From Bacillota bacterium (GTDB lineage: Bacteria; Bacillota; Clostridia; Christensenellales; UBA1242): DNA of 64,000 nucleotides. The notes under the pieces were generated by a model. It had not been told where the DNA came from. It made no database searches and was given only the letters and a program-made list of their open reading frames with translations. Made by a program: the position numbers and the translations under genes. How positions within the stretch are numbered: the first letter of the stretch is position 1; each line of letters opens with the position of its first letter. The DNA lies in contig WRBO01000003.1 in NCBI GenBank assembly GCA_009784555.1, forward strand, positions 1 to 64,000, read 5' to 3'. Positions 1 through 64,000 of the stretch are shown here, piece by piece.

Positions 1-1
1 G

Positions 2-499
2 TTTCGGTTGTTTCCAGATACGGGCAGTGGGCATGTGTTGGCGTTGAGCCGTTTGATGTGGCGGGTTGTTCATGTGGATGGCGACAGGGTGACGTTGTGG
101 GCGGCGGGGGCGTATCGGAATAGCCAATTCCATCTGGCGGGAGATATTCCTGTGTACTTGAAGAGCCATCTGCGCCAGAACCTGTTGAGTGATTTCACTG
201 GATTGGGGCTATTGAATCATATCCAGCTGCACTCGGTCTGTAGTGGAGTTTATGACCATATCTGGGTTCCGACATTAGCAGAGGTGAATGGTTGGGATTT
301 AACCGTTGCCCAGCGCAGTTTTGACCCGAATGGGTTTTGGCAAAATGCCTGGTTGCGTTCTCACCAAGGCACACAATTCCCAAACAACGCCCACATCATT
401 CTAGGTCAAGCTGGTGTTGCCAGTTCAGCGCATGGAATCCTTTGGTGTGCGGTGCGGCCGGCTTTGCATTTGTCGTTGGGGGCTTTGGTTGCGGCGTAA
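2..499 (+). CDS. C-terminal part of a DUF6273-like protein (5' truncated by window edge)
   Basis: The reading frame is open from the first complete codon, so the gene starts upstream of the window; about 165 residues are visible. An early WRVVHVDGDRVTLWA segment and a final RPALHLSLG segment resemble the DUF6273 fold found at the end of many Bacillota surface or repeat proteins, where a Trp-rich core precedes a closing 'vRPal.l' strand. No catalytic motif is visible. The stop codon lies inside the loop of a terminator hairpin, so the gene ends its transcription unit. The family call rests on pattern only; function unknown. Confidence 0.45.
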   Translation, partial: FRLFPDTGSGHVLALSRLMWRVVHVDGDRVTLWAAGAYRNSQFHLAGDIPVYLKSHLRQNLLSDFTGLGLLNHIQLHSVCSGVYDHIWVPTLAEVNGWDLTVAQRSFDPNGFWQNAWLRSHQGTQFPNNAHIILGQAGVASSAHGILWCAVRPALHLSLGALVAA

Positions 500-514
500 A
501 TACGTCGCTTTTTT
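491..514 (+). terminator. Intrinsic terminator overlapping a stop codon
   Basis: GCGGCG, a 6-nt loop TAAATA, then CGTCGC (one G-U pair) followed by six T. The TAA stop of the upstream gene is in the loop. Confidence 0.7.
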
Positions 515-535
515 CACGCACGGGGATAAATTAAT

Positions 536-565
536 TTGACAACGCAAAAACTAGCAAGGTAGTAT
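536..565 (+). promoter_or_regulatory. Sigma-A type promoter for the GLUG-repeat gene
   Basis: TTGACA at 536-541, an 18-bp spacer, TAGTAT at 560-565. It directly follows the upstream terminator and precedes a strong G-rich ribosome binding site at the 603 start. Confidence 0.65.
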
Positions 566-602
566 AGATTACCTACCAAAAATACAAGGGGGGCGACAAA
601 AG

Positions 603-2891
603 ATGACATCACTACGAGACCGCTTGAAAGTGGCCGAGCAGCCACATTTTCCCGTGAATACGCCCGAGCCCGTTGTGGCACCTGAATCTGTTCCTGTTAT
701 GGGTAATATGGTCGCACCCGTGGAAACCCAATCCCCAATGTTTTTTGAACCCGCGCCCGTAACCGTTTTGGAAATCGCGGCATCAACACCAAAGCCACAA
801 TTCGAGGTCGAGACCGTCGCCGTCGAATTCGGCGAACGCCCCTCGGGCACAGAGGGCGAGTTCACATACACCGCCCCAACAAAAGTATACGGATATGATA
901 AACGCAAAAAGGTCTGGGCCACAGGCCGCGAATTGGGCGGCAAAGATGGTGGCGGGGTAAAGAAAAGATGGGGCTTTATGAGTCGCATCCCAACAACCGC
1001 AGGTGCCTTTATCATTATGTTAATGTGTACGGTGTTCGCGGGCGTGGTTTCGTTCGCGGCAATGCCGCCTGCCGCCGCTTCGGTAACACCACCGGAAATC
1101 CTTTGGTCGGACGTTGCAAACACGGCATGGTACACCGAAGAGGAAGACGCAACGGTAGGCCGTACCAGTGGCAATCCGTTCATAATAGGAACGGCCGCGG
1201 AGCTGGCGGGTTTGGCCGTCCTGGTCAACAGCGGGGAGCAGGCCTTTGGCGGAATGCACATTCAACTATCGGGTAACATTGACCTGTCGGGCCGTATCTG
1301 GGTCCCTATTGGAACGGGCCAAGACCAGGGCCGTGCCTTTCGCGGAATTATTGACGGAAACACAACGGTGATAACGATGCCGACCGAGGGTATCTGGTCG
1401 CCTACACGTTACATGGGGCTGTTCGGCCGTTTGGAATATGCCGTCATCCGTGACCTTGCACTTATTGGTACAATGGGCACATATTACAACATTCAAAACG
1501 CATCACGTATTGGTGCGCTTGCGGGGCATGCCTACGCAACACGTCTTGACGGTATCATCAACCGCGTGAACATCGACGTTCCCGTGGCACGCGTATACAC
1601 CGTGGGCGGGGTAGTAGGTTTTGTCAGCAACGTCATCCACGCGGTCAACATCGCTAACTTCGGCCACATAAGTGTAAACAGCGTCCACAACGTCGGCGGC
1701 ATATTCGGCCGTGTTCACGACGGTGTATTGGCAAACACATTTAACCGCGGCGGCATCACGGCAATGGAGGTCACGGGCGGTATCGGCGGATTAATCGGTA
1801 TCCGTCAAACAACGGGCGCAACACCGCAATTTTACATCGCTAACGTATTCAACACGGGCGTTATCTCGAACGGCGAATATGCGGGCTTTCAAATTATCGG
1901 CGGCCAAACATACTCATCCTTGGAAAACACATCTGTGTTGCACGTCCGCAACATCTTCGGCCGTACCGCAGTACTATTCGGCGGTAGCATAGCCGAGGTC
2001 ATCGACCAAAACCTCACCGGCGTAGTCACGGATGAATACGGCATCACATGGATACTGGGCAACGGACACGCAAACCTGTTTGACCAACTGAACTGGGGTG
2101 TTGACAACATCCTGCCACCCGAGGTTGATGACCGCGGACGCCCATGGGAAATCGGTCCGGACGGCGGCCCACAATGGGACGGCTCTGGCTCTGGTGACTG
2201 GGGCTCGCTTGACCCTAACCGCCCTGGCTCTGGTGACGAAGACGAAGACACCGATTACAACCCCGACCCGCCAATCTATCCTGGTGACGGCGGAAACGGC
2301 GGTGGCGGTATCGGCGGATGGGGAATTGCCGGCATCATCCTCGGCGCATTGGCCATCGGCGGCGTTATATTCCTGTTTTTGATGTCACGCCGTAACTCTG
2401 ACAAACCAACCGGCAACACATTGACCCGTGACGAAGAACGCGAAGACATCGCCGAAAACATGTTCACACCTGCGGCCGCTCCTGCTTACGTTGGCGTAAC
2501 AACCACGGAAAAAATGACAGCCCACAGTGCCGAGACACGTAAAAAAGACGAAATCATCCCGGGCGCAACACCTGCACCGAAAATTGCACCAACACCTATC
2601 GATGACACGGCATCAAGCAGTCCCTTTGACCAACCATCGCCAATGACCACACCAAAGCCACCGATGGCACCCGCGCCTGTCGCACCTCCTGTTGCGCCAA
2701 TGACCCCTGCGGCTCCAGTGGCACCAAAACCTGCACCAATGCCAATGGCTCCATCCGCACCGATGGCACCAAAACCAATGGCTGTGGCGGCACCTGTTGC
2801 ACCTGCACCATCAAATCCATTCGCGGCCGCACCTGCACCCGCGCCCGTGAAACCTGCGGCGGATGAAAACAATCCGTCCAGCCCGTGGTAA
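603..2891 (+). CDS. Two-TM membrane protein with GLUG-like repeats and Pro-rich cytoplasmic tail
   Basis: 762 residues. Residues 1-125 are hydrophilic; a transmembrane segment lies near 130-153; residues about 160-490 form a Gly-rich repeat region with recurring IGG(V/I)(V/F)G and ANIAN/ANTFN-type units resembling GLUG motifs (beta-helical surface repeats); an acidic Gly/Pro/Asp linker follows; a second TM is at about 568-596; the last 165 residues are an Ala/Pro/Met-rich low-complexity tail. With two TMs, both ends should be on the same side (likely cytoplasm) and the repeat domain outside. Expressed from the promoter at 536; the gene at 2925 follows closely and may be cotranscribed. Related surface proteins are often adhesins, but no specific ligand can be inferred. 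Confidence 0.7.
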   Translation: MTSLRDRLKVAEQPHFPVNTPEPVVAPESVPVMGNMVAPVETQSPMFFEPAPVTVLEIAASTPKPQFEVETVAVEFGERPSGTEGEFTYTAPTKVYGYDKRKKVWATGRELGGKDGGGVKKRWGFMSRIPTTAGAFIIMLMCTVFAGVVSFAAMPPAAASVTPPEILWSDVANTAWYTEEEDATVGRTSGNPFIIGTAAELAGLAVLVNSGEQAFGGMHIQLSGNIDLSGRIWVPIGTGQDQGRAFRGIIDGNTTVITMPTEGIWSPTRYMGLFGRLEYAVIRDLALIGTMGTYYNIQNASRIGALAGHAYATRLDGIINRVNIDVPVARVYTVGGVVGFVSNVIHAVNIANFGHISVNSVHNVGGIFGRVHDGVLANTFNRGGITAMEVTGGIGGLIGIRQTTGATPQFYIANVFNTGVISNGEYAGFQIIGGQTYSSLENTSVLHVRNIFGRTAVLFGGSIAEVIDQNLTGVVTDEYGITWILGNGHANLFDQLNWGVDNILPPEVDDRGRPWEIGPDGGPQWDGSGSGDWGSLDPNRPGSGDEDEDTDYNPDPPIYPGDGGNGGGGIGGWGIAGIILGALAIGGVIFLFLMSRRNSDKPTGNTLTRDEEREDIAENMFTPAAAPAYVGVTTTEKMTAHSAETRKKDEIIPGATPAPKIAPTPIDDTASSSPFDQPSPMTTPKPPMAPAPVAPPVAPMTPAAPVAPKPAPMPMAPSAPMAPKPMAVAAPVAPAPSNPFAAAPAPAPVKPAADENNPSSPW

Positions 2892-2924
2892 TCACGAACG
2901 ACAGCACAGAATTGGGGGAAATAC

Positions 2925-3644
2925 ATGAACTACAGAAGCTGTAAAAAAATTCACGAGAGCTTTATCCTGGCCGAAAATAACGAGCCTCATTTGGCCGTCC
3001 GCAATGCAACGACCGGGGAAATCGAAAAAACGGTACCAATCACCAGTCCAATGGAAAAAGGCTATATCTACGCCAGCCTCTTCTTCTTTGACGAGGTTGA
3101 CAAAGAGGTAATCAAGCTAAACAAAATGATACAAAAGGTTCTGGACGAACTGCAACAAGAGGTCAACATCGACAACCCGACCCTGTTGCTGATGGAGCTG
3201 TCCAACCGTGTCAAAAATGCGATAGGGGATGACAGCCTAGATGCCCTCATAAAGGAGATGCTGGCGGCCCAAACAAAGGCAATCGCCCTGATGCCTGATG
3301 CCGAGGAAATGAAAAAACTCATGGTCATCAAAGAGGCTATCTACACCGAACTGTTCAACAACTTTGTCAACATGACATTCAAAAACAGCAAAGACGTCGG
3401 CGGGTTCCGCACATTCAAATTCACCAACGAATATGTCGAAACCCTAACCGAACGCCAAAAAAAGCTCTTGGCCCCTGCTATCCGTATGGCTGGTTTCATC
3501 AACCAATTGCGGTTGGATGGATTTGAGTTGCAACCCGACTGGTCGGTTCGTTTCAAACCTCACCGAATTGAACAAACATTCAACGCCCGCGAAGACGAAA
3601 TCAAAACCAACCTCAAACGCCTGATGGAAGAACACTTTCGTTAA
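2925..3644 (+). CDS. Uncharacterised protein, 239 aa
   Basis: Starts 33 bp after the GLUG-repeat gene with a GGGGG ribosome binding site, so likely in the same operon. Soluble, helix-rich and charged, with no signal peptide or TM. The middle (residues about 60-130) looks coiled and Leu-rich; the C-terminal third is Lys/Arg/Phe-rich. I recognise no family. Closed by the terminator at 3645. A cytoplasmic partner of the preceding membrane protein is possible from position only. Confidence 0.6.
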   Translation: MNYRSCKKIHESFILAENNEPHLAVRNATTGEIEKTVPITSPMEKGYIYASLFFFDEVDKEVIKLNKMIQKVLDELQQEVNIDNPTLLLMELSNRVKNAIGDDSLDALIKEMLAAQTKAIALMPDAEEMKKLMVIKEAIYTELFNNFVNMTFKNSKDVGGFRTFKFTNEYVETLTERQKKLLAPAIRMAGFINQLRLDGFELQPDWSVRFKPHRIEQTFNAREDEIKTNLKRLMEEHFR

Positions 3645-3671
3645 AAAATGCGTGCCCAGCACGCGACTTTT
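3645..3671 (+). terminator. Intrinsic terminator
   Basis: An A-run, the perfect stem GCGTGC-CCA-GCACGC at 3650-3664, then GAC and a T-run. Separates the unknown gene from the tRNA promoter. Confidence 0.75.
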
Positions 3672-3693
3672 TCATTTTTGGAAACAAATTATA

Positions 3694-3722
3694 TTGCCTT
3701 GTCATCACCCATGTGTTATAAT
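3694..3722 (+). promoter_or_regulatory. Promoter of tRNA-Thr
   Basis: TTGCCT at 3694-3699, a 17-bp spacer, and a consensus TATAAT at 3717-3722, ten bases before the mature tRNA 5' end. Confidence 0.75.
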
Positions 3723-3732
3723 TCCATGTTTT

Positions 3733-3808
3733 GGTCACGTGGCTCAGTCGGTAGAGCACGTCCTTGGTAAGGACGAGGTCGGCGGTTCGAATCCGCTCGT
3801 GACCTCCA
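3733..3808 (+). tRNA. tRNA-Thr (anticodon GGU), CCA encoded
   Basis: Full cloverleaf: acceptor stem GGTCACG/CGTGACC, D arm with GCTC..GAGC, anticodon stem CGTCC/GGACG with loop TTGGTAA (anticodon GGT, reads ACC/ACU), T arm closing on TTCGAAT, discriminator T, and genomic CCA at 3806-3808. The YigZ-family gene begins four bases downstream, so the two are probably one primary transcript. Confidence 0.95.
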
Positions 3809-3812
3809 AACA

Positions 3813-4202
3813 ATGGAACCAATTCGTGGCGATATTTATAAAGAGCGGGGCAGCACCTTTCACGGCTTTTACCTGCAACCGCAAAACATATCGGAATTTA
3901 ATGATGCCCTAACCGACTTGCGCGCCGAATTTCCCGATGCCCACCATTTTTGTTGGGCCTATCGAATACGGGAAAATACCTCGGGAGACCAACTCTGCCT
4001 CTTTGACGACAAAACCCTGCGCGAAAAATATTCAAACGACGGGGAACCCAGTGGCGTTGGAATGGCAATGCTCAATCTGCTTGCTGGTCTCGAGAATGTG
4101 GCGGTTATTGTTGTGCGCTACTGGGGCGGCGAACTTCTCGGTGCCTACAACCTTATCCAAGCCTATAAACGTGCCGCCAAATCCGCCGTGCGGGTAAATT
4201 AA
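3813..4202 (+). CDS. YigZ/IMPACT (UPF0029) family protein, N-terminal domain only
   Basis: 129 residues. Shows the family core: HHFCWAYRI, then DGEPSGVG, then a hydrophobic strand leading to [19 protein letters not shown]. Bacterial YigZ proteins are usually about 200-215 aa with a second EF-G-like domain; here only the first domain is present. The family is linked to translation regulation (IMPACT/Gcn1 pathway in eukaryotes), but the bacterial role is unclear. The ATG lies 4 nt after the tRNA-Thr CCA and has no Shine-Dalgarno sequence, and no other in-frame start precedes the conserved core. Endonucleolytic release of the tRNA would leave an almost leaderless mRNA. Confidence 0.8.
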
Positions 4203-4246
4203 CCTGTGCATTGAGGAGTGAATATAAATCCATCAGGGGGATTTAT

Positions 4247-5788
4247 ATGGACAAAAATAAACATTTCGAGGTCGACCCAAAACCAGTAACGCGGGCCGCG
4301 GGCGCACCTGTTGCAAATCACGATGATATGATGACGGCGGGCGAACGGGGGCCGGCGGTACTGCAAGACGTGTGGATGTTGGAAAAACTGGCACACTTTG
4401 ACAGGGAGGTCATCCCCGAACGCCGAATGCACGCAAAGGGTAGCGGCGCACACGGAAAATTCACGGTAACCCACGACATCACGCGATTTACAAAGGCGAG
4501 TATCTTTTCGCAAATCGGCAAAGAAACCCCCGTCTTCATGCGCTTTTCAACGGTTGCGGGCGAACGGGGTGCCGCCGACGCCGAACGCGATATCCGCGGC
4601 TTTGCAATGAAATACTATACGGACGAGGGTAACTGGGACCTTGTCGGAAACAATACGCCCGTATTCTTTATCCGCGACCCAATGCAATTCCCCGACCTGA
4701 ACCGCGCCGTAAAACGCGACCCGCGCACAAATATGCGCGACCCGCAAAACAACTGGGACTTCTGGACAATGCTGCCCGAGGCCCTGCACATGGTCACCCG
4801 CGTCATGTCGGACGATGGACTGCCGGCTTCGTTCCGTCACATGCACGGCTTCGGCAGTCATACCTTTTCCATGATTAACGCGAACAACGAACGAACATGG
4901 GTGAAATTCCACCTCCACACGCAACAGGGGTTAAAACATCTAACGGACGACCAGGCCGCGGCAATAATCGCCCACGACCGCGAAAGCCACCAACGTGACC
5001 TGTACGAATCAATAGAACGGGGCGACTTCCCACGCTGGAAGATGTTTATCCAAACAATGACAGAAAAACAGGCAAAACACCATCGCGACAATCCGTTTGA
5101 CGTAACAAAAACCTGGGATGAACGCGAATATCCACTTATCCCTGTTGGAATGTTGGAATTAAACCGTAATCCGTCGAATTACTTTGCCGAGGTGGAACAG
5201 GCCGCCTTTAACCCCGCAAACGTTGTTCCTGGAATTTCTTTTTCACCCGACAAACTCCTCCAAGGCCGACTCTTCAGCTATGGTGATGCACAAAGATACC
5301 GACTGGGCGTAAATCACGAACAAATCCCCGTTAACAAACCATTGGCACATGCCCACACCTATCACCGTGACGGTAAAATGCGGGTGGACGGAAACCAAGG
5401 CTCATTAATCGGATACCATCCAAACAGCTATGGCATGTGGAACGCGGGCGGCCGCGCCGACCCACCAATGGAACTGGATGGGACGATGGATTACCACACC
5501 CAGCACACAAAAACCGACGACACGTTTTACCAGGCGGGGGATTACTATCGCGCCCTGACCCCCGACCAACGTACGCGAACCATTCAAAACACCGCCAACA
5601 ATATTGCAATCGTTTCCGACAACGTAAAATATCGTCACGCCGCGCATTGTTACCTGGCCGACCATGAATATGGAACACGAATCGCATCGGCACTGGGATT
5701 GTGCATGCAAACGGTAATGGGATTGGGGCAAATGACACGGGAAGACCGCCTGTCTGCAACCTCCCACGCAAACTGGGCCCAGGGATGA
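4247..5788 (+). CDS. katA: Monofunctional heme catalase
   Basis: 513 residues, usual length for a small-subunit catalase; converts two H2O2 to water and O2 in the cytoplasm. Catalytic His62 lies in ERRMHAKG, distal Asn135 in VGNNTPVFF, and the proximal heme-ligand Tyr345 in [14 protein letters not shown]; the His-Asn-Tyr spacings (73 and 283) equal those of bovine catalase (His75, Asn148, Tyr358). An ATG 36 bases upstream (4211) is in frame, but the AGGGGGA ribosome binding site sits before 4247, so I use that start. The next gene overlaps its stop (ATGA). No convincing PerR or Fur box is visible upstream. A catalase is notable beside oxygen-sensitive NrdD in the same window. Confidence 0.96.
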
Positions 5789-6162
5789 AGCGGGTAATAT
5801 ACACTATCCTCGGATTGCTTTGTCTGATGATTGGCGTGGTGGGAATTGTTATGCCGTTGGTTCCCACTACGCCGTTTGTCATCCTCTCGTCCATCTGTTT
5901 TGCTCGGTCTTGTAAATGGATGAATCGGTGGTTACGGCGAACTCCGATATTCGGACATTTCATCCGAAATTACGAGGATAAAACGGGAATCCCAATATGG
6001 GTGAAGATTCAAACATTGGTTTTTCTCTGGGTCGGATTGGCAACATCTATGATTCTCCTCGACCGAACCTTTCTTTATATAAAGCTGCCAATCATCGGCC
6101 TTTGCGTTACTATACATATACTGATGATAAAAACATGGAGGAGAGACGGAATTGTGATATAA
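5785..6162 (+). CDS. DUF454 (YbaN-like) inner membrane protein
   Basis: 125 residues, translationally coupled to katA (ATGA overlap). Two N-terminal hydrophobic segments ([20 protein letters not shown] and [14 protein letters not shown]) followed by [18 protein letters not shown], the signature of DUF454, then two more hydrophobic stretches. Function of the family is unknown; coupling to catalase hints at a stress-related or heme-handling context, which is inference only. The start at 5785 is chosen because the family begins at this MKR and the upstream extension is catalase sequence in another frame. Confidence 0.8.
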
Positions 6163-6163
6163 T
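6155..6163 (+). promoter_or_regulatory. Extended -10 promoter giving a leaderless mRNA
   Basis: TG-A-TATAAT, with TATAAT at 6158-6163 and only five bases before the ATG at 6169. No ribosome binding site lies at usable distance from the start (a GGAGGAGAG near 6137-6145 is too far). The transcript should start at or beside the ATG. Confidence 0.55.
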
Positions 6164-6168
6164 ATACT

Positions 6169-7239
6169 ATGGTAAAAAGAATAGCTTGTTTGATGATTGT
6201 GATTCTTTTGATGGTGCCATCCATGTGGATATTGGGTGGATGCAATTCAAGGAACAATCCGCCATGTCTGGATGATTTGCGTATGATTGTTGCAAACATG
6301 CGTGCACGTTTGGGTGGGGCAAATGCAAGTTTCAGTATAAATCAAAGTTCCATTTTCGGCGGCGAAGCATATCAAAGATTTATTGTTTCGGGAAATAATG
6401 CATTGCATTGGGAGTCGGGTTCATGGGCGACAAACCCAGGGGATGGTTTTCGGGATTACTTTCATTATGGAAACGGAATGTTATACCATCACGCACCAGG
6501 GACAATAGGGCAGCATGGATGGACGGGCGGAGAAAATATATCACATCGTTTCTTGGTGTCCGAACCATCGGACCGTGAACATTTTAATATGTTGGGTGCG
6601 GTAACGATGGGGCACAGATTAGCGAACGATGTTTGGCAAAAAACCATGCTCTTTGTCCACAGCGGTGAAAACCCGCATTGGTTTAATGTGCGGGGTGAAT
6701 GGTGGTATTTCAATATGCGCCATATCAGGGAACTTCCCGAAACGGCGATGATTGCGGGGCATACCGTTGGGTTACGATACAGGGCGAGGAACAACCGATT
6801 ACACACAGTTGAATATACATTTGACCCAGGGAACACGGGATGGGCACCGCCGCATGTGCGGTTGACATTTGATTTTTCGCCGCAACAAATAACATTGCCG
6901 TCGCAACCACAACCGCGAGAAGCATTGGATGTTGCAACCAATATTCGTATCCAGGATGATTCGATTGTTTGGGATGCGGTACCCGTGTATCGGACAAACC
7001 AATGGGGGGACACCAATCGTGACGATGGTGCAATTGTATTGATATATCGTGATGGTATATATGTAAATCAATTTAATGCATTTGATGATGGATTTGATTT
7101 TGATTGGGCGGTAATACATGGCGGGGCAGAGCGCGGGCGCACATATGAATTTATTATAGTCAGGGTGGATTGGACAGGCGGGCACAGTATGTCCGTACGG
7201 GCGGCACATTTCACCGCAACCATCCCGCAGGCAGGCTAA
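6169..7239 (+). CDS. Lipoprotein of unknown function
   Basis: 356 residues. N-terminal KR, a hydrophobic core and a lipobox ILGGC at about residues 22-26 mark a lipoprotein anchored to the outer face of the membrane. The mature part is rich in Trp, Asn and Gly and looks beta-sheet-like, with a middle segment typical of LolA-like or sugar-binding beta folds, but I cannot name a family. The last 90 residues (from about 265) have an FN3-like rhythm (IVWDAVPVYR...AIVLIYRDG). Probably leaderless from the extended -10 at 6155. Last gene before the ribosomal operon. Confidence 0.7.
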   Translation: MVKRIACLMIVILLMVPSMWILGGCNSRNNPPCLDDLRMIVANMRARLGGANASFSINQSSIFGGEAYQRFIVSGNNALHWESGSWATNPGDGFRDYFHYGNGMLYHHAPGTIGQHGWTGGENISHRFLVSEPSDREHFNMLGAVTMGHRLANDVWQKTMLFVHSGENPHWFNVRGEWWYFNMRHIRELPETAMIAGHTVGLRYRARNNRLHTVEYTFDPGNTGWAPPHVRLTFDFSPQQITLPSQPQPREALDVATNIRIQDDSIVWDAVPVYRTNQWGDTNRDDGAIVLIYRDGIYVNQFNAFDDGFDFDWAVIHGGAERGRTYEFIIVRVDWTGGHSMSVRAAHFTATIPQAG

Positions 7240-7258
7240 ATTAGCATTGTTAAATCTA

Positions 7259-7287
7259 TTGACAGTAAAGAACAAGTGGTGTAGAAT
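7259..7287 (+). promoter_or_regulatory. Main promoter of the S10-spc-alpha operon
   Basis: Consensus TTGACA at 7259-7264, 17-bp spacer, TAGAAT at 7282-7287. No other strong promoter is evident before rpsJ. The left arm of the overlapping terminator lies in its spacer. Confidence 0.85.
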
Positions 7288-7307
7288 AGGGGACTTGTTC
7301 TTTTTTT
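7267..7307 (+). terminator. Terminator overlapping the ribosomal operon promoter
   Basis: AAAGAACAAGT at 7267-7277 pairs with ACTTGTTCTTT at 7293-7303, followed by T residues. Transcripts coming from the upstream lipoprotein gene contain both arms and can terminate; transcripts started at the S10 promoter (start near 7294) lack the left arm. Confidence 0.7.
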
Positions 7308-7357
7308 ATGGATGAAAAAAGAAACACACGGGTGAGTTGAAAGATAGAGGAGAGAAT

Positions 7358-7666
7358 ATGACCAAGCAAAAAATTCGGGTAAAGATTTCCGGCTATGACC
7401 ACGGTCTGGTCGAAACGGCCCTGGCGCGAATTATTGATGTTGCCCAAAAAAACGGCAGCAAGGTTTCGGGTCCCGTACCCCTGCCTACCGAGCGCGAAAT
7501 TGTAACAGTTATAAGAAGTCCGCACAAATACAAAGACAGCCGCGAGCAATTTGAAACCCGTACGCACAAGCGATTGGTTGACCTGTATAACCCAAGCCAG
7601 AAATTGGTCGAGGCATTGACACGTTTGGAAATGCCTGCGGGTGTTGAAATCCAAATCAAGCTGTAA
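7358..7666 (+). CDS. rpsJ: 30S ribosomal protein S10 (also NusE)
   Basis: 102 residues, full length. The S10 signature region (HKYKDSREQFETRTHKRL) is intact. Start chosen at the ATG seven codons into the open frame because AGGAGAG precedes it. First gene of the long ribosomal operon; also partners NusB (gene at 51740) in antitermination. Confidence 0.97.
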   Translation: MTKQKIRVKISGYDHGLVETALARIIDVAQKNGSKVSGPVPLPTEREIVTVIRSPHKYKDSREQFETRTHKRLVDLYNPSQKLVEALTRLEMPAGVEIQIKL

Positions 7667-7710
7667 GTCTATTTAACTTGTAATCACAACTATTGAGAGA
7701 GGGAGATGTT

Positions 7711-8355
7711 ATGAAGGGAGTACTTGGTATTAAGAGAGGGATGACCCAAGTCTTTGGCGACAAAGGCGTGGTTATTCCTGTGACCGTCATCGAGGCAGGG
7801 CCTTGTGTGGTTGTACAAGTTAAGACAGTTGCAAGCGATGGTTACAGTGCCATTGTTGTTGGGTTCGGTGACAAGCGCAAAGGTTTGGTTAACAAGCCAG
7901 ACGCAGGTCAATTCAAAAAAGCAGGAACAACCCCAAAACGTTATCTTCGCGAATTCCGCGTTGACGAAAACCACGAATACAAAGTGGGCGACGAGTTCAA
8001 AGCCGATGTTTTCAACGCGGGGGACTTTGTCGACGTAACCGCAAAAACACGGGGCCGTGGTTTTACAGGTGTTATCCAACGTTGGAATCACAGCCGTATT
8101 GCTATGACCCACGGTGCGGGACCAGTTCACCGTCACGTTGGTTCGATGGGCGCAAACAGCGACCCAAGCCGTGTTTTCAAAAACAAAAAGATGGCCGGTC
8201 AATACGGTAACGAAAAGGTGACAATCCAAAATCTCCAAGTTGTAAAAGTCGACACAGACAAAAACGCTATATTGGTCAAGGGTGGCATTCCCGGCGCGGA
8301 AGGCACCCTTGTTGTAATTAAATGGGCCGTTAAAAAAGGCATCCAGGCGAAGTAA
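7711..8355 (+). CDS. rplC: 50S ribosomal protein L3
   Basis: 214 residues starting MKGVLGIKRGMTQVFG, the canonical L3 N-terminus. The central GRGFTGVIQRW and HGAGPVHRHVGSMGANSDPSRVFKNKKMAG loop that reaches the peptidyl transferase centre are conserved. An in-frame ATG at 7693 is ignored because GAGGGAG sits between it and 7711. Confidence 0.97.
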   Translation: MKGVLGIKRGMTQVFGDKGVVIPVTVIEAGPCVVVQVKTVASDGYSAIVVGFGDKRKGLVNKPDAGQFKKAGTTPKRYLREFRVDENHEYKVGDEFKADVFNAGDFVDVTAKTRGRGFTGVIQRWNHSRIAMTHGAGPVHRHVGSMGANSDPSRVFKNKKMAGQYGNEKVTIQNLQVVKVDTDKNAILVKGGIPGAEGTLVVIKWAVKKGIQAK

Positions 8356-8379
8356 GGAAAAGGGTAAAGAGGTAGCACG

Positions 8380-9018
8380 ATGAAAATTAAGGTAATAGAC
8401 CAAAAAGGTAAAGCAGCAGGGGAAATCACCGTTTCGCCATCTGTTTTCGGAGTAGAGCGCAACGACGCCCTTATCCACGAGGTTGCGGTTGCCCAAATGA
8501 ACAACCAACGCCAAGGAACAAAACACGTTCTTTCACGTCCAGAGGTTCGCGGTCACGCGAAAAAGCCTTACCGTCAAAAGGGCACGGGCCGCGCGCGTCA
8601 AGGTTCGACAAAATCACCGCACCACACAGGTGGTGGTGTTGCGTTCGCACCAAAGCCGCGTGACTTTTCAACCAAAATCAACAAAAAGAAAAAAGAAGCG
8701 GCGTTCAAAAGTGCAATCAGCGGCAAATTGGCCGACCAAGAAATCGTTGTATTGAAAGACGTTAATCTGGCCGAGGCAAAGACAAAAAATGTTGTTGCAA
8801 TTTTGGAGGCACTTAAACTTGACGGCAAGCGCGTTATGTTCATAACCGCAGGCAAAGACGACAACTTCCTGCGTGGTGCAAATAACATCGAAAAGGTAGA
8901 AGTTCAAACGGCCGAGCAACTTTGTGTTATGGATATCGTTAACAACAAATACCTGGTCGCAAGCAGCGACGCAATCAAAGCAATCAACGAGGCATATGCC
9001 GCGGCGGAGGTGAAATAA
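8380..9018 (+). CDS. rplD: 50S ribosomal protein L4
   Basis: 212 residues. The extended loop with KPYRQKGTGRARQGS lining the exit tunnel is conserved, followed by the Rossmann-like body. Stop overlaps the rplW start by one base (TAATG), implying coupled translation. In some bacteria L4 regulates the operon; no L4 leader structure is obvious here. Confidence 0.97.
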   Translation: MKIKVIDQKGKAAGEITVSPSVFGVERNDALIHEVAVAQMNNQRQGTKHVLSRPEVRGHAKKPYRQKGTGRARQGSTKSPHHTGGGVAFAPKPRDFSTKINKKKKEAAFKSAISGKLADQEIVVLKDVNLAEAKTKNVVAILEALKLDGKRVMFITAGKDDNFLRGANNIEKVEVQTAEQLCVMDIVNNKYLVASSDAIKAINEAYAAAEVK

Positions 9019-9308
9019 TGAACGTTTATGACATCATCAAGAGACCAATCTTGAGCGAAAAGAGCTTTGACGGCATCCAATCAAAACACTATACCTTTGA
9101 GGTTGACAAGAACGCGACAAAGCCAATGATAAAGCGCGCGGTCGAAGAAATCTTTAAGGTAAAAGTTGACAGGGTAAACACCGCACGTTACGAAGGCAAG
9201 CCAAAGCGTCAAGGCCGCACAGAAGGAAAGCGCGCGGATTGGAAAAAAGCATACGTACAACTTTCCGCAGACAGCAAGCCAATCGAATTCTTTGAAGGAT
9301 TGCAGTAA
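9018..9308 (+). CDS. rplW: 50S ribosomal protein L23
   Basis: 96 residues, normal length; begins with the family pattern DIIKRPILSEKS and contains the KVDRVNTARYEGKPKRQGR region that binds 23S rRNA at the tunnel exit, where trigger factor and SRP dock. Followed by two short hairpins before rplB. Confidence 0.97.
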   Translation: MNVYDIIKRPILSEKSFDGIQSKHYTFEVDKNATKPMIKRAVEEIFKVKVDRVNTARYEGKPKRQGRTEGKRADWKKAYVQLSADSKPIEFFEGLQ

Positions 9309-9312
9309 GAAC

Positions 9313-9341
9313 CTCGCTTCGCGAGAACCTTGCCCTTCGGG
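9313..9341 (+). other. Two short hairpins between rplW and rplB
   Basis: CTCGC-TTC-GCGAG (9313-9325) and CCC-TTC-GGG (9333-9341) begin five bases after the rplW stop. No T-run follows, so they are not terminators; similar GC-rich hairpins follow several other stop codons in this operon. Confidence 0.5.
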
Positions 9342-9380
9342 TAATCAACAGCCAACTGAATTAATTAGGGAGAAAAGCAA

Positions 9381-10217
9381 ATGGGTATCAAACGATTTAA
9401 GCCAACCAGTCCGGGTTCAAGACACAAAACGATGTCTACTTTTGAAGAGATTACCGACAAGAGTAAGCAACCAGAAAAGTCTTTGACAACCGTCAAAAAG
9501 AAAACGGGCGGCCGTAACTTTCAAGGTAAAATCACAACCCGTCACATCGGTGGTGGTAACCGTCAAAAATACCGTATTATCGATTTCAAACGTCAAAAGC
9601 ACAATGTGCCTGCGGTTGTTGATGGTATTGAATATGACCCAAACCGTTCCGCGAACATCGCACTCTTGCACTATGTAGATGGTTCAAAGGCATACATCTT
9701 GGCACCTCTTGGATTGTCCAAAGGTGACAAAGTTGCCGCAGGGCCAAACGCAGAGGTGAAAGTCGGAAACGCAATGCCACTGTCGGCGATGCCAATTGGT
9801 TCAACAATTCACAACATCGAAATGCAGCCTGGCAAGGGCGGACAAATCGCACGCTCGGCGGGGAACTATGCACTTCTTGCTGGTCGTTCGGACGGATATG
9901 CAACATTGAAAATGCCTTCGGGCGAGATGCGTCGCGTTCCTGAAAAATGCTATGCAACAATCGGACGCGTCGGAAACGTCGACCACGAATTGATTAGTTT
10001 GGGTAAAGCGGGCCGTAAACGCCACATGGGTGTAAAGCCAACCGTACGTGGTGTCGTTATGAACCCTGTTGACCACCCACACGGTGGTGGAGAGGGCAAG
10101 AGCCCAGTTGGTATGCCTGCACCAGTATCCCCATGGGGAAAACCAGCACTGGGCAAAAAGACCCGCAAACAAAAGAAGCCAAGTAGCAAATTTATAATCA
10201 AGCGCAGAACAAAGTAG
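9381..10217 (+). CDS. rplB: 50S ribosomal protein L2
   Basis: 278 residues, standard. Starts [14 protein letters not shown] and includes the peptidyl-transferase-associated [10 protein letters not shown] histidine loop and a basic C-terminus. Ends with a TAG codon placed directly against the CCAGGGG palindrome, whereas most neighbours use TAA. Confidence 0.98.
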
Positions 10218-10235
10218 CCAGGGGTGACCCCCTGG
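10218..10235 (+). repeat. Palindrome family 1, copy 1 (after rplB stop)
   Basis: CCAGGGG-TGA-CCCCCTGG, followed by ACCCAGTAGG. Begins at the base after the rplB stop codon. Same orientation and similar flanks as the copy after rpsH; other copies at 43948 and 50745. Confidence 0.8.
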
Positions 10236-10277
10236 ACCCAGTAGGACCAGACAGAAAGAATTTCTAGGAGGAAAAAA

Positions 10278-10568
10278 GTGAGTAGAAGTATAAAGAAAGG
10301 CCCATACGTCCACGCAAAATTGGCGGAACGCGTCGAGGCAATGAACGAAAAAAACGAGCGCAAGGTCATCAAAACATGGTCACGTTCGTCAACTATCCTG
10401 CCATCTTTTGTCGGACATACTATCCAGGTTCACAACGGGCGCAAATTCATTCCCGTATACGTCAAGAGCGAGATGGTCGGTCACAAACTTGGTGAATTCT
10501 CGCCAACACGTACCTTCCCTGGCCACGGCGGGGTAAAGGCCATCAAGGCAAAGGGCAAAAAAGGTTAA
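10278..10568 (+). CDS. rpsS: 30S ribosomal protein S19
   Basis: 96 residues starting at GTG behind [20 protein letters not shown] is the normal S19 start, so the GTG is right. The [17 protein letters not shown] core is conserved. Immediately after its stop lies palindrome family 2. Confidence 0.97.
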
Positions 10569-10586
10569 GCGGGGAGCCCCCGCGGG
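10569..10586 (+). repeat. Palindrome family 2, copy 1 (after rpsS stop)
   Basis: GCGGGGAGCCCCCGCGGG, folding as GCGGGG/CCCCGC-type hairpin, begins at the base after the rpsS stop. An identical 18-bp copy lies in the rplV coding region at 10997. Confidence 0.75.
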
Positions 10587-10619
10587 CAATATTGATAAGA
10601 TTCTTTAAGGAGTAAAAAC

Positions 10620-11174
10620 ATGGCAACAAATGTGAGGGAGAGGGCAAAGAAAAGGGCGGAAACACGCGACCGCAGGCCTTTTGCCGTTGCACGATATATC
10701 AGGATTTCGGGCGGCAAGGTCGAGATTGTTTTGGACCTTATCCGTGGCAAGTCATACCAAGAGGCTGTGGACATCCTGTCGACAACCAACAAATCGGCTT
10801 GTGAACCTGTGTTAAAGGTTGTGCAATCTGCTGGGGCAAACGCCGAAAACAACCAAAACATGCCAAAGGAAACCCTCTATGTTGCCGAGTGCTTTGCAAT
10901 GCAAGGCCCAACAATGAAACGTATGATGCCACGTGCAAAAGGACGCGGAGACAGAATCTTCAAACGCACCGCACATATCAAAGTAATTCTTGACGAGCGG
11001 GGAGCCCCCGCGGGTGATAAGGCCGTTGTGCAAAAAGAAACAAAAAAAGCCACAGTAAAGGCAGCAGCACCAAAGGCCGCGGCTCCGAAAAAAGAAGCAA
11101 CAGCCCCAAAAGCCGCACCAAAGCCAAAGGCAGCACCGAAGAAAGAAACAGTTAAGAAGGAGGTCGCCGAATAA
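10620..11174 (+). CDS. rplV: 50S ribosomal protein L22 with long C-terminal extension
   Basis: 184 residues against the usual 110-115. Residues about 20-125 are a normal L22 (AVARYIRISGGKVEIVLDLIRG, and RGRGDRIFKRTAHIKVIL near the end, in which the usual MPRAKGR..RI.KRT.HI pattern is visible). Directly after the native C-terminal strand the sequence reads RGAPAGD, encoded by palindrome family 2, and then a 55-residue tail of KAAAPK/KKEA repeats. The tail is positively charged and probably disordered, and would sit on the ribosome surface. Coupled by TAATG to rpsC. Confidence 0.95.
   Translation: MATNVRERAKKRAETRDRRPFAVARYIRISGGKVEIVLDLIRGKSYQEAVDILSTTNKSACEPVLKVVQSAGANAENNQNMPKETLYVAECFAMQGPTMKRMMPRAKGRGDRIFKRTAHIKVILDERGAPAGDKAVVQKETKKATVKAAAPKAAAPKKEATAPKAAPKPKAAPKKETVKKEVAE
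10997..11014 (+). repeat. Palindrome family 2, copy 2 (inside rplV)
   Basis: Identical 18 bases to 10569-10586, here read in frame as part of ERGAPAG at the junction between the L22 core and its non-native tail. Confidence 0.75.
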
Positions 11175-12070
11175 TGGGACAAAAAGTTAATCCACACGGC
11201 TTCCGCGTAGGAGTCAACAAAGACTGGAACAGCACATGGGTCGCACCGAAAAAGGACATTGCGAACTTTATCAAAGAAGACCACGAATTGCGCAAGCACA
11301 TCATGGACAATTACTCTAACAAAGCTGGCGCGAACAACTGTTCTATCTCGAAAATCACAATCGAGCGGACAAGCGGGCGCGTTGCGGTCAACGTATACAC
11401 GGGTCGTCCAGGAATGTTGATTGGCCAAAAAGGTGCGGGTATCGACAAAATCAAGGCCGAATTGCAAAAAGTTGTTGGCGTAAAGGCACTTGACCTGAAC
11501 ATTAAAGAGGTCAAGAACATCGACGCTGACGCAGTGTTGGTCGCACAATCTATCGCAACACAACTGGAAAAGCGTGTCGCATGGCGTCGTGCGATGAAAA
11601 TGGCAATGCAAAAAGCCATGAAAGCAGGGGTTCGCGGTATAAAGGTTATGGTTGGTGGCCGTCTTGACGGCGCGGACATAGCCCGCAGTGAACACTACCA
11701 AACCGGTATCCTGCCATTGCATACATTGCGCAGTGACATTGAATACGGATTTGCCGAGGCAAAAACAACATTCGGTATCATCGGGGTAAAATGCTGGATA
11801 TGCCATGGCGAAATCAAAGGCAAGACACGCCGCACAGGGGAAGTAACCCGAAGCACACGCCCAGACCGCGACAGCCAAGAGCGCAACCGTCGCCCAGGTG
11901 GATTCGGTGACAAGCGTCGTCCATTCGACCCAAATCGTAAACCACCATTCGGTGACCGCGAACGCCGTCCATTCGACCCAAACCGTCCGCGCCCACCGTT
12001 TGACCCAAATCGCCCACGAACACCACGGCCAGAGGGCGGGGCACCACGTCCAACCACACCCGCTAACTAA
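11174..12070 (+). CDS. rpsC: 30S ribosomal protein S3 with Pro/Arg-rich tail
   Basis: 298 residues; typical S3 is about 215-230. KH domain with GxxG-type VYTGRPGMLIGQKGAGIDKIK and the C-terminal domain ending near KCWICHGEI are present. Residues about 215-298 form an added tail containing repeated FDPNR(K/P) units with PRPEGG at the end. The tail is likely disordered and RNA-contacting; S3 helps form the mRNA entry channel. Confidence 0.95.
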   Translation: MGQKVNPHGFRVGVNKDWNSTWVAPKKDIANFIKEDHELRKHIMDNYSNKAGANNCSISKITIERTSGRVAVNVYTGRPGMLIGQKGAGIDKIKAELQKVVGVKALDLNIKEVKNIDADAVLVAQSIATQLEKRVAWRRAMKMAMQKAMKAGVRGIKVMVGGRLDGADIARSEHYQTGILPLHTLRSDIEYGFAEAKTTFGIIGVKCWICHGEIKGKTRRTGEVTRSTRPDRDSQERNRRPGGFGDKRRPFDPNRKPPFGDRERRPFDPNRPRPPFDPNRPRTPRPEGGAPRPTTPAN

Positions 12071-12104
12071 TTAACCAAGAACAGATATATAGGAGACACA
12101 CACC

Positions 12105-12617
12105 ATGTTAATGCCGAAACGAGTTAAGAGAAGGAAACTTCACCGCGGCCGCATGACGGGAAAGGCCACCCGTGGTAATCAAATTACCTACGGTGACTAT
12201 GCACTTGTCGCTACCGAGCCATGCTGGATTACAAGCAACCAAATCGAGGCTGCTCGTATTGCTATGACCCGATACACAAAACGTGGCGGTAAAGTTTGGA
12301 TTAACATCTTCCCGCACAAATCGGTTACAAAAAAACCTGCCGAAACCCGTATGGGTTCGGGTAAAGGTTCACCGGACAAATGGGTTGCGGTTGTGAAACC
12401 TGGCCGTGTCCTGTACGAACTGGCGGGTGTGTCCGAGGAAGTCGCGCGCGAGGCCCTTCGTCTTGGTATGCACAAACTTCCATGTAAGTGTAAATTTATA
12501 AAACGCGACGTAATTCGCGAAAAACGTTACGTAAAGGGCAAGGTCATCTACCTTGATGAACAAAAGCCAGAGGCAGCAACGACTGCCACAACTCCAACTG
12601 AAGGAGGAGCAGAATAA
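12105..12617 (+). CDS. rplP: 50S ribosomal protein L16
   Basis: 170 residues (usual 140-147). Starts [24 protein letters not shown], includes the [24 protein letters not shown] loop. About 25 extra residues at the C-terminus ([17 protein letters not shown]) are acidic/Thr-rich. Overlaps rpmC by one base (TAATG). Confidence 0.96.
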
Positions 12618-12913
12618 TGAACAGAGCTGCACACTATCACAACATGACGACGCCTGAATTGCGCGCCGAATTCCAATCAAAGAAACAAGAGCTTTTCAAT
12701 CTTCGTTTCCAACACAGCACAGGGCAACTGAAAAACCCTCTCGCCCTGAACACAGTGCGCAAGGACATTGCTCGCGTATTGACCGTATTAAAAGAACGTG
12801 AAGAGCAACTTCCACGTAACCCAGGCAAGAGGGGAGCGGCAAAAACCGCCCCAGCCGCAAAAAAAGAGGCACCAGCCAAAAAAGCTAAAAAAGATGAAGG
12901 AGGGGCCAAATAA
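12617..12913 (+). CDS. rpmC: 50S ribosomal protein L29 with Lys/Ala tail
   Basis: 98 residues against about 65. Core helices with [28 protein letters not shown] and the [14 protein letters not shown] motif are intact; residues 70-98 are an [19 protein letters not shown] tail. Overlaps rpsQ start by one base. Confidence 0.95.
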
Positions 12914-13188
12914 TGGAAAAAGTTCAAACAGAAGAACAACGTAGCCTACGCAAAACCCGAGAGGGCAAGGTAGTTTCCAACAAAATGGACAAAACAATCG
13001 TTGTCCTGGTTGTGGAAAAAAAGCCGCACCCATTGTACCGTAAAACGGTTACCCGTTCAAAAAAGTTCAAGGCTCATGACGAAAACAACGAATGTGGCAT
13101 CGGCGACACCGTTGAAATCATGGAAACACGGCCACTTTCCAAGGACAAGCACTTCCGCCTTGTTCGTATAATCGAAAAAGCGAAGTAA
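12913..13188 (+). CDS. rpsQ: 30S ribosomal protein S17
   Basis: 91 residues. OB-fold pattern: [18 protein letters not shown], then [19 protein letters not shown] and [21 protein letters not shown]. Near normal length; coupled to rpmC. Confidence 0.97.
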
Positions 13189-13230
13189 TCAAAGCAGGCA
13201 TGTAACTACTAGATAGAGGAGATTATTGAG

Positions 13231-13599
13231 ATGGTTCAACCAGAAAGTAGAATGAATGTGGCCGACAACACCGGGGCCAAACAAATCGGGGTGATACGTG
13301 TCTTGGGCGGTTCTTTCCGTCGCAGTGGCGGTATTGGCGATGTTGTTGTTGCATCTGTAAAGGTTGCGACACCTGGTGGCATGGTCAAAAAGGGTGATGT
13401 CATAAAGGCAGTTATCGTCCGTACCGTTAAAACAAAAAAACGTGCCGACGGTACACACATCCGCTTTGATGACAATGCGGCCGTTATTATCGACAAAGAG
13501 GGCAACCCAAAGGGAACCCGTATCTTTGGCCCGGTGGCAAGGGAACTTCGTGAAAAGGGCTATATGAAAATTGTGTCCCTGGCACCAGAAGTGTTGTAG
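13231..13599 (+). CDS. rplN: 50S ribosomal protein L14
   Basis: 122 residues, exact family length. [27 protein letters not shown] start and [28 protein letters not shown] end match L14 fully. Confidence 0.98.
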
Positions 13600-13631
13600 G
13601 CATTTGAACCGATATATATAGGAGAAACAAG

Positions 13632-14141
13632 ATGGACAAAGTGAAAACAAATATCCGCCGCGGCGACAGCGTCGTTGTAATTGCCGGTAAGGACAAGGGC
13701 AAAAAGGGTAAAGTGATGATGGTTAACCCAGAAGACGGTACATGTATCGTCGAGGGTGTCAACATTATTATCAAACACAAAAAGGCACGCAGCGCGCAAC
13801 AAAAGAGCAGCCGCGAGAAAAAAGCTGGCCCAATCCACATTTCAAACGTTCAAATTCTTTGCAAATGTGGCAAGGCAACCCGTGTCGGACACAAATCCGT
13901 CAACGGCAAAAATGTTCGTGTATGTGTTCGTTGTAACGAAGTCCTGGATAAAAAATTCGCCAAGGTAAAAGAAAAGGCGAAAGAAACCGAGGCCGAGGCA
14001 ACCGACAAAGAAGCAACGGCCGAGAAGAAACAACCGCTGAAGCGTCGTGAGGTAAAACACACCGCCGAGTCAAAGGTCAAGGCACCAGCCGCCAGCGCAA
14101 AGCCAACCGTAGCCCTTCCAAGAAAAACTGGTGGAGCGTAA
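13632..14141 (+). CDS. rplX: 50S ribosomal protein L24 with C-terminal extension
   Basis: 169 residues against about 105. KOW motif (GDSVVVIAGKDKGKKGKVMMV) at the N-terminus and the CKCGKATRVGHK/CVRCNEV pair of Cys motifs mark L24 of the zinc-containing type. From about residue 110 a Lys/Glu/Ala-rich tail follows, with a final basic Pro-rich stretch. Confidence 0.95.
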   Translation: MDKVKTNIRRGDSVVVIAGKDKGKKGKVMMVNPEDGTCIVEGVNIIIKHKKARSAQQKSSREKKAGPIHISNVQILCKCGKATRVGHKSVNGKNVRVCVRCNEVLDKKFAKVKEKAKETEAEATDKEATAEKKQPLKRREVKHTAESKVKAPAASAKPTVALPRKTGGA

Positions 14142-14176
14142 CCAGGGAAAGAACATAAACCATCGAGGAGAGAATC

Positions 14177-14827
14177 ATGGAAAAAGAACAGGTAGAAAAG
14201 AAAAAAGCAACAGCTCCGAAAGCCGCGGCGCCAAAAGCGCCAGTGGCCAAAAAGCCTGTTGCCCCAAAAAAGGAGGCTACCGCTCCTAAATTTCACAACC
14301 GCCTGCACCAAAAATACGTGCAAGAGGTCGTTCCGGCCCTCATGCCAAAATATGGCAACATTATGGCCGTGCCAAAAATCGACAAGATTATTTTGAACAT
14401 GGGTTTGGGTGACTGCAAAGATGACACCAAAAAATTCATGAGCGCGGTCGAGGAAATGGGCCTAATCACCGGTCAAAAGCCAGTAATCACAAAGGCAAAG
14501 AAATCTATTTCTAACTTCAAACTGCGCGAGGGACAACGAATTGGTGCAAAGGTCACACTTCGCGGCCGCAAAATGTACCTCTTCCTTGACAAACTTATCT
14601 CGGTCGCATTGCCGCGTGTTCGTGACTTTGCGGGATTGAACCCAAAATCGTTCGACAAATTCGGTAACTACGCAATGGGGATAAAGGAACAACTTGTCTT
14701 CCCGGAAATCAGTTACGACAAAGTCGAAAAAATCCGTGGGTTCGACATTGCCGTGGTAACCACCGCAATGAACAAAGAAGACAGTCTAGAGTTACTAAAG
14801 GCATTGGGATTCCCATTCAAGAAGTAA
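14177..14827 (+). CDS. rplE: 50S ribosomal protein L5 with N-terminal extension
   Basis: 216 residues; L5 is about 180. The first 37 residues are a [11 protein letters not shown]-type basic extension, nearly the same composition as the L22 tail. The core begins at [23 protein letters not shown] and keeps [29 protein letters not shown] and the C-terminal [11 protein letters not shown] 14177 follows GAGGAGAG, so the extension is translated. L5 contacts 5S rRNA and P-site tRNA. Confidence 0.95.
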
Positions 14828-14844
14828 AAAGGAGCATTTGAATA

Positions 14845-15045
14845 ATGGCAAAGACAGGAAAAAAAGAAACGCACAAAAGAGGTGGACGTCTGAATGGCAA
14901 GCCATGCAAAGTGCGCGAAGTTACACGATGCAGCATCTGTGGCAGACCAAAAGCCGTCTTGAAAAAGTACGGGATTTGCCGTATTTGCTTCCGTGAAAAA
15001 GCCCTCCAGGGCGAGATTCCAGGCGTACGCAAGTCAAGCTGGTAA
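14845..15045 (+). CDS. rpsZ: 30S ribosomal protein S14, zinc-type
   Basis: 66 residues, the short zinc-binding (type Z) form: [23 protein letters not shown] supplies four Cys in CxxC pairs, and the C-terminus [11 protein letters not shown] is standard. A short extra basic stretch precedes the core. Confidence 0.96.
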
Positions 15046-15093
15046 TCAAAAAAGATAAATTGAACAGTTGATATATTAAAGGAGAAAGACCTG

Positions 15094-15513
15094 ATGAAAA
15101 AAGCAAGGAACACAGTCGTAACGGACCCAATCGCGGACATGCTGACCCGTGTGCGTAATGCAATCGGGGCACGTTTCGAGGCGGTAGACGTACCAAGCAG
15201 CAAGATTAAAAAAGAAATCGCGCGAATAATGCTCGAGGAAGGTTACGTCGCAAACGTCGAGGAAGTGGCGGACGAAATTGGGCGCAAAATGATTCGCCTG
15301 ACTTTCAAGCTCCAAGAGGGTAAACAACGCGTTATCCAGGGCCTGCGCCGTGTGTCAAAACCTGGCCTGCGTGTCTATTCAAAGAGCGACGAGCTTCCGC
15401 GCGTTCTCTCTGGTCTGGGGATTGCAATCATCAGCACCTCAAAAGGCATCATGACGGACAAAACCGCCCGCGAGCAAAAATTGGGTGGCGAAGTATTGGC
15501 TTACATCTGGTAG
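15094..15513 (+). CDS. rpsH: 30S ribosomal protein S8
   Basis: 139 residues. [17 protein letters not shown] at the N-terminus and the [26 protein letters not shown] end are diagnostic. Ends in TAG directly against palindrome family 1, as rplB does. Confidence 0.97.
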
Positions 15514-15531
15514 CCAGGGGGTGACCCCTGG
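15514..15531 (+). repeat. Palindrome family 1, copy 2 (after rpsH stop)
   Basis: CCAGGGGGTGACCCCTGG, begins at the base after the rpsH stop and continues ACCCGGTAGG, parallel to the copy after rplB. Confidence 0.8.
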
Positions 15532-15589
15532 ACCCGGTAGGGCAAACGGTAGTTAGAAGTTTTACGAGAAAAATTTTAGGAGAAAGAAC

Positions 15590-16183
15590 ATGAGTCGAGT
15601 TGGAAAAACAGTAATCACAATTCCAAACGGTGTGAACGTAGAGTTCGCAAATGGTATCGTGACCGTCAGCGGTTCAAATGGCACATTGAAACAAGAAATC
15701 AAAACGCCAATTACCGTGGTTGTCGAGGCAGGCACCGTAAGGGTAGAGCGCGGTGCGGAAAACAACCAAGCCCGTGCGCTCCACGGTTTGTACAACCGCC
15801 TTATTAACAATATGGTTATCGGTGTGTCCCAAGGCTTTACAAAAACCCTCATTTTGAACGGTGTCGGTTACAAAGCGGCAATGAAAGGCGAAGACTTGGC
15901 CCTGAACCTGGGTTACAGCCACCCATCCGAAATCAAAGCGGTTGCGGGTGTCAAATTCAAGGTTTGCACGCCACAGGAAATCGCGGCCCTGAACCTTGGA
16001 AAAGAAGGTATCGGTCAAGTCGTCCAAGTATCGGGTGCAAGTAAAGAACTCGTCGGTTCGGTTGCATCAAAAATCCGTGACCTGCGCGTTGTTGAACCAT
16101 ATCACCTGTACGGTATCCGTTACAGTGACGAACGCGTACTACGCAAAGAGTCAAAGTCGGGCGCAAAAGGTAAAAAGAAGTAA
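15590..16183 (+). CDS. rplF: 50S ribosomal protein L6
   Basis: 197 residues, slightly longer than the usual 180. Two L6 repeats; C-terminal signature VRDL-type motif appears as SKIRDLRVVEPYHLYGIRYSDE, where most bacteria have KIR..R.PEPYKGKGIRY. A short basic tail follows. Confidence 0.96.
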   Translation: MSRVGKTVITIPNGVNVEFANGIVTVSGSNGTLKQEIKTPITVVVEAGTVRVERGAENNQARALHGLYNRLINNMVIGVSQGFTKTLILNGVGYKAAMKGEDLALNLGYSHPSEIKAVAGVKFKVCTPQEIAALNLGKEGIGQVVQVSGASKELVGSVASKIRDLRVVEPYHLYGIRYSDERVLRKESKSGAKGKKK

Positions 16184-16217
16184 TTAACATCCGCACACAT
16201 AATCAAGGAGACAGGAA

Positions 16218-16583
16218 ATGATTATCAGAGAAGACAAAAACAAGGCAAGGAAACAAAGGGCAAAGCGTACCAGTGACATTCACGGTACCGCCGTACGTCC
16301 TCGTCTTTCGGTGTACCGAAGCACATCCGAAATATATGCCCAAATCATCAACGATGACACGGGCGAAACTTTGGTGGCGGTCAACAGCCTTCAAAAAGAA
16401 ATGGCAAAAAAGCTCGAAGGCAAAACCAAAAAAGAGCAATCTTTTATCATTGGCCAAGAAGCCGGGAAACTGGCTCTCGCCAAAAAAATCAAAGAAGTTG
16501 TCTTTGACCGTAATGGTTATGTGTACGAAGGGCGCATAGCCCAAGTCGCCGAAGGCGCACGTGAAGTAGGTCTGAAGTTCTAG
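16218..16583 (+). CDS. rplR: 50S ribosomal protein L18
   Basis: 121 residues. GTAVRPRLSVYRSTSEIYAQIINDD and the DRNGYVYEGRIAQVAEGAREVGLKF end are the L18 pattern; binds 5S rRNA with L5. Strong spacing of AAGGAG upstream. Confidence 0.97.
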   Translation: MIIREDKNKARKQRAKRTSDIHGTAVRPRLSVYRSTSEIYAQIINDDTGETLVAVNSLQKEMAKKLEGKTKKEQSFIIGQEAGKLALAKKIKEVVFDRNGYVYEGRIAQVAEGAREVGLKF

Positions 16584-16606
16584 GGTATAAATAAGGAGAG
16601 ATAGAG

Positions 16607-17293
16607 ATGGAAGAAAACAAAGAAATCATCGAAGACGTAACCGCCGAGGTTGTTGCCGCGGGTGGGGAAGCTGCGTTGGAACACGGTGCAACCGAAGGGA
16701 CACTTGTCTCTGCTGATGCCGCCCTGAAATCCAGTGCAAAAGACCACCGCGCCAGTGCAAACGACGCCGCGCGCAAGGCTATGTATTCAAAGGCCGCACC
16801 ACGCCAAAAGCGCGAGGAACAGGCCGCTGGCGAGATTTCATCAAAACTCATCGGCGTAAACCGTATCACAAAGGTGGTAAAGGGTGGACGTACATTGCGT
16901 TTCAACGCCGTTGTTGTTGTCGGTGACAAGGCTGGGCGCGTTGCGGTCGGTTCGGGAAAAGCTCGCGAGGTCACCGAGGCAATCCGCAAGGCCGAGCAAG
17001 ATGCAAAAAAAGCATTCAAAACCGTACCTATCCGCGGAACAACCGTCCCGCACGAGGTTATCGGAAGATTTGTTACCAGCAAGGTTAAAATCCTTCCTGC
17101 CCGCGAGGGTAACGGATTGGTTGCGGGCGTTTCCGTCCGTGCCGTTCTGGAACTGGCGGGGTACAAAGACGTTACCGCAAAATGTTACGGCTCGACCAAC
17201 AGTACAAACGTCGTAAAGGCAACTATGGACGCACTTGCACAACTGCGCACACGTGAAGAAGTTGCATACCTGCGCGGACGGGCAACCATCTAA
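16607..17293 (+). CDS. rpsE: 30S ribosomal protein S5 with acidic/Ala-rich N-terminal extension
   Basis: 228 residues against about 166. The core starts near residue 80 with LIGVNRITKVVKGGRTLRFNAVVVVGD and keeps the GKAREV.EAIRKAEQDAKK helix and GSTNSTNVVKATMDAL. The first 75 residues are an unusual acidic-to-Ala-rich leader (AEVVAAGGEAALEHGATEG). The ATG at 16607 follows AAGGAGAG, so the extension is real unless an internal start is used. Confidence 0.95.
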   Translation: MEENKEIIEDVTAEVVAAGGEAALEHGATEGTLVSADAALKSSAKDHRASANDAARKAMYSKAAPRQKREEQAAGEISSKLIGVNRITKVVKGGRTLRFNAVVVVGDKAGRVAVGSGKAREVTEAIRKAEQDAKKAFKTVPIRGTTVPHEVIGRFVTSKVKILPAREGNGLVAGVSVRAVLELAGYKDVTAKCYGSTNSTNVVKATMDALAQLRTREEVAYLRGRATI

Positions 17294-17355
17294 TCGATAC
17301 TTAACTTGACACCACATGCATTATAATGCGACAATAATAATTGGAGGATATAACC

Positions 17356-17694
17356 ATGGCAGAAGAAACAAAAAAGGCACCAGCAAAGAAACCAGCCGCA
17401 CCAAAGGCAGAAAAGCCAGTAAAAGCTGAAAAACCAGTTGCGCCAAAAGTTGAAAAAGAAGTAAAAGCAAAAAAGGCACCAGCAAAGGCCGAGGCTCCAT
17501 ATGTTTCAACTGGCGAGGTTAATGTAACATTGACTGGCGGTTTGCAAGGACAAACAAAACGTCAACTGCGCACTGTCCAAGCTCTTGGATTGAAAAAAGT
17601 TGGAGACACCAAACTGCACAAAGACAACCCTGCTATCCGCGGGATGTGCAAACTCGTTGCTCACCTGGTCAAGGTAGAGCCAGTTACAAAATAA
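17356..17694 (+). CDS. rpmD: 50S ribosomal protein L30 with N-terminal Lys/Ala/Pro extension
   Basis: 112 residues; L30 is about 60. Residues 1-50 are [21 protein letters not shown]-type; the core begins at [31 protein letters not shown] with [18 protein letters not shown] at the end. TTGGAGGAT at 17341 is the ribosome binding site, so the ATG at 17356 is the start. Confidence 0.95.
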
Positions 17695-17715
17695 TTCACC
17701 CAGTAATGCGGGGTG

Positions 17716-17730
17716 GGGCCGAGGGGGCCC
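17716..17730 (+). other. GC-rich hairpin between rpmD and rplO
   Basis: GGGCC-GAGGG-GGCCC with no T-run. One of several hairpins that follow stop codons in this operon. Confidence 0.4.
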
Positions 17731-17747
17731 AGCAAAAGGAGTACATT

Positions 17748-18191
17748 ATGTTAATTAATGAATTGGAACCGGCACCGGGCGCGAAAAAACGCGCAAAACG
17801 TCTTGGACGCGGTATTGGTTCGGGAAAAGGCAAAACCAGTGGTAAAGGTCACAAAGGTCAATGGGCCCGAAGCGGCGGCGGCGTTCGCCCAGGTTTCGAG
17901 GGTGGTCAAATGCCTCTTTTGCGTCGTTTGCCTAAACGTGGGTTTACGAACAACTTCGCAAAGGAATACTCTACTGTGAATGTTGGTGCATTGAACCAAT
18001 TCAAAAAGGGTACCGTAATCACGGCCGAGTTCCTAAAAGACTTTGGTGTTCTTTCAAAAATCGAAGAATACGGTCTTAAAATCCTTGGTGATGGCGAACT
18101 CACGGTTGCATTGACCGTCAAGGCAGCCAAGTTCACAAAGCAAGCAAAAGAGAAAATCGAAAAAGCAGGCGGAAAGGCGGAACAGGTATAA
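17748..18191 (+). CDS. rplO: 50S ribosomal protein L15
   Basis: 147 residues, standard. [20 protein letters not shown] and RRLPKRGF are diagnostic. An upstream in-frame ATG is disregarded because AAAGGAG sits just before 17748 and L15 begins MLINEL. Overlaps secY by one base (TAATG). Confidence 0.97.
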
Positions 18192-19501
18192 TGTTTAAAA
18201 CATTAGTCGAAGCAATGAAAATGAAAGACTTGCGGCGTAAAATTCTTTTTACGTTGCTTTTGCTTTTCATTTTTCGTGTTGGTGCATGGATTCCAATCCC
18301 GGGTATTGACCCGACATTGTTCCGCGCATCTATAGATGACAGCGCAGCCTCCAGCTTCCTCCACCTCATGTCATCCTTGGCAGGTGGGGCATTGGCAAAC
18401 GGTGCTATATTGGCATTGGGTGTTGGGCCATATATTACGTCCAGCATCGTCATGCAACTTCTGACAATCGCAATCCCATCCCTCGAACGTCTTTCAAAAC
18501 AAGGTGACGAGGGTCGCCGCAAAATCGCGGTTTACACGCGTTACGTTGCATTGTTCATGGCATTGGCCCAGGCCATTGCAATTGTCGTCTCCCTCGGCGC
18601 GGGACAAAATATTAAATCTAACCTTCTGGGCGAGGATATCCCTGGCATAGTCGTAAGTATGATTGTTGTTCTGGTCTTGGTCGCTGGTTCGATGTTTACC
18701 GTGTGGATTGGTGACAAAATCACCGAGCATGGGGTCAGCAACGGTATGAGCATGCTCATCTTCGTCGGTATCATCTCGACGGGTGTCGGCGCATTCTTCA
18801 GCAGCATCGTCGCCGTATTCGACGACATCAACGCAATCTCAACACCAATCGTGTTCATCGTAACCTTGACAATCATCTTCTTCTTTATCGTATTTGTCGA
18901 CTTGGCTGAACGTCGCATCCCCGTACAATACGCGAAACAGGTCAAGGGCAACAAAATGTACGGCGGACAATCGGCGAACATTCCAATTAAAATTAACGCC
19001 GTCGGTGTTATTCCAATCATTTTTGCGTTCAGCTTAATTACATTCCCGCAACTCCTCATGAGCATCTTCGCTCCTGAATCCAACGCCATGGTTTGGTATT
19101 CCCAACACTTGGGTGCGGGCAGCTGGGCTAACATGGTGCTAACCGCTCTCATGATTTTGGGTTTCAGCTACTTCTACGCATCCCTGTCATTCAATCCTGA
19201 CGACGTCGCACGCCAAATCCAACAAAACGGTGGTTTCATTCTCGGGTTCCGCCCTGGTATTCCAACACGTGATTACTTGAAACGCGTGCACAACCGAATC
19301 ACACTCTTTGGGGCATTGTTCCTTATGTTCATGGCCTTGGTTCCGTCGATTATATTCGTCGCCGTCATGGGTGGGGAAAACGCATTGACCAACGCATTTA
19401 CATCTATCGCACTCTTGATTGTTGTGTCGGTTGCCCTCGAATTCGATAAACAGCTTCAGGCAAATATGCTCATGAAGTCTTACAAAGGGTTTCTAAAGTA
19501 G
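18191..19501 (+). CDS. secY: Preprotein translocase subunit SecY
   Basis: 436 residues with ten predicted membrane helices. N-terminal helix (KILFTLLLLFIFRVGAWIPIPGI) and GPYITSSIVMQLL plug-flanking motif are conserved, as is the cytoplasmic ERRIPVQYAKQV loop that contacts SecA and the ribosome. Channel of the general secretion pathway. A GGGGC/GCCCC hairpin (19507-19521) follows its stop. Confidence 0.98.
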   Translation: MFKTLVEAMKMKDLRRKILFTLLLLFIFRVGAWIPIPGIDPTLFRASIDDSAASSFLHLMSSLAGGALANGAILALGVGPYITSSIVMQLLTIAIPSLERLSKQGDEGRRKIAVYTRYVALFMALAQAIAIVVSLGAGQNIKSNLLGEDIPGIVVSMIVVLVLVAGSMFTVWIGDKITEHGVSNGMSMLIFVGIISTGVGAFFSSIVAVFDDINAISTPIVFIVTLTIIFFFIVFVDLAERRIPVQYAKQVKGNKMYGGQSANIPIKINAVGVIPIIFAFSLITFPQLLMSIFAPESNAMVWYSQHLGAGSWANMVLTALMILGFSYFYASLSFNPDDVARQIQQNGGFILGFRPGIPTRDYLKRVHNRITLFGALFLMFMALVPSIIFVAVMGGENALTNAFTSIALLIVVSVALEFDKQLQANMLMKSYKGFLK

Positions 19502-19506
19502 ACCGC

Positions 19507-19521
19507 GGGGCAGGTCGCCCC
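19507..19521 (+). other. Hairpin between secY and adk
   Basis: GGGGC-AGGTC-GCCCC, five bases after the secY stop, without a T-run. Possibly an RNA processing or stability element. Confidence 0.4.
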
Positions 19522-19538
19522 AACAGGGGGAACACAGT

Positions 19539-20177
19539 ATGAAGATAATTTTTATGGGTCCCAGTGGGGCTGGTAAAGGCACAATATCCGCATTTATAAC
19601 ACGCGACTATGGTATCCCTCACGTTTCGTCGGGGGATATCTTTCGTGACCACCTGCGGCGGGGCACGGAACTGGGGCGCGAGGTCGAGGGCTTTATGAAA
19701 GCCGGCCATTGGATACCCGACGAAATCACAATGAAGGTAATCTTCGACCGTCTGGGCCAACCTGATGTCGCCGATGGGTTCTTGCTCGACGGTGTGCCGC
19801 GCACTATGGCCCAAGCCAATTTACTAAACGAACAAATCAACGTCGACCTGGTAATCGAACTGGACGTCTCGGATGAAATCGTCATCGACCGTTTGGGCGG
19901 ACGTTTTATGTGCCGTGGTTGCGGAACAATTCACAACCGCCGATTTGATTCGGTAGACGTATGTAAAGAATGCGGCGGCGAGTTGTTCCAACGCAACGAC
20001 GACCGTGATGATGCAATCCGAAACCGCCTGGCATCTTACCGTAAATACGCGTCACAAATTGCCGATTTTTATCGTGACATGGGCAAACTCTTTGTTGTTC
20101 ATGTAAAACCTTCTGACCTGCCAATCGACAACTACAACACAATAAAAGAAAAACTAGAGGAGTTCTATGGGGATTGA
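19539..20177 (+). CDS. adk: Adenylate kinase, zinc-lid type
   Basis: 212 residues. P-loop GPSGAGKGT (the second residue is usually Pro in GPPGAGKGT), AMP-binding VSSGDIFRDHLRRGTELG, and LDGVPRT where most have LDGFPRT. The lid carries CRGCGTIHNRRFDSVDVCKECG, four Cys for zinc as in Gram-positive enzymes. Balances ATP+AMP and ADP. Overlaps map by 11 bases. Confidence 0.97.
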   Translation: MKIIFMGPSGAGKGTISAFITRDYGIPHVSSGDIFRDHLRRGTELGREVEGFMKAGHWIPDEITMKVIFDRLGQPDVADGFLLDGVPRTMAQANLLNEQINVDLVIELDVSDEIVIDRLGGRFMCRGCGTIHNRRFDSVDVCKECGGELFQRNDDRDDAIRNRLASYRKYASQIADFYRDMGKLFVVHVKPSDLPIDNYNTIKEKLEEFYGD

Positions 20178-20958
20178 GGTATACAACGAGGCCGAACTTG
20201 ACCACGTGCGCCACGGTGGCCGAATTTTGTCGGGCGCATTGCAACTGATTGAAAAATCATTACGGGTTGGAATATCCACCCTCGAAATCGACCAAATTGC
20301 CGAGGAATTCATCCGCGCAAACGGTGGCGAGCCCAGTTTCAAAGGCACCTACAACTACCCATTCTCCGTATGCACATCAATAAATGACGAAGCCGTACAC
20401 GGTATGCCGCGCGCCGACAAAATAATCGCCGACGGGGATATCGTTTCTGTCGATGTCGGGGTACGTTACAATGGTTTCTGCACGGATGCGGCGCGAACCT
20501 TTGCGGTCGGTAACGTAGGTCCCGAGGCCCTCGACCTAATAAAACACACCGAACAATCATTCTGGGAATCAATTCGGGGCCTAAAGGCAATGTCAAAGGT
20601 CGGTGACATCGGCGCACGGATAGAGGACTACATCAAAAAAAACACAACATACTCGATAATACGAACATACTTGGGCCACGGCATCGGCAAAAAACCGCAC
20701 CAAGACCCACTAATCCCTAATTACCGCTTGGACAAAAAATCCAAGGTCGGACTAAAGGCACATGTGCGCTCGCGCCTGCCCATTGGCTCGATAATCGCAA
20801 TCGAACCAATGATAAACGCTGGCACCGCGGATGTAAAACTGGCCGATGATAAATGGACTGTTTCAACCGCCGATGGCCGACTATCCGCACACTATGAAAA
20901 CACACTTATCATCCTTGCGGATGGGGTAGAGGTCGTTACAATCCATGATAAATCTTGA
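20167..20958 (+). CDS. map: Type I methionine aminopeptidase
   Basis: 263 residues. Removes the initiator Met from new proteins. Metal ligands visible: Asp in SVDVGVRYNGFCTDAARTF (two Asp), His in YLGHGIGKKPHQDP, Glu in IIAIEPMI and Glu in SAHYENTLII. A slightly longer loop (YRLDKKSKVGLKAHVRSR) replaces the usual short one before the first Glu motif. Start inside adk. Confidence 0.97.
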   Translation: MGIEVYNEAELDHVRHGGRILSGALQLIEKSLRVGISTLEIDQIAEEFIRANGGEPSFKGTYNYPFSVCTSINDEAVHGMPRADKIIADGDIVSVDVGVRYNGFCTDAARTFAVGNVGPEALDLIKHTEQSFWESIRGLKAMSKVGDIGARIEDYIKKNTTYSIIRTYLGHGIGKKPHQDPLIPNYRLDKKSKVGLKAHVRSRLPIGSIIAIEPMINAGTADVKLADDKWTVSTADGRLSAHYENTLIILADGVEVVTIHDKS

Positions 20959-20984
20959 TATCGTCTATAGAAAACAAGTATAAA
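20955..20984 (+). promoter_or_regulatory. Internal promoter before the KOW gene
   Basis: TTGATA at 20955-20960, 18-bp spacer, TATAAA at 20979-20984. Could give separate expression of the KOW gene, infA, rpmJ and the alpha operon. Confidence 0.5.
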
Positions 20985-21007
20985 TAGCCCCATAAATATA
21001 TGATAAA

Positions 21008-21286
21008 ATGGTCGGGTATATGGACGGCTTTGTTGGTACGATATGTATATCGCGGGCCGGTCACGACAAGGGCATGTTCTATCTTATTGTACGGGAATTG
21101 GACAAAAACCATGTCGGGGTGGCGAACGGACGGAATCGCACAATGGCGAAACCGAAACGTAAAAACATTCGCCATCTGTATGTGACACGGGCCAGGGTTG
21201 AAGAGGTCGAAAGACTCCTAAATCACGAGCCGGTCGGCGGCAACCTCAAACTGGTTGCCATACTTGATGCAGTCCAAAGAGGATAA
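21008..21286 (+). CDS. KOW-domain RNA-binding protein (L14e-like)
   Basis: 92 residues. A KOW-like beta-barrel ([35 protein letters not shown]) followed by [13 protein letters not shown]. Bacillota often encode this small L14e/KOW protein between map and infA; its ribosomal role is not established. Neither the ATG at 21008 nor the one at 21020 has a good ribosome binding site; 21020 would give MDGFVGT and a longer leader. Confidence 0.8.
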
Positions 21287-21300
21287 AGAGAGGAGGGCAC

Positions 21301-21561
21301 TTGGCACAAGAAGGCGCAATCGAAGTCGAAGGAAAAGTGGTTGAAGTTATGCGGAATGCCAACTTTAAGGTCGAGGTCAAAAACGCCCGCAGTGGTAACG
21401 TGCACGTGGTCCTGGCTTATCTATCTGGAAAACTGTACAAAAACAATATCAAGGTCTTGGAAGGCGACATGGTGAAAATCGAACTCTCACCGTACGACCT
21501 GACAAAAGGCCGAATCGTATGGCGTTCAAAGGGCGAGGCCCCAAAACCACCGCAACAATAG
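21301..21561 (+). CDS. infA: Translation initiation factor IF-1
   Basis: 86 residues from a TTG start with AGGAGGG just upstream; the next residues [16 protein letters not shown] correspond to the usual AKEDVIEVEG start of IF-1. OB-fold intact ([40 protein letters not shown]). A 14-residue Pro-containing tail extends beyond the usual 72. Confidence 0.96.
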
Positions 21562-21573
21562 AAGGAGAGGACA

Positions 21574-21690
21574 ATGAAAGTAAGAGCAGGAGTTAAAAAG
21601 ATTTGCGACGCGTGCAAAATTATCAAGCGCGAAGGTAAAGTCATGGTCATTTGTCCAAAAAACCCAAAACACAAACAAACCCAGGGGTAA
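21574..21690 (+). CDS. rpmJ: 50S ribosomal protein L36
   Basis: 38 residues beginning [20 protein letters not shown], with zinc ligands in CDAC and CPKNPKH. GAAGGAGAGG precedes the ATG. Only one residue or so longer than the usual 37. Confidence 0.96.
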
Positions 21691-21725
21691 TTTTTTAATC
21701 TAACCACATATAAGGAGAGGTAAAT

Positions 21726-22097
21726 ATGGCACGGATAGCGGGAATCGACATTCCAAAGGACAAGCAAGTAATGTACTCGCTTTGTTACATTCATGGCATT
21801 GGACAACCAATGTCAAAAAAGATTTGCGAAGCAACCGAAATCGACCCAACAACACGGGTAAAGGATTTGTCGGACGCGCAAATCAACACAATCCGTACCT
21901 ATATTGATAAAAACGTCAAGGTCGAGGGTGACATGCGCCGTGACGTGGCTCTTGACATCAAACGCCTGATGGAAATCGGGTGTTATCGTGGTGTCCGCCA
22001 CCGAAAAGGCCTGCCTGTCCGCGGACAATCATCAAAACAAAACGCACGTACACGTAAAGGGCCAAAGAAACACGTCACACGTTCAAAAAAGAAATAA
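21726..22097 (+). CDS. rpsM: 30S ribosomal protein S13
   Basis: 123 residues. [19 protein letters not shown] start, H2TH-like core, and [29 protein letters not shown]-terminus that contacts P-site tRNA. Confidence 0.97.
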
Positions 22098-22135
22098 GAA
22101 ATAAACCGAAGACAGAGTAGAGGAGAATCGAAATA

Positions 22136-22564
22136 ATGGCAAAGAAAGAAGCAGCAAAACCGAAACCAACGATGAAAAAGAAACCAACCACCAAACGCAA
22201 AAAGAAGGTTTCCCATAACATCGCCCAGGGTCAAGCACACATAAGTGCCAGCTTCAACAATACCATCGTAACCATCACCGACCAATCGGGTGCGGTTCAA
22301 ACATGGGCCAGCGCGGGTACAAGCGGCTTCAAAGGCAGCCGTAAATCAACACCGTTCGCGGCAACAACCGCCGCCGAAAAGGCAGGGGCCGCCGCAAAGG
22401 ACATGGGCGTTAAAAAAGTCGACGTCATGATAAAGGGCCCTGGACACGGCCGTGAAAACGCAATCCGTGCCCTGCAAACCGCGGGATTGGAAGTCACATC
22501 TATCACAGATGTCAGTCCCGTCGCCCACAACGGTTGCCGTCCACCAAAACGCCGCCGCAAGTAA
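22136..22564 (+). CDS. rpsK: 30S ribosomal protein S11
   Basis: 142 residues, about 13 more than usual owing to a Lys/Pro-rich N-terminus. Conserved [18 protein letters not shown] and [22 protein letters not shown]. Platform protein near the mRNA exit. Confidence 0.97.
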
Positions 22565-22600
22565 TTCAATTCAACTACTACTTATAATAAGGAGATACAC

Positions 22601-23221
22601 ATGGCAAGAGAAACAGGACCAAGTTGCAGACAATGCCGTCGGGAAGGCATGAAGCTCTTTCTAAAAGGGGAGCGTTGTGTTTCCCCAAAATGCGCAATGG
22701 AACGCCGCCCAGTTGTCCCTGGACAACACGGCCTCATGCGTCGCAAAGAAAAAGAATACGGAACACAATTGCGTGAAAAGCAAAAGGTCAAGCGCGCCTA
22801 TGGTGTCCTTGAACGCCAATTCCGTAACCTTTACGAAGAGGCTGTTCGCATGAAAGGCGTTACTGGTGAAAACCTGCTTTCCATGTTGGAACGTCGTTTG
22901 GACAACGTCGTTTACCGTATGGGTATCGGGTCATCCCGTAAAGAAGCCCGTCAAATCGTTTCCCACCGTCACATCACCGTGAACGGTCGCCCTGTCAACA
23001 TCTCGTCATACATCGTCAAAAAAGGCGACAAAATCGGTATAAAGGAAAACAAGCGCGAGCTTGAAATGTTCAAAGACCTGAAAAACCAAAAACCTATCAT
23101 GCCAAAATGGTTGGAATTCAACGGTGACAAACTTACTGGAACAATTCTCGACCTGCCTGCACGTGACGACATCGACCTGAACATCCAAGAAAACCTTATC
23201 ATCGAACTTTACAGCCGTTAA
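22601..23221 (+). CDS. rpsD: 30S ribosomal protein S4, zinc (C+) form
   Basis: 206 residues. An N-terminal Cys set (CRQCRREG..CVSPKCAMERR) marks the zinc-binding form; the S4 RNA-binding domain (LERRLDNVVYRMGIGSSRKEARQIVSHRHITVNG) follows. S4 nucleates 30S assembly. Confidence 0.97.
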   Translation: MARETGPSCRQCRREGMKLFLKGERCVSPKCAMERRPVVPGQHGLMRRKEKEYGTQLREKQKVKRAYGVLERQFRNLYEEAVRMKGVTGENLLSMLERRLDNVVYRMGIGSSRKEARQIVSHRHITVNGRPVNISSYIVKKGDKIGIKENKRELEMFKDLKNQKPIMPKWLEFNGDKLTGTILDLPARDDIDLNIQENLIIELYSR

Positions 23222-23275
23222 ACCAAGGGGCTGTAGTTACAACTTGGGGACTATTACAAATTTTGGAGGTGCATT

Positions 23276-24241
23276 ATGCAAATGGAACTTGAAAAGCCAC
23301 GGATTAACATGACCGAATCCGCCAGCCAAAGGTCAGCAAAATTTACCGTAGAACCGCTGGAACGCGGTTACGGGAACACACTCGGAAACATGTTGCGCCG
23401 TGTTCTTCTTTCATCTCTTCCTGGTGCGGCTGTTGTTGCCATCAAAATCGAAGGCGTGATGCACGAATTCTCAACCGTTCCTGGTGTTGTGGAAGACGTC
23501 ACTGACATCGTCCTTAACCTCAAAAACCTTGTTGTTAAAACGGTATCTTCGGACCTTGGCTTCCGCGGCGTAATGCGTATCAAATCGAAAAAAGCTGGCG
23601 TCGTAACTGCAAAGGACTTTGAATTCTCGTCCGACATCACCGTCTGCAACCCTGACATGGTCATCTGTACCTTGGATGGTGGGCACGAGCTAAACATGGA
23701 AGTAATCATCGGCCGTGGCCGCGGTTACGTCGTTGCAAAAGACCACAAAGGCGCAACCGAAAACATCGGAACAATCGCAATAGACAGTCTCTTCTCACCG
23801 GTTGAAAAGGTAAACTACTATGTCGAGGCCGCTCGTGTCGGCCAAAAAATCGACTACGACAAACTGGTTGTGGAAGTCACAACAAACGGCAGTGTAGAGG
23901 CCCGCGAAGTCGTATCCCTCGGCGCACGCCTTATCCAAGACCACCTGCAAATGTTCGTCGACCTGGTATCGGGCATGACAAACATCGTTACATTGATTGA
24001 CCGTCAAGAAGACGCAAAAGTCAAAATCCTTGAAATGTCAATCGAAGACCTGGAACTGTCCCCACGTTCAAGCAACTGCTTAAAACGTGCAAACATCAAC
24101 ACAATTGATGACCTTACACGCAAAACCAAATCTGAAATGTTGCGCGTCCGCAACTTGGGCAGCAAATCTCTTGACGAGATTGAACAAAAATTGATAAACC
24201 TTCTTGGGCACGGATTCCGCCAAGAAGACGACCAGGCCTGA
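23276..24241 (+). CDS. rpoA: RNA polymerase subunit alpha
   Basis: 321 residues. N-terminal dimerisation domain with PLERGYGNTLGNMLRRVLLSSLPG, a linker, and the C-terminal domain with helix-hairpin-helix (ELSPRSSNCLKRANINTIDDLTRKTKSEMLRVRNLGSKSLDEIEQKL) that binds UP elements and activators. GGAGGT ribosome binding site. Confidence 0.98.
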   Translation: MQMELEKPRINMTESASQRSAKFTVEPLERGYGNTLGNMLRRVLLSSLPGAAVVAIKIEGVMHEFSTVPGVVEDVTDIVLNLKNLVVKTVSSDLGFRGVMRIKSKKAGVVTAKDFEFSSDITVCNPDMVICTLDGGHELNMEVIIGRGRGYVVAKDHKGATENIGTIAIDSLFSPVEKVNYYVEAARVGQKIDYDKLVVEVTTNGSVEAREVVSLGARLIQDHLQMFVDLVSGMTNIVTLIDRQEDAKVKILEMSIEDLELSPRSSNCLKRANINTIDDLTRKTKSEMLRVRNLGSKSLDEIEQKLINLLGHGFRQEDDQA

Positions 24242-24305
24242 AGGCCAGGACCGCAGCATAGAAAAGTTGCGGGGCAGTATAACTGCCAGAGCGAGAGGCT
24301 CGGTA
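24235..24305 (+). other. Hairpin cluster between rpoA and rplQ
   Basis: GGCC-TGAA-GGCC spans the rpoA stop; then CCGCA...TGCGG, GGCAGT-ATA-ACTGCC and CGAG-AGG-CTCG follow. No T-run, so read-through to rplQ is expected; a processing or coupling-control role is possible. Confidence 0.45.
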
Positions 24306-24331
24306 AACTACTAAAAGAGGAGAACTAAAAA

Positions 24332-24844
24332 ATGGCAAAACCAGCAAAATTGGGAAAACCAACCGACCAACGTATGGCAATCATGCGTAACCAGGTCAGC
24401 ACCCTTCTATGGAACGGTCGCCTGGAAACAACTGTCGCAAAGGCAAAATCTGTTCGCGCAATCGCGGAAAAGATTATTACCATGGCGATGAACACCTACA
24501 CCGACACCGTAAAGGTCGAAAAAGAAGTCGTCAACGCAAAAGGTGTAAAAGTTAAAAAGAACGTTATGCAAGACGGTCCAACCAAATTGGCTGCTCGCCG
24601 TCGTATCATGACCAAGGTCTACGACCTGCACGAAATCAAATCGGCCGAGGAAACCAAACGCTCATTTGAAAAACGTACAAAAAATATCAACCACCCACTC
24701 GTTGAAAAAATCTTCAACGAACTTGCACCACGCTACGCAAAACGCGCAAAAGAACTGGGCCAGGGCGGGGGATACACACGTATCATGAAACTCGGAAACC
24801 GTAAGGGCGACGATGCCCCAATGGCAATCATCGAATTGGTTTAA
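24332..24844 (+). CDS. rplQ: 50S ribosomal protein L17
   Basis: 170 residues against 113-127. The start LGKPTDQRMAIMRNQVSTLLWNGRLETTVAKAKSVRAIAEKIIT and the C-terminal GGGYTRIMKLGNRKGDDAPMAIIELV are L17. A central insertion of about 45 residues (from NTYTDTVKVEKEVV to PTKLAARRR) is longer than in Bacillus, as in some Clostridia. Last gene of the operon. Confidence 0.96.
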   Translation: MAKPAKLGKPTDQRMAIMRNQVSTLLWNGRLETTVAKAKSVRAIAEKIITMAMNTYTDTVKVEKEVVNAKGVKVKKNVMQDGPTKLAARRRIMTKVYDLHEIKSAEETKRSFEKRTKNINHPLVEKIFNELAPRYAKRAKELGQGGGYTRIMKLGNRKGDDAPMAIIELV

Positions 24845-24846
24845 TT

Positions 24847-24872
24847 AAAAAAAGGGGCTTTGACCCTTTTTT
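24847..24872. terminator. Bidirectional terminator between rplQ and veg
   Basis: AAAAAAGGG-GCTTTGA-CCCTTTTTT: A-run and T-run flank a GGG/CCC stem, so it can end both the ribosomal operon and the convergent veg transcript. Confidence 0.85.
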
Positions 24873-24891
24873 CTATGCCGTTAAAAATAAC

Positions 24892-25125
24892 TTACATCGC
24901 ATCGACCTGAACCTCGCCGCACAATATATCACTATACGAATACGTCAGGGCATCCGTATCATTAATACGCACAACAAACACCCGCGAAAAGGCATTTTCA
25001 ATAACACCGCGATAATTATGCACCTGCTTACGTCCGCGACAAACCTGCATTTTAATATCTTGGCCCACCATCTCATCAATCTTCTGTCGTATCATATCAA
25101 TCGTTAAACCATTTTTCTTTGTCAT
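24892..25125 (-). CDS. veg: Veg family protein
   Basis: 77 residues, family length about 80-90. KKNGLTIDMIRQKIDEMVGQDIKMQVCRGRKQVHNYRGVIENAFSRVFVV and YSYSDILCGEVQV match the Veg SH3-like fold (DUF1021). In Bacillus, Veg affects biofilm and spore outgrowth; the mechanism is not settled. Convergent with rplQ and without a clear Shine-Dalgarno sequence. Confidence 0.85.
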   Translation of the reverse strand: MTKKNGLTIDMIRQKIDEMVGQDIKMQVCRGRKQVHNYRGVIENAFSRVFVVRINDTDALTYSYSDILCGEVQVDAM

Positions 25126-25188
25126 TGGTTCTATTTATTGCCAAAACCCTCATAGATTAGACTAACAACTTATTGGGGAGGGGGCAAA

Positions 25189-26703
25189 ATGTCGTTTGAA
25201 GTGGTGCATGGAGAAAAAAGACCAAGGGGCCTAGAACAAATTATGAAATCACAGATACGTGTCGAGGGCCGTATCGAACTTAAAACGCCCGCCAAACGGA
25301 TACTCGAAACGTCCGCGCGGTGCTTTATGACCGAGGTCGAACGAACCGAGGCCGAGGTCACAATGCGTGGCACCGTAACAACCCGTGTCATTTTCATAGA
25401 CGAAACAGACATGTATAACAGTGAAGAACGCACGGACAGCTTCACCGAAAAGGTAAACCTGCAAAACCACGAAACAATAACCTCGGTCGCGCCGATGGTT
25501 CATGTCATGGAAACTCGCCACAATGACGCGGGCGGGGGAATGGTCGACGTAATCAACGTGATTGAACTCGTCATGATGGGACTGGTAACGCGAGAGGTTC
25601 GCTTTGTCGCCGACCTGCGTGGCGATGTCGAATGCCGCCGCGAAACGGTGGCTCTACCGTCATTCGGCGCGCAAATGACCTCCCGCTTTGAAATCGAAGA
25701 AACCATCGACCTGGACAAAGACTGTGACGGGGTACTGGGCACGGATATCGTTGCGGGCCTGCGCGATGTAATCATTGGCGACGGCAAGGTAGTCCTAAAA
25801 GGCGTCATGAGTGCAAACGTAATCTCCGTCCGCGCGGGCGGCGTCCACGCCGAGGTTCGCGAATTCGACTTCTCCAAAACATTGACGCACCGTGACTTGG
25901 GAATCGATGACAAAATGACGGGACGCATAACGGTGGGCGCGGTAACAATGCGCACCGACAACCGCGAACGCCCTCAACTAACCGTGGTCGCCGAGCTAAT
26001 ATTCGTTGGATACACCGTAACCACGGAAACGGCCGAATCCATCACCGACGCATTTTCGTACACAAATGCATTGGATTTTGTGCGCGGAACGGCGCAAACC
26101 ACATCCGTATTGCCACAACACAACTCGGTGCTAGAGGTCGAGGGTAACCTAACGATGCCTGCCAATGCGCCGTTTATAACACGCATCTGCTCCGTCAGCG
26201 GTGCTCGGGTCAGCGGCACTAACATCGTCGTGGCAACTGACCGTGCAACTGTCGAAGGCATGATTACGGCACAAATAGTCTACGAGTGCGAGGAACGCGG
26301 CATCCACATCCACACTGTCAACGTTCCATTCTCGGTCGCAACCCGTGTTGACGGACTGACAACTGCCCACAACGTCGCATTGTCGGTAACTGTCCTGGCT
26401 TGCCGTGTAAAGGCCCGCCGCGGCCGCGAAATCATGGTCGATGCACGGGTGGCGATATCACTCTCTGGGGTATCTAACGTCGAAACCGCGGTCGTAACCG
26501 ACATCACCCTGGGGGCCGAGATTCCGCGCGACACATCTGCCATCCTTATATACACCGTTCTGGACGGTGAAACACTATGGGATGTTGCCAAACGTATCGC
26601 CGTTCCAACCGCCGAAATCACTGGCCAAAACCCTGAAATGGGCGAAAACCTAAAATCGGGCGACAAAATCTTCATCTACCGCCAACATGTTATCAACTTC
26701 TAA
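25189..26703 (+). CDS. SPOCS (DUF3794) and LysM domain protein
   Basis: 504 residues. Two to three DUF3794/SPOCS-type beta domains (repeating patterns such as QIRVEGRIELKTPAKRILE... and ...FSKTLTHRDLGIDDKMTGRI) precede a C-terminal LysM from about residue 458 (YTVLDGETLWDVAKRIAVPTAEITGQNPEMGENLKSGDKIFIY). SPOCS proteins occur in sporulating Clostridia and LysM binds peptidoglycan, so a spore cortex or coat morphogenesis role is likely. No signal peptide is seen. The next gene is spoIIR, which fits. Confidence 0.88.
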   Translation: MSFEVVHGEKRPRGLEQIMKSQIRVEGRIELKTPAKRILETSARCFMTEVERTEAEVTMRGTVTTRVIFIDETDMYNSEERTDSFTEKVNLQNHETITSVAPMVHVMETRHNDAGGGMVDVINVIELVMMGLVTREVRFVADLRGDVECRRETVALPSFGAQMTSRFEIEETIDLDKDCDGVLGTDIVAGLRDVIIGDGKVVLKGVMSANVISVRAGGVHAEVREFDFSKTLTHRDLGIDDKMTGRITVGAVTMRTDNRERPQLTVVAELIFVGYTVTTETAESITDAFSYTNALDFVRGTAQTTSVLPQHNSVLEVEGNLTMPANAPFITRICSVSGARVSGTNIVVATDRATVEGMITAQIVYECEERGIHIHTVNVPFSVATRVDGLTTAHNVALSVTVLACRVKARRGREIMVDARVAISLSGVSNVETAVVTDITLGAEIPRDTSAILIYTVLDGETLWDVAKRIAVPTAEITGQNPEMGENLKSGDKIFIYRQHVINF

Positions 26704-26724
26704 ATCCCTGTCAATGATATACAC

Positions 26725-27264
26725 ATGAAAGTAGTCATTGCTGGGGTATTCGTTCTAATATCGGTCGTCATACTTGCGTTTGGCGGCCTTTTTACTCTCG
26801 GTACCCCTAATGCTGGTGTCGACGATTTCCTGCGGTTTCATATCCGTGCAAATTCAAACACCGCCTCCGACCAAGAGGTCAAATACCTAATAAAACAAGA
26901 AATCCTAAACCAATTCACCCCAATCTTCTCGGGCGTAACATCTCGCGAAATGGCAATGACAACCTTGGGGGGAAACATATCCCGCCTGGAACGAATTGCA
27001 AACAACGTCCTGCACGCAAACGGCAAATCATACACTGCTCGCGCGTTCCTGCGCTCCGAATACTTCCCAATGCGAACATACCATGGATTCACATTGCCCG
27101 CGGGAAACTATGACGCCCTAATAATCGAACTCGGCCTCGCCCGCGGCGAAAACTGGTGGTGTGTGGTCTATCCACCCCTCTGCTTCCTCGACAATAACAT
27201 AGGGGGCGAGAGGGGAGTGGTCTATCGCTCCCGTCTCCACGAAATCATCCGCCGCTTCCAATAA
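26725..27264 (+). CDS. spoIIR: Stage II sporulation protein R
   Basis: 179 residues. Single N-terminal TM, then the SpoIIR core: FLRFHIRANSNTASDQEVKYLIKQEIL, and the Pro-rich GENWWCVVYPPLCFLD end. In the forespore SpoIIR is secreted and activates SpoIIGA to process pro-sigma-E. No clear ribosome binding site or sigma-F promoter is recognisable. Closed by the terminator at 27263. Confidence 0.92.
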   Translation: MKVVIAGVFVLISVVILAFGGLFTLGTPNAGVDDFLRFHIRANSNTASDQEVKYLIKQEILNQFTPIFSGVTSREMAMTTLGGNISRLERIANNVLHANGKSYTARAFLRSEYFPMRTYHGFTLPAGNYDALIIELGLARGENWWCVVYPPLCFLDNNIGGERGVVYRSRLHEIIRRFQ

Positions 27265-27307
27265 AAAAGTCGCGCCCAGCGCGCGTTACACGCGTCCCGA
27301 CTTTTTT
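27263..27307 (+). terminator. Intrinsic terminator after spoIIR
   Basis: AAAAAAGTCG at 27263-27272 pairs with CGACTTTTTT at 27298-27307, enclosing a CGCGC/GCGCG inner stem. Confidence 0.75.
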
Positions 27308-27383
27308 GGACATTAATGAATCCAAAAAATCACACGGAAATATCTGACGATATTTCCTAGGTCTTAAAAAAAGAGTAAATCTT

Positions 27384-27923
27384 CTAAAAATTAGTTACAC
27401 CGCTATTCGCACCGCGCCTTGCTGCATCAATACTGTTTTGGCTGACTGTTTCAAACGAAGCAGTCAAAAGTTTTTCCGCATGTTTATATGCCTTTACGGC
27501 AATTACCTTGTTGTACATTGCCGCCTCATCGGCATTCCCCATGTCAAAACGCATCGGATATGTTCTCCCGACAAAACCATATGTTAATCTGTTATACCAA
27601 TTTGGCGGCGGATAATAAACACGTGACCCTAAAACAGGGCAGTTATAATAAAGTCGGTCTTGTGTCTCTGTCCCAACTTGGGGTGCAAATGGAGACTTGT
27701 CTTCCCGATACCATTTTGAAACCCAACCTTGGTTTGTTCTCTCGGGGAAGTTGTACCAACGCATCATAGGCGTGGCTTTGGCCGCATCAACAATGGTACC
27801 GCACGTCATTAATTTCACGCGTGATTTATCATCATTATAATGTCCGCAACGAATGGCTCGAAAAGGCCTATTTTTCTTGTCCGCTAACTCTACCAAGAAC
27901 ATATGACATCTAATATTTCGCAT
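27384..27923 (-). CDS. Uncharacterised protein, 179 aa
   Basis: Unrecognised, no TM or signal. Rich in Tyr, Trp, Arg and Asn, with an early Cys/His pair (CHMFLV..CGHYND), a WYNFPERTNQGWVSKWY segment and a Tyr-rich PPPNWYNRLTYGFVGRTYP stretch. It sits alone on the minus strand between the spoIIR terminator and ncRNA element 1. Codon use is weaker in the local C-ending pattern (more A/T-rich), which could mean recent transfer. Real-gene status rests on length and composition only. Confidence 0.45.
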   Translation of the reverse strand: MRNIRCHMFLVELADKKNRPFRAIRCGHYNDDKSRVKLMTCGTIVDAAKATPMMRWYNFPERTNQGWVSKWYREDKSPFAPQVGTETQDRLYYNCPVLGSRVYYPPPNWYNRLTYGFVGRTYPMRFDMGNADEAAMYNKVIAVKAYKHAEKLLTASFETVSQNSIDAARRGANSGVTNF

Positions 27924-27973
27924 GAACCAATTATACTACATGCCCCATCTAAACGGCAAATATATTGGTTATA

Positions 27974-28245
27974 ATGTCACCAACCCCCTTGACGCCCAAA
28001 AATCTCATGCTACCCTAAAATGTAAAGGAGGGTAGTATGTCTGGTTTCTCGGCTGCCAACGAGATATGTTTTTCATCTTCTGCGGATACACTGTGGATGT
28101 TACATACTGTAGGTGTACCAGTCCTCGAAGACAAAAAACACATCTCGGGCGCGCCTCGAAAACCCCCCCCCAACAGAAAAACATAAAAAGTAAAAACCCC
28201 CCCCAAGGCCCAGAACGGAAAACTCTTCGGAATTTTGCTCGAACT
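27974..28245 (+). ncRNA. Poly-C structured element 1 (candidate ncRNA)
   Basis: Promoter-like start: ATGTCA (27974), TTGACG (27989-27994), 16-bp spacer with CATG, TACCCT (28011-28016). Predicted transcript from about 28023. Then CGGCTGCC, a long stem CGAGATATGTTTTT (28060-28073) with AAAAAACACATCTCG (28133-28147) plus TCTTC/GAAGA, an apical TCTGCGGATA and AGTCCTCGA, GGCGCGCC-like closing GCGCGCCTCG, then C9 (28163-28171) and C8 (28197-28204) separated by 25 A-rich bases, a hairpin and CGAACT (28240-28245). The carbonic anhydrase start codon is 45 bases later, so this could be a long 5' leader of that gene. See elements at 45433 and 61092. Confidence 0.6.
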
Positions 28246-28289
28246 GTGATATATGTAAAATACATCTTGGAAAATTGGAGGAAAATAAA

Positions 28290-28856
28290 ATGACAACACA
28301 CCACAGCCCAGCGGTAAAGGTAACAAACCCGGACATGGCACTAAAACTGTTAAAAGACGGTCACGCACGATTTCTGGCAAACGAATTGGCCGAATCAAAC
28401 CACCCATTGTCGAAAATGAAAACCGGAACTCAACAAAGTCCATTCGCGGCAATCCTGGCCTGCGCCGACAGCCGTTGCGCCCCCGAAATCCACTTTGACC
28501 AGGGAATCGGAAACCTCTTCGTCGTCCGTAACGCGGGCAATGTCGCGGACAAAGAGGCCATTGGCTCATTCCAATTCGCAACCAATGTCCTGGGCGCGCA
28601 AATAATTGTGGTCGTCGGACACACCGAATGCGGCGCGGTCTTCAACGCCCAAGACGGGACAAAAGTAGAGCTAGAGGAACTGCAATACGTCCTAAATAAC
28701 ATCAGCTGCAAAGTCGAGGGGGCAAAAACACGGGAAGAAAGTCTAGAAATGAATACACGGGCCCAGGTCGAGATACTAAAAAACTCAAAAGGCATCACCG
28801 TTCCCGTATATGGATGTATATATAATGTTGCAAACGGCCAAATAGAATGGTTATAA
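28290..28856 (+). CDS. Beta-class carbonic anhydrase
   Basis: 188 residues. Zinc ligands in CADSRCAPE (Cys, with the Asp-Arg dyad) and HTECGAV (His and Cys). Interconverts CO2 and bicarbonate in the cytoplasm. Start at ATG 28290 with TTGGAGGA just upstream. No promoter of its own is obvious; transcription may come from poly-C element 1. The next gene begins 10 bp after its stop. Confidence 0.93.
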   Translation: MTTHHSPAVKVTNPDMALKLLKDGHARFLANELAESNHPLSKMKTGTQQSPFAAILACADSRCAPEIHFDQGIGNLFVVRNAGNVADKEAIGSFQFATNVLGAQIIVVVGHTECGAVFNAQDGTKVELEELQYVLNNISCKVEGAKTREESLEMNTRAQVEILKNSKGITVPVYGCIYNVANGQIEWL

Positions 28857-28866
28857 AGGAATAAAC

Positions 28867-29721
28867 ATGCTTGTCGCGGATGAAAATTGCAAAAGAAACA
28901 CTCGACGGGTCGCGGCCCTAACCATCTCGTCCCTATTCATCATGGGATACCTGAACGCGCTTTCATTACATACATATGACTTGGATGCAATGATTACCGC
29001 GCAAACTGGCAACTTGGTTTGGATGGGTATCAACCTCGGTTCGGGATATTGGGTAGCACTACTGGAAAACCTCGGACTACTCTTCGGCTTTATGTTCGGG
29101 GCGGTGTTCGCACTCTATACCTACAAGATGTTTCGGAACAAACAACTACAATTCTTCTACAACTGGACTGTCTTCATCGTTCCAATAATCCTTTATCCGT
29201 TGCTATTCCAATATTCCGCACCGCCCGTTATCTCGTTTCTAATTTTGGGATTTGCTGCGGGGGCGACGCTGGGATTCTTCCGAAAAATCTACCATATGGA
29301 AATCAACACATCCATGGCCACCGCGAATGTGCGATTTATGGGCCTCTACTTCGCAAAAGGGTTTTTCAAGCGGGACACTCGGGGAAGCCAGGGCAGGGCA
29401 ACCTTCTTCATATTCTTCATCGCTGTATTCGCATTCGTGTTCGGGGCGTTTACATATATAATGTTCTCGCGTATGGATATTGTTGTAATCGGTCTGGTCA
29501 TATTCTGTGTGCTTCCGTACTTACTCTGTCCGGTGCGCGTAAAGATTGGCACATGCGATAATTATGCGGCCGAGGAAGACAAGCCGGACACCAACGAACT
29601 ATTCGTTGCAAACCTGCAAAAACTTGTGACAATGGCCCAAAGCTCCGACGACGTAACCCTAAACGCATCACCTACGGAATTGGAAAAATTCAAAGAACTG
29701 CTGACAAAAATGGTAGACTAG
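28867..29721 (+). CDS. DUF1275 (YoaK-type) membrane protein
   Basis: 284 residues with about six TMs. The family start pattern ALTISSLFIMGYLNALSLHTYD...ITAQTGNLVWMGINLG is present; TGN is the conserved signature. The C-terminal 65 residues are a charged cytoplasmic tail (EEDKPDTNELFVANLQKL...). Transport substrate unknown. Cotranscribed with carbonic anhydrase by position. Confidence 0.85.
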   Translation: MLVADENCKRNTRRVAALTISSLFIMGYLNALSLHTYDLDAMITAQTGNLVWMGINLGSGYWVALLENLGLLFGFMFGAVFALYTYKMFRNKQLQFFYNWTVFIVPIILYPLLFQYSAPPVISFLILGFAAGATLGFFRKIYHMEINTSMATANVRFMGLYFAKGFFKRDTRGSQGRATFFIFFIAVFAFVFGAFTYIMFSRMDIVVIGLVIFCVLPYLLCPVRVKIGTCDNYAAEEDKPDTNELFVANLQKLVTMAQSSDDVTLNASPTELEKFKELLTKMVD

Positions 29722-29757
29722 AGCAGTAAATTTGATACCTAATATTAAAACTCCCTA

Positions 29758-29786
29758 TTGACAGAATTGCACGATAAATGTTATCT
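29758..29786 (+). promoter_or_regulatory. Promoter of the giant repeat protein
   Basis: TTGACA at 29758-29763, 17-bp spacer, TTATCT at 29781-29786. A TATACT at 29788 is the alternative -10 but with a 24-bp spacer. Confidence 0.65.
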
Positions 29787-29836
29787 TTATACTATGTAGG
29801 GGGCACTATGCCCATTATATGGTATGGGGGTAACTC

Positions 29837-32800
29837 ATGATAATTAATCGTATTGGTAACTTTGGCTTTCTCGGCGGAGACAACTTGGCACTTGACATAC
29901 TACTGGTCATTGCTATTATTGCCGTCGGGGTTTTTTTAATAGCCGCAATCGTCTACTTCTTCTCTTTATGGAATGGACGAAACGGACGACGCAATGGCGA
30001 GGGTGGCGGCCGCGACCGAAGCGCCGAGCGACGCGAACGTGACTTGGAACGACGTGAACGGGAACAACGCGAACGCCAACAACGGGATTTGGAACGGCGA
30101 GAACAAGAACAACGTGAACGCGAACAGGCCGAGCGTGAAAAACGCGAGAAGGAATTAAAAGACCGCGAAGAAGCATTAAAAAAAGAACAGGAGAAAAAAC
30201 CAGAACCACCAGCTCCGCAATCCCAGCCCCAAGAAAAAGAAGCATTCGGTGACTTTACAAGAAACGAAGTAGCAACAAGGCAAAAAGCAGAAGAAGCGAG
30301 GACAAACCAAGTGACAACAAACCCGGGGAACAGACCACCATCAAACCCAAACCGCCCAGCAGGCGGTCGGAGCTTCTTTGACGAAATGAACAAAGAAGAC
30401 CAAGAGATTTTCCCAAAACGCCCCCCAGCAAATCAGCAACAGCCACAACAACGCCCCCAACAGCAACAGCAACAGCCACAACAACCACCGCAATACCGTC
30501 CGCCGGCGAACCAACAACAGGGCTCGCCATTTGGAAATGGACAAAATGACCCATTTGCCCAACAGGCGCAACAACGCCCGCAACAACAACCACAACAATC
30601 TCCGTTTGCACCGCAACAAAACCCGTACAATAACCAAATGATGCAACAACCGCAAAACGGAGCAGGGGACAAGGCAACCCAAGAAAAATTTGACAAAATC
30701 CTGGACCAACTCCAGGCACAAAACGCGGCCCAGGCCGAGGCACTGCGAAAAGCCCAAGAGGACCAACGCCAAAACCAAGAAAACCAACGCCGCGCGGCCG
30801 AAGACCAACGCTTTGCCGCAATGCAACAACAATTGGATGCTCGTAACCACCACCAACAACCACAAGACAATTCAAATGCCCAGGTCGAGGCAATGCGCCG
30901 CGAGATGGAAGAAATGCAACGCCGTATGGAACGCGAACGTGAACAGGCCGCGGCCCAAGCCCAAATGGAACAAAAGAACGCACAACTAGAACAAATGCGT
31001 CGCGACATGGAGGAAATGCAGCGCCGCATGGCCGCTGGAACATCATCTCCTATGGCATCATCACCTGTCCAAAACCAAGAAATGATGGCGCTCCAACAAC
31101 AAATCGCCGAAATGCAGCGCAGCATGGAAAAAGAGCGCGAGCGTATGCAACGTGAACAGGCCGAGCGCGAACGCCAAGCACAATTCGATGCACAACAGGC
31201 GGCAACCCAAGCCCAACTTGACCAAAAGAACGCCCAACTGGAAAAAATGCGCCAGGAAATGGAAGAAATGCAACGCCGCATGACAACACCTGCCGCCGCT
31301 GCCCAAAACCCAGAGGTCGCGGCACTCCAACAACAAATTACCGAAATGCAACGAAACATGGAAAAAGAGCGCGAGCGCATGCAACGTGAACAGGCCGAGC
31401 GCGAACGTCAAGCCGCTTTCGATGCACAACAACAAAAATACACTGATGCATTGCGCCAAATGCAAGACCGCAACGACCAAACAATCGCTGACCTCCAAGA
31501 CCAAATCGCGCGTTTAGCACACGGTTCGGAACGTGAACACGTTCAACAACGCATCGACCGCGAAAACGGCGACCACGACATGCTACGCCGTGAAATGGAA
31601 AAACAAATGCAGGCCCTGGCTGACGAACGCAACGCACAACGTGCCGAGTTCGAGGCAATGAAAGAACAAATGCGCCGCGAAGCCGAGGAAGAGCGTGCCC
31701 GAAAAGAGGCAGAAGAGCAAAAGCGCAAGTTTGAAGAAGAAATGGAACGCCAACGCGTAGAGCTGTCCGCCCTTAAACAAAACCTGCTTGCCGAGCGTGA
31801 GAAAATGATGTCGGCAATAGGGGAGGAACGTGCCCGCCTCGAAAGAACCATCGTCGACGCAGAAGAAAAAGCGGCAAAACGCGCCGAAGAGCTAAAACGC
31901 ATGGAGCACGAGCAACTGCAAAAAGCCGCCTACGGCCCGCAAAGCCCATATGGTTACCAGCAACAACAACGCCCGCAACACCAACAACAATATGGCCCAT
32001 ACCAACCTGACCAATATGGCAACACTTACGGAAACCAATATCAACAACCTGAACCACAGGTAAAAGTCGTCGAAAAAATTGTCGAGGTTGAAAAACCTGT
32101 CGACCGCATTGTCGAGGTCGAAGTCGAAAAGATTGTTGAAAAACTCGTCGAGGTCGACCGCCCAGTCGAAAGAATCGTTGAAGTCGAAAAACTGGTCGAG
32201 GTAGAGAAATTAGTTGAAGTTGAAAAAATTGTAGAGGTAGAAAAGCCAGTTGACCGCATCGTCGAAGTCGAGAAGATTGTTGAAATCGAAAAGATTGTCG
32301 ACCGTCCATTTGAAACCATAGTCGAGGTCGAGAAAATCGTCGAAGTGGAAAAACCTGTCGAAGTCATCGTCGAAAAAGAAGTTGAAAAGCTCGTCGAAGT
32401 AGAGAAACTGGTCGAGGTCGAAAAACTTGTCGAAGTTGAAAAGATAGTAGAGGTAGAGAAGCCAGTTGACCGCATTGTCGAAGTCGAGAAAATTGTGGAA
32501 GTCGAAAAGATTGTCGAGGTCGACCGTCCGTTTGAAACCATAGTCGAGGTCGAGAAAATCGTCGAGGTGGAAAAACCAGTAGAAGTTATCGTCGAAAAAG
32601 AAGTTGAAAAGCTCGTTGAGGTCGAGAAACTTGTCGAAGTAGAAAAACTCGTCGAAGTAGAGAAACTGGTCGAAGTTGAAAAAATCGTCGAGGTCGAGAA
32701 AGAAGTCGAAGTCGAAAAGATTGTGGAAGTAGAGAAAATAGTTGAAGTCGACCGCCCAGTGGAAGTTGAAAAAATCGTTGAAATCGAGCGTATTGTCGAG

Positions 32801-34489
32801 GTCGACCGCCCGGTAGAGGTCGAGAAACTTGTCGAAGTAGAGAAGCTCGTAGAGGTTGAAAAAATCGTCGAGGTCGAGAAACTGGTCGAGGTCGAAAAGA
32901 TTGTTGAAATCGAATCGGCAGCCCTGAAACAAGAGGCCGAGCAACTGGCCGCACGTAACGAACAACTCATTGCCGACATGGCGCAACTGCGCGACACGAA
33001 AAACACAGAAATGGAAGCCGAGCGCGCACGTATGCAACAACAAATCCGCGCCGAGTACGAGGCCAACGAACAACGTCTGAACCAAAAATACCTTGAACTA
33101 CGTGCCCAACTGCAACAGGAAAGTGTAGACCTTGAAGCCCGCGTAGAAGGCATTCGTGAGGAACAAGAGCAACTCAAACTGGCAAAAGACGAATTGGCCG
33201 AAGAACGTGCAATGGTAAAAGAACGCATGGAGCTAGAGCTAGAGGTCGAACGCGCTAAACTTGACGCCGAAAAAGCACGTATCGAAGCACGTCTAGAAGG
33301 CGAAAAGGCAAAACTCGAACTGCGCCTGGAAAAAGAAAAAGTTCTAATTGAAGGTCAAAAAGAAGTCGAACTGATGAAGAAGATGGAAGAGGACAGAATG
33401 TTCTTGGAAACGGAACGCACCCGCCTCGAAGAGCAAAAACTCACATTGGAAACCCGCCTGGTCGAGGAACGCAGACTGCTGGAACAACAACTCGAATTCG
33501 AACGCGAGAAACTCATCGCCGCCGAACGCGAACGAATGATGAGCCAAGTTGGAACAGAAGCCTCCGCAGAAGACCAACGCCGCCTGCAACTTGAAAAACT
33601 AGAGGCCGAACGTCGCTTCGCCGAAGAAAAGCGCGAGCTCCAAGAACGCATGACCGCCGAACGCGCCCGCCTAGAGGCCGAGGTTCGCGAAATCTCCGCA
33701 CTGCTCGTCCAAAAAGACGAACAGGTACAGGAAATGCGCGCAAACCCTGGCACCGTGATGGTTGTCGACGAAGGCAAACTTGAACTGGAAAAAGCCAAGT
33801 TAAAGGCAGAGGTCGAGGCTGAACGTGCCCGCCTGCGTGAAGAACACACACGCACAGAATCCGAACTGCGCGCCCGCTACGAACAACTGCAAGTCGGCCT
33901 GCGCCGTCAAGAAGAACAACTCTCCGTCCGTGCAAGTGAATTGGAACTAAAAGAACAACAAATCACGAACGAAGAAACACGCGTAATGCAGGAACGTCAC
34001 GAAATCCACACCCTCATCACCGAACGCGTGTACACCGCCGATGAACGTGTGAAAATCGTGGAAGACTACCAAGGCCGCTTGGAACAACTGCGCGAACGTC
34101 TGCGTGAAAACGAAAAGGCCCTGCGCGGAAACAACAAGGAATTCATCCCATTGCGCCGAATTCGCGACACCCTTGAACGCGACATGAAACTCCTGCGCAA
34201 ACGTGAGGCCATCGTCGCCCGTCAACAGGTTCTTGTGTACGGTGTCAACAACATCACAACCCTGGACCCAGAGCGCGTCAAAAAACTCGAACAAGACGTT
34301 CAGCAACTCACTGGTCTGCAACAATCCGTCGCGAACTGTGAAGACATCATGCACAAAAACCGTGACCGTTTCCCAACTCTGGAAAACTTGGACAAGGTAT
34401 TGCGCGGACAAAACCGTCAAATCCGTTCGGACATCGAAGAATACGAAAAAGCAATCTCATTCTTCGAGACCCAATCCGCATCCGAGTAA
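29837..34489 (+). CDS. Giant membrane-anchored coiled-coil protein with [I/L]VEVEK repeats
   Basis: 1550 residues. One TM near residues 17-45; then an Arg/Glu-rich stretch (46-120); a Gln/Pro-rich region (about 195-290); coiled coils with near-identical blocks (MEEMQRRM, EREREQAERERQ) to about 720; a repeat tract at about 741-1026 built from [IL]VEVEK hexamers with VDRP/KPVE spacers, including a 222-bp (74-aa) higher-order duplication (32311 and 32533); then a charged coiled coil to the C-terminus. No enzyme motif. Topology suggests a membrane-tethered cytoplasmic scaffold. The repeat-rich DNA creates long antisense open frames that I treat as artefacts. Function unknown; the start has GGGGGTAA upstream. 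Confidence 0.8.
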   Translation: MIINRIGNFGFLGGDNLALDILLVIAIIAVGVFLIAAIVYFFSLWNGRNGRRNGEGGGRDRSAERRERDLERREREQRERQQRDLERREQEQREREQAEREKREKELKDREEALKKEQEKKPEPPAPQSQPQEKEAFGDFTRNEVATRQKAEEARTNQVTTNPGNRPPSNPNRPAGGRSFFDEMNKEDQEIFPKRPPANQQQPQQRPQQQQQQPQQPPQYRPPANQQQGSPFGNGQNDPFAQQAQQRPQQQPQQSPFAPQQNPYNNQMMQQPQNGAGDKATQEKFDKILDQLQAQNAAQAEALRKAQEDQRQNQENQRRAAEDQRFAAMQQQLDARNHHQQPQDNSNAQVEAMRREMEEMQRRMEREREQAAAQAQMEQKNAQLEQMRRDMEEMQRRMAAGTSSPMASSPVQNQEMMALQQQIAEMQRSMEKERERMQREQAERERQAQFDAQQAATQAQLDQKNAQLEKMRQEMEEMQRRMTTPAAAAQNPEVAALQQQITEMQRNMEKERERMQREQAERERQAAFDAQQQKYTDALRQMQDRNDQTIADLQDQIARLAHGSEREHVQQRIDRENGDHDMLRREMEKQMQALADERNAQRAEFEAMKEQMRREAEEERARKEAEEQKRKFEEEMERQRVELSALKQNLLAEREKMMSAIGEERARLERTIVDAEEKAAKRAEELKRMEHEQLQKAAYGPQSPYGYQQQQRPQHQQQYGPYQPDQYGNTYGNQYQQPEPQVKVVEKIVEVEKPVDRIVEVEVEKIVEKLVEVDRPVERIVEVEKLVEVEKLVEVEKIVEVEKPVDRIVEVEKIVEIEKIVDRPFETIVEVEKIVEVEKPVEVIVEKEVEKLVEVEKLVEVEKLVEVEKIVEVEKPVDRIVEVEKIVEVEKIVEVDRPFETIVEVEKIVEVEKPVEVIVEKEVEKLVEVEKLVEVEKLVEVEKLVEVEKIVEVEKEVEVEKIVEVEKIVEVDRPVEVEKIVEIERIVEVDRPVEVEKLVEVEKLVEVEKIVEVEKLVEVEKIVEIESAALKQEAEQLAARNEQLIADMAQLRDTKNTEMEAERARMQQQIRAEYEANEQRLNQKYLELRAQLQQESVDLEARVEGIREEQEQLKLAKDELAEERAMVKERMELELEVERAKLDAEKARIEARLEGEKAKLELRLEKEKVLIEGQKEVELMKKMEEDRMFLETERTRLEEQKLTLETRLVEERRLLEQQLEFEREKLIAAERERMMSQVGTEASAEDQRRLQLEKLEAERRFAEEKRELQERMTAERARLEAEVREISALLVQKDEQVQEMRANPGTVMVVDEGKLELEKAKLKAEVEAERARLREEHTRTESELRARYEQLQVGLRRQEEQLSVRASELELKEQQITNEETRVMQERHEIHTLITERVYTADERVKIVEDYQGRLEQLRERLRENEKALRGNNKEFIPLRRIRDTLERDMKLLRKREAIVARQQVLVYGVNNITTLDPERVKKLEQDVQQLTGLQQSVANCEDIMHKNRDRFPTLENLDKVLRGQNRQIRSDIEEYEKAISFFETQSASE
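32060..32915 (+). repeat. Tandem [I/L]VEVEK-coding repeat tract
   Basis: In-frame repeats of a roughly 18-bp unit (six codons) with synonymous variation, plus a 222-bp duplication visible as two copies of TGAAACCATAGTCGAGGTCG (32311, 32533). The copies vary at synonymous sites, so the tract is not a very recent expansion. Confidence 0.8.
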
Positions 34490-34496
34490 CAACCAA

Positions 34497-34520
34497 AGAA
34501 CCCCCGAAAGGGGGTTTTTT
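34497..34520 (+). terminator. Intrinsic terminator after the giant gene
   Basis: CCCCC-GAAA-GGGGG followed by six T, eight bases after the stop. Confidence 0.9.
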
Positions 34521-34543
34521 GTTGGGGATTTTGTCGAAACAAA

Positions 34544-34552
34544 TGCTATATT
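34544..34552 (+). promoter_or_regulatory. Extended -10 giving a leaderless GTG mRNA
   Basis: TGC-TATATT (TATATT at 34547-34552), six bases before the GTG at 34559. No Shine-Dalgarno sequence at usable distance. Confidence 0.5.
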
Positions 34553-34558
34553 AAGAGG

Positions 34559-35665
34559 GTGAGACGGCGGTTCTTCATATTCTCTATTTATCGGGGCGTA
34601 TTGTTTACTGGGTTGGCAATTGCGCTAACTCTTGTTGCCGTTTTTGGTGATGCAATTCGTGCGCACTATTTCGGCGACAGCTCGGCTTTCCGCCATACAA
34701 CGGGGGAGCTGGCCGTTCACACAATCGATGTGGGGCATGGCGACGCGATTGCAATTCGTTTTCCGTGCGACCGTGTCGCGTTGATTGATGCGGGCGATGT
34801 TGGATATACGGGCCGAATTTCCGATTATCTTCGCCGCCGTGTAACTGGTCGCCGCGGTCGGATTGATTGGGTTGTGCTAACACATCCGCATCTGGACCAT
34901 ATGGGTGGCATGACCGAAATTCTAAATAACTTCGATATCGGGGTAGTATACAGGCCATTGATAAGCAGTCAAAGCACCCACGACACAAACAACGGCACGG
35001 TTACATTCATGGGCGGTGAAACCCCACACCCCGTATATACGGATGTAATCTATGCCACATATGCCAACGCCGAAGACGTGCGGATTTCCACCGCGGGAAC
35101 ATATTTCGGAACTCCATATTGGCGGATGTTCTTTCATACGCCTACCGTTGATGGGACATGGGCGGGAATGCGCCATGCGAATATGAATGAAATGTCGCCG
35201 ATTATGACCTTGGAATTTGGCAATCAAATCTTTGTGTTCACGGGCGACGCAGGCTTCATGGCCGAGGGCGACTTCCTTCTCACCGACACCGCACGCTATA
35301 TGTTTGGAACGGGGCGGCGCGACCGCACGGTGCATCTAAATGTCGGCCATCATGGAAGTAACGGCAGCACAGGCAACGACTTCCTCCGTCTAATCCAACC
35401 AACCACCGCAAGCATTAGCGTCGGCACGCGGTTTGAAACCCTGCCGTCCGCCACCGCCATCAATCGAATTCGCGGAAATGGGGTAACGCGGGAAAACCTC
35501 TTCATCACCGCCGACTCAGGAGCCATCGCGATTGTGACGGACGGCAATACATGGAATGTTCACGTCGGTTTTCGCAACCCGCCTAATCTGTGGTGGCTGT
35601 TTTCCCTTTTAATCATCGGCTTGTGGTTTGCCTGCTTTTTTGATTGGAAAAGAGCACATAATTAG
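34559..35665 (+). CDS. Membrane-anchored MBL-fold hydrolase (ComEC C-terminal-like)
   Basis: 368 residues from GTG. One TM near 12-32, a metallo-beta-lactamase domain with the metal motif THPHLDHMGG at about 107-116 and a second set FTGDAGF and LNVGHHGSNGST, then a C-terminal TM (about 344-363). This matches the extracytoplasmic MBL domain of ComEC/Rec2 without the transport module; such stand-alone forms are common but uncharacterised, and a nuclease role is an inference. The two TMs would flank an external domain. Confidence 0.85.
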   Translation: MRRRFFIFSIYRGVLFTGLAIALTLVAVFGDAIRAHYFGDSSAFRHTTGELAVHTIDVGHGDAIAIRFPCDRVALIDAGDVGYTGRISDYLRRRVTGRRGRIDWVVLTHPHLDHMGGMTEILNNFDIGVVYRPLISSQSTHDTNNGTVTFMGGETPHPVYTDVIYATYANAEDVRISTAGTYFGTPYWRMFFHTPTVDGTWAGMRHANMNEMSPIMTLEFGNQIFVFTGDAGFMAEGDFLLTDTARYMFGTGRRDRTVHLNVGHHGSNGSTGNDFLRLIQPTTASISVGTRFETLPSATAINRIRGNGVTRENLFITADSGAIAIVTDGNTWNVHVGFRNPPNLWWLFSLLIIGLWFACFFDWKRAHN

Positions 35666-35694
35666 TGCACTTTGACGGAGTTTTTAGGCACTTT

Positions 35695-35710
35695 CCACAA
35701 TATATTGTGT
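35695..35710. promoter_or_regulatory. NrdR box 1
   Basis: CCACAATATATTGTGT matches 15 of 16 of the NrdR consensus acaCwAtATaTwGtgt. Start-to-start distance to box 2 is 33 bp, about three helical turns, as usual. Confidence 0.85.
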
Positions 35711-35727
35711 ATAGAGAAATTTTGCTT

Positions 35728-35743
35728 GCACAATATGTTGTGG
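35728..35743. promoter_or_regulatory. NrdR box 2
   Basis: GCACAATATGTTGTGG, a second NrdR box. Together they indicate ATP/dATP-dependent repression of nrdDG by NrdR. Confidence 0.85.
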
Positions 35744-35758
35744 TTTGGTAGTTTAGAC

Positions 35759-35775
35759 ACATACACATATTGTGG
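35759..35775 (+). repeat. ATATTGTGG motif, copy 1 (before nrdD)
   Basis: ACATACACATATTGTGG, sharing the core of the copies at 47879, 51039, 54230 and 55612. It resembles the right half of an NrdR box and might be a third partial box. Confidence 0.4.
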
Positions 35776-35798
35776 GCAATGGCCCAAAGGGAGGAATC

Positions 35799-37898
35799 AT
35801 GGCAAAGCAGGTGCTAAAGCGAGACGGAACAAGACAGGCGTACAACCGAAAGAAAATTGCGGACGCGATTTACAAAGCGGTAGAGGCATGCGGGGGGAGT
35901 GACCGTGCCCCATGCGAGGCAATCGCAGAGGCGGTAGAGGTTGAAATCACCGAGAACTTTACTGGCCGCAAAATCCCAAACGTGGAACAGGTCCAGGACA
36001 TCGTCGAACGTCACCTGATAAAGGCGGGCTATGACCAGGTTGCAAAGGCCTACATCCTTTACCGTGAAAAACGCCGCGGCGCGCGAGAGGAAAATGCCCT
36101 TATCGGTGCAACCATCCAAACGTTTGAAAAGTACCTGGGCGGCGATGACTTCGCTATAAAGGAAAACGCGAACCAACAAAAATCCGTTATGGGACTTATG
36201 AACTTTGTTCGCGAAGAATTTACAAAGCGTTACTGGCTGAACGAAGTATACCCATTTGAAATCGCCGAGGCTCACCGCAGCGCGACATTCCACATCCACG
36301 ACCTTGGATTCTTCGGCGCATATTGCGTGGGCTGGGACGTCAAACAAATCCTTATGATGGGCTTCACGGGCGTTCCGGGCAAGATTTCGTCCGCACCACC
36401 AAAACACTTCCGCACCGCATTGGGCCAAATCTGTAACGCCACATTCACGTTCCAAGGCGAAACTGCGGGGGCCCAGGCATGGAGTTCCTTCGACACCTAC
36501 TTGGCACCGTTCATTAAATACGACGGCCTAAACTATAAACAGGTTAAACAGGCTCTCCAAGAATTCGTATACAACATGAACGTTGCGACCCGCGTGGGCT
36601 TCCAATGTCCATTCAGCAACATCACCCTCGACCTAAAATGCCCAAAAACCCTCGCCAACGAACACGTCATCATCGGCGGGGAACCCCAGGCCGAAACATA
36701 CGCTCAATTCCAAGAGGAAATGGACATGTTCAACAAGGCCTTCTGTGAAATCATGCTGGCCGGCGACGCCCAGGGCAGGGTCTTCAGCTTCCCAATCCCA
36801 ACAATCAACATCACCACCGCAACCGACTGGAAATCACCCGTCATGGACGCAATTATGGAAATGACATGTAAATACGGAACACCGTACTTTGCAAACTTCG
36901 TGAACAGCGACCTGGACCCCGAGGACGCCGTATCCATGTGCTGCCGTCTCCGTCTGGACGTGTCCGAACTTCGTAAAAAGGGCGGCGGTCTCTTCGGCTC
37001 CAACCCATTGACGGGCAGTATCGGTGTCGTCACAATCAACCTCCCACGTCTGGGGTACAAAGCCGACAACGAGGCAGAGTTCTTTGAAAACCTCGAACGC
37101 ATCGCTAACATGGCGAAAAACAGTCTCGAAATCAAGAGAAAAATCGTCGAAGACCAAACGGTCAAGGGCCTGTACCCATACTGTAAATACTATCTCCAAG
37201 GCATCAAAGACGGCAAGGGCGCGTACTGGGCCAACCACTTCTCAACAATTGGTCTGGTCGGAATGCACGAATGTCTTCTGAACTTCCTGGGCGCGGACAA
37301 GGGCCTAGACACGGAAGAAGGCAACGCCTTCGCCGTGAAAATCCTTAACTTCCTGCGCGGCAAAATGCAAGAGTACCAGGCCGAAACGGGCAACGTCTAC
37401 AACCTAGAGGCCACACCAGGGGAGGGTACTCAACCGCGCTTTGCAATCATCGATAAAAAACGTTACCCTGATATCATCACCCAGGGCGGCGACACCCCAT
37501 ACTACTCCAACAGCAGCCAAATGCCGGTCGCGTTCACTGACGACGTGTTCAAGGCTGTCAAGATGCAAAACGAACTGCAATCCCTGTACACGGGCGGAAC
37601 GGTGTTGCACGTCTACATGGGCGAACGTCTCGAGGACAAAGAAACCGCGAAAAACCTCATCCAAAAAATCTTCAACTCGAACACTCTGCCATATGTTTCC
37701 CTAACCCCAACCTTCAGTGTCTGCGCCGAACACGGCTACCTAAAGGGTGAACAATGGACATGCCCAACATGTAAAGGCGACACCGAGGTCTGGAGTCGCG
37801 TCGTCGGCTTCCTACGACCTGTCCAAGACTATAACGCAGGAAAGCGCACAGAATACAAAGACAGGGTAAAATACAAGGTTTCAGGTAGCTGCAACTAA
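35799..37898 (+). CDS. nrdD: Class III anaerobic ribonucleoside-triphosphate reductase
   Basis: 699 residues. N-terminal ATP-cone (KRDGTRQAYNRKKIADAIYKAV) over about 90 residues senses ATP/dATP; the catalytic barrel follows; the C-terminus has the structural zinc site (CAEHG...CPTCKG) and the glycyl-radical motif RVVGFLRPVQDYNAGKRTEY, where the radical Gly lies in RVVGF. Makes dNTPs from NTPs under anoxia with formate as usual reductant. GGGAGG before ATG 35799 sets the start; an upstream in-frame ATG is not used. Followed by its activase, and under NrdR control. Confidence 0.96.
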   Translation: MAKQVLKRDGTRQAYNRKKIADAIYKAVEACGGSDRAPCEAIAEAVEVEITENFTGRKIPNVEQVQDIVERHLIKAGYDQVAKAYILYREKRRGAREENALIGATIQTFEKYLGGDDFAIKENANQQKSVMGLMNFVREEFTKRYWLNEVYPFEIAEAHRSATFHIHDLGFFGAYCVGWDVKQILMMGFTGVPGKISSAPPKHFRTALGQICNATFTFQGETAGAQAWSSFDTYLAPFIKYDGLNYKQVKQALQEFVYNMNVATRVGFQCPFSNITLDLKCPKTLANEHVIIGGEPQAETYAQFQEEMDMFNKAFCEIMLAGDAQGRVFSFPIPTINITTATDWKSPVMDAIMEMTCKYGTPYFANFVNSDLDPEDAVSMCCRLRLDVSELRKKGGGLFGSNPLTGSIGVVTINLPRLGYKADNEAEFFENLERIANMAKNSLEIKRKIVEDQTVKGLYPYCKYYLQGIKDGKGAYWANHFSTIGLVGMHECLLNFLGADKGLDTEEGNAFAVKILNFLRGKMQEYQAETGNVYNLEATPGEGTQPRFAIIDKKRYPDIITQGGDTPYYSNSSQMPVAFTDDVFKAVKMQNELQSLYTGGTVLHVYMGERLEDKETAKNLIQKIFNSNTLPYVSLTPTFSVCAEHGYLKGEQWTCPTCKGDTEVWSRVVGFLRPVQDYNAGKRTEYKDRVKYKVSGSCN

Positions 37899-37916
37899 AG
37901 AGGGGGCGGGGCAGGC

Positions 37917-38606
37917 ATGAAAATTGCAGGTTTCCAAAAAAACAGTTTCATAGACTTTCCGGGAAAGATAGCTTCGGTTATCTTTCTTGGCGGTTGTAAT
38001 ATGCGGTGTTATTACTGTCATAACTACAACATATTGTGTTCTTCGTCGAATACCCACGACTTCGCCAACATATTGCCGCAAATCCGCGACCAACTGGGTT
38101 TCATCGATGCGGTGGTAGTCAGCGGCGGTGAACCAACCCTATACCCGCACTTGGAACAACTGATTCGGGAAATCAAAGGCATGGGACTGCTCGTGAAACT
38201 GGACACAAACGGCACTAACCCCCGATTGATGAAAAAACTGGTGGGGGAGGGCTTGGTCGACTACGTGGCAATGGATATAAAGGCTGGGCCGACCAAATAC
38301 GACCAAATAACCATGGTCAAAAACCCAATGGACAAAATCCGCGAATCGATACAATTTCTAATTGGCCAGGATAATGTAAACTACATGTTCCGAACAACCT
38401 TGGCTCCAATTCTGGGGGCGGATGATATGGCCGAAATCGCCGAACTAATCCGCGGGGCGAAAACCTACCAAATCCAACAATTCGTTCCAAACGAATTCTC
38501 AAACGACCAATCTGTCATTATGTTCCCACATACACTTGCCATGGCCCAGGGTTTTGCTGATATAATAGGGGAGAGTGTGGGGGAGGTACTACTGCGTGGG
38601 TTCTAG
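37917..38606 (+). CDS. nrdG: Anaerobic RNR-activating radical SAM protein
   Basis: 229 residues with the radical SAM cluster Cys27-x3-Cys31-x2-Cys34 in CNMRCYYC; SGGEPTLYP binds SAM. Generates the glycyl radical on NrdD. The long form resembles pyruvate-formate-lyase-activase-like NrdG of Clostridia. Overlaps the lipoprotein gene start by 11 bases. Confidence 0.94.
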   Translation: MKIAGFQKNSFIDFPGKIASVIFLGGCNMRCYYCHNYNILCSSSNTHDFANILPQIRDQLGFIDAVVVSGGEPTLYPHLEQLIREIKGMGLLVKLDTNGTNPRLMKKLVGEGLVDYVAMDIKAGPTKYDQITMVKNPMDKIRESIQFLIGQDNVNYMFRTTLAPILGADDMAEIAELIRGAKTYQIQQFVPNEFSNDQSVIMFPHTLAMAQGFADIIGESVGEVLLRGF

Positions 38607-39126
38607 GGGCAAATCACTCGTAATTGTGTTGCTTCTATGTGTCATAACACTATCTCTTGTGGGCTGTGCGTCGCGTACCCCCGACAATCCGCCTGATGTC
38701 GGGCCTGATTTGCCCAACGTCCATCACTTTGAACGTCGTGTGTTTGAACTAACAAACATCGAACGGGAACTTCATGGCTTGCACCCCCTGATATGGGATT
38801 ACACATTATGGACGGCGGCCCGTGACCATTCCCTGGATATGGAGGGGAACAATATCTTCGGCCACACGGGCTCGGACGGCACAACTCCGCGCCAACGCAT
38901 CGAACGGGCGGGAATAACATGGGCAACGGGGTGGAGCGAAAACGTCGCCCGTGGCCAAATAAGGCCCGAAGATGTCGTCGCCGCATGGATGAATTCGCCT
39001 GGACACCGTGACAATATCCTGCGCGTGACCTCAACACATATGGGCGTGGGCTACATCGAACGACGGCCTGGCGGCTTGGCCATTTCTCCGACATACTGGA
39101 CGCAAAAGTTTGTACGCATACCGTAA
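38596..39126 (+). CDS. CAP/SCP-domain lipoprotein
   Basis: 176 residues. Signal peptide with lipobox SLVGC (about residue 21-25). The CAP fold follows: NIERELHGLHPLIWDYTLWTAARDHSLDMEGNNIFGHTG, and the SENVARG and AAWMNSPGHRDNIL motifs with the conserved His and Glu. GTG at 38596 is chosen because GGAGGTA lies nine bases upstream; longer in-frame starts overlap nrdG further. Bacterial CAP proteins (e.g. YkwD) are secreted; the function is unclear. Confidence 0.9.
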   Translation: MGSRGKSLVIVLLLCVITLSLVGCASRTPDNPPDVGPDLPNVHHFERRVFELTNIERELHGLHPLIWDYTLWTAARDHSLDMEGNNIFGHTGSDGTTPRQRIERAGITWATGWSENVARGQIRPEDVVAAWMNSPGHRDNILRVTSTHMGVGYIERRPGGLAISPTYWTQKFVRIP

Positions 39127-39164
39127 ACGGTCAATGTTCATCGGTGTTTTTTGGTGCTATCCGT

Positions 39165-39193
39165 TTGTCATTGGACGAAATTTGTGCTAGGGT
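39165..39193 (+). promoter_or_regulatory. Promoter of the topoisomerase operon, probably leaderless
   Basis: TTGTCA (39165-39170), 17-bp spacer, TGC-TAGGGT (TAGGGT 39188-39193), five bases before ATG 39199. The AGGGTGGA there could also serve as a short ribosome binding site if initiation is further upstream. Confidence 0.55.
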
Positions 39194-39198
39194 GGATT

Positions 39199-41217
39199 AT
39201 GACAGCAGAGTATACCTCATCTAAAATCCAGGTTCTCGAGGGCCTGAACGCCGTGCGGATGCGCCCAGGTATGTACATAGGCAGCACAGGGACAAAAGGC
39301 CTCCATCACCTCCTGTGGGAAATTGTCGATAACGCGATTGACGAACTGGCTAACGGCTTTGGAACCGAAATGACTGTAACATTGCACCGGGACGGCTCCG
39401 CCTCAGTAGAGGACAATGGCCGCGGTATCCCCGTCGACACCCACCCACAACTAAAGGTCAGCGGGGTCGAGGTCGTCTTCACCCAACTGCACGCGGGCGG
39501 CAAATTCGGCGGCGATAACTACAGCTACAGCGGCGGTCTCCACGGTGTCGGTGCCTCGGTTACAAACGCCCTCTCCGAATATTGCGAGGTCTCGGTCTAC
39601 AAAAAATGGCGCGAGTACTTTGTTCGGTTCAGCCCGAAACAGGTCGGCGACAAAATGCAATACGGCGCGGCCGAGGCTCCGCTCAAGGAACTGGGCAAAA
39701 CAAACAAGCAGGGTACACGGGTGAAATTCTTCCCCGACCGCGTAATGTTCAAAGGCGCAACTTTCAACAACGACACGGTTAATAAAAGGCTAAAGGAACT
39801 GGCCTTCCTAAACAAAGGCATCCAAATCACCTTCACGGATGAACGCGTTGACGTGGAAGACAACGAAGACGGCGAAATAGCCGAGGTTGTCTACAAATAC
39901 GACGGCGGTCTCTCCGACTTTGTTCGATACCTGAACGAAAACAAGAGCCCTATTTACAACGAACCATTCCTATGCGAGGGCCAGGGGCCAAGTATAGCCA
40001 TCGCATTCTCCATCCAACACAACGACTCGTATTCGGAATCGGTCTTTTCCTATGTAAACAACATTCCAACGTCCGAGGGTGGTACACACGAAACTGGTTT
40101 CAAAATGGCCCTGACCCGTGCATTCAACCAAATCGCCAAACAAAACGGAATGGTAAAGGAAAAGGAAACGGCCCTGCTCGGCGAAGACTACCGCGAGGGT
40201 ATGACGGCCGTACTCGCAATCAAAATGCGCGAGGTTCAATTCGAGGGTCAAACCAAAACAAAATTGGGCAACCCCGAGGCCAAGAGCGAGGTCGAACAAT
40301 TCGCCTACGCAAACATCCTGGAACACTTCAAAGACGTTGACAAAAACCCGAAAAAGAAACAACTGTTCGAGGCAATCCTAAACAAAGCCAAGGGTGCGGC
40401 CCGCGTTCGTGAATCGGCCCGCCGTGCAAAGGAAATAGCAAGGCAAAAAAACAGCATCGATGGCGGAATTCTTATTGGAAAGTTAAGCAGCTGTACTGGA
40501 CGCCGCGCTGAAATGAACGAACTGTATATCGTCGAGGGGGACTCTGCGGGTGGAACGGCAAAGGTCGCACGGGACAGGTCTTTCCAGGCCATCTTGCCCC
40601 TGCGCGGTAAACCATTGAATGCCGAGAAAAAACGCCTTGACCAGGTTCTGGATAACGAGGAATTCCGAACAATCATCTCCGCCCTCGGCACCTCCATAGG
40701 CGAGGACTTTAACCTCGAAAACCTAAAATACCACAAAGTCATCGTCATGGCCGACGCGGACCAGGACGGTGCCCACATCCGCGCAATCCTCCTGACATTC
40801 TTTTACCGCTACATGCGACAACTTATTACCGAGGGACATGTCTACATCGGAATGCCACCATTGTATAAATTGTACCGAAAAGACTTCTCGGCATACGCCT
40901 ACGACGAAGAGGAACTGCGCACCCTAACCGCCAAAAACAAGGGAACTATCCAGCGGTACAAGGGTCTTGGTGAAATGAACGCCGACCAACTATGGGAAAC
41001 GACAATGGACCCAAAACAACGAAAACTTTGCAAGGTCACTCTGGACGATGCGGCAATGGCGGAAAAACTCATAACAACCCTAATGGGCGATAATATAGAG
41101 AGCAGGAAAGAATACATCTCAAAACATGCAAACTTTAATAAACAAGAAAACTTTGCAACAAAAGCCGTAAAACAAAAAGTTGATATCCCAGCAGCGGCCA
41201 GCGGGGAGGTGGCGTAA
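39199..41217 (+). CDS. parE: Type IIA topoisomerase ATPase subunit (ParE/GyrB-like)
   Basis: 672 residues. GHKL ATPase: [75 protein letters not shown]. Supplies ATP-driven strand passage with the breakage subunit encoded one base downstream. Whether it is topoisomerase IV or gyrase cannot be told from this alone; the pair lies far from an expected dnaA-gyrBA locus, so ParE is favoured. Confidence 0.9.
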
Positions 41218-41218
41218 G

Positions 41219-43912
41219 ATGGACGAGAACAAAGGAAAAGACAAAAAAGACCATATCATAACAAACGCGGATGAAATCATAGAAATCGCCGAGGCCGATA
41301 AAAACATCCCCGACCCCGCCGATGCAAAGGGCGGGGCATTCCGCGGTTACGGCCCGGCAAAATCTAAAAAGAACCACGGGCACAGCGAATTTGAAAAACC
41401 CGAAGAACACACAACTGACGAGGGTGGGACTCTCATCTACAAAAACCTATCCCAAGTCATGCACGAGAGCATGATTCCATATTCCGAATATGTCATACTC
41501 GACCGTGCTTTGCCGCGGGTAGAGGACGGCCTAAAACCGGTACAACGGCGTGTGTTGTTTGCAATGCACGATATGGGATTGCTTCCCGACCGACCATATC
41601 GAAAATCGGCTGGTATAGTGGGTGAATGTCTTGGTAAATACCACCCGCACGGCGACACCTCGGTCTACGATGCCATGGTGCGCTTGGCCCAACCATTCAA
41701 CATGAACATGCCACTGGTAATTGGCCAGGGTAACTTCGGTTCGGAAGACGGTGACCCACCGGCTGCTATGCGTTATACCGAGGCTAAATTAAGCCCCCTC
41801 GCCCTCGAACTCCTACGCGACATTGACAAGGAAACGGTTCCATTCTCCCTCACCTTCGATGACCGAAACGTCGAACCTGACATTCTGCCTGGACGGTACC
41901 CAAACCTCCTCACAAACGGCGCAACTGGTATCGCGGTTGGTCTGGCAACGAACATACCACCGCATAACCTGGCCGAGGTCATCGACGCCCACATTGCTTA
42001 CATCGACAACCCGCGTATTACATTGCCTGCAATTATGAAAATAATAAAGGGTCCCGATTTCCCAACGGCTGGTTTCGTCATAACGGGCGATGACCTTGTC
42101 CGTGCCTACACAACGGGAAAGGGCAAGGTCATCATGCGTGGACGGGTGCATATTGAAATTGAACCGGGTGACAGGCGGAACATAGTGATAAGTGAACTGC
42201 CGTACCAGGTCAACAAAGTAACTCTGCAACGTAACATCGCCGACCTGCGAGAGGCCAAAAAAGGCATTCTCCAAGGCATATCCGAAATAAGGGACGAATC
42301 CGACCGTAAAGGTATGCGTGTCGTAATAAAGGTCAAAAACGGCTTCGATGCCCGCGCAATCTCGGAACTACTGTTCAAACACACAAACCTGCAATGTAAC
42401 TACAACATTAACATGGTCGCAATCGCAAACGGGAAACCGCGCCTGCTCGGCCTGATGCAACTCATCCAATACTATTGCGAATACCAACGCGAAATCATCC
42501 TCAAACGCTGTATCCACGACCTGCACCAGGCACGGGAAAGGGCACACATCCTCGAGGGGCTCCTTGTCGCAATCAAAAACATCGACGAAGTCGTGCGAAT
42601 AATAAAGACCAGTAAACACACGACCGAGGCCCGTGGCCGCCTGCGCGAGGCATTTGAATTAAGCGAAAAACAAGCCCAAGCCATCCTCGACCTGCGTCTG
42701 GCTCGATTGACCAGTCTCGAGGTCTACAAACTGGAACAAGAACTCGAGGAACTCAAAAAACTCATCGAAAAGTTGGAAAAAATCATCGCATCCAAACGCC
42801 TCCAATACGAAGAAGTCAAAAAAGAAATGCTCGAAATCAAGCGCAAGCACAAGGTAGAGAGGCGCAGTAAAATCCTCGCCAAAATCGAAGACGCAATTGT
42901 AACGGCCGACGACGATGCAAAACCTGTGGAAGAGGTCGTAATTGCCCTCACCGCGGGCGGCACAATCAAACGCATGTCGGCAAAACACTTCTCAATGTCA
43001 CAAACCGAATTCAAAGACGGCATGGGCCTGTTTGAAACACATACAAACATCCTCTCAACCCAAACTGACAAACTGCTCTATATCTTTACCCAATCTGGCA
43101 ACTGTTACAAAATTGACGCGGGGGATATCCCTGAATGTAAACTGCGTGACAAAGGACTGAAACTTGGTCAACTGTTCAAGGGTGCACCCGAAACCGAACT
43201 GCCTGTATCCGTCTACGCAATCGTACACGAACAACTCCCAGCCGAAGAAGACGAATCCAAAGACAAAAAAGAAAAAGCCAAAAAGGAAAAAGGCCCGGGC
43301 CTGTCGCCCGAACTGGTATGGCTGTCCAAATACGGAATGATTAAACGCTCAACATGGACGGAGAGCTGCGGCGTCATCAAATCTGTATTCCAATGCGGCA
43401 AACTTACCCGCGACGACGATGCAATACTAACGGTGGACGAGTTCAGGGCGGGGGACAAAATCCTCCTCCTAACAACAACGGGCATGGTCTTGCACGCAAC
43501 AACGGGGGACGTACCTGTCCAGGGACGTATTGCCGGTGGTGTCAAGGGCATCAACTTCGGCACTGAAACCGAATGGTGTGCATGTAACGCGGTCGCGGGT
43601 GCGGACACGTTCTTGGTCGCCGTCACAAACAAAGGCAACGTAAAACGTACGGCGGTAAAGGGCATTGAAAAAATGGTTCGCTACCGAAAGGGCCTGCAAT
43701 TCGGCGGCTTGGACAAAAACGAAGAAATCATCTTCGGCGCAATCGCCCGCGGTGACGAGGACATCGTTGTCAAAACGGAAGAGGGCGCTGTCGCATCATG
43801 CCCGGTCGAAAAAATCCCGTTGACCGAACGTACTGGCAAATTCCGCCAATTCCCACTAAAACCAAACCTAAAGCCAGTCGAGGGCTGGGTACACCAAAGA
43901 ACAAAGAGGTAG
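41219..43912 (+). CDS. parC: Type IIA topoisomerase breakage-reunion subunit (ParC/GyrA-like)
   Basis: 897 residues. N-terminal breakage domain with catalytic Tyr in [10 protein letters not shown]; the C-terminal beta-pinwheel repeats ([49 protein letters not shown]) are present. A GyrA-box-like segment ([11 protein letters not shown]) is seen but is not the canonical QRRGGRG, favouring ParC. A charged 55-residue N-terminal extension precedes the core. GGGGAGG overlaps the parE end. Confidence 0.88.
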
Positions 43913-43920
43913 AGGTAAGT

Positions 43921-44388
43921 ATGGGGGAAGACAAGCCATATTGCGGTCCAGGGGTCACCCCTGGGAAAATTCTGGGCATCGACTATGGTATGCGACGCAT
44001 AGGTATTGCTGTGACCGACCAAAACGGCACTTTTGCCTCGCCTCTGGCTGTCATACCAAACCACGGTCACAAAAAAACCGCGGCCGCCCTCGCCGACCTC
44101 ATCAAACGGGAGGGGGTCGAACTGGTCGTCATGGGCCTGCCTCTGTACCGCGACGGTAACGAAAGTCCCATGTCCACCGCCGTGCGTGAATTCGCCGCGG
44201 TCTTGGCGGAAACGGGGGTTGCGGTCACCTTCTGGGAAGAAAGTCACACCAGCCAAAGGGCAGAAGACCACATCAAAAACACCCTGGGCATACGCAATCC
44301 AAAGAAAATTGCGGAAATCGTGGACAAGATGGCGGCCTATATGATACTTTCTGAATATATAGACTGCAATAAAACAACAAGGAGATAA
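43921..44388 (+). CDS. ruvX: RuvX/YqgF Holliday junction resolvase-like nuclease
   Basis: 155 residues. RNase H-like fold: ILGIDYGMRRIGIAVTD (catalytic Asp), VVMGLPLYRDGNESPMSTAVREFA and FWEESHTSQRAED. Family members process pre-16S rRNA. The first 15 residues (MGEDKPYCGPGVTPG) are additional and include residues coded by palindrome family 1; the natural RuvX start would be just before ILGIDYG. GAGGTAAG precedes the ATG. Confidence 0.93.
   Translation: MGEDKPYCGPGVTPGKILGIDYGMRRIGIAVTDQNGTFASPLAVIPNHGHKKTAAALADLIKREGVELVVMGLPLYRDGNESPMSTAVREFAAVLAETGVAVTFWEESHTSQRAEDHIKNTLGIRNPKKIAEIVDKMAAYMILSEYIDCNKTTRR
43948..43964 (-). repeat. Palindrome family 1, copy 3 (inside ruvX)
   Basis: CCAGGGGTCACCCCTGG within the ruvX N-terminal extension, translated as GPGVTPG. 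Opposite orientation to the rplB and rpsH copies. Confidence 0.8.
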
Positions 44389-44392
44389 AACA

Positions 44393-44593
44393 ATGGCAAA
44401 GCGAAAAGTGGCAAAAATAACAAACGACTGTATTAACTGTATGGCATGTGCATCGGTGTGTGATTTCGATGCAATCCGCGAGGCCGAGAGCGGCGAAAAG
44501 CACGAGGTCATCCCCGAAAACTGTACATATTGCCAAACATGTATGGGAATGTGCCCGGTTTCGGCAATAATCGAGGACACAGTAACAGAGTAG
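44393..44593 (+). CDS. 2[4Fe-4S] ferredoxin
   Basis: 66 residues. Two cluster motifs, CINCMACASVC and CTYCQTCMGMCP, the second with the usual Pro. The first lacks the Pro after its last Cys. Small low-potential electron carrier typical of anaerobes. Four bases after ruvX. Confidence 0.92.
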   Translation: MAKRKVAKITNDCINCMACASVCDFDAIREAESGEKHEVIPENCTYCQTCMGMCPVSAIIEDTVTE

Positions 44594-44607
44594 AGGGAGA
44601 ACAACCA

Positions 44608-44916
44608 ATGGCAAAAAAAGACGAAATAATGGAAGAGGGCGAGGACTTAACCCTCCTAACCCGATTGCTTGATGACGAAAACGACGAAAACATAATCCTG
44701 TTCGACGAAAACGGGGACGAGGTCGAACTGGAGCAGGTCGGCATGGTTCCATATAATCGGGAACTCTATGCAATCCTGCGCCCAATCGACGCGGACGAAG
44801 ACAGTGCGGCGGTGTTCCGGGTAGACACCGAGGACGAGGAATCCCTAACCGCGGTCGAAGACGACGCCCTCGCAACAAAAATCCTCGACCTATACAACGC
44901 AACAATCCAAGGGTAG
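44608..44916 (+). CDS. DUF1292 family protein
   Basis: 102 residues, highly acidic. The DUF1292 core (LDDENDENIILFDENGDEVELEQVGMVPYNRELYAILRPID) is present; family members usually lie near ruvX in Bacillota, as here. Function unknown. Start at ATG 44608 with GAGGGAG; longer in-frame starts overlap the ferredoxin. Confidence 0.85.
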   Translation: MAKKDEIMEEGEDLTLLTRLLDDENDENIILFDENGDEVELEQVGMVPYNRELYAILRPIDADEDSAAVFRVDTEDEESLTAVEDDALATKILDLYNATIQG

Positions 44917-44937
44917 AAGGAGGCCCCTACATGCGCA

Positions 44938-45147
44938 TTAATCCTCCAACCCTATAAGGAAGTCGGCCGACACGCCGAAGAATTTCGCCAATTTGTAAAT
45001 TGCATCCGCCGATGGCATATTGTTACAATTCTCCCAATCATAAACCGAGGCACTGCTTGCTCCGATTGCTTTTCCCAATGTTTTCATCGACAGACCTTTC
45101 TCTGCTCTTAACTCTTTCAACCTCTCGGAAAATATTTTCAAATCCAT
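44938..45147 (-). CDS. XRE-family DNA-binding regulator
   Basis: 69 residues, almost only a helix-turn-helix: FSERLKELRAEKGLSMKTLGKAIGASSASVYDWENCNNMPSADAIYKLAKFFGVSADFLIGL. I start it at the Met of MDLKIF (45147) because the upstream in-frame extension has no homology look. Divergent from the 72-aa gene; likely represses the shared intergenic region. Its stop is close to the convergent DUF1292 gene. Confidence 0.85.
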   Translation of the reverse strand: MDLKIFSERLKELRAEKGLSMKTLGKAIGASSASVYDWENCNNMPSADAIYKLAKFFGVSADFLIGLED

Positions 45148-45170
45148 ATATTTGATATTACTCGCTATAC

Positions 45171-45223
45171 CGAACAAATCGCTTGCATGTTCGCTACTCC
45201 GAATGATAAAATGTTTTATTCGG
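45171..45223. promoter_or_regulatory. Divergent promoter/operator region of the XRE pair
   Basis: For the + gene: TTGCAT (45183), 18-bp spacer, TAAAAT (45207-45212). Two inverted repeats overlap it: CGAACA..TGTTCG (45171-45176/45188-45193) and CCGAAT..ATTCGG (45199-45204/45218-45223), candidate XRE operators. Confidence 0.6.
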
Positions 45224-45242
45224 AAAGGCGAACGGGGGAAAT

Positions 45243-45461
45243 ATGAACGAACTGGAACAATACACGGAAGACTTGCACGAGTTTTCACTATATATAAACA
45301 GAGTAGAAGAAATCGCCAATACCCTAGGCATCCCTCTCAAATCCATGTACATTGATTTCACCCCCGCCCGCTGGCTGGTCGATTACCTTAATGGTTATAT
45401 TGACTGTATGCTCGCAAATAACTTATCAACAAATGTCAGTAACCCTCTTGACCCTAAATAA
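45243..45461 (+). CDS. Small protein of unknown function, 72 aa
   Basis: GGGGGAA ribosome binding site. Acidic N-terminal helix (MNELEQYTEDLHEFSLYINRVEEIANTLG) and a WLVDYLNGYIDCML segment. No family recognised. The divergent XRE regulator next to it could make this a regulator-effector pair, but nothing shows toxicity. Its 3' end overlaps the promoter of poly-C element 2. Confidence 0.5.
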   Translation: MNELEQYTEDLHEFSLYINRVEEIANTLGIPLKSMYIDFTPARWLVDYLNGYIDCMLANNLSTNVSNPLDPK

Positions 45462-45758
45462 TTCCATGTTACTGTAACATGGAGGGACGAAACATATGGA
45501 GCAAATAATTTTCGCCAGGCCGAGGACAAGCGGAAACGGCCTACCCACAAATGAAGCTCATTTCACTATGACCATGGTGGTCTTTCCGCCTCCACAGGCC
45601 AAGAAAATTCATTTGTCCACTATGTTTCGTCCCAACGCCACCTGTCCGCGTTCGGAATTCCGAAAACCCCCCCCCAACAAAAAACGCAAAAGTAAAAAAA
45701 CCCCCCCCAAGGCTTCGCCTTCGGACCAAACGAAAATTCTTCGAATTTTGTCCGAACT
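45433..45758 (+). ncRNA. Poly-C structured element 2 (candidate ncRNA)
   Basis: ATGTCA (45433), TTGACC (45448-45453), 16-bp spacer ending CATGT, TACTGT (45470-45475); the -10 lies in the palindrome CCATGTTACTGTAACATGG. Predicted start near 45482. Arms GGACGAAACATA (45485-45496) and TATGTTTCGTCC (45621-45632) close a long hairpin with further inner pairing (AATAATTTTC/GAAAATTCATT, GCGGAAA/TTTCCGC). Then C9 (45667-45675) and C8 (45701-45708), 25 nt apart; GGCTTCGCC; hairpin AAAATTC-TTC-GAATTTT; CGAACT (45753-45758). A long in-frame stretch here is not considered coding. Confidence 0.6.
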
Positions 45759-45815
45759 ATTTGGTTTGCACTGCGTGCGCATCACACACGGCTTCGCCCT
45801 CGGGCCAAACGCTCG
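45709..45815 (+). repeat. GGCTTCGCC-TCGG-CCAAACG hairpin repeats
   Basis: Two copies of a GGCTTCGCCNTCGG(A/G)CCAAACG unit (from 45711 and 45790), with a third in element 3 (from 61459). The second copy lies downstream of element 2. Confidence 0.45.
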
Positions 45816-45831
45816 GTCAAACACAAAACAC

Positions 45832-45861
45832 TTGATTTCGGGAGGGCACATGGTGTATACT
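45832..45861 (+). promoter_or_regulatory. rpsB promoter
   Basis: TTGATT (45832-45837), 18-bp spacer, TATACT (45856-45861). It is separate from the element 2 promoter. Confidence 0.65.
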
Positions 45862-45870
45862 TATTGGTAT

Positions 45871-45960
45871 AATCACTCTTTCGGTGATTCCTTGCCTGTT
45901 GCCCCATACGGGGTGGGCCAGGGGAGCTTGAACGGAAAGAGGGTGAAAAAACAGGAGGTT
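45871..45960 (+). promoter_or_regulatory. rpsB mRNA leader with hairpins
   Basis: AATCAC..GTGATT (45871-45889) and CCCCATACGGGG (45902-45913) precede an AGGAGG ribosome binding site. S2 autoregulates via its leader in several phyla; a similar control here is only possible. Confidence 0.35.
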
Positions 45961-45965
45961 TTTTA

Positions 45966-46808
45966 ATGAGCGTAATTTCGATGAAGCAACTGTTGGAGGC
46001 GGGGGTTCACTTCGGCCACCAAACACAAAAATGGAATCCAAAAATGAAGCCGTACATCTACACGGCGCGCCAGAATGTCCACATTCTGAACTTGGAAAAA
46101 ACAACCGTCCTTATCGACCGCGCATACGAATTCATTCGTGACCAGGTCGGCATGGGCAAAAAGGTTCTCTTCGTGGGAACAAAAAAACAGGCCGAAGAAG
46201 CCGTCAAAAACGAAGCAAACCGTTGCGGCATGTACTACGTCAACAGCCGTTGGTTGGGCGGAACCCTTACAAACTTTGAAACAATCCGCAGCCGCGTTGA
46301 TCGCATGAACAAACTCTACCAAATGGAAAAAGTAGGAGAGTTCGCCTACCTTCCAAAAAAAGAAGTCATCAAGTTAATGGACGAACGCGACAAACTGGAA
46401 AAATACCTGCGCGGTATCGCCGAAATGACCCAAGTCCCTGGCCTAATGATTGTCGTGGACAGCAAAAAAGAACACATCGCCATCAAAGAGGCCCGCAAAC
46501 TGGGTATCCCGGTGGTCGGCATCATCGACACAAACTGTGACCCTGACGACGTTGATGTTATCATCCCTGCTAACGACGACGCAATCCGTTCGGTTACATT
46601 GATTTTGACCGCACTCGCGGACGCTGTTATCGAGGCAAAAGAGGGCGTTGAGCTCCGCGCACGTAACTTTGACGAATCTGTATCCATGTCGGATGCAATC
46701 GCGGCAAAGGCGATAATGGAAAACAACGACGCAAAGGACGAGGAAAAATCCGAAGAAGTCCCAGTGAAAAAGTCCAAAAAAGAAGAACCAATGGAAGAGG
46801 GTAAATAA
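45966..46808 (+). CDS. rpsB: 30S ribosomal protein S2
   Basis: 280 residues against about 240-255. [27 protein letters not shown] start and [38 protein letters not shown] are standard. The last 30 residues are a Lys/Glu/Pro tail. Overlaps the small membrane gene by one base (TAATG). Confidence 0.97.
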
Positions 46809-47053
46809 TGCAACAACAAACACCCCTGGGAATGGTATTGCGCAGCTCGATGGGTGCATCGGGCGCGGCACTACACATGGTGGGGTTGTTCGGGTTACTG
46901 TTTATCCAATTCTTTGACGCATGGGGCACTATATACCTGCCCATCATTGCCATCACGGCCATCCTGGTCGGTGCGGTACTATTCGTAATTGCCGCACGAA
47001 TGGCCGCCAAAAATGTTCAACAAGAAAATATAAATAAAGGAGAAGAAGAATGA
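46808..47053 (+). CDS. Small two-TM membrane protein between rpsB and tsf
   Basis: 81 residues. Hydrophobic segments near 21-37 and 43-62, short charged ends. Coupled at both ends: TAATG with rpsB and ATGA with tsf. I do not know a family; a membrane protein at this locus is unusual because rpsB and tsf normally adjoin. Confidence 0.65.
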   Translation: MQQQTPLGMVLRSSMGASGAALHMVGLFGLLFIQFFDAWGTIYLPIIAITAILVGAVLFVIAARMAAKNVQQENINKGEEE

Positions 47054-47745
47054 ACGACATTATGAAGCTGAAAAATGCCACGGGGGCCGGAATGATGGAT
47101 TGCAAAAATGCATTGGCCGAAACCAACGGCAACTATGAAAAGGCAGTTGCACTCCTGCGAGAGCGGGGCATAGCAAAAGCCGCAAAGAAAGAGGGCAGCG
47201 ACCGCATAAACAGCGAAGGCGCAGTCTTCAGCTACAACCACATGGGCGGAAAAATCGCCGTGCTGGTCGAAATCAACTGTGAAACCGACTTCGCGGCAAA
47301 GGCCGAGGCCTTCCTCGAACTCGGAAAAAACATCGCAATGCACATCGCGGCGGCAAAACCACTTTACCTGGACGAAACCCTGGTGCCAACGGGCGAGCTA
47401 GAGGCCGAAAAAGAAATCCTCAAAAAACAAGCCCTCAACGAAGGTAAGCCAGCGGCCGTTGTCGAAAAAATGGTCGAGGGTCGTGTCAAAAAATACTACG
47501 AAGAAATCTGCTTGGTGCACCAGCCATTCGTAAAAGACCCATCAAAAACAATCAAACAAATCGTCACCGAAACCATTGCCGTAATAGGGGAGAAAATCTC
47601 TATCCGCCGCTTTGCACGATTTGAAATGGGCGAGGGGCTCGAGAAAAAAGAAGACAACTTCGCCGAAGAAGTTGCAAAACAAATGGGCACCAAAAAAGAA
47701 GAAGCCAAGCCCGCCGCAAAAAAACCCGCCGCCAAAAAGAAATAA
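47050..47745 (+). CDS. tsf: Elongation factor Ts
   Basis: 231 residues, short-form EF-Ts. N-terminal UBA-like [23 protein letters not shown], the catalytic TDF in [13 protein letters not shown], and [13 protein letters not shown] near the end; a Lys/Ala/Pro tail (AKKPAAKKK) closes it. Exchanges GDP on EF-Tu. Confidence 0.97.
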
Positions 47746-47748
47746 TCA

Positions 47749-47859
47749 TACCAACAAAAATCAAACAGAGGAGTGCCAACCCCCTCCACGCAAAACCAAC
47801 AGAGGGGCTAACCTGCTCCACGCAAGCCAACAAAGGAGTGCTGACCCGCGCTCCTTTTT
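47749..47859 (+). repeat. Three degenerate terminator-like repeats
   Basis: Units starting CCAACA(A/G)AGG(A/G)G...CTCC(ACGCAA) at about 47749, 47800 and 47827. Only the last has a T-run; the first keeps a GGAG/CTCC stem and the second is weaker. Confidence 0.5.
47832..47859 (+). terminator. Terminator after tsf
   Basis: GGAGTGC-TGACCC-GCGCTCC followed by five T. It is the third of three related units in this intergenic region. Confidence 0.8.
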
Positions 47860-47878
47860 GTGGTAATATGCCACACAG

Positions 47879-47897
47879 ACTACCTACATATTGTGGT
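47879..47897 (+). repeat. ATATTGTGG motif, copy 2 (before frr)
   Basis: ACTACCTACATATTGTGGT, flanked by pairing arms (CACACAGAC and GTCTACGTG). Confidence 0.5.
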
Positions 47898-47955
47898 CTA
47901 CGTGACATGCGTGTTTAATGGCTCGAAATATTGATTGCCCCTGTTTCGCTTGTGA

Positions 47956-47964
47956 TGGTATAAT
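47956..47964 (+). promoter_or_regulatory. Extended -10 giving a leaderless frr mRNA
   Basis: TGG-TATAAT (TATAAT 47959-47964), six bases before ATG 47971; no ribosome binding site in between. Confidence 0.6.
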
Positions 47965-47970
47965 AATTGC

Positions 47971-48546
47971 ATGGAATATCTAAACGACCGCGTAAATATG
48001 ATGCTGCTCGAATTTGAAGAGAAGCTGGGAAAGGCCGCTGGCCACGTCACAAACGAATTCTTGATGGTTCGTGCGGGGCGGGTTAACGCCGCTATGGTGG
48101 AGCGCATAATGGTTGACTACTTTGGAACGCCTACGCCAATGCGCCAATTGGCAAACATCTCATGTTCGGACAGCCGCACCATAGTCATAAGTCTTTGGGA
48201 CACCGCAATCTTACGCGAAACCGTTCGAGCTCTGACGGTTGCGCAGCTGGGCGCAAACCCAATCGACGATGGTCGTTTGATACGAATGATTTTCCCTCTC
48301 TTGACCGAGGAACGTCGAAAGGAATTGGTAAAACAAGTTCGCACAATAGCCGAACAGGGCAAAGTAACAATGCGTAACGAACGTCGAAGCGCAATGGACA
48401 GTCTGAAAAAGATTTCAAAAGATGATAATATAAGCGAGGACGAAAAAGCCAGCATAGAAAAGGATATACAAAAACTACTAGACAATTACGTGGGAAGTGT
48501 TGACAAGCTACTGGCCAAAAAAGAATCCGAAATCCTGGAAATATAA
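47971..48546 (+). CDS. frr: Ribosome recycling factor
   Basis: 191 residues. MLLEFEEKLGKAAGHVTNEFLMVRAGRVNAAMVERIMVDYFGTPTPMRQLANIS and the C-terminal coiled helix are RRF. Releases ribosomes with EF-G. pyrH, usually between tsf and frr, is absent here, and frr has its own promoter. Confidence 0.96.
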   Translation: MEYLNDRVNMMLLEFEEKLGKAAGHVTNEFLMVRAGRVNAAMVERIMVDYFGTPTPMRQLANISCSDSRTIVISLWDTAILRETVRALTVAQLGANPIDDGRLIRMIFPLLTEERRKELVKQVRTIAEQGKVTMRNERRSAMDSLKKISKDDNISEDEKASIEKDIQKLLDNYVGSVDKLLAKKESEILEI

Positions 48547-48549
48547 CAT

Positions 48550-49317
48550 ATGATAATTAGCGCAAAAGAAGAAGAGAAACTGAAAAAGAGGCTTTTGCGT
48601 GTGGTGAAAATTAACAAGCGTATTGATTTGAATCGTGTGCCTGGGCACGTGGCTTTTATAATGGATGGAAATGGACGTTGGGCTGCGGCTCGAGGTATGC
48701 CGCGCAATTATGGGCATCAACGGGGCTACGGTGCGATGGTTGGCGTTCTGCGACGGTGCGTCCAACTGGGCATAGGAGTGGTCAGTGTCTACGCCTTTTC
48801 AACCGAAAACTGGAAACGTCCCCAGGATGAATTGGATGAAATCTTTCGCATCGTCCGCGAAAACATGGATCGCGATGCCGAAGAATTTATTGCAATGGGC
48901 GTCAAGGTGGTGGCTAGTGGGGACATAACCAAATTCCCAAAAGACCTGCAAGATAAATTGGTCGAGGTCATCGACCGTACCCGCGATGGCACCAAATGTG
49001 TTCTGAACATGTGTATCAATTATGGCGGACGGGCGGACATCGTCCAGGCCGTGAACGAAATCATCAACACGGGCAAAAAATCAATAACAGAGGCTGAATT
49101 CGGGGGATATCTGTATAACAGCGACCTGCCTGACCCCGACTTGGTCGTAAGGACGAGTGGCGAGCAACGGGTCTCAAACTTCATGCTCTGGCAAATGTCA
49201 TATTCGGAATTTTTGTTTGTTGACTGGCACTGGCCGGACATGGATGCGCGAAAGGTAGACAAGTGTATCTTGAATTACCAAGGAAGGAATCGCAGGTTCG
49301 GAAGTATTTCCAAATAG
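48550..49317 (+). CDS. uppS: Isoprenyl transferase (undecaprenyl diphosphate synthase)
   Basis: 255 residues. HVAFIMDGNGRWAAARGMPRNYGHQRG is the family signature (catalytic Asp in DGNGRW, Arg of the pyrophosphate site), and the C-terminus carries VVRTSGEQRVSNFMLWQMSYSEF. Makes the C55 lipid carrier for peptidoglycan. Three bases after frr. An extra 30-residue charged N-terminus precedes the core. Confidence 0.95.
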   Translation: MIISAKEEEKLKKRLLRVVKINKRIDLNRVPGHVAFIMDGNGRWAAARGMPRNYGHQRGYGAMVGVLRRCVQLGIGVVSVYAFSTENWKRPQDELDEIFRIVRENMDRDAEEFIAMGVKVVASGDITKFPKDLQDKLVEVIDRTRDGTKCVLNMCINYGGRADIVQAVNEIINTGKKSITEAEFGGYLYNSDLPDPDLVVRTSGEQRVSNFMLWQMSYSEFLFVDWHWPDMDARKVDKCILNYQGRNRRFGSISK

Positions 49318-49331
49318 AGTGCAAAATGTGT

Positions 49332-49360
49332 TTGCCCCTCATTGCGCATAATGCTATGAT
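49332..49360 (+). promoter_or_regulatory. Promoter before the 220-aa unknown gene
   Basis: TTGCCC (49332-49337), 17-bp spacer, TGC-TATGAT (49355-49360). Two GGTACC sites, eight bases apart in register, follow in the 5' UTR. Confidence 0.6.
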
Positions 49361-49406
49361 AGATGGTACCTATGGTACCTAAAAAAATCTTACTTGCGGG
49401 GGACAA

Positions 49407-50069
49407 ATGACTAAATGCCCATTTGTACTGGACTATAAAATCTTTGAACGCGTCGAGATAAAGGACGCGGACGAGTTGCTCCGGGAATATAACGACTTTT
49501 ATGTATATAACCAAACCCAATATCGCGACCTGTTTACCTTTGACCAAAGCGGAGACAGTAACGCCGAATTGGATGACCAAGAGGACGGGGAAGTGGTGGT
49601 CGCGCGGCCATTGGTTCCCGCCCCTAACGCGGTCGAGCATTTTACAAAACTCTTCGGGTCAAAGGACTTTGCCGAGTCATGCTTTACTGGTTTGAAAATC
49701 GGATGGTATGACCTCCAACAAATATTGTTAGAGGAATTTCGCACAAAGACCCCGGCACACCTGTCGGCTATGAATTCGATTGCTCCGCGTTTGCGGGCAA
49801 TTGCGACCGTATTGCTCTTTGCCGAATACATGCACACCAAAGTGGAAAAAATGCGTAAAGAGGGCGAGAGTGAAAAAACCGCCCAACACAACCAAAAGGT
49901 GGACGCGGTCTTGGCGCATGTGACCGATGTTTTCCCTATTCTCTTTGAAAAAATTGCTGTCGGTGGTGATATCGTGTTACCTGAATACAACAAATCAAAG
50001 AACGCGTTGGCCAAATTAAAAACACCCGAGGCTGTTACAGAGTTCATCGAGCAAAATTTGAAAGTATAA
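49407..50069 (+). CDS. Uncharacterised protein, 220 aa
   Basis: Soluble, Glu/Asp/Lys-rich, mostly helical after residue 90. No recognised domain; a conserved-looking stretch is SKDFAESCFTGLKIGWYDLQQILLEEFR. GGGGGA ribosome binding site, followed within 15 bp by the LOG-family gene, so the two form an operon. Confidence 0.6.
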   Translation: MTKCPFVLDYKIFERVEIKDADELLREYNDFYVYNQTQYRDLFTFDQSGDSNAELDDQEDGEVVVARPLVPAPNAVEHFTKLFGSKDFAESCFTGLKIGWYDLQQILLEEFRTKTPAHLSAMNSIAPRLRAIATVLLFAEYMHTKVEKMRKEGESEKTAQHNQKVDAVLAHVTDVFPILFEKIAVGGDIVLPEYNKSKNALAKLKTPEAVTEFIEQNLKV

Positions 50070-50084
50070 AGGAGGTTTTGTATT

Positions 50085-50675
50085 ATGAAGGTTTGCGTAT
50101 TCGGCGGAACAAACCCCGCAACAAACCCAAAATGGTTCGCGGTAGGCGAGGAAATGGGCAAATTGCTGGTTGCCGCCAATTATGAAAAGGTGTGGGGAGG
50201 GAATTCCCACGGCGTTTTGGCCCAAATTCACAAGGAATATGTGGAAAAGAACGCTCCTAATACCTTGGTAATGCCAACGGCCTATGAAAAAGACTTGGAA
50301 ACAATGAAAACAGACAAAGTCCTAAAAACCGAGAGCATTTGCGAACGGGCAGAGGCGATGTTGGCCGAATCCGATGTTGTGGTCGTTATGCCTGGTGGAA
50401 TTGGAACAATTTTTGAATTTTGGACGGCGGTAGAGGTCCGCAGGGCAGAAGAGTACGATTTCGACATCATCCTGCTTAACTACGATGATTTTTACCAATA
50501 TCAATTGGCGCACTATGGGTTCATATATGCCCAAGGCTTTACGAAAATAGGCAAGGGAGGGGCACCGTACAAAATCGACCCAAAAGACCTCTTTACTATT
50601 GCGACAACACCCCAAGACGTTATGACCAAGCTAAAAGAAATCGAAGCCCGTCGAAAAAAGACCAAGAAAAAATAA
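50085..50675 (+). CDS. LOG family (cytokinin-riboside phosphate phosphoribohydrolase-like) protein
   Basis: 196 residues. Rossmann start VCVFGGTNPATNP, and the family motif PGGIGTxxE at residues 103-111. LOG enzymes cleave ribose-5-phosphate from nucleotide monophosphates such as AMP; the older label lysine decarboxylase is incorrect for this family. AAAGGAGG precedes the ATG. Terminated at 50684. A basic tail closes it. Confidence 0.85.
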   Translation: MKVCVFGGTNPATNPKWFAVGEEMGKLLVAANYEKVWGGNSHGVLAQIHKEYVEKNAPNTLVMPTAYEKDLETMKTDKVLKTESICERAEAMLAESDVVVVMPGGIGTIFEFWTAVEVRRAEEYDFDIILLNYDDFYQYQLAHYGFIYAQGFTKIGKGGAPYKIDPKDLFTIATTPQDVMTKLKEIEARRKKTKKK

Positions 50676-50683
50676 TCAAAGTA

Positions 50684-50717
50684 AAAAACTGGTCCGCGAG
50701 GGGCCAGTTTCTTTTTT
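50684..50717 (+). terminator. Intrinsic terminator after the LOG gene
   Basis: AAACTGGTCC and GGGCCAGTTT with a GCGAG loop, followed by a CT-rich run of T. Confidence 0.85.
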
Positions 50718-50744
50718 CTTCTGGTGCTGTTCGCGTATCGCGGT

Positions 50745-50761
50745 CCAGGGGTCACCCCTGG
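50745..50761 (-). repeat. Palindrome family 1, copy 4 (after Cys-rich gene stop)
   Basis: On the minus strand the sequence reads CCAGGGGTGACCCCTGGACC and begins at the base after the TAA of the 50762 gene, as for rplB and rpsH. Confidence 0.8.
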
Positions 50762-50983
50762 TTAGCAGCAGTGTTTCTCTTTCTTGTCACGACAGAAAAA
50801 TTGTCCGCCGAAAACAACAAGCAGGATTACAATAGTGCATAGGTCCAGGCCAAAGAGTCCGCCGTTAAAGACCAACATCAACAGGATGATAATCCACATG
50901 ATGTCACAACTCTCCATGCGTGGTGTGCACTTGCGCTCGCGTGGTTGACATCCGCAGCCACGACCGAAAATTTCTCCCAACAT
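50762..50983 (-). CDS. Small Cys-rich membrane protein, 73 aa
   Basis: Eight Cys in 73 residues: RGCGCQPRERKC early, one before a hydrophobic span (MWIIILLMLVFNGGLFGLDLCTIVILLVVFGG), and a KHCC end. AAAGGAG before the ATG at 50983 supports the start; a longer in-frame version would cross the ATATTGTG motif. No family recognised; the Cys pattern suggests metal binding or disulfides. Confidence 0.65.
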   Translation of the reverse strand: MLGEIFGRGCGCQPRERKCTPRMESCDIMWIIILLMLVFNGGLFGLDLCTIVILLVVFGGQFFCRDKKEKHCC

Positions 50984-51038
50984 TTTGGTATTCTCCTTTT
51001 GGTTTTCTTGACAGAGTAGTGGTAGTTTTGCCACGCAA

Positions 51039-51057
51039 AGCACAATATGTCGTAGGT
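51039..51057 (-). repeat. ATATTGTGG motif, copy 3
   Basis: Reverse strand: ACCTACGACATATTGTGCT, upstream of the Cys-rich gene. Confidence 0.5.
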
Positions 51058-51230
51058 ATGGCACACAGACCGCCACAAGTCGATTTGTAGGTTATGTTCA
51101 CAAGACACAGGTGGAGGCCTCCAAGAACCCGCATCAAGAGGTTTGTACGTCTCATCACTTACTCCCCGGCGCGCCATCTTTTGTGAGGATAAAGAAGGGT
51201 GAAAGCGGTGAGATATCCAAGCCTACGTCA
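51048..51230. other. Gene-free stretch with nested inverted repeats
   Basis: The interval 50984-51314 has no convincing gene. TGTCGTAGG (51048) pairs with CCTACGTCA (51222) with one mismatch; ACCGC/GCGGT (51069/51205) and CACAAG/CTTTTGTG (51074/51178) nest inside; GGAGGCCTCC near 51113 is at the centre. The rod-like shape and 183-nt size resemble 6S RNA, but no promoter could be assigned and homology is untested. Confidence 0.3.
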
Positions 51231-51299
51231 GTGTACGCAACGGGTGGTGTGGTTGTGCTTGCGTGCACAAAAATACATGTTTTCATCTGGATGGTTTTT

Positions 51300-51308
51300 T
51301 GATATACT
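51300..51308 (+). promoter_or_regulatory. Extended -10 giving a leaderless yqhY mRNA
   Basis: TGA-TATACT (TATACT 51303-51308), six bases before ATG 51315. Confidence 0.55.
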
Positions 51309-51314
51309 ATTTAC

Positions 51315-51743
51315 ATGAAAGAAATCATCCGCGTAGGAAAAGGAGAGTATACGCACTACGAAAACGGTGTGTATACGGGCAGTATGTATTTTTCCAAAAC
51401 ATTGCTTTGCTCGGCCGTCGCGGCCGCGGCGGGCAGGGTCGAGGGTGTCGTTCGCCTTAAATCCGATTTTTGGTTCGTGCTTCGGAACCTGCTACGTCGG
51501 GGTATGGGGCGGCGCGGTGTCGTCGTTCGGCCTGTGGGATACAACACAATTGTCATAGAGGTTTGCTTCGTGTGCGAGATTGGTTATTCCAGTGCAGATT
51601 TAAGCTACAGGGTTCAAGAAGCGGTATTAAGTGTAGCTCAAAACAAATCGCTGACGGACAAACGTATCAAGCGCGTGGACGTTCGTATCTGTGGTGCTGC
51701 GGCGGCTCAACCCAGTGAAATTGACCTGGTGACCGCGATATGA
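51315..51743 (+). CDS. yqhY: Asp23/Gls24 (YqhY-like) protein
   Basis: 142 residues. The Asp23 pattern runs from LLCSAVAAAAGRVEGVVRL through GVVVRPVGYNTIVIEVCFVCEIGYSSADLSYRVQEAV. YqhY lies next to nusB in many Bacillota and is linked to acetyl-CoA carboxylase control in Bacillus. Stop overlaps the nusB start (ATGA). Apparently leaderless. Confidence 0.8.
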   Translation: MKEIIRVGKGEYTHYENGVYTGSMYFSKTLLCSAVAAAAGRVEGVVRLKSDFWFVLRNLLRRGMGRRGVVVRPVGYNTIVIEVCFVCEIGYSSADLSYRVQEAVLSVAQNKSLTDKRIKRVDVRICGAAAAQPSEIDLVTAI

Positions 51744-52147
51744 GCATAAGTCGAAAACAGGCACGCGAGGCGGTATTCAAACTGGTATACGGTTTGGGCT
51801 TCGAGGCCGAGATGGAGAAGGAGCTAGGGACAGAGGAACTGGCCCTTGTCTCTGATGAAATGCCAAAGGGCCCCGAATTCGCATTCATCCAAGACACCTT
51901 TCGCACCGTTGTTGACAACCTGTCCGAAATTGATGACATCATCCGTGCAAAGGCGCGCGATTTTTCCTTTGAACGTTTGTTCCGAATTGACCTGGCCCTC
52001 TTGCGGTTGGGGATTGCTGAAATGCGGTACACGGACACGCCGCACGTGGTGGTCATGAGTACGATTATCGACCTAGCAAAGAAATACAGCACCCAAAAGT
52101 CCGTAACCTTTGTGAATGGGGTGTTGGGAAGCGTGGAGGGCAAATAA
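51740..52147 (+). CDS. nusB: Transcription antitermination factor NusB
   Basis: 135 residues, all-helical. ISRKQAREAVFKLVYGLGFE start and the C-terminal LRLGIAEMRY..TPHVVVMSTIIDLAKKYSTQKSVTFVNGVLG match NusB. Partners S10 (NusE). The stop is one base before the xseA start. Confidence 0.93.
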   Translation: MSISRKQAREAVFKLVYGLGFEAEMEKELGTEELALVSDEMPKGPEFAFIQDTFRTVVDNLSEIDDIIRAKARDFSFERLFRIDLALLRLGIAEMRYTDTPHVVVMSTIIDLAKKYSTQKSVTFVNGVLGSVEGK

Positions 52148-52148
52148 A

Positions 52149-53351
52149 ATGCCTCTTTCCGCAATCACCGTTTCGCAACTGAATAACTACATCCGCCAGG
52201 TGTTCGAGGCGGAAGAGCTTCTGCATAACGTCACCGTAGTCGGCGACATCGACGGGATAAGTATCCGTGGCAATGCGGTGTATTTCTCCCTGCGTGACGA
52301 GGGCGCAACAATCCCATGTGTGTGCTATATCCCTAGCAAGCTAAAAGGTATTGAGAATGGCACAAATGTCCAAGTTCGCGGAACGGTAGGCTACTGGCAC
52401 AAAGCGGGCAAGATAAACTTCACCGTCAACCATATCGAGGCCTTTGGTCTGGGCAAGCTGTTCATAGAGTTTCAAAAGCTACAGGAGAAATTGGCAAAAG
52501 AAGGGATGTTCGATGTCGGCCGTAAAAAGGCAATTCCAACCGACCCGCGACGCATAGGCGTAGTCACCAGTCGGTCTGGCGCGGTAATCCACGACATCAT
52601 TCGTGTCGCACATCGACGCAATCCGTCTGTTGGCATTGTCCTGTATCCCGTTACTGTCCAGGGCATCGGGGCAGAGGGGGCAATCGCCGATGGCATAGAA
52701 TTTTTTAACGCTGTCGCCAAGGGGGAGTATCTAATCGACCCCGTAGATATAATCATGGTCGCGCGCGGCGGGGGCAGTAAAGAGGACCTAGCACCCTTCA
52801 GCTCGGAGTCCGTCGCACGGGCGGCATTCTCGTCCAGCATTCCAATTGTTTCCGCGGTTGGGCATGAAACGGATTGGTCGCTATTGGATTTGGTCGCCGA
52901 TTTGCGTGCCCCAACACCGTCGGCGGGCGCGGAAATTATCGTACCGACCAGTTTAACGCGAAAGGAAAAGGCCATCCAGTCATGGCGGTTAATCAAATAT
53001 ATGACGGGGCAGAAGCTCTCGGCCGTACAATCAACCATCCAAATGACTTGGGGTGATATTCGTTCGGGCACAGAGAATGCGCACAAAAATGCCATACAGG
53101 CCACAATATCTCGTTGGTCTGTCATACGAACTACCACAACGCACAGGGTCGACAGGGCCGAGGCACGCGGCCGAGAGCTGGCAATCTATGTCGAGGAAGC
53201 CAATCCGCTAGCCATCCTGCGCAAAGGATACGGGCGTGTGTTCTCGGGAAAGGATGATGTCACAGAGGTGGGCCAAGTTTCGATAGGTGACGTAGTATTG
53301 ATAAAGATGTATAATGGAGAAATAGAGGCAAGGGTGGAGGAAGTGAAATGA
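52149..53351 (+). CDS. xseA: Exodeoxyribonuclease VII large subunit
   Basis: 400 residues; Bacillus XseA is about 450. N-terminal OB-fold (LHNVTVVGDIDGISIRGNAVYFSLRDE) and the catalytic domain with RIGVVTSRSGAVIHDI and VARGGGSKEDLAPFSSE, VSAVGHETDWSLLD are present; a short coiled-coil region accounts for the reduced length. GGAGGG before ATG 52149. Overlaps xseB (ATGA). Confidence 0.93.
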   Translation: MPLSAITVSQLNNYIRQVFEAEELLHNVTVVGDIDGISIRGNAVYFSLRDEGATIPCVCYIPSKLKGIENGTNVQVRGTVGYWHKAGKINFTVNHIEAFGLGKLFIEFQKLQEKLAKEGMFDVGRKKAIPTDPRRIGVVTSRSGAVIHDIIRVAHRRNPSVGIVLYPVTVQGIGAEGAIADGIEFFNAVAKGEYLIDPVDIIMVARGGGSKEDLAPFSSESVARAAFSSSIPIVSAVGHETDWSLLDLVADLRAPTPSAGAEIIVPTSLTRKEKAIQSWRLIKYMTGQKLSAVQSTIQMTWGDIRSGTENAHKNAIQATISRWSVIRTTTTHRVDRAEARGRELAIYVEEANPLAILRKGYGRVFSGKDDVTEVGQVSIGDVVLIKMYNGEIEARVEEVK

Positions 53352-53575
53352 GTGTCGACAAAAAATTGGCCGAACTAGAGGCCCTGGCAAAACAAATCGA
53401 AGGGGAAAAGTCCTTTGACAAAACATTGGACAGATTCACGAAGGCGGCGACCTTGGTAAAAGATGTCCTAGAGGGCGTCGGAAAAGAACGGGGAAGGGTG
53501 ACGGAAATAATCCGTGACATAGACGGCGCAATAGAGCGCGAGATAAAGTTCGACGCAACCGAAGATGAGGAGTAG
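53348..53575 (+). CDS. xseB: Exodeoxyribonuclease VII small subunit
   Basis: 75 residues. SVDKKLAELEALAKQIEGEKSFDKTLDRFTKAATLVKDVLE is the small-subunit helical pattern, with an acidic C-terminus. Assembles on XseA. Translationally coupled. Confidence 0.9.
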   Translation: MSVDKKLAELEALAKQIEGEKSFDKTLDRFTKAATLVKDVLEGVGKERGRVTEIIRDIDGAIEREIKFDATEDEE

Positions 53576-53578
53576 GCC

Positions 53579-54226
53579 ATGCCCATAATTGAAATGTGCG
53601 AGGAAATGGAGTTCGACACCCCAACGATTGTATTGGCCACGGGCTCGCCTGCGCGCAAGAAAATACTGGACAACGCGGGAATACCTTTCGTGAAAAAGAT
53701 TGTTCCGATTGACGAGGAGCTGTTGAATGCCGAAATCCCGCACGAGGGGGTTTCGCGGCGGTTCGCGGAACGCTATTGCCATATGCTGGTCAACGAAAAG
53801 CAAAAGCCCTTTCGGGGCAGGGTGCGCAATGGTGTGGTGGTCACGTGTGATACGGTTGTGTGGTGTGATGGGCGAATCTTGGAAAAGCCGTTAACACGCG
53901 AAAAGTGTGTGGAGTGCCACGAATTCGTCAGCGGAAAAATGACATACACGGTCACCGCGATGGCGGTTTACTATAACGGTAAATCTGCCAGCAATGTAAA
54001 AACAACATGGGTGAAAATTGCAAAATTGCCTCCCGCGGTAATTGACGAGGTCGCAAACGAACCGGCAACTCTCCTCGCGGCGGGGTACAGGACCCAAGGC
54101 GCGATACAGTGGTATATCGATTGCAAGAAAGGGGAGATTATGAACGTGGTGGGCCTGTATCTGCCTACTTTACGGCGATTGCTGAAAAAGGTCGATTTCC
54201 CCATCAACCCACAATGGTTTGCGTGA
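53579..54226 (+). CDS. maf: Maf-family nucleoside triphosphate pyrophosphatase
   Basis: 215 residues. TIVLATGSPARKKILDNAGIPF, VVVTCDTVVWCDGRILEKPLTREKC and the C-terminal NVVGLYLPTLRRLL match Maf. Hydrolyses non-canonical NTPs or blocks septation when overproduced. GAGGAGTAGG, overlapping the xseB stop, is the ribosome binding site. Confidence 0.88.
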   Translation: MPIIEMCEEMEFDTPTIVLATGSPARKKILDNAGIPFVKKIVPIDEELLNAEIPHEGVSRRFAERYCHMLVNEKQKPFRGRVRNGVVVTCDTVVWCDGRILEKPLTREKCVECHEFVSGKMTYTVTAMAVYYNGKSASNVKTTWVKIAKLPPAVIDEVANEPATLLAAGYRTQGAIQWYIDCKKGEIMNVVGLYLPTLRRLLKKVDFPINPQWFA

Positions 54227-54229
54227 TGC

Positions 54230-54248
54230 ACCTACCAGATATTGTGGT
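54230..54248 (+). repeat. ATATTGTGG motif, copy 4
   Basis: ACCTACCAGATATTGTGGT between the maf stop and the phosphatase gene. Confidence 0.5.
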
Positions 54249-54285
54249 ATTTCACACATATCGACACTAAAGATGGAGGAGCTTC

Positions 54286-54834
54286 ATGAAGAAAAACCCC
54301 TGCACAATAATCGTGGTTCGTCACGCTCAAACGGATGGAAATTTACAAAGGCGTGTTTTCGGTAATGTGGAGTTGCCGATTAACGAGGCAGGGCGAACCC
54401 AGGCAGAGGGGCTGCGGGCGGTCTTGTCTGGCCGTACGGTGGATGTGTGTGTATCATCTCCTATGAACAGGTGTCTTGAAACGGCCGAGATTTTGTGGAA
54501 TGGGGCTATCCTTGTCGATGAACGTCTGACCGAGCGTGGTTACGGCGAAAAGGAAGGTGCCTCCTTTGATGAAGTCGACTACCTGCGATTTTGGAATCTG
54601 AACAACGAAATCATGTATGATGGGGCCGAAGCTCTGACCGCCATTCGCGCACGGGTAGAGGATTTCCTGCGCGACATGGCCGAAAGCCATGCGGGCAAAA
54701 CGGTCATGGTGATAACTCACGGCAGTGTAGCTCGCACGATGCGTGGTGTCATAGCGGGCCAGGATTTCGACGGCAACTATGCGGTGTTGCCGCGTGTGGG
54801 TAATTGCGAGGTTCTAGAGTTCTCGGTGGGGTGA
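54286..54834 (+). CDS. Histidine phosphatase (phosphoglycerate mutase-like)
   Basis: 182 residues. VVRHAQTDGNLQRRVFGN holds the phospho-histidine (His13) in the RHxxT motif; SSPMNRCLETAEI and MVITHGSVAR supply the second His. GGAGGAG ribosome binding site. Substrate unknown; small members act on phosphoglycerate, alpha-ribazole phosphate or others. Confidence 0.88.
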   Translation: MKKNPCTIIVVRHAQTDGNLQRRVFGNVELPINEAGRTQAEGLRAVLSGRTVDVCVSSPMNRCLETAEILWNGAILVDERLTERGYGEKEGASFDEVDYLRFWNLNNEIMYDGAEALTAIRARVEDFLRDMAESHAGKTVMVITHGSVARTMRGVIAGQDFDGNYAVLPRVGNCEVLEFSVG

Positions 54835-54839
54835 TTTGC

Positions 54840-54869
54840 TTGTCTGTGGGTGTTCGTGTGTGCTAGGCT
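54840..54869 (+). promoter_or_regulatory. Promoter of a leaderless HAD gene
   Basis: TTGTCT (54840-54845), 18-bp spacer, TGC-TAGGCT (TAGGCT 54864-54869), six bases before ATG 54876. Confidence 0.6.
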
Positions 54870-54875
54870 CGTTCT

Positions 54876-55598
54876 ATGGAAAAGAAGTCATTGCCTGACC
54901 TTGGGCGTTACAAGGCCTTTTTGTTTGACTTGGACGGGACGCTGGTGGATTCCTTGGGCGTGTGGATGGAGGCGTATTCGGAATACCTGCGCCGCCATGG
55001 AAAGGTTCCGTGTTCACCGGCCGACCTTCATGCTGAAATAGGCGGGTTTTTTGCCAAGGCCGATGGGGCGGTAAATATGAACGAGGTGCATATGGCGCAC
55101 CTGAACGAGGCTTACGGGATAAAGGGCTTGAGCGGGGCAGAGTCTCTGGCCCAACGTGACGCAATTCTGGCCGAACTCTATATGGATGTTCGGTTTGGGG
55201 TGGGTGTTGCTGAATTCTTGCGGCATTGGCAAGGTGTGGGACGGAAGATGGCGCTCGTAACCCTGTCCCCGCGATTTGTCATAGATATATGTTCGAATAA
55301 AAATCCGCACATGATGTCCGAGGTTATACTAAATGATGTTTTCGGCGAATTTGTGTTCAGCTCCGATGACGGCTTCCGGAAAAAACCACATCCGGACGGT
55401 TTCTTACTCGCGGCAAAACGTCTGGGGATAGAGCCAGGCGAGTGTCTGGTTTTCGAGGATGCGATTTATGGCGTGCGTTCTGGCGTGGCCGCTGGGATGG
55501 ACGTTTGTGTCATTCGCGAACGGCACAGCGCGGGGCAGCGTACAGAGATTGATGCCCAGGCCACGTATATCATCGATTCGTTTGTGGATATCTTGTAG
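54876..55598 (+). CDS. HAD hydrolase, beta-phosphoglucomutase-like
   Basis: 240 residues. HAD motif I FLFDLDGTLVD (Asp18, Asp20), motif II-like VTLSP, motif III Lys in FRKKPHPDGF, motif IV VFEDAIYG. The cap domain is the helical C1 type of the phosphatase/mutase group. Substrate not predictable. Probably leaderless. Confidence 0.87.
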   Translation: MEKKSLPDLGRYKAFLFDLDGTLVDSLGVWMEAYSEYLRRHGKVPCSPADLHAEIGGFFAKADGAVNMNEVHMAHLNEAYGIKGLSGAESLAQRDAILAELYMDVRFGVGVAEFLRHWQGVGRKMALVTLSPRFVIDICSNKNPHMMSEVILNDVFGEFVFSSDDGFRKKPHPDGFLLAAKRLGIEPGECLVFEDAIYGVRSGVAAGMDVCVIRERHSAGQRTEIDAQATYIIDSFVDIL

Positions 55599-55611
55599 GT
55601 GTGTCACGCAT

Positions 55612-55630
55612 ACATACAAGATATTGTGGT
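55612..55630 (+). repeat. ATATTGTGG motif, copy 5 (before recN)
   Basis: ACATACAAGATATTGTGGT, with CAC/GTG arms around it. Confidence 0.5.
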
Positions 55631-55691
55631 GTGTGAGATATCAGTGCAGTTTGCCGTGGCATTGTATGTATTTGTCTGTTGCTATTTGATA

Positions 55692-55700
55692 TGGTACAAT
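55692..55700 (+). promoter_or_regulatory. Extended -10 giving a leaderless recN mRNA
   Basis: TGG-TACAAT (TACAAT 55695-55700), eight bases before ATG 55709. Confidence 0.5.
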
Positions 55701-55708
55701 ATGACATT

Positions 55709-57328
55709 ATGTTGCAGAGTTTGCGAATCCAAAACGTCGCACTTGTCGAATCGGCCGAAATTGAATTTGGCCCCCAATTTAATGTCCTGACTGGGGAAAC
55801 GGGGGCGGGAAAGAGTATAATTCTGGGCAGCCTGAACTTTATCCTCGGCGAAAAGCTGGGTAAAAGCATGGTGCGCAGCGGGGCGGCATCGGCTCGTGTT
55901 GATGCGGTCTTTTCTGCCGATGACGCTTTACTGGTGGAAATTTCCACTGCCTGTGGCATTGATTCGGATGACGGGGTGGTTATTTTATCGCGAACTATGA
56001 AATCGGATGGAAAGGGCGAGTGCCGCATAAACGGCTCGGTCGTTACGGCGGCAATGTTGCGGGAAATTGCGGGTATGCTCGTTCACATTCACGGTCAACA
56101 CGATACCGAGGTTCTTCTCAAGCCCCGAAACCACATTGATATCTTGGACGATTTCGGCGCAAAGGAAATTCGACCCTTGCTCACGGCCTATAAACATGAA
56201 TATGACGAATGGCGCGCACTGGAAAAACGGCTTAAATCCTTGGGCGGGGACGAATCGGAACGTGCGCGGTTGGTCGACTTGTACCAATTCCAAATTCGGG
56301 AAATTGAACTGGCTGACTTACAAATGGGGGAGGACGAAGCCCTCGCCGAAAAAAAGGTCACAATGCAAAATTTTGAAAAAATTTCGACCAACTTGGCCCA
56401 AGGTGTCGCGTATCTGGCGGGTGACGACGGCGGGGCGGTGTCCCTATTCAAACGGGCCCTGTCCGCACTTGGCTCTGTCTCTGGCTTTGACGAACGCCTT
56501 GGTAAAATCTACGACAGGGCGGTGGAAGCAGGCTACGCACTCGGCGAGGTCGAAGACGAACTTCAAGGCTACTTGGATGATATGGAATTTGACGAGGAGG
56601 AATTTGCACGTGTCGATAAACGCCTGGACGAGATAAAAGCCTTGCGCAGGAAGTACGGCGGCAGCGTCGACGAAGTACTGCGATTCCTGGCCGATGCACG
56701 CACAAAACTGGACGCATTGTTAAACAGCGAAAGAGACATCACAGAGGTGCAAAACGCAATACAGGCCAAATTACGGCGTCTAGAGGCATGTGCTGCGGAA
56801 CTTTCGGCCGCGCGCTGTGCCCAATCTGACAAAATGCGGGCAAAAATTGTTGCTGAACTCGCCGACTTGGGCATGCCATCCTGTACGTTTGCGGTCGATT
56901 TTCGGGATGTGTCTCCACGCGCTGACGGAACGGACGATATGGAATTTATGTTTAGTGCTAACGCGGGCGAACCATTGCGACCCCTGGCAACAATCATCAG
57001 CGGCGGGGAAATGAGTCGCTTCATGCTGGCCCTGAAATCCATCACCTACGGTGTGGGCGAGGGCGGCGTGCACAAGGTCGGTACGGTCGTATTCGATGAA
57101 ATTGATACTGGCATAGGGGGAATGATGGGGCACAAACTGGCCGAGAAAATGTCAACGCTCTCCCAAAACTGCCAAATCATATGTGTAACGCACTTGGCAC
57201 AAATTGCCGCGGTTGCGAATAATCACTTCTTAATACAAAAGTGTGAACAGGGCGGGCGTACCGCAACGAATGTATTTCCGCTGGATTCCGACGGACGGGC
57301 GGCCGAAATCGCACGTATGCGGGGCTAG
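55709..57328 (+). CDS. recN: DNA repair protein RecN
   Basis: 539 residues, SMC-like. MLQSLRIQNVALVESAEIEF start, Walker A GETGAGKS (29-36), HIHGQHD-type loop, coiled-coil arms, ABC signature SGGEMSR and Walker B VVFDEIDTGIGG. Holds double-strand-break ends. An in-frame ATG 30 bases upstream is within the promoter, so 55709 is used. The neighbours ispA, dxs, tlyA and argR often found between xseB and recN are absent. Confidence 0.95.
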   Translation: MLQSLRIQNVALVESAEIEFGPQFNVLTGETGAGKSIILGSLNFILGEKLGKSMVRSGAASARVDAVFSADDALLVEISTACGIDSDDGVVILSRTMKSDGKGECRINGSVVTAAMLREIAGMLVHIHGQHDTEVLLKPRNHIDILDDFGAKEIRPLLTAYKHEYDEWRALEKRLKSLGGDESERARLVDLYQFQIREIELADLQMGEDEALAEKKVTMQNFEKISTNLAQGVAYLAGDDGGAVSLFKRALSALGSVSGFDERLGKIYDRAVEAGYALGEVEDELQGYLDDMEFDEEEFARVDKRLDEIKALRRKYGGSVDEVLRFLADARTKLDALLNSERDITEVQNAIQAKLRRLEACAAELSAARCAQSDKMRAKIVAELADLGMPSCTFAVDFRDVSPRADGTDDMEFMFSANAGEPLRPLATIISGGEMSRFMLALKSITYGVGEGGVHKVGTVVFDEIDTGIGGMMGHKLAEKMSTLSQNCQIICVTHLAQIAAVANNHFLIQKCEQGGRTATNVFPLDSDGRAAEIARMRG

Positions 57329-57365
57329 TATGTCATGCATACCATGGGGACATGCACCAAATCTA

Positions 57366-57395
57366 TTGACGAATGTGTGGCAAATTGTATATATT
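57366..57395 (+). promoter_or_regulatory. Promoter of the ABC exporter operon
   Basis: TTGACG (57366-57371), 18-bp spacer, TATATT (57390-57395), then a leader with GGAGGA before ATG 57437. Confidence 0.7.
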
Positions 57396-57436
57396 ATGTA
57401 GCGTTCTTATAGGTTGAAATCGGAGGATAGATAGTA

Positions 57437-59275
57437 ATGTTAAAGTTGTTCTTGCTGTTCTCGGCACGCGACTGGGTGCTTTTTTTTATCGCCTTGGTCT
57501 TTATTGTTGCTGGGGTATGGATGGCCTTGGCTGTGCCGGAATACCTTATGGAAATCACCGACTTGGTGACCAACCCACACAGGGACGGTACAATAGGCGA
57601 TGTCTGGGTCCAGGGCGGCTATATGTTCGCTTTCGCTATTGGGGGGATGATTACATCTATCATTGTGGCATGGATTGGGGCGACAATCTCGGCAAACCAT
57701 GCGGCGCGTATACGTCATACGATATTTAATCGTGTGGGGGATTTCTCTACCGCCGAAATGAAACGGTTTTCGGTACCCAGTTTAATTACCCGCAGCACCA
57801 ATGACGTGGTCCAGGTTCGTATGTTCACCGCCATGGCAATCCAAGTTCTGATACAGGCCCCAATCCTCGCAATATGGGCAACCATGCGAATTTTGGATAC
57901 ATCGTGGGAACTATCGGTTGTAACATTTATCGCGGTCGGTGCACTTTTGGTTATCCTGACCGTCTTGATATTCCTTGTTATGCCGCGGTTCAACCGTATC
58001 CAAAAACTGACCGACCAATTAAACCTGGTCACGCGCGAAAATATCAGCGGCCTGCGTGTCGTCCGTGCCTATAACGCCGAGGAATTTGAACAAAAGAAAT
58101 TCAGCGACGCTAACACAACCCTCATGCGAAACAACTTATTCGTGAACAGGGCAATGGCCGTGTTCTGGCCCTTCCTTACATTACTTATGTCCGCGATGAG
58201 CGCGGCAATCTACTGGGTAGGCAGCTGGGTCATAACCACGGGCCGTACGGACGACCCAATCGGGTTCTTTGGTCATATGATGGTCTTCGGCCAATACAGC
58301 ATGATGATACTCTTCAGCTTCATTATGCTAATCATGGTCTTTGTAATGTTCCCGCGCACGCTCGTCTCCGCACGCCGTATTATGGAGGTCATCAGCACCG
58401 AATCAACCGTCATGGGCGGGGAAACGGTTATCGAACCCGCAAACCTGGCTGGCGGTATTGTTATGCGTGACGTAAACTTCCGTTATCCGGGGGCCGAGGG
58501 CAATGTTCTGTCCGACATATCATTGGAAATCAAACCTGGCGAAACTGTGGCCTTTATCGGCGGTACGGGTTGCGGGAAAAGCACCCTCGTCGGCCTCGTC
58601 CCGCGAATATATGACGCAACGGACGGCTCGGTTCAAATCGGCGGAACATGCATTGGCGATATGACCCTGGAACAATTGAACAGCATCGTCGGTTATGTCC
58701 CTCAACGTGCGGTCATATTCAAAGGAACAATCAAATCCAACGTCGCGTTCGGCGAGGGACTTAACGGTGCGCCAACCGACGACGATGTTGTGGTGGCCCT
58801 GAAAACCGCCCAGGCATGGGAATTCGTTTCCGAATTGGAACGGGGTATTGAATCGGATGTCGCACAAAAAGGCAGTAATTTAAGTGGAGGTCAAAAACAA
58901 AGACTCTCTATCGCCCGTGTAATCGCACGCCGTCCAAAGATATTTATCTTTGATGATACGTTCAGTGCCCTTGACTATAAAACGGATAGAGAGTTACGCA
59001 GGGCGTTAAAAGAGGAAACCTCGGGCGCAACCGTCTTGATTGTGGCGCAACGAATTGGCACAATCAAAAACGCGGACAGGATATACGTAATGGACAAAGG
59101 TCGTATCGTCGGCTCGGGAACGCATGACGAATTAATGAAATCAAACGAGGTCTATCAACAAATCGCCCAAAGCCAATTAAGTAAAGAAGAGCTAGAAGGT
59201 GGAGAGGCAAGGCCTCTGCCCGCAAAAAAGCCAAAACTGCCAGCGGAGGCACTCCGCAAAGGGGGTAAGAAATAA
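57437..59275 (+). CDS. Heterodimeric ABC exporter subunit with degenerate Walker B
   Basis: 612 residues: six TMs (1-320) and a nucleotide-binding domain. Walker A GGTGCGKST (about 375-383), intact signature LSGGQKQR (about 482), Walker B IFIFDDTFSALD where Asp replaces the catalytic Glu. This pattern marks the partner of a heterodimeric type IV exporter, providing the good signature for the other half. Substrate may be a drug, lipid or peptide. Overlaps the next gene by one base (TAATG). Confidence 0.92.
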   Translation: MLKLFLLFSARDWVLFFIALVFIVAGVWMALAVPEYLMEITDLVTNPHRDGTIGDVWVQGGYMFAFAIGGMITSIIVAWIGATISANHAARIRHTIFNRVGDFSTAEMKRFSVPSLITRSTNDVVQVRMFTAMAIQVLIQAPILAIWATMRILDTSWELSVVTFIAVGALLVILTVLIFLVMPRFNRIQKLTDQLNLVTRENISGLRVVRAYNAEEFEQKKFSDANTTLMRNNLFVNRAMAVFWPFLTLLMSAMSAAIYWVGSWVITTGRTDDPIGFFGHMMVFGQYSMMILFSFIMLIMVFVMFPRTLVSARRIMEVISTESTVMGGETVIEPANLAGGIVMRDVNFRYPGAEGNVLSDISLEIKPGETVAFIGGTGCGKSTLVGLVPRIYDATDGSVQIGGTCIGDMTLEQLNSIVGYVPQRAVIFKGTIKSNVAFGEGLNGAPTDDDVVVALKTAQAWEFVSELERGIESDVAQKGSNLSGGQKQRLSIARVIARRPKIFIFDDTFSALDYKTDRELRRALKEETSGATVLIVAQRIGTIKNADRIYVMDKGRIVGSGTHDELMKSNEVYQQIAQSQLSKEELEGGEARPLPAKKPKLPAEALRKGGKK

Positions 59276-61089
59276 TGGAAGAAGTAAAACAAGAAACAAC
59301 CCCAGAAGTGGAAAAGAAAGATGAAGCAACGCCAGAAGCCCAAGAGGGCAAGGCAAAGAACTTTCGGGCGGCATGGGGGCGTCTGTTGCGTTTTTGTAAA
59401 CCTTGGACGGTTCCAATCATCATCGCCGTGGTTTTGGCCGCGGGCGGTGTTGTGATACGTCTGGTCGGTGTTGACCAGGTCGGCTCGATGGTTGAATACA
59501 TCATTGCGGGCGACCATGATTCGGTGGTGCGGATTGGAACATTGCTGGCAATCCTTTTTGGTATTATGTTCGTCATGATGTATGCGGGGGATTTCACGAC
59601 CGTGTCGGTGGTGCAAAAGGTCGCGTATGCATTACGTAAGCGCATCAGCGGCAAGATAAACAAAATCCCGTTATCGTATTATGACAAATCATCTACGGGT
59701 GATGTGTTGTCGCGTGTTACGAATGACGTGACGACCCTGGAAACATCATTGAATTTCAGCATCAGCACCCTGGTCGCCAGTGGCACCATGATTATCGGTG
59801 CGGCGGCGTTCATGTTTTGGACGAACTGGATTTTGGCATTGGTGGCAATAGGCAGCAGCTTCATCGGCTTTATCATCATGGGTATGGTAATGGCACGAAG
59901 TCAAAAGCACTTTACGGCCCAACAAAAGCGCATAGGCGACCTGAACGGTCATATCGAGGAATATTACACAGGGCACCAGGTAATGAAGACGTCCAACGCG
60001 CGCGGCGTGGTGGGTCGGGAATTTGACGAACTGAACGACAAATTAAAGAGCAGTGACAAGAACGCGCAATATTACGGCGGATTGGTCATGCCGATTATGG
60101 GCGCGATAGGTGACCTTGGGTTTATCGCCGTGTGTGTGGTCGGCGGGGTGTTGGCGTTCAACGGAACAATCGGTTTTGGTGTGGTCGCGGCGTTCATGTT
60201 ATATGTAAACATGTTTACATATCCATTGGCGGAAATTGCCCAGGCCGCGCAACACATGCAAATGGCGGCGGCCAGTTCCGAACGCGTGTTTGAATTTTTG
60301 GACGAAGAGGAATTGACGGACGAATCGGAATTAACGGGCAAGGTCGATGACATTCGCGGCCGCGTGGAATTTATCGATGTCAAGTTTGGATACAAAAAGG
60401 ACGAGCCAATCATAAAGGGTTTCAACATCGACATACCCGCGGGTTCGCGTGTTGCGATTGTTGGGCCGACGGGTGCGGGCAAGACGACGATGGTCAACCT
60501 GTTGATGAAATTTTACGAGGCCGACAGCGGTCAAATAAAGGTCGACGGCGTGTGCCTGTCGGACATGCGGCGTGCGGATGTGTCGGCCTTGTTTGGAATG
60601 GTGTTACAGGACACGTGGCTGTTCGAGGGAACCATTCGCCAAAACTTGCTTTATAATATGAACTTGCCCGAGGGGCAAGAGCAGGAGATTATCGACCGTG
60701 CCTGTGCCGCGGCGGGGGTTGACCATTTCATCCGAACATTGCCGGATGGTTATGAGACCATGTTGGGTGAAAAGGAATCGGTAAGTGATGGGGAGAAGCA
60801 ATTGCTGACGATTGCGCGTGCGTTTATAAAGGACGCGCCGTTGTTGATACTGGACGAGGCTACGTCTTCTGTTGACACACGGACAGAGGTTTTAATTCAA
60901 GAGGCCATGGACAGGTTGTCAAAGGGGCACACGTCGTTCATCATTGCACACCGATTGTCCACCATTAAAAATGCGGACATTATTTTGGTAATGCAAAGCG
61001 GCGATATTGTTGAACGCGGTACGCATGACCAGTTACTGGCCAAAAACGGCGTATATGCCGAATTGTACAACTCACAGTTCGCGGCATAA
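59275..61089 (+). CDS. Heterodimeric ABC exporter subunit with catalytic Glu
   Basis: 604 residues. TMs at about 40-320, Walker A GPTGAGKTT (about 396-404), degenerate signature VSDGEKQL (about 503), Walker B LLILDEATSSVD with the catalytic Glu. Complementary to the upstream subunit: one active and one inactive ATP site, as in BmrCD-type transporters. An acidic, disordered 30-residue N-terminus is added. Ends just before poly-C element 3. Confidence 0.92.
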   Translation: MEEVKQETTPEVEKKDEATPEAQEGKAKNFRAAWGRLLRFCKPWTVPIIIAVVLAAGGVVIRLVGVDQVGSMVEYIIAGDHDSVVRIGTLLAILFGIMFVMMYAGDFTTVSVVQKVAYALRKRISGKINKIPLSYYDKSSTGDVLSRVTNDVTTLETSLNFSISTLVASGTMIIGAAAFMFWTNWILALVAIGSSFIGFIIMGMVMARSQKHFTAQQKRIGDLNGHIEEYYTGHQVMKTSNARGVVGREFDELNDKLKSSDKNAQYYGGLVMPIMGAIGDLGFIAVCVVGGVLAFNGTIGFGVVAAFMLYVNMFTYPLAEIAQAAQHMQMAAASSERVFEFLDEEELTDESELTGKVDDIRGRVEFIDVKFGYKKDEPIIKGFNIDIPAGSRVAIVGPTGAGKTTMVNLLMKFYEADSGQIKVDGVCLSDMRRADVSALFGMVLQDTWLFEGTIRQNLLYNMNLPEGQEQEIIDRACAAAGVDHFIRTLPDGYETMLGEKESVSDGEKQLLTIARAFIKDAPLLILDEATSSVDTRTEVLIQEAMDRLSKGHTSFIIAHRLSTIKNADIILVMQSGDIVERGTHDQLLAKNGVYAELYNSQFAA

Positions 61090-61091
61090 TT

Positions 61092-61504
61092 TTGTCAGCA
61101 AGCATCTTGACTATGCAAATTTCCATGTTACTGTAGGGTGCAAAGGCATCGGCTGCCTAGGCAAGGTCTTTCTTTCGTCTGCGGATAAATCAGATGTGTT
61201 ATATCCGCCAGATATGGGGGAGTCCTCGACGTACAGAAAGACTTGCCTGGCGCGCCTCGCCCTCGTCCATGTTTTTGGATGACTGAAAATTGAAAACTAA
61301 ATATTTAACACCGTTTAACATGCTTACCTCCAACTGGAGGACGGTTACGCTCGTAATTTCACCAAACCACGGACCACGTGTTATAAATGTGAACATAGTT
61401 CACGGATTAATGGAAAACCCCCCCCAACGGAAAATATAAAATGGAAAACCCCCCCCAAGCTTCGCTTCGGGCCAAACGCTGCTCTCGCGGCCTCGGCCCG
61501 AACT
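61092..61504 (+). ncRNA. Poly-C structured element 3 (candidate ncRNA)
   Basis: TTGTCA (61092), TTGACT (61107-61112), 16-bp spacer ending CATGT, TACTGT (61129-61134). CGGCTGCC follows, then AGGCAAGGTCTTTCT (61159-61173) pairs with AGAAAGACTTGCCT (61235-61248) apart from one bulged G; inside are TCTGCGGATA, TATCCGC (61202-61208) and AGTCCTCGA as in element 1; GGCGCGCCTCG; an extra stretch of about 150 nt not in element 1; C8 (61418-61425) and C8 (61449-61456) 23 nt apart; GGGCC..GGCCC hairpin; CGAACT (61499-61504). Located between two unrelated operons. Confidence 0.6.
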
Positions 61505-61544
61505 ATTACGAAGAAATTATCCCAAGGGCGACGTACACAACTTG

Positions 61545-61573
61545 TTGAAGTATTTGTGCAAATGTGCTATACT
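61545..61573 (+). promoter_or_regulatory. Promoter of the VTT-mgtE operon
   Basis: TTGAAG (61545-61550), 17-bp spacer, TGC-TATACT (61568-61573). Confidence 0.65.
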
Positions 61574-61604
61574 TTCTTCGTTTGAATATAATTGATATAC
61601 AGGG

Positions 61605-62561
61605 ATGGGTACAGCCATGAGTGAAGAAGTAAAAGACATCGTAACACCGCAAACGGACGACCAAAAGAAAGAGTCGATGATTTTGCGGTTGAAGGAAAAA
61701 ATCCGATTGGCTCGCCGTGAACAGATAAAGAAGTTGATTTTGGTTGCGTTTATGTTGGCGGGATTTACCGTTGGGATGGTGTTTGTTTTCCGCGCGTTTG
61801 GGATTAACATATTTGATGCCGAGAGCAGCGCACCAGGCAGTGGGGACAGCCGTTTCGCAACCCTGGCCATCCTGTTCATCGTTTTGTATTTTATCCAGGC
61901 CATGACGTTGAATTTAATCCCAGGGACAACAACGGTATTCGTCAGCGGTATTGCGTTCACGATGCTGGGCGGCCAGGATAACATATTCGCAATATACGGG
62001 GTGGTGGTTGCCGCCGTTCTGTTGGCATCTATTGGTTTGTATTTTTTGGGCAGATATGGCGGGCGAAAGTTGCTGTATTGGTTGTTCAGCAAGGATACAT
62101 TGGATAAGCGGTTAGATTGGTTTGCGCGTAATGGTTCGCGCGGTGTGCCGTGGCTGTTCCTTATCCCTATGTTCCCGACCGATCTGATGTGTGTGACATG
62201 TGGTGCCGCAAAGATGAAGTTTTGGCAATATGTATTAATCGTCTTTGTGTTCCGTCCGGTTGAAATTGCGTTGCTGTTGCTTTATCCGATTATCCTGGGT
62301 TCCGACGTGTTCCAACAAATGGATACCGTTACGCAAATCTTGGTCGTGAATGTGTTGCTTATAAACATCGTCCTGTTGATGGTTTACCACCGCACGATAT
62401 TGAATATCTTTAACAAAACATTCAACATTAAAAAACGTGAAGAACAGATGTTACATGCAATGATGGCCGCGGAACAAATGCGCGAAATGGAACAAGAGAG
62501 GGCAGAGCAACTTCGGAGGGAGGCAGATGAAACAAACAAAGAAACAAGCGGTGTTAAGTAA
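61605..62561 (+). CDS. VTT-domain (TVP38/TMEM64-type) membrane protein
   Basis: 318 residues, about six hydrophobic segments. Core of the VTT/DedA superfamily: NLIPGTTTVFVSGIAFTMLGG, then IGLYFLGRYGGRKLLYWLFSKD and RNGSRGVPWLFLIPMFPTDLMCVTCGAAKM. Some members are lipid scramblases or carrier-lipid flippases. Two possible starts: ATG 61605 or ATG 61617 (MSEEVKD), the second with a GGGATGG upstream. The charged C-terminal tail overlaps mgtE by 35 bases. Confidence 0.85.
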   Translation: MGTAMSEEVKDIVTPQTDDQKKESMILRLKEKIRLARREQIKKLILVAFMLAGFTVGMVFVFRAFGINIFDAESSAPGSGDSRFATLAILFIVLYFIQAMTLNLIPGTTTVFVSGIAFTMLGGQDNIFAIYGVVVAAVLLASIGLYFLGRYGGRKLLYWLFSKDTLDKRLDWFARNGSRGVPWLFLIPMFPTDLMCVTCGAAKMKFWQYVLIVFVFRPVEIALLLLYPIILGSDVFQQMDTVTQILVVNVLLINIVLLMVYHRTILNIFNKTFNIKKREEQMLHAMMAAEQMREMEQERAEQLRREADETNKETSGVK

Positions 62562-63924
62562 TTTCCAAGAGCAAATATTGGCCCTGATAGAAGACAAGGA
62601 CGTGCGGACGTTGAAATCCCTGTTGGCCGAGGCCGAGGAGATGGAGGTCCTGTACGTAATCCAGAGCGAGTTTACGCGAAAGGAAAAGGCGTTGATTTTC
62701 CGACTCCTGACCAAGGACAATGCCCGCCGCGTGTTTGAACAATTGGATACGGGGTTACAGCGCGAGTTGCTAGAGTCCTTTACCGATAAATATGCGGCCG
62801 AGGTGATAGAGGAGTTGGACCCGGATGACAGGGTAAATTTGTTAGAAGAATTGCCGGCCAGTTTCGCAAAGAAGTTAATGGGTATGTTATCACCGGAAGA
62901 GCGGCGGGTGACGAATTTGTTGCTGGGCTATGCCGAGGATACCGCGGGACGTATCATGACACCGAAATTTATTACCTTGCGCCGCGACATGGATGTTGAC
63001 ACCGCATTGGCAAAAATACGCCGCCAAGCCCAGGACAAGGAAACCATATACGCCCTGTACGTGACCGACGAACACAAACGATTGCAAGGGGTTTTGACCC
63101 TGAAAGAGCTTCTGATAGCTCCACAGGGCGTCAAAATCGGTGACATCATGTGTGAGGCGGTTATAAAGGTCGAAACAGACAGCAACAGGAGAGAGGTCGC
63201 AAAGGCGTTAAAGGACTTTGATTTGTTGGCAATTCCCGTTGTCGACCGCGAGGGTTTAATTGTCGGTATCGTTACTATTGACGACGCGGTAGATATATTG
63301 GAGGAAGAGGCCACCGACCACATTTACGACAAGGCGGGTTTGGCAAATTTCACGGGAAGCGAAACCAGTCGTAGTGAGGTGTTGGTCAATGGTTCGTTAT
63401 GGGCCATTTGGAAGGTGCGGATGCCTTTCCTTATAATAACCCTTGTTGCGGGGTTGGCCAGTGGTCTTATCATCGATGGGTTCGAGGAAACGTTGCAGGC
63501 CATTGCCGTCGTTGCCGTGTTCATTCCAATCATCATGGACATGGGCGGAAACGTCGGTACACAATCGACCACCGTGTTTGTGCGAGGGATGGTGTTGGGG
63601 CAAATCCAGGCGAAAAAGTTTTGGAAACATCTGGGTAAAGAATTTACGGTCGGTTTAAGTATAGGTGTAATAGTCGGTACGGTTACGGGTGTGATTGCAT
63701 GGGTGTGGCAGGGGATGCCGATGTTAGGCCTGGCGGTCGGATTGGCATTGGTGACAACATCGACATTGGCGTCTATGCTTGGATTCATCGTGCCGTTCGT
63801 CCTTATGAAATTAAAGTTCGATTCGGCGGCGGGCAGCAGTCCCCTCATAACGTCCATCAAAGATATGGTCGGGTTGACCGTGTACTTTGTCCTGGTAACA
63901 ACCTTGATGTCCAATATGATGTAA
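62527..63924 (+). CDS. mgtE: Magnesium transporter MgtE
   Basis: 465 residues. N-terminal MgtE superhelix (ELDPDDRVNLLEELPASFAKKLMGMLSPEER), two CBS domains (about 140-255: TAGRIMTPKFITLRRDMDVDTAL; KIGDIMCEAVIKVETDS; VVDREGLIVGIVTIDDAVDIL) and five C-terminal TMs including MDMGGNVGTQSTTV. A Mg2+-gated channel. GGAGGGAGG lies inside the upstream gene. Translation coupled to the VTT gene. Confidence 0.95.
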   Translation: MKQTKKQAVLSNFQEQILALIEDKDVRTLKSLLAEAEEMEVLYVIQSEFTRKEKALIFRLLTKDNARRVFEQLDTGLQRELLESFTDKYAAEVIEELDPDDRVNLLEELPASFAKKLMGMLSPEERRVTNLLLGYAEDTAGRIMTPKFITLRRDMDVDTALAKIRRQAQDKETIYALYVTDEHKRLQGVLTLKELLIAPQGVKIGDIMCEAVIKVETDSNRREVAKALKDFDLLAIPVVDREGLIVGIVTIDDAVDILEEEATDHIYDKAGLANFTGSETSRSEVLVNGSLWAIWKVRMPFLIITLVAGLASGLIIDGFEETLQAIAVVAVFIPIIMDMGGNVGTQSTTVFVRGMVLGQIQAKKFWKHLGKEFTVGLSIGVIVGTVTGVIAWVWQGMPMLGLAVGLALVTTSTLASMLGFIVPFVLMKLKFDSAAGSSPLITSIKDMVGLTVYFVLVTTLMSNMM

Positions 63925-63943
63925 ATAGGTTTTTATGGCTTGT

Positions 63944-63957
63944 CGGCTATGCCGACG
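63944..63957 (+). other. Short hairpin near the window end
   Basis: GTCGGCTATGCCGAC-type stem after mgtE. No T-run, so not clearly a terminator; no gene is recognisable in the last 76 bases. Confidence 0.3.
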
Positions 63958-64000
63958 TGAATGGTTTAACATTAATGCCCAAAAAAGGCGAGCATGGTTC

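What the first reader, a model, noticed from the sequence alone, without database searches (positions are those of the whole stretch)
27974..28245. A family of three structured, probably transcribed elements with paired poly-C tracts
Three intergenic regions (27974, 45433, 61092) share the same ordered parts: [A/T]TGTCA exactly 15 bp before TTGAC; TTGACN; a 16-bp spacer ending CATG(T/C); TAC(T/C)NT; a long hairpin; C8-C9, 23-25 A-rich bases, C8; a final hairpin; CGAACT. The promoter parts are conserved well beyond sigma-A contacts. The main stems pair strongly in each copy, but the arms differ between copies (e.g. CGAGATATGTTTTT, GGACGAAACATA, AGGCAAGGTCTTTCT), which is compensatory change and argues for a functional RNA and against a MITE, whose ends would be conserved. 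I know no RNA class with these features, so it may be undescribed. Lengths differ (about 223, 277 and 364 nt).
Basis: partly seen in the sequence, partly recalled or inferred. Interest (0 to 1): 0.88.

Follow-up and report, generated by a model that had tools for sequence, protein, structure and literature searches.

The report
Mosaic hairpin repeats with a promoter
These three regions are copies of a modular repeat family scattered through one tiny bacterial genome: each is built from exchangeable hairpin pieces, usually carries a promoter, and some pieces sit in frame inside essential genes such as dnaA and rpoD, so they look like spreading repeats rather than a new RNA gene.

Summary
The 1.12 Mb genome holds about 55-58 copies of the promoter-like module, at least 43 paired poly-C modules and 31 copies of one hairpin core; fetched copies add two further core variants. 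None was found in four congeners or the other relatives searched, and the poly-C pair occurs only as two isolated chance-like hits in 85,000 species. The copies are mosaics: promoter, then one of several interchangeable hairpin cassettes, optional small hairpins, poly-C pair, terminal hairpin. The main hairpins of the three window copies come from different cassette types, so comparing their arms did not show compensatory change. Within each cassette family, however, covariation is strong (21 of 34 pairs changed on both sides). Poly-C and terminal-hairpin modules also lie in frame inside dnaA, rpoD and DUF6291 genes. At rpsR-murC they occupy a junction that holds an ordinary terminator-like hairpin in a congener. 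Best reading: a lineage-specific mosaic of non-autonomous palindromic repeats with a working promoter, like BOX, Correia or Rickettsia palindromic elements. A dedicated RNA function is neither shown nor excluded. No mobilising enzyme was identified.

The parts
27975..28016 (+). Copy 1 promoter module (TGTCA 27975-27979, TTGAC 27989-27993, TACCCT 28011-28016)
28057..28149 (+). Copy 1 hairpin cassette, type A8 (CGAGATATGTTTTT arms; core in reverse orientation)
28163..28204 (+). Copy 1 paired poly-C module (C9, 25 nt, C8)
28205..28245 (+). Copy 1 terminal hairpin, degenerate
45434..45476 (+). Copy 2 promoter module; its -10 region overlaps the perfect palindrome CCATGTTACTGTAACATGG
45485..45633 (+). 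Copy 2 hairpin cassette: A6 arms around X core (CGAGGAC...TCCACAGG)
   Evidence: 123.8 bits with model R1, which was built including this copy
45649..45665 (+). Copy 2 small palindrome U (GCGTTCGGAATTCCGAA), shared with other copies
45667..45708 (+). Copy 2 paired poly-C module (C9, 25 nt, C8)
45720..45758 (+). Copy 2 terminal hairpin H3 (TTCGGACCAAACG...GTCCGAACT)
61093..61134 (+). Copy 3 promoter module, starting 3 nt after the stop codon of the upstream ABC-transporter gene
61148..61259 (+). Copy 3 hairpin cassette, type A7 (GCCTAGGCAAGG arms; X2 core in reverse orientation)
61263..61281 (+). Copy 3 small hairpin W (matches CATCCATGTTTTTGGATG with 2 or fewer mismatches)
61367..61413 (+). 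Copy 3 D5 hairpin module (CCACGGACCACGTGT...GGATTAATGG)
61418..61456 (+). Copy 3 paired poly-C module (C8, 23 nt, C8)
61466..61504 (+). Copy 3 terminal hairpin H3

Best explanation
A lineage-specific family of non-autonomous, mosaic palindromic repeats. At least six repeat modules (promoter P, large X hairpin with alternative arms, H3, D5, W/U, paired poly-C) have spread over this reduced genome, alone and in composites with a preferred order P - hairpin cassette - small hairpins - poly-C pair - H3. They settle mostly between genes, often directly after a stop codon, and poly-C/H3 also insert in frame into disordered protein regions. Shown: modularity, copy number, absence from the relatives searched, covarying stems with fixed internal loops, in-frame copies, one gene junction occupied here and free in a congener. 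Inferred: P is an active sigma-A-type promoter, so many composites are transcribed as leaders or short RNAs; spread used an unidentified enzyme or recombination in trans; stems stay paired because one arm is recopied from the other by replication template switching, or because the hairpin itself is the substrate for spreading, or both.
For: Module grammar and solo modules. Counts: 29 strict poly-C pairs genome-wide, 43 under a looser pattern in the fetched stretches, about 55-58 P, 31 X by covariance model. Found only in this genome: poly-C 0 of 59 relatives, P at background in 98 relatives, X 0 of 59, poly-C pair in 2 stretches of unrelated species among about 85,000. Different arms, nearly all self-complementary: mean duplex -37 versus -15.5 kcal/mol shuffled. 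Covariation score: X 0.385 versus 0.075-0.145 for slid partners; H3 0.459; D5 0.377. In-frame copies in dnaA, rpoD and DUF6291 genes, with congeners lacking these peptides in DnaA and RpoD. rpsR-murC junction: poly-C + H3 + inverted D5 here, about 70 bp with a terminator-like hairpin in congener G002. X lies forward or reversed relative to P. Promoter-type constraint in P.
Against: No target-site duplication, terminal inverted repeat or mobilising enzyme was identified; only the Y1 transposase (absent) and reverse transcriptases (two) were searched genome-wide. The fixed module order is not what random nested insertion predicts. Internal loops stay unpaired and invariant, which arm recopying alone would not preserve, so some selection must act on them. 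P..poly-C composites between two co-directional genes point with the genes 12 times and against them 4 times, which hints at use by the host.
Confidence: 0.72

Rival explanations
1. A new class of functional structured RNA: P drives short RNAs whose hairpins with fixed internal loops bind a protein or ligand in trans or act as 5' leaders; the copies are a recently amplified RNA gene family.
For: P constrained as a promoter; invariant motifs CGAGGAC/CCNCAGG and covarying stems; no Rfam match; one core pair is G-U in 15 of 25 copies.
Against: X occurs in both orientations relative to P and without P; mean sense minus antisense folding energy is -0.3 kcal/mol and G-T cells (23) about equal A-C cells (25) over all pairs, so no RNA strand is favoured; different cassettes follow the same promoter; poly-C/H3 are translated inside genes; none found in relatives.
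Confidence: 0.15
2. A promoter and leader regulon: P with TGTCAGYAACCCC is a transcription-factor-controlled promoter of this species, and the hairpin/poly-C leader controls the downstream gene.
For: Upstream motif conserved beyond -35/-10; P lies directly before the RBS and start of DUF6291 genes, and a P-like site lies before dnaA.
Against: Among 31 P..poly-C composites with a scored downstream gene, 11 face a gene on the opposite strand, which cannot be driven; the regulon would have to differ completely from all congeners.
Confidence: 0.1
3. Stem covariation is purely mutational: replication template switching homogenises arms of inverted repeats, with no function for the structure. This concerns why the stems covary and can hold together with the best explanation.
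For: Double changes, including transversions, occur almost without mispaired intermediates in the X core (1 non-pairing cell of about 500); core orientation is inverted between cassette types, as spacer inversion predicts; the mechanism is documented (PMC8794818, PMC8604942).
Against: Internal loops are invariant although arm recopying would repair them; it does not explain spread or modular order.
Confidence: 0.3

Closest known systems
BOX, RUP and SPRITE repeats of Streptococcus pneumoniae (PMC3049150)
   Same: Modular composites with a variable middle, lone modules, stable hairpins, near restriction to one species with lower density in a close relative, ORFs formed by large elements, clustering of different repeats.
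   Different: Here there are more module families, a conserved promoter module, paired poly-C tracts and whole-stem covariation among paralogues; no TIR or TSD found; sequence relation not tested.
Rickettsia palindromic elements (reviews PMC2229807, PMC10969869)
   Same: Short palindromic repeats inserted in frame in conserved genes of a small genome, with long stem-loops.
   Different: Here most copies are intergenic composites with a promoter; the in-frame modules are poly-C and H3, not a whole long palindrome.
Correia elements of Neisseria (PMC10969869)
   Same: Non-autonomous repeats carrying sigma-70-like promoters next to genes; hairpin transcripts.
   Different: Correia elements have terminal inverted repeats and target duplications; not seen here. 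Not modular in this way.
REP/BIME mosaics with RAYT transposase (PMC2817692, PMC3116915)
   Same: Mosaics of palindromic units in both orientations, high copy number between genes.
   Different: No Y1 (RAYT) transposase found in the genome; modules are larger and hierarchical.

Membership tests
Known Rfam RNA family | Score above the family's gathering threshold | tested here: not met
   Window: only a tRNA; five element loci with relaxed E-value: one chance-level hit
REP/BIME with RAYT | Y1 transposase (PF01797) encoded in the genome | tested here: not met
   No match in the 88% complete genome
REP/BIME with RAYT | Palindromic units in both orientations within mosaics | tested here: met
   H3, X and U modules occur in both orientations within composites
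MITE (generic) | Terminal inverted repeats and target-site duplication | tested here: inconclusive
   No conserved ends beyond an A/T run before P; TSD not assessable without closely related empty sites
BOX elements | Modular composition with lone modules | tested here: met
   Preferred order with variable middle, solo modules: works like BOX
BOX elements | boxA/boxB/boxC sequence homology | not tested
   No BOX model was run; the S. pneumoniae family was not compared by sequence
Rickettsia palindromic elements | In-frame insertion into unrelated conserved genes | tested here: met
   dnaA, rpoD, DUF6291 genes
Rickettsia palindromic elements | Sequence homology to an RPE family | not tested
   No RPE model was run
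New structured RNA class | Covariation supporting helices | tested here: met
   (paralogous copies, so not independent events)
New structured RNA class | Homologues with the same layout in related genomes | tested here: not met
   0 of 59 relatives
New structured RNA class | Discrete transcript | not testable with these tools
   No RNA-seq

The most novel reading that the evidence does not exclude
An undescribed hairpin-based spreading system: an unknown enzyme recognises the invariant internal-loop motifs (CGAGGAC/CCNCAGG, GACGAG/AAGGAGGCC) of folded hairpins and exchanges or copies the helical segments between them, building promoter-bearing composites across a minimal genome and adding peptides to DnaA and RpoD.
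Probability: 0.2. Interest if true: 0.82.

Novelty: new variant of a known kind. Interest (0 to 1): 0.55.

Why it matters
It gives about 30 paralogous copies of one hairpin in a single genome whose stems have been replaced pair by pair while the loops stayed fixed. That makes the open question of whether compensatory change reflects selection for structure or replication template switching directly testable. It also shows repeats entering two essential regulators, dnaA and rpoD, in frame, and bringing a promoter to dozens of gene junctions in a minimal genome. For RNA discovery it is a warning: covariation among paralogous repeats is not by itself proof of a functional RNA.

Tried and rejected
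One homologous RNA in all three window copies: rejected, cassettes differ. Small-protein reading of the P-linked ORFs (for example MEQIIFARPRT...): codon score too low for a gene call, and core length varies by 2 nt between copies so the frame is not kept. General promoter of the species: a looser TGTCA-N9-TT search added almost nothing outside the elements. RAYT/Y1 mobilisation: no enzyme. Retroelement link: two reverse transcriptases exist (UG26-type and a DGR) but no convincing element lies in the 3.6-kb stretches fetched around either. Phage or plasmid origin: no match; the one viral-collection hit with an element, L164, carries the same sequence as the host locus L074, and L165 does not match the model. 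Chimeric arms in L074 lie at a contig end and are treated as a likely assembly artefact.

Full report
OBSERVATION. The window is part of a 1.12 Mb, 29-contig, 88% complete genome. The three regions contain the parts described, in the order described, at the stated coordinates. A first-order Markov model of the window gives 0.0 expected poly-C pairs against 3 seen, and 0.22 expected TGTCA-N9-TTGAC against 4 seen, one of them inside a gene. Rfam gives only a tRNA in the window, and no meaningful weak match in five element loci.

SCALE AND DISTRIBUTION. The poly-C pair occurs 29 times genome-wide under a strict pattern and 43 times under a looser one in the fetched stretches. The promoter module P has about 55-58 copies. 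It stays at background in 98 relatives, four of them congeners. The poly-C pair is absent from 59 relatives and appears in only two stretches, of unrelated species, among about 85,000 species genomes. A BLAST query with copy 2 hits only this genome among 40. A covariance model of the main hairpin finds 31 copies here and none in 59 relatives; no model of this kind was made for the other modules. Phage and plasmid collections give nothing. One contig of the viral collection (L164) carries the same locus as L074, so it is probably the same species.

ANATOMY. Mapping recurrent modules shows a grammar: P; then one of several hairpin cassettes (A6, A7, A8, A10, G4, or none); optional W, U, S, D5; the poly-C pair; H3; sometimes a further short module. 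Modules also occur alone, and X, H3, U and D5 occur in either orientation relative to P. In the window, copy 1 carries A8, copy 2 carries A6 around an X core, and copy 3 carries A7 plus W, S and D5.

HAIRPINS. Forty X cores were collected. Their outer arms fall into eight sequence clusters at 70% identity, nearly all self-complementary (mean duplex -37 kcal/mol; shuffled -15.5). In an alignment of 25 copies, 21 of 34 pairs have changes on both sides and the covariation score is 0.385, against 0.075-0.145 when partners are slid. The motifs CGAGGAC and CCNCAGG, which bracket an internal loop, are invariant or nearly so. H3 (0.459) and D5 (0.377) show the same pattern in their apical stems. These sequences are paralogues, so the counts are not independent events. 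Wobble pairs do not exceed A-C mismatches overall (23 versus 25), although 15 of the G-T cells sit in one core pair, and folding energy shows no strand preference. The structural signal is real but does not point to RNA of one strand.

PROMOTER. Information content is high at TGTCAGYAACCCC, TTGAC and TG-TAC..TA and low in the spacer between them. This pattern fits a promoter kept by selection better than a passively copied repeat. P sits directly upstream of the RBS and start of two DUF6291 genes, and a P-like site with TATAAT lies about 10 nt upstream of the dnaA start codon. Yet 11 of 31 P..poly-C composites with a scored downstream gene face a gene on the other strand, so promoter function cannot be the whole reason for their spread.

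INSERTION EVIDENCE. The poly-C module lies in frame in dnaA (NPPQKNLENEITPP, in the variable linker where congeners are mostly shorter). Poly-C plus H3 lies in frame in rpoD (KTPPKKKQEKKTPPQGVALGPNARPAASARTI, in the disordered N-terminal tail; congeners lack it). It also lies in frame in a DUF6291 gene (L024), and a shortened pair plus H3 in its paralogue (L056). At the conserved rpsR-murC junction this genome has poly-C, H3 and an inverted D5 starting at the rpsR stop codon, whereas congener G002 has about 70 bp with a terminator-like hairpin. This is one site and the two species are diverged, so replacement rather than clean insertion is possible.

MECHANISM. The most economical account is a mosaic of non-autonomous palindromic repeats that spread in this lineage. 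Covarying stems can arise by template switching between arms, which recopies one arm from the other and can invert the loop (PMC8794818, PMC8604942). The near absence of intermediate mispairs in the X core and the inverted cores fit that. The invariant internal loops do not, so some selection, at the DNA or RNA level, is also needed. What moves the modules is unknown: no Y1 transposase was found; two reverse transcriptases, a UG26-type and a DGR, exist but no convincing element lies in the 3.6-kb stretches around them. Other transposase and recombinase families were not searched genome-wide.

COMPARISON. The system works like pneumococcal BOX repeats (modular, near species-restricted, hairpin-forming; PMC3049150), like Rickettsia palindromic elements (in-frame in genes; PMC10969869) and like Correia elements (carrying promoters; PMC10969869). 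Membership in any of these is not claimed: sequence homology was not tested, TIR and TSD were not found, and the RAYT criterion for REP/BIME failed.

LIMITS. The assembly breaks inside many elements, so counts are lower bounds and composites at contig ends may be chimeric. Gene calls came from a simple codon-usage script.

Noticed in passing
window 29837-34489: 1550-aa protein with long runs of 18-nt repeats encoding Val-Glu-Lys-rich units (about 32057-32908); no Pfam match.
   Followed up: no
L029:2896-4380: Primary sigma factor RpoD carries a 32-aa peptide encoded by poly-C + H3 modules in its N-terminal tail.
   Followed up: partly
L013:2769-4139: DnaA carries a poly-C-encoded peptide in its linker, and its promoter is P-like with a start codon only about 10 nt after TATAAT, suggesting a leaderless mRNA.
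   Followed up: partly
L133 (C4:16749-17408): Diversity-generating retroelement with Avd, a reverse transcriptase and a small protein with a MutS domain I upstream.
   Followed up: partly
L132:1105-2304: Reverse transcriptase matching PADLOC RT_UG26 (DRT-type) at 4.8e-155.
   Followed up: partly
window 15506, 43939, 50736: Another short palindromic repeat, TATTGCGGTCCAGGGGTCACCCCTGG, three copies in the window.
   Followed up: no
window 45243-45461; L028, L056, L065: Paralogous short ORFs (MNELEQYTEDLH...) lie directly upstream of P or G4 modules and seem ended or truncated by them.
   Followed up: no
L089 (congener G002, upstream of dnaA): The congener has a different palindromic sequence before dnaA (CCCGACCGAAGTCGAG...), hinting that each species carries its own repeat families.
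   Followed up: no
L134:8309-8409; L074:2263-2313: Very long C runs (C14-C20) at contig ends, probably collapsed or mis-assembled poly-C modules.
   Followed up: no
L066: Region with subtilisin-like proteases and a PPWW-repeat protein that failed the codon-usage gene model although the ORFs are long.
   Followed up: no
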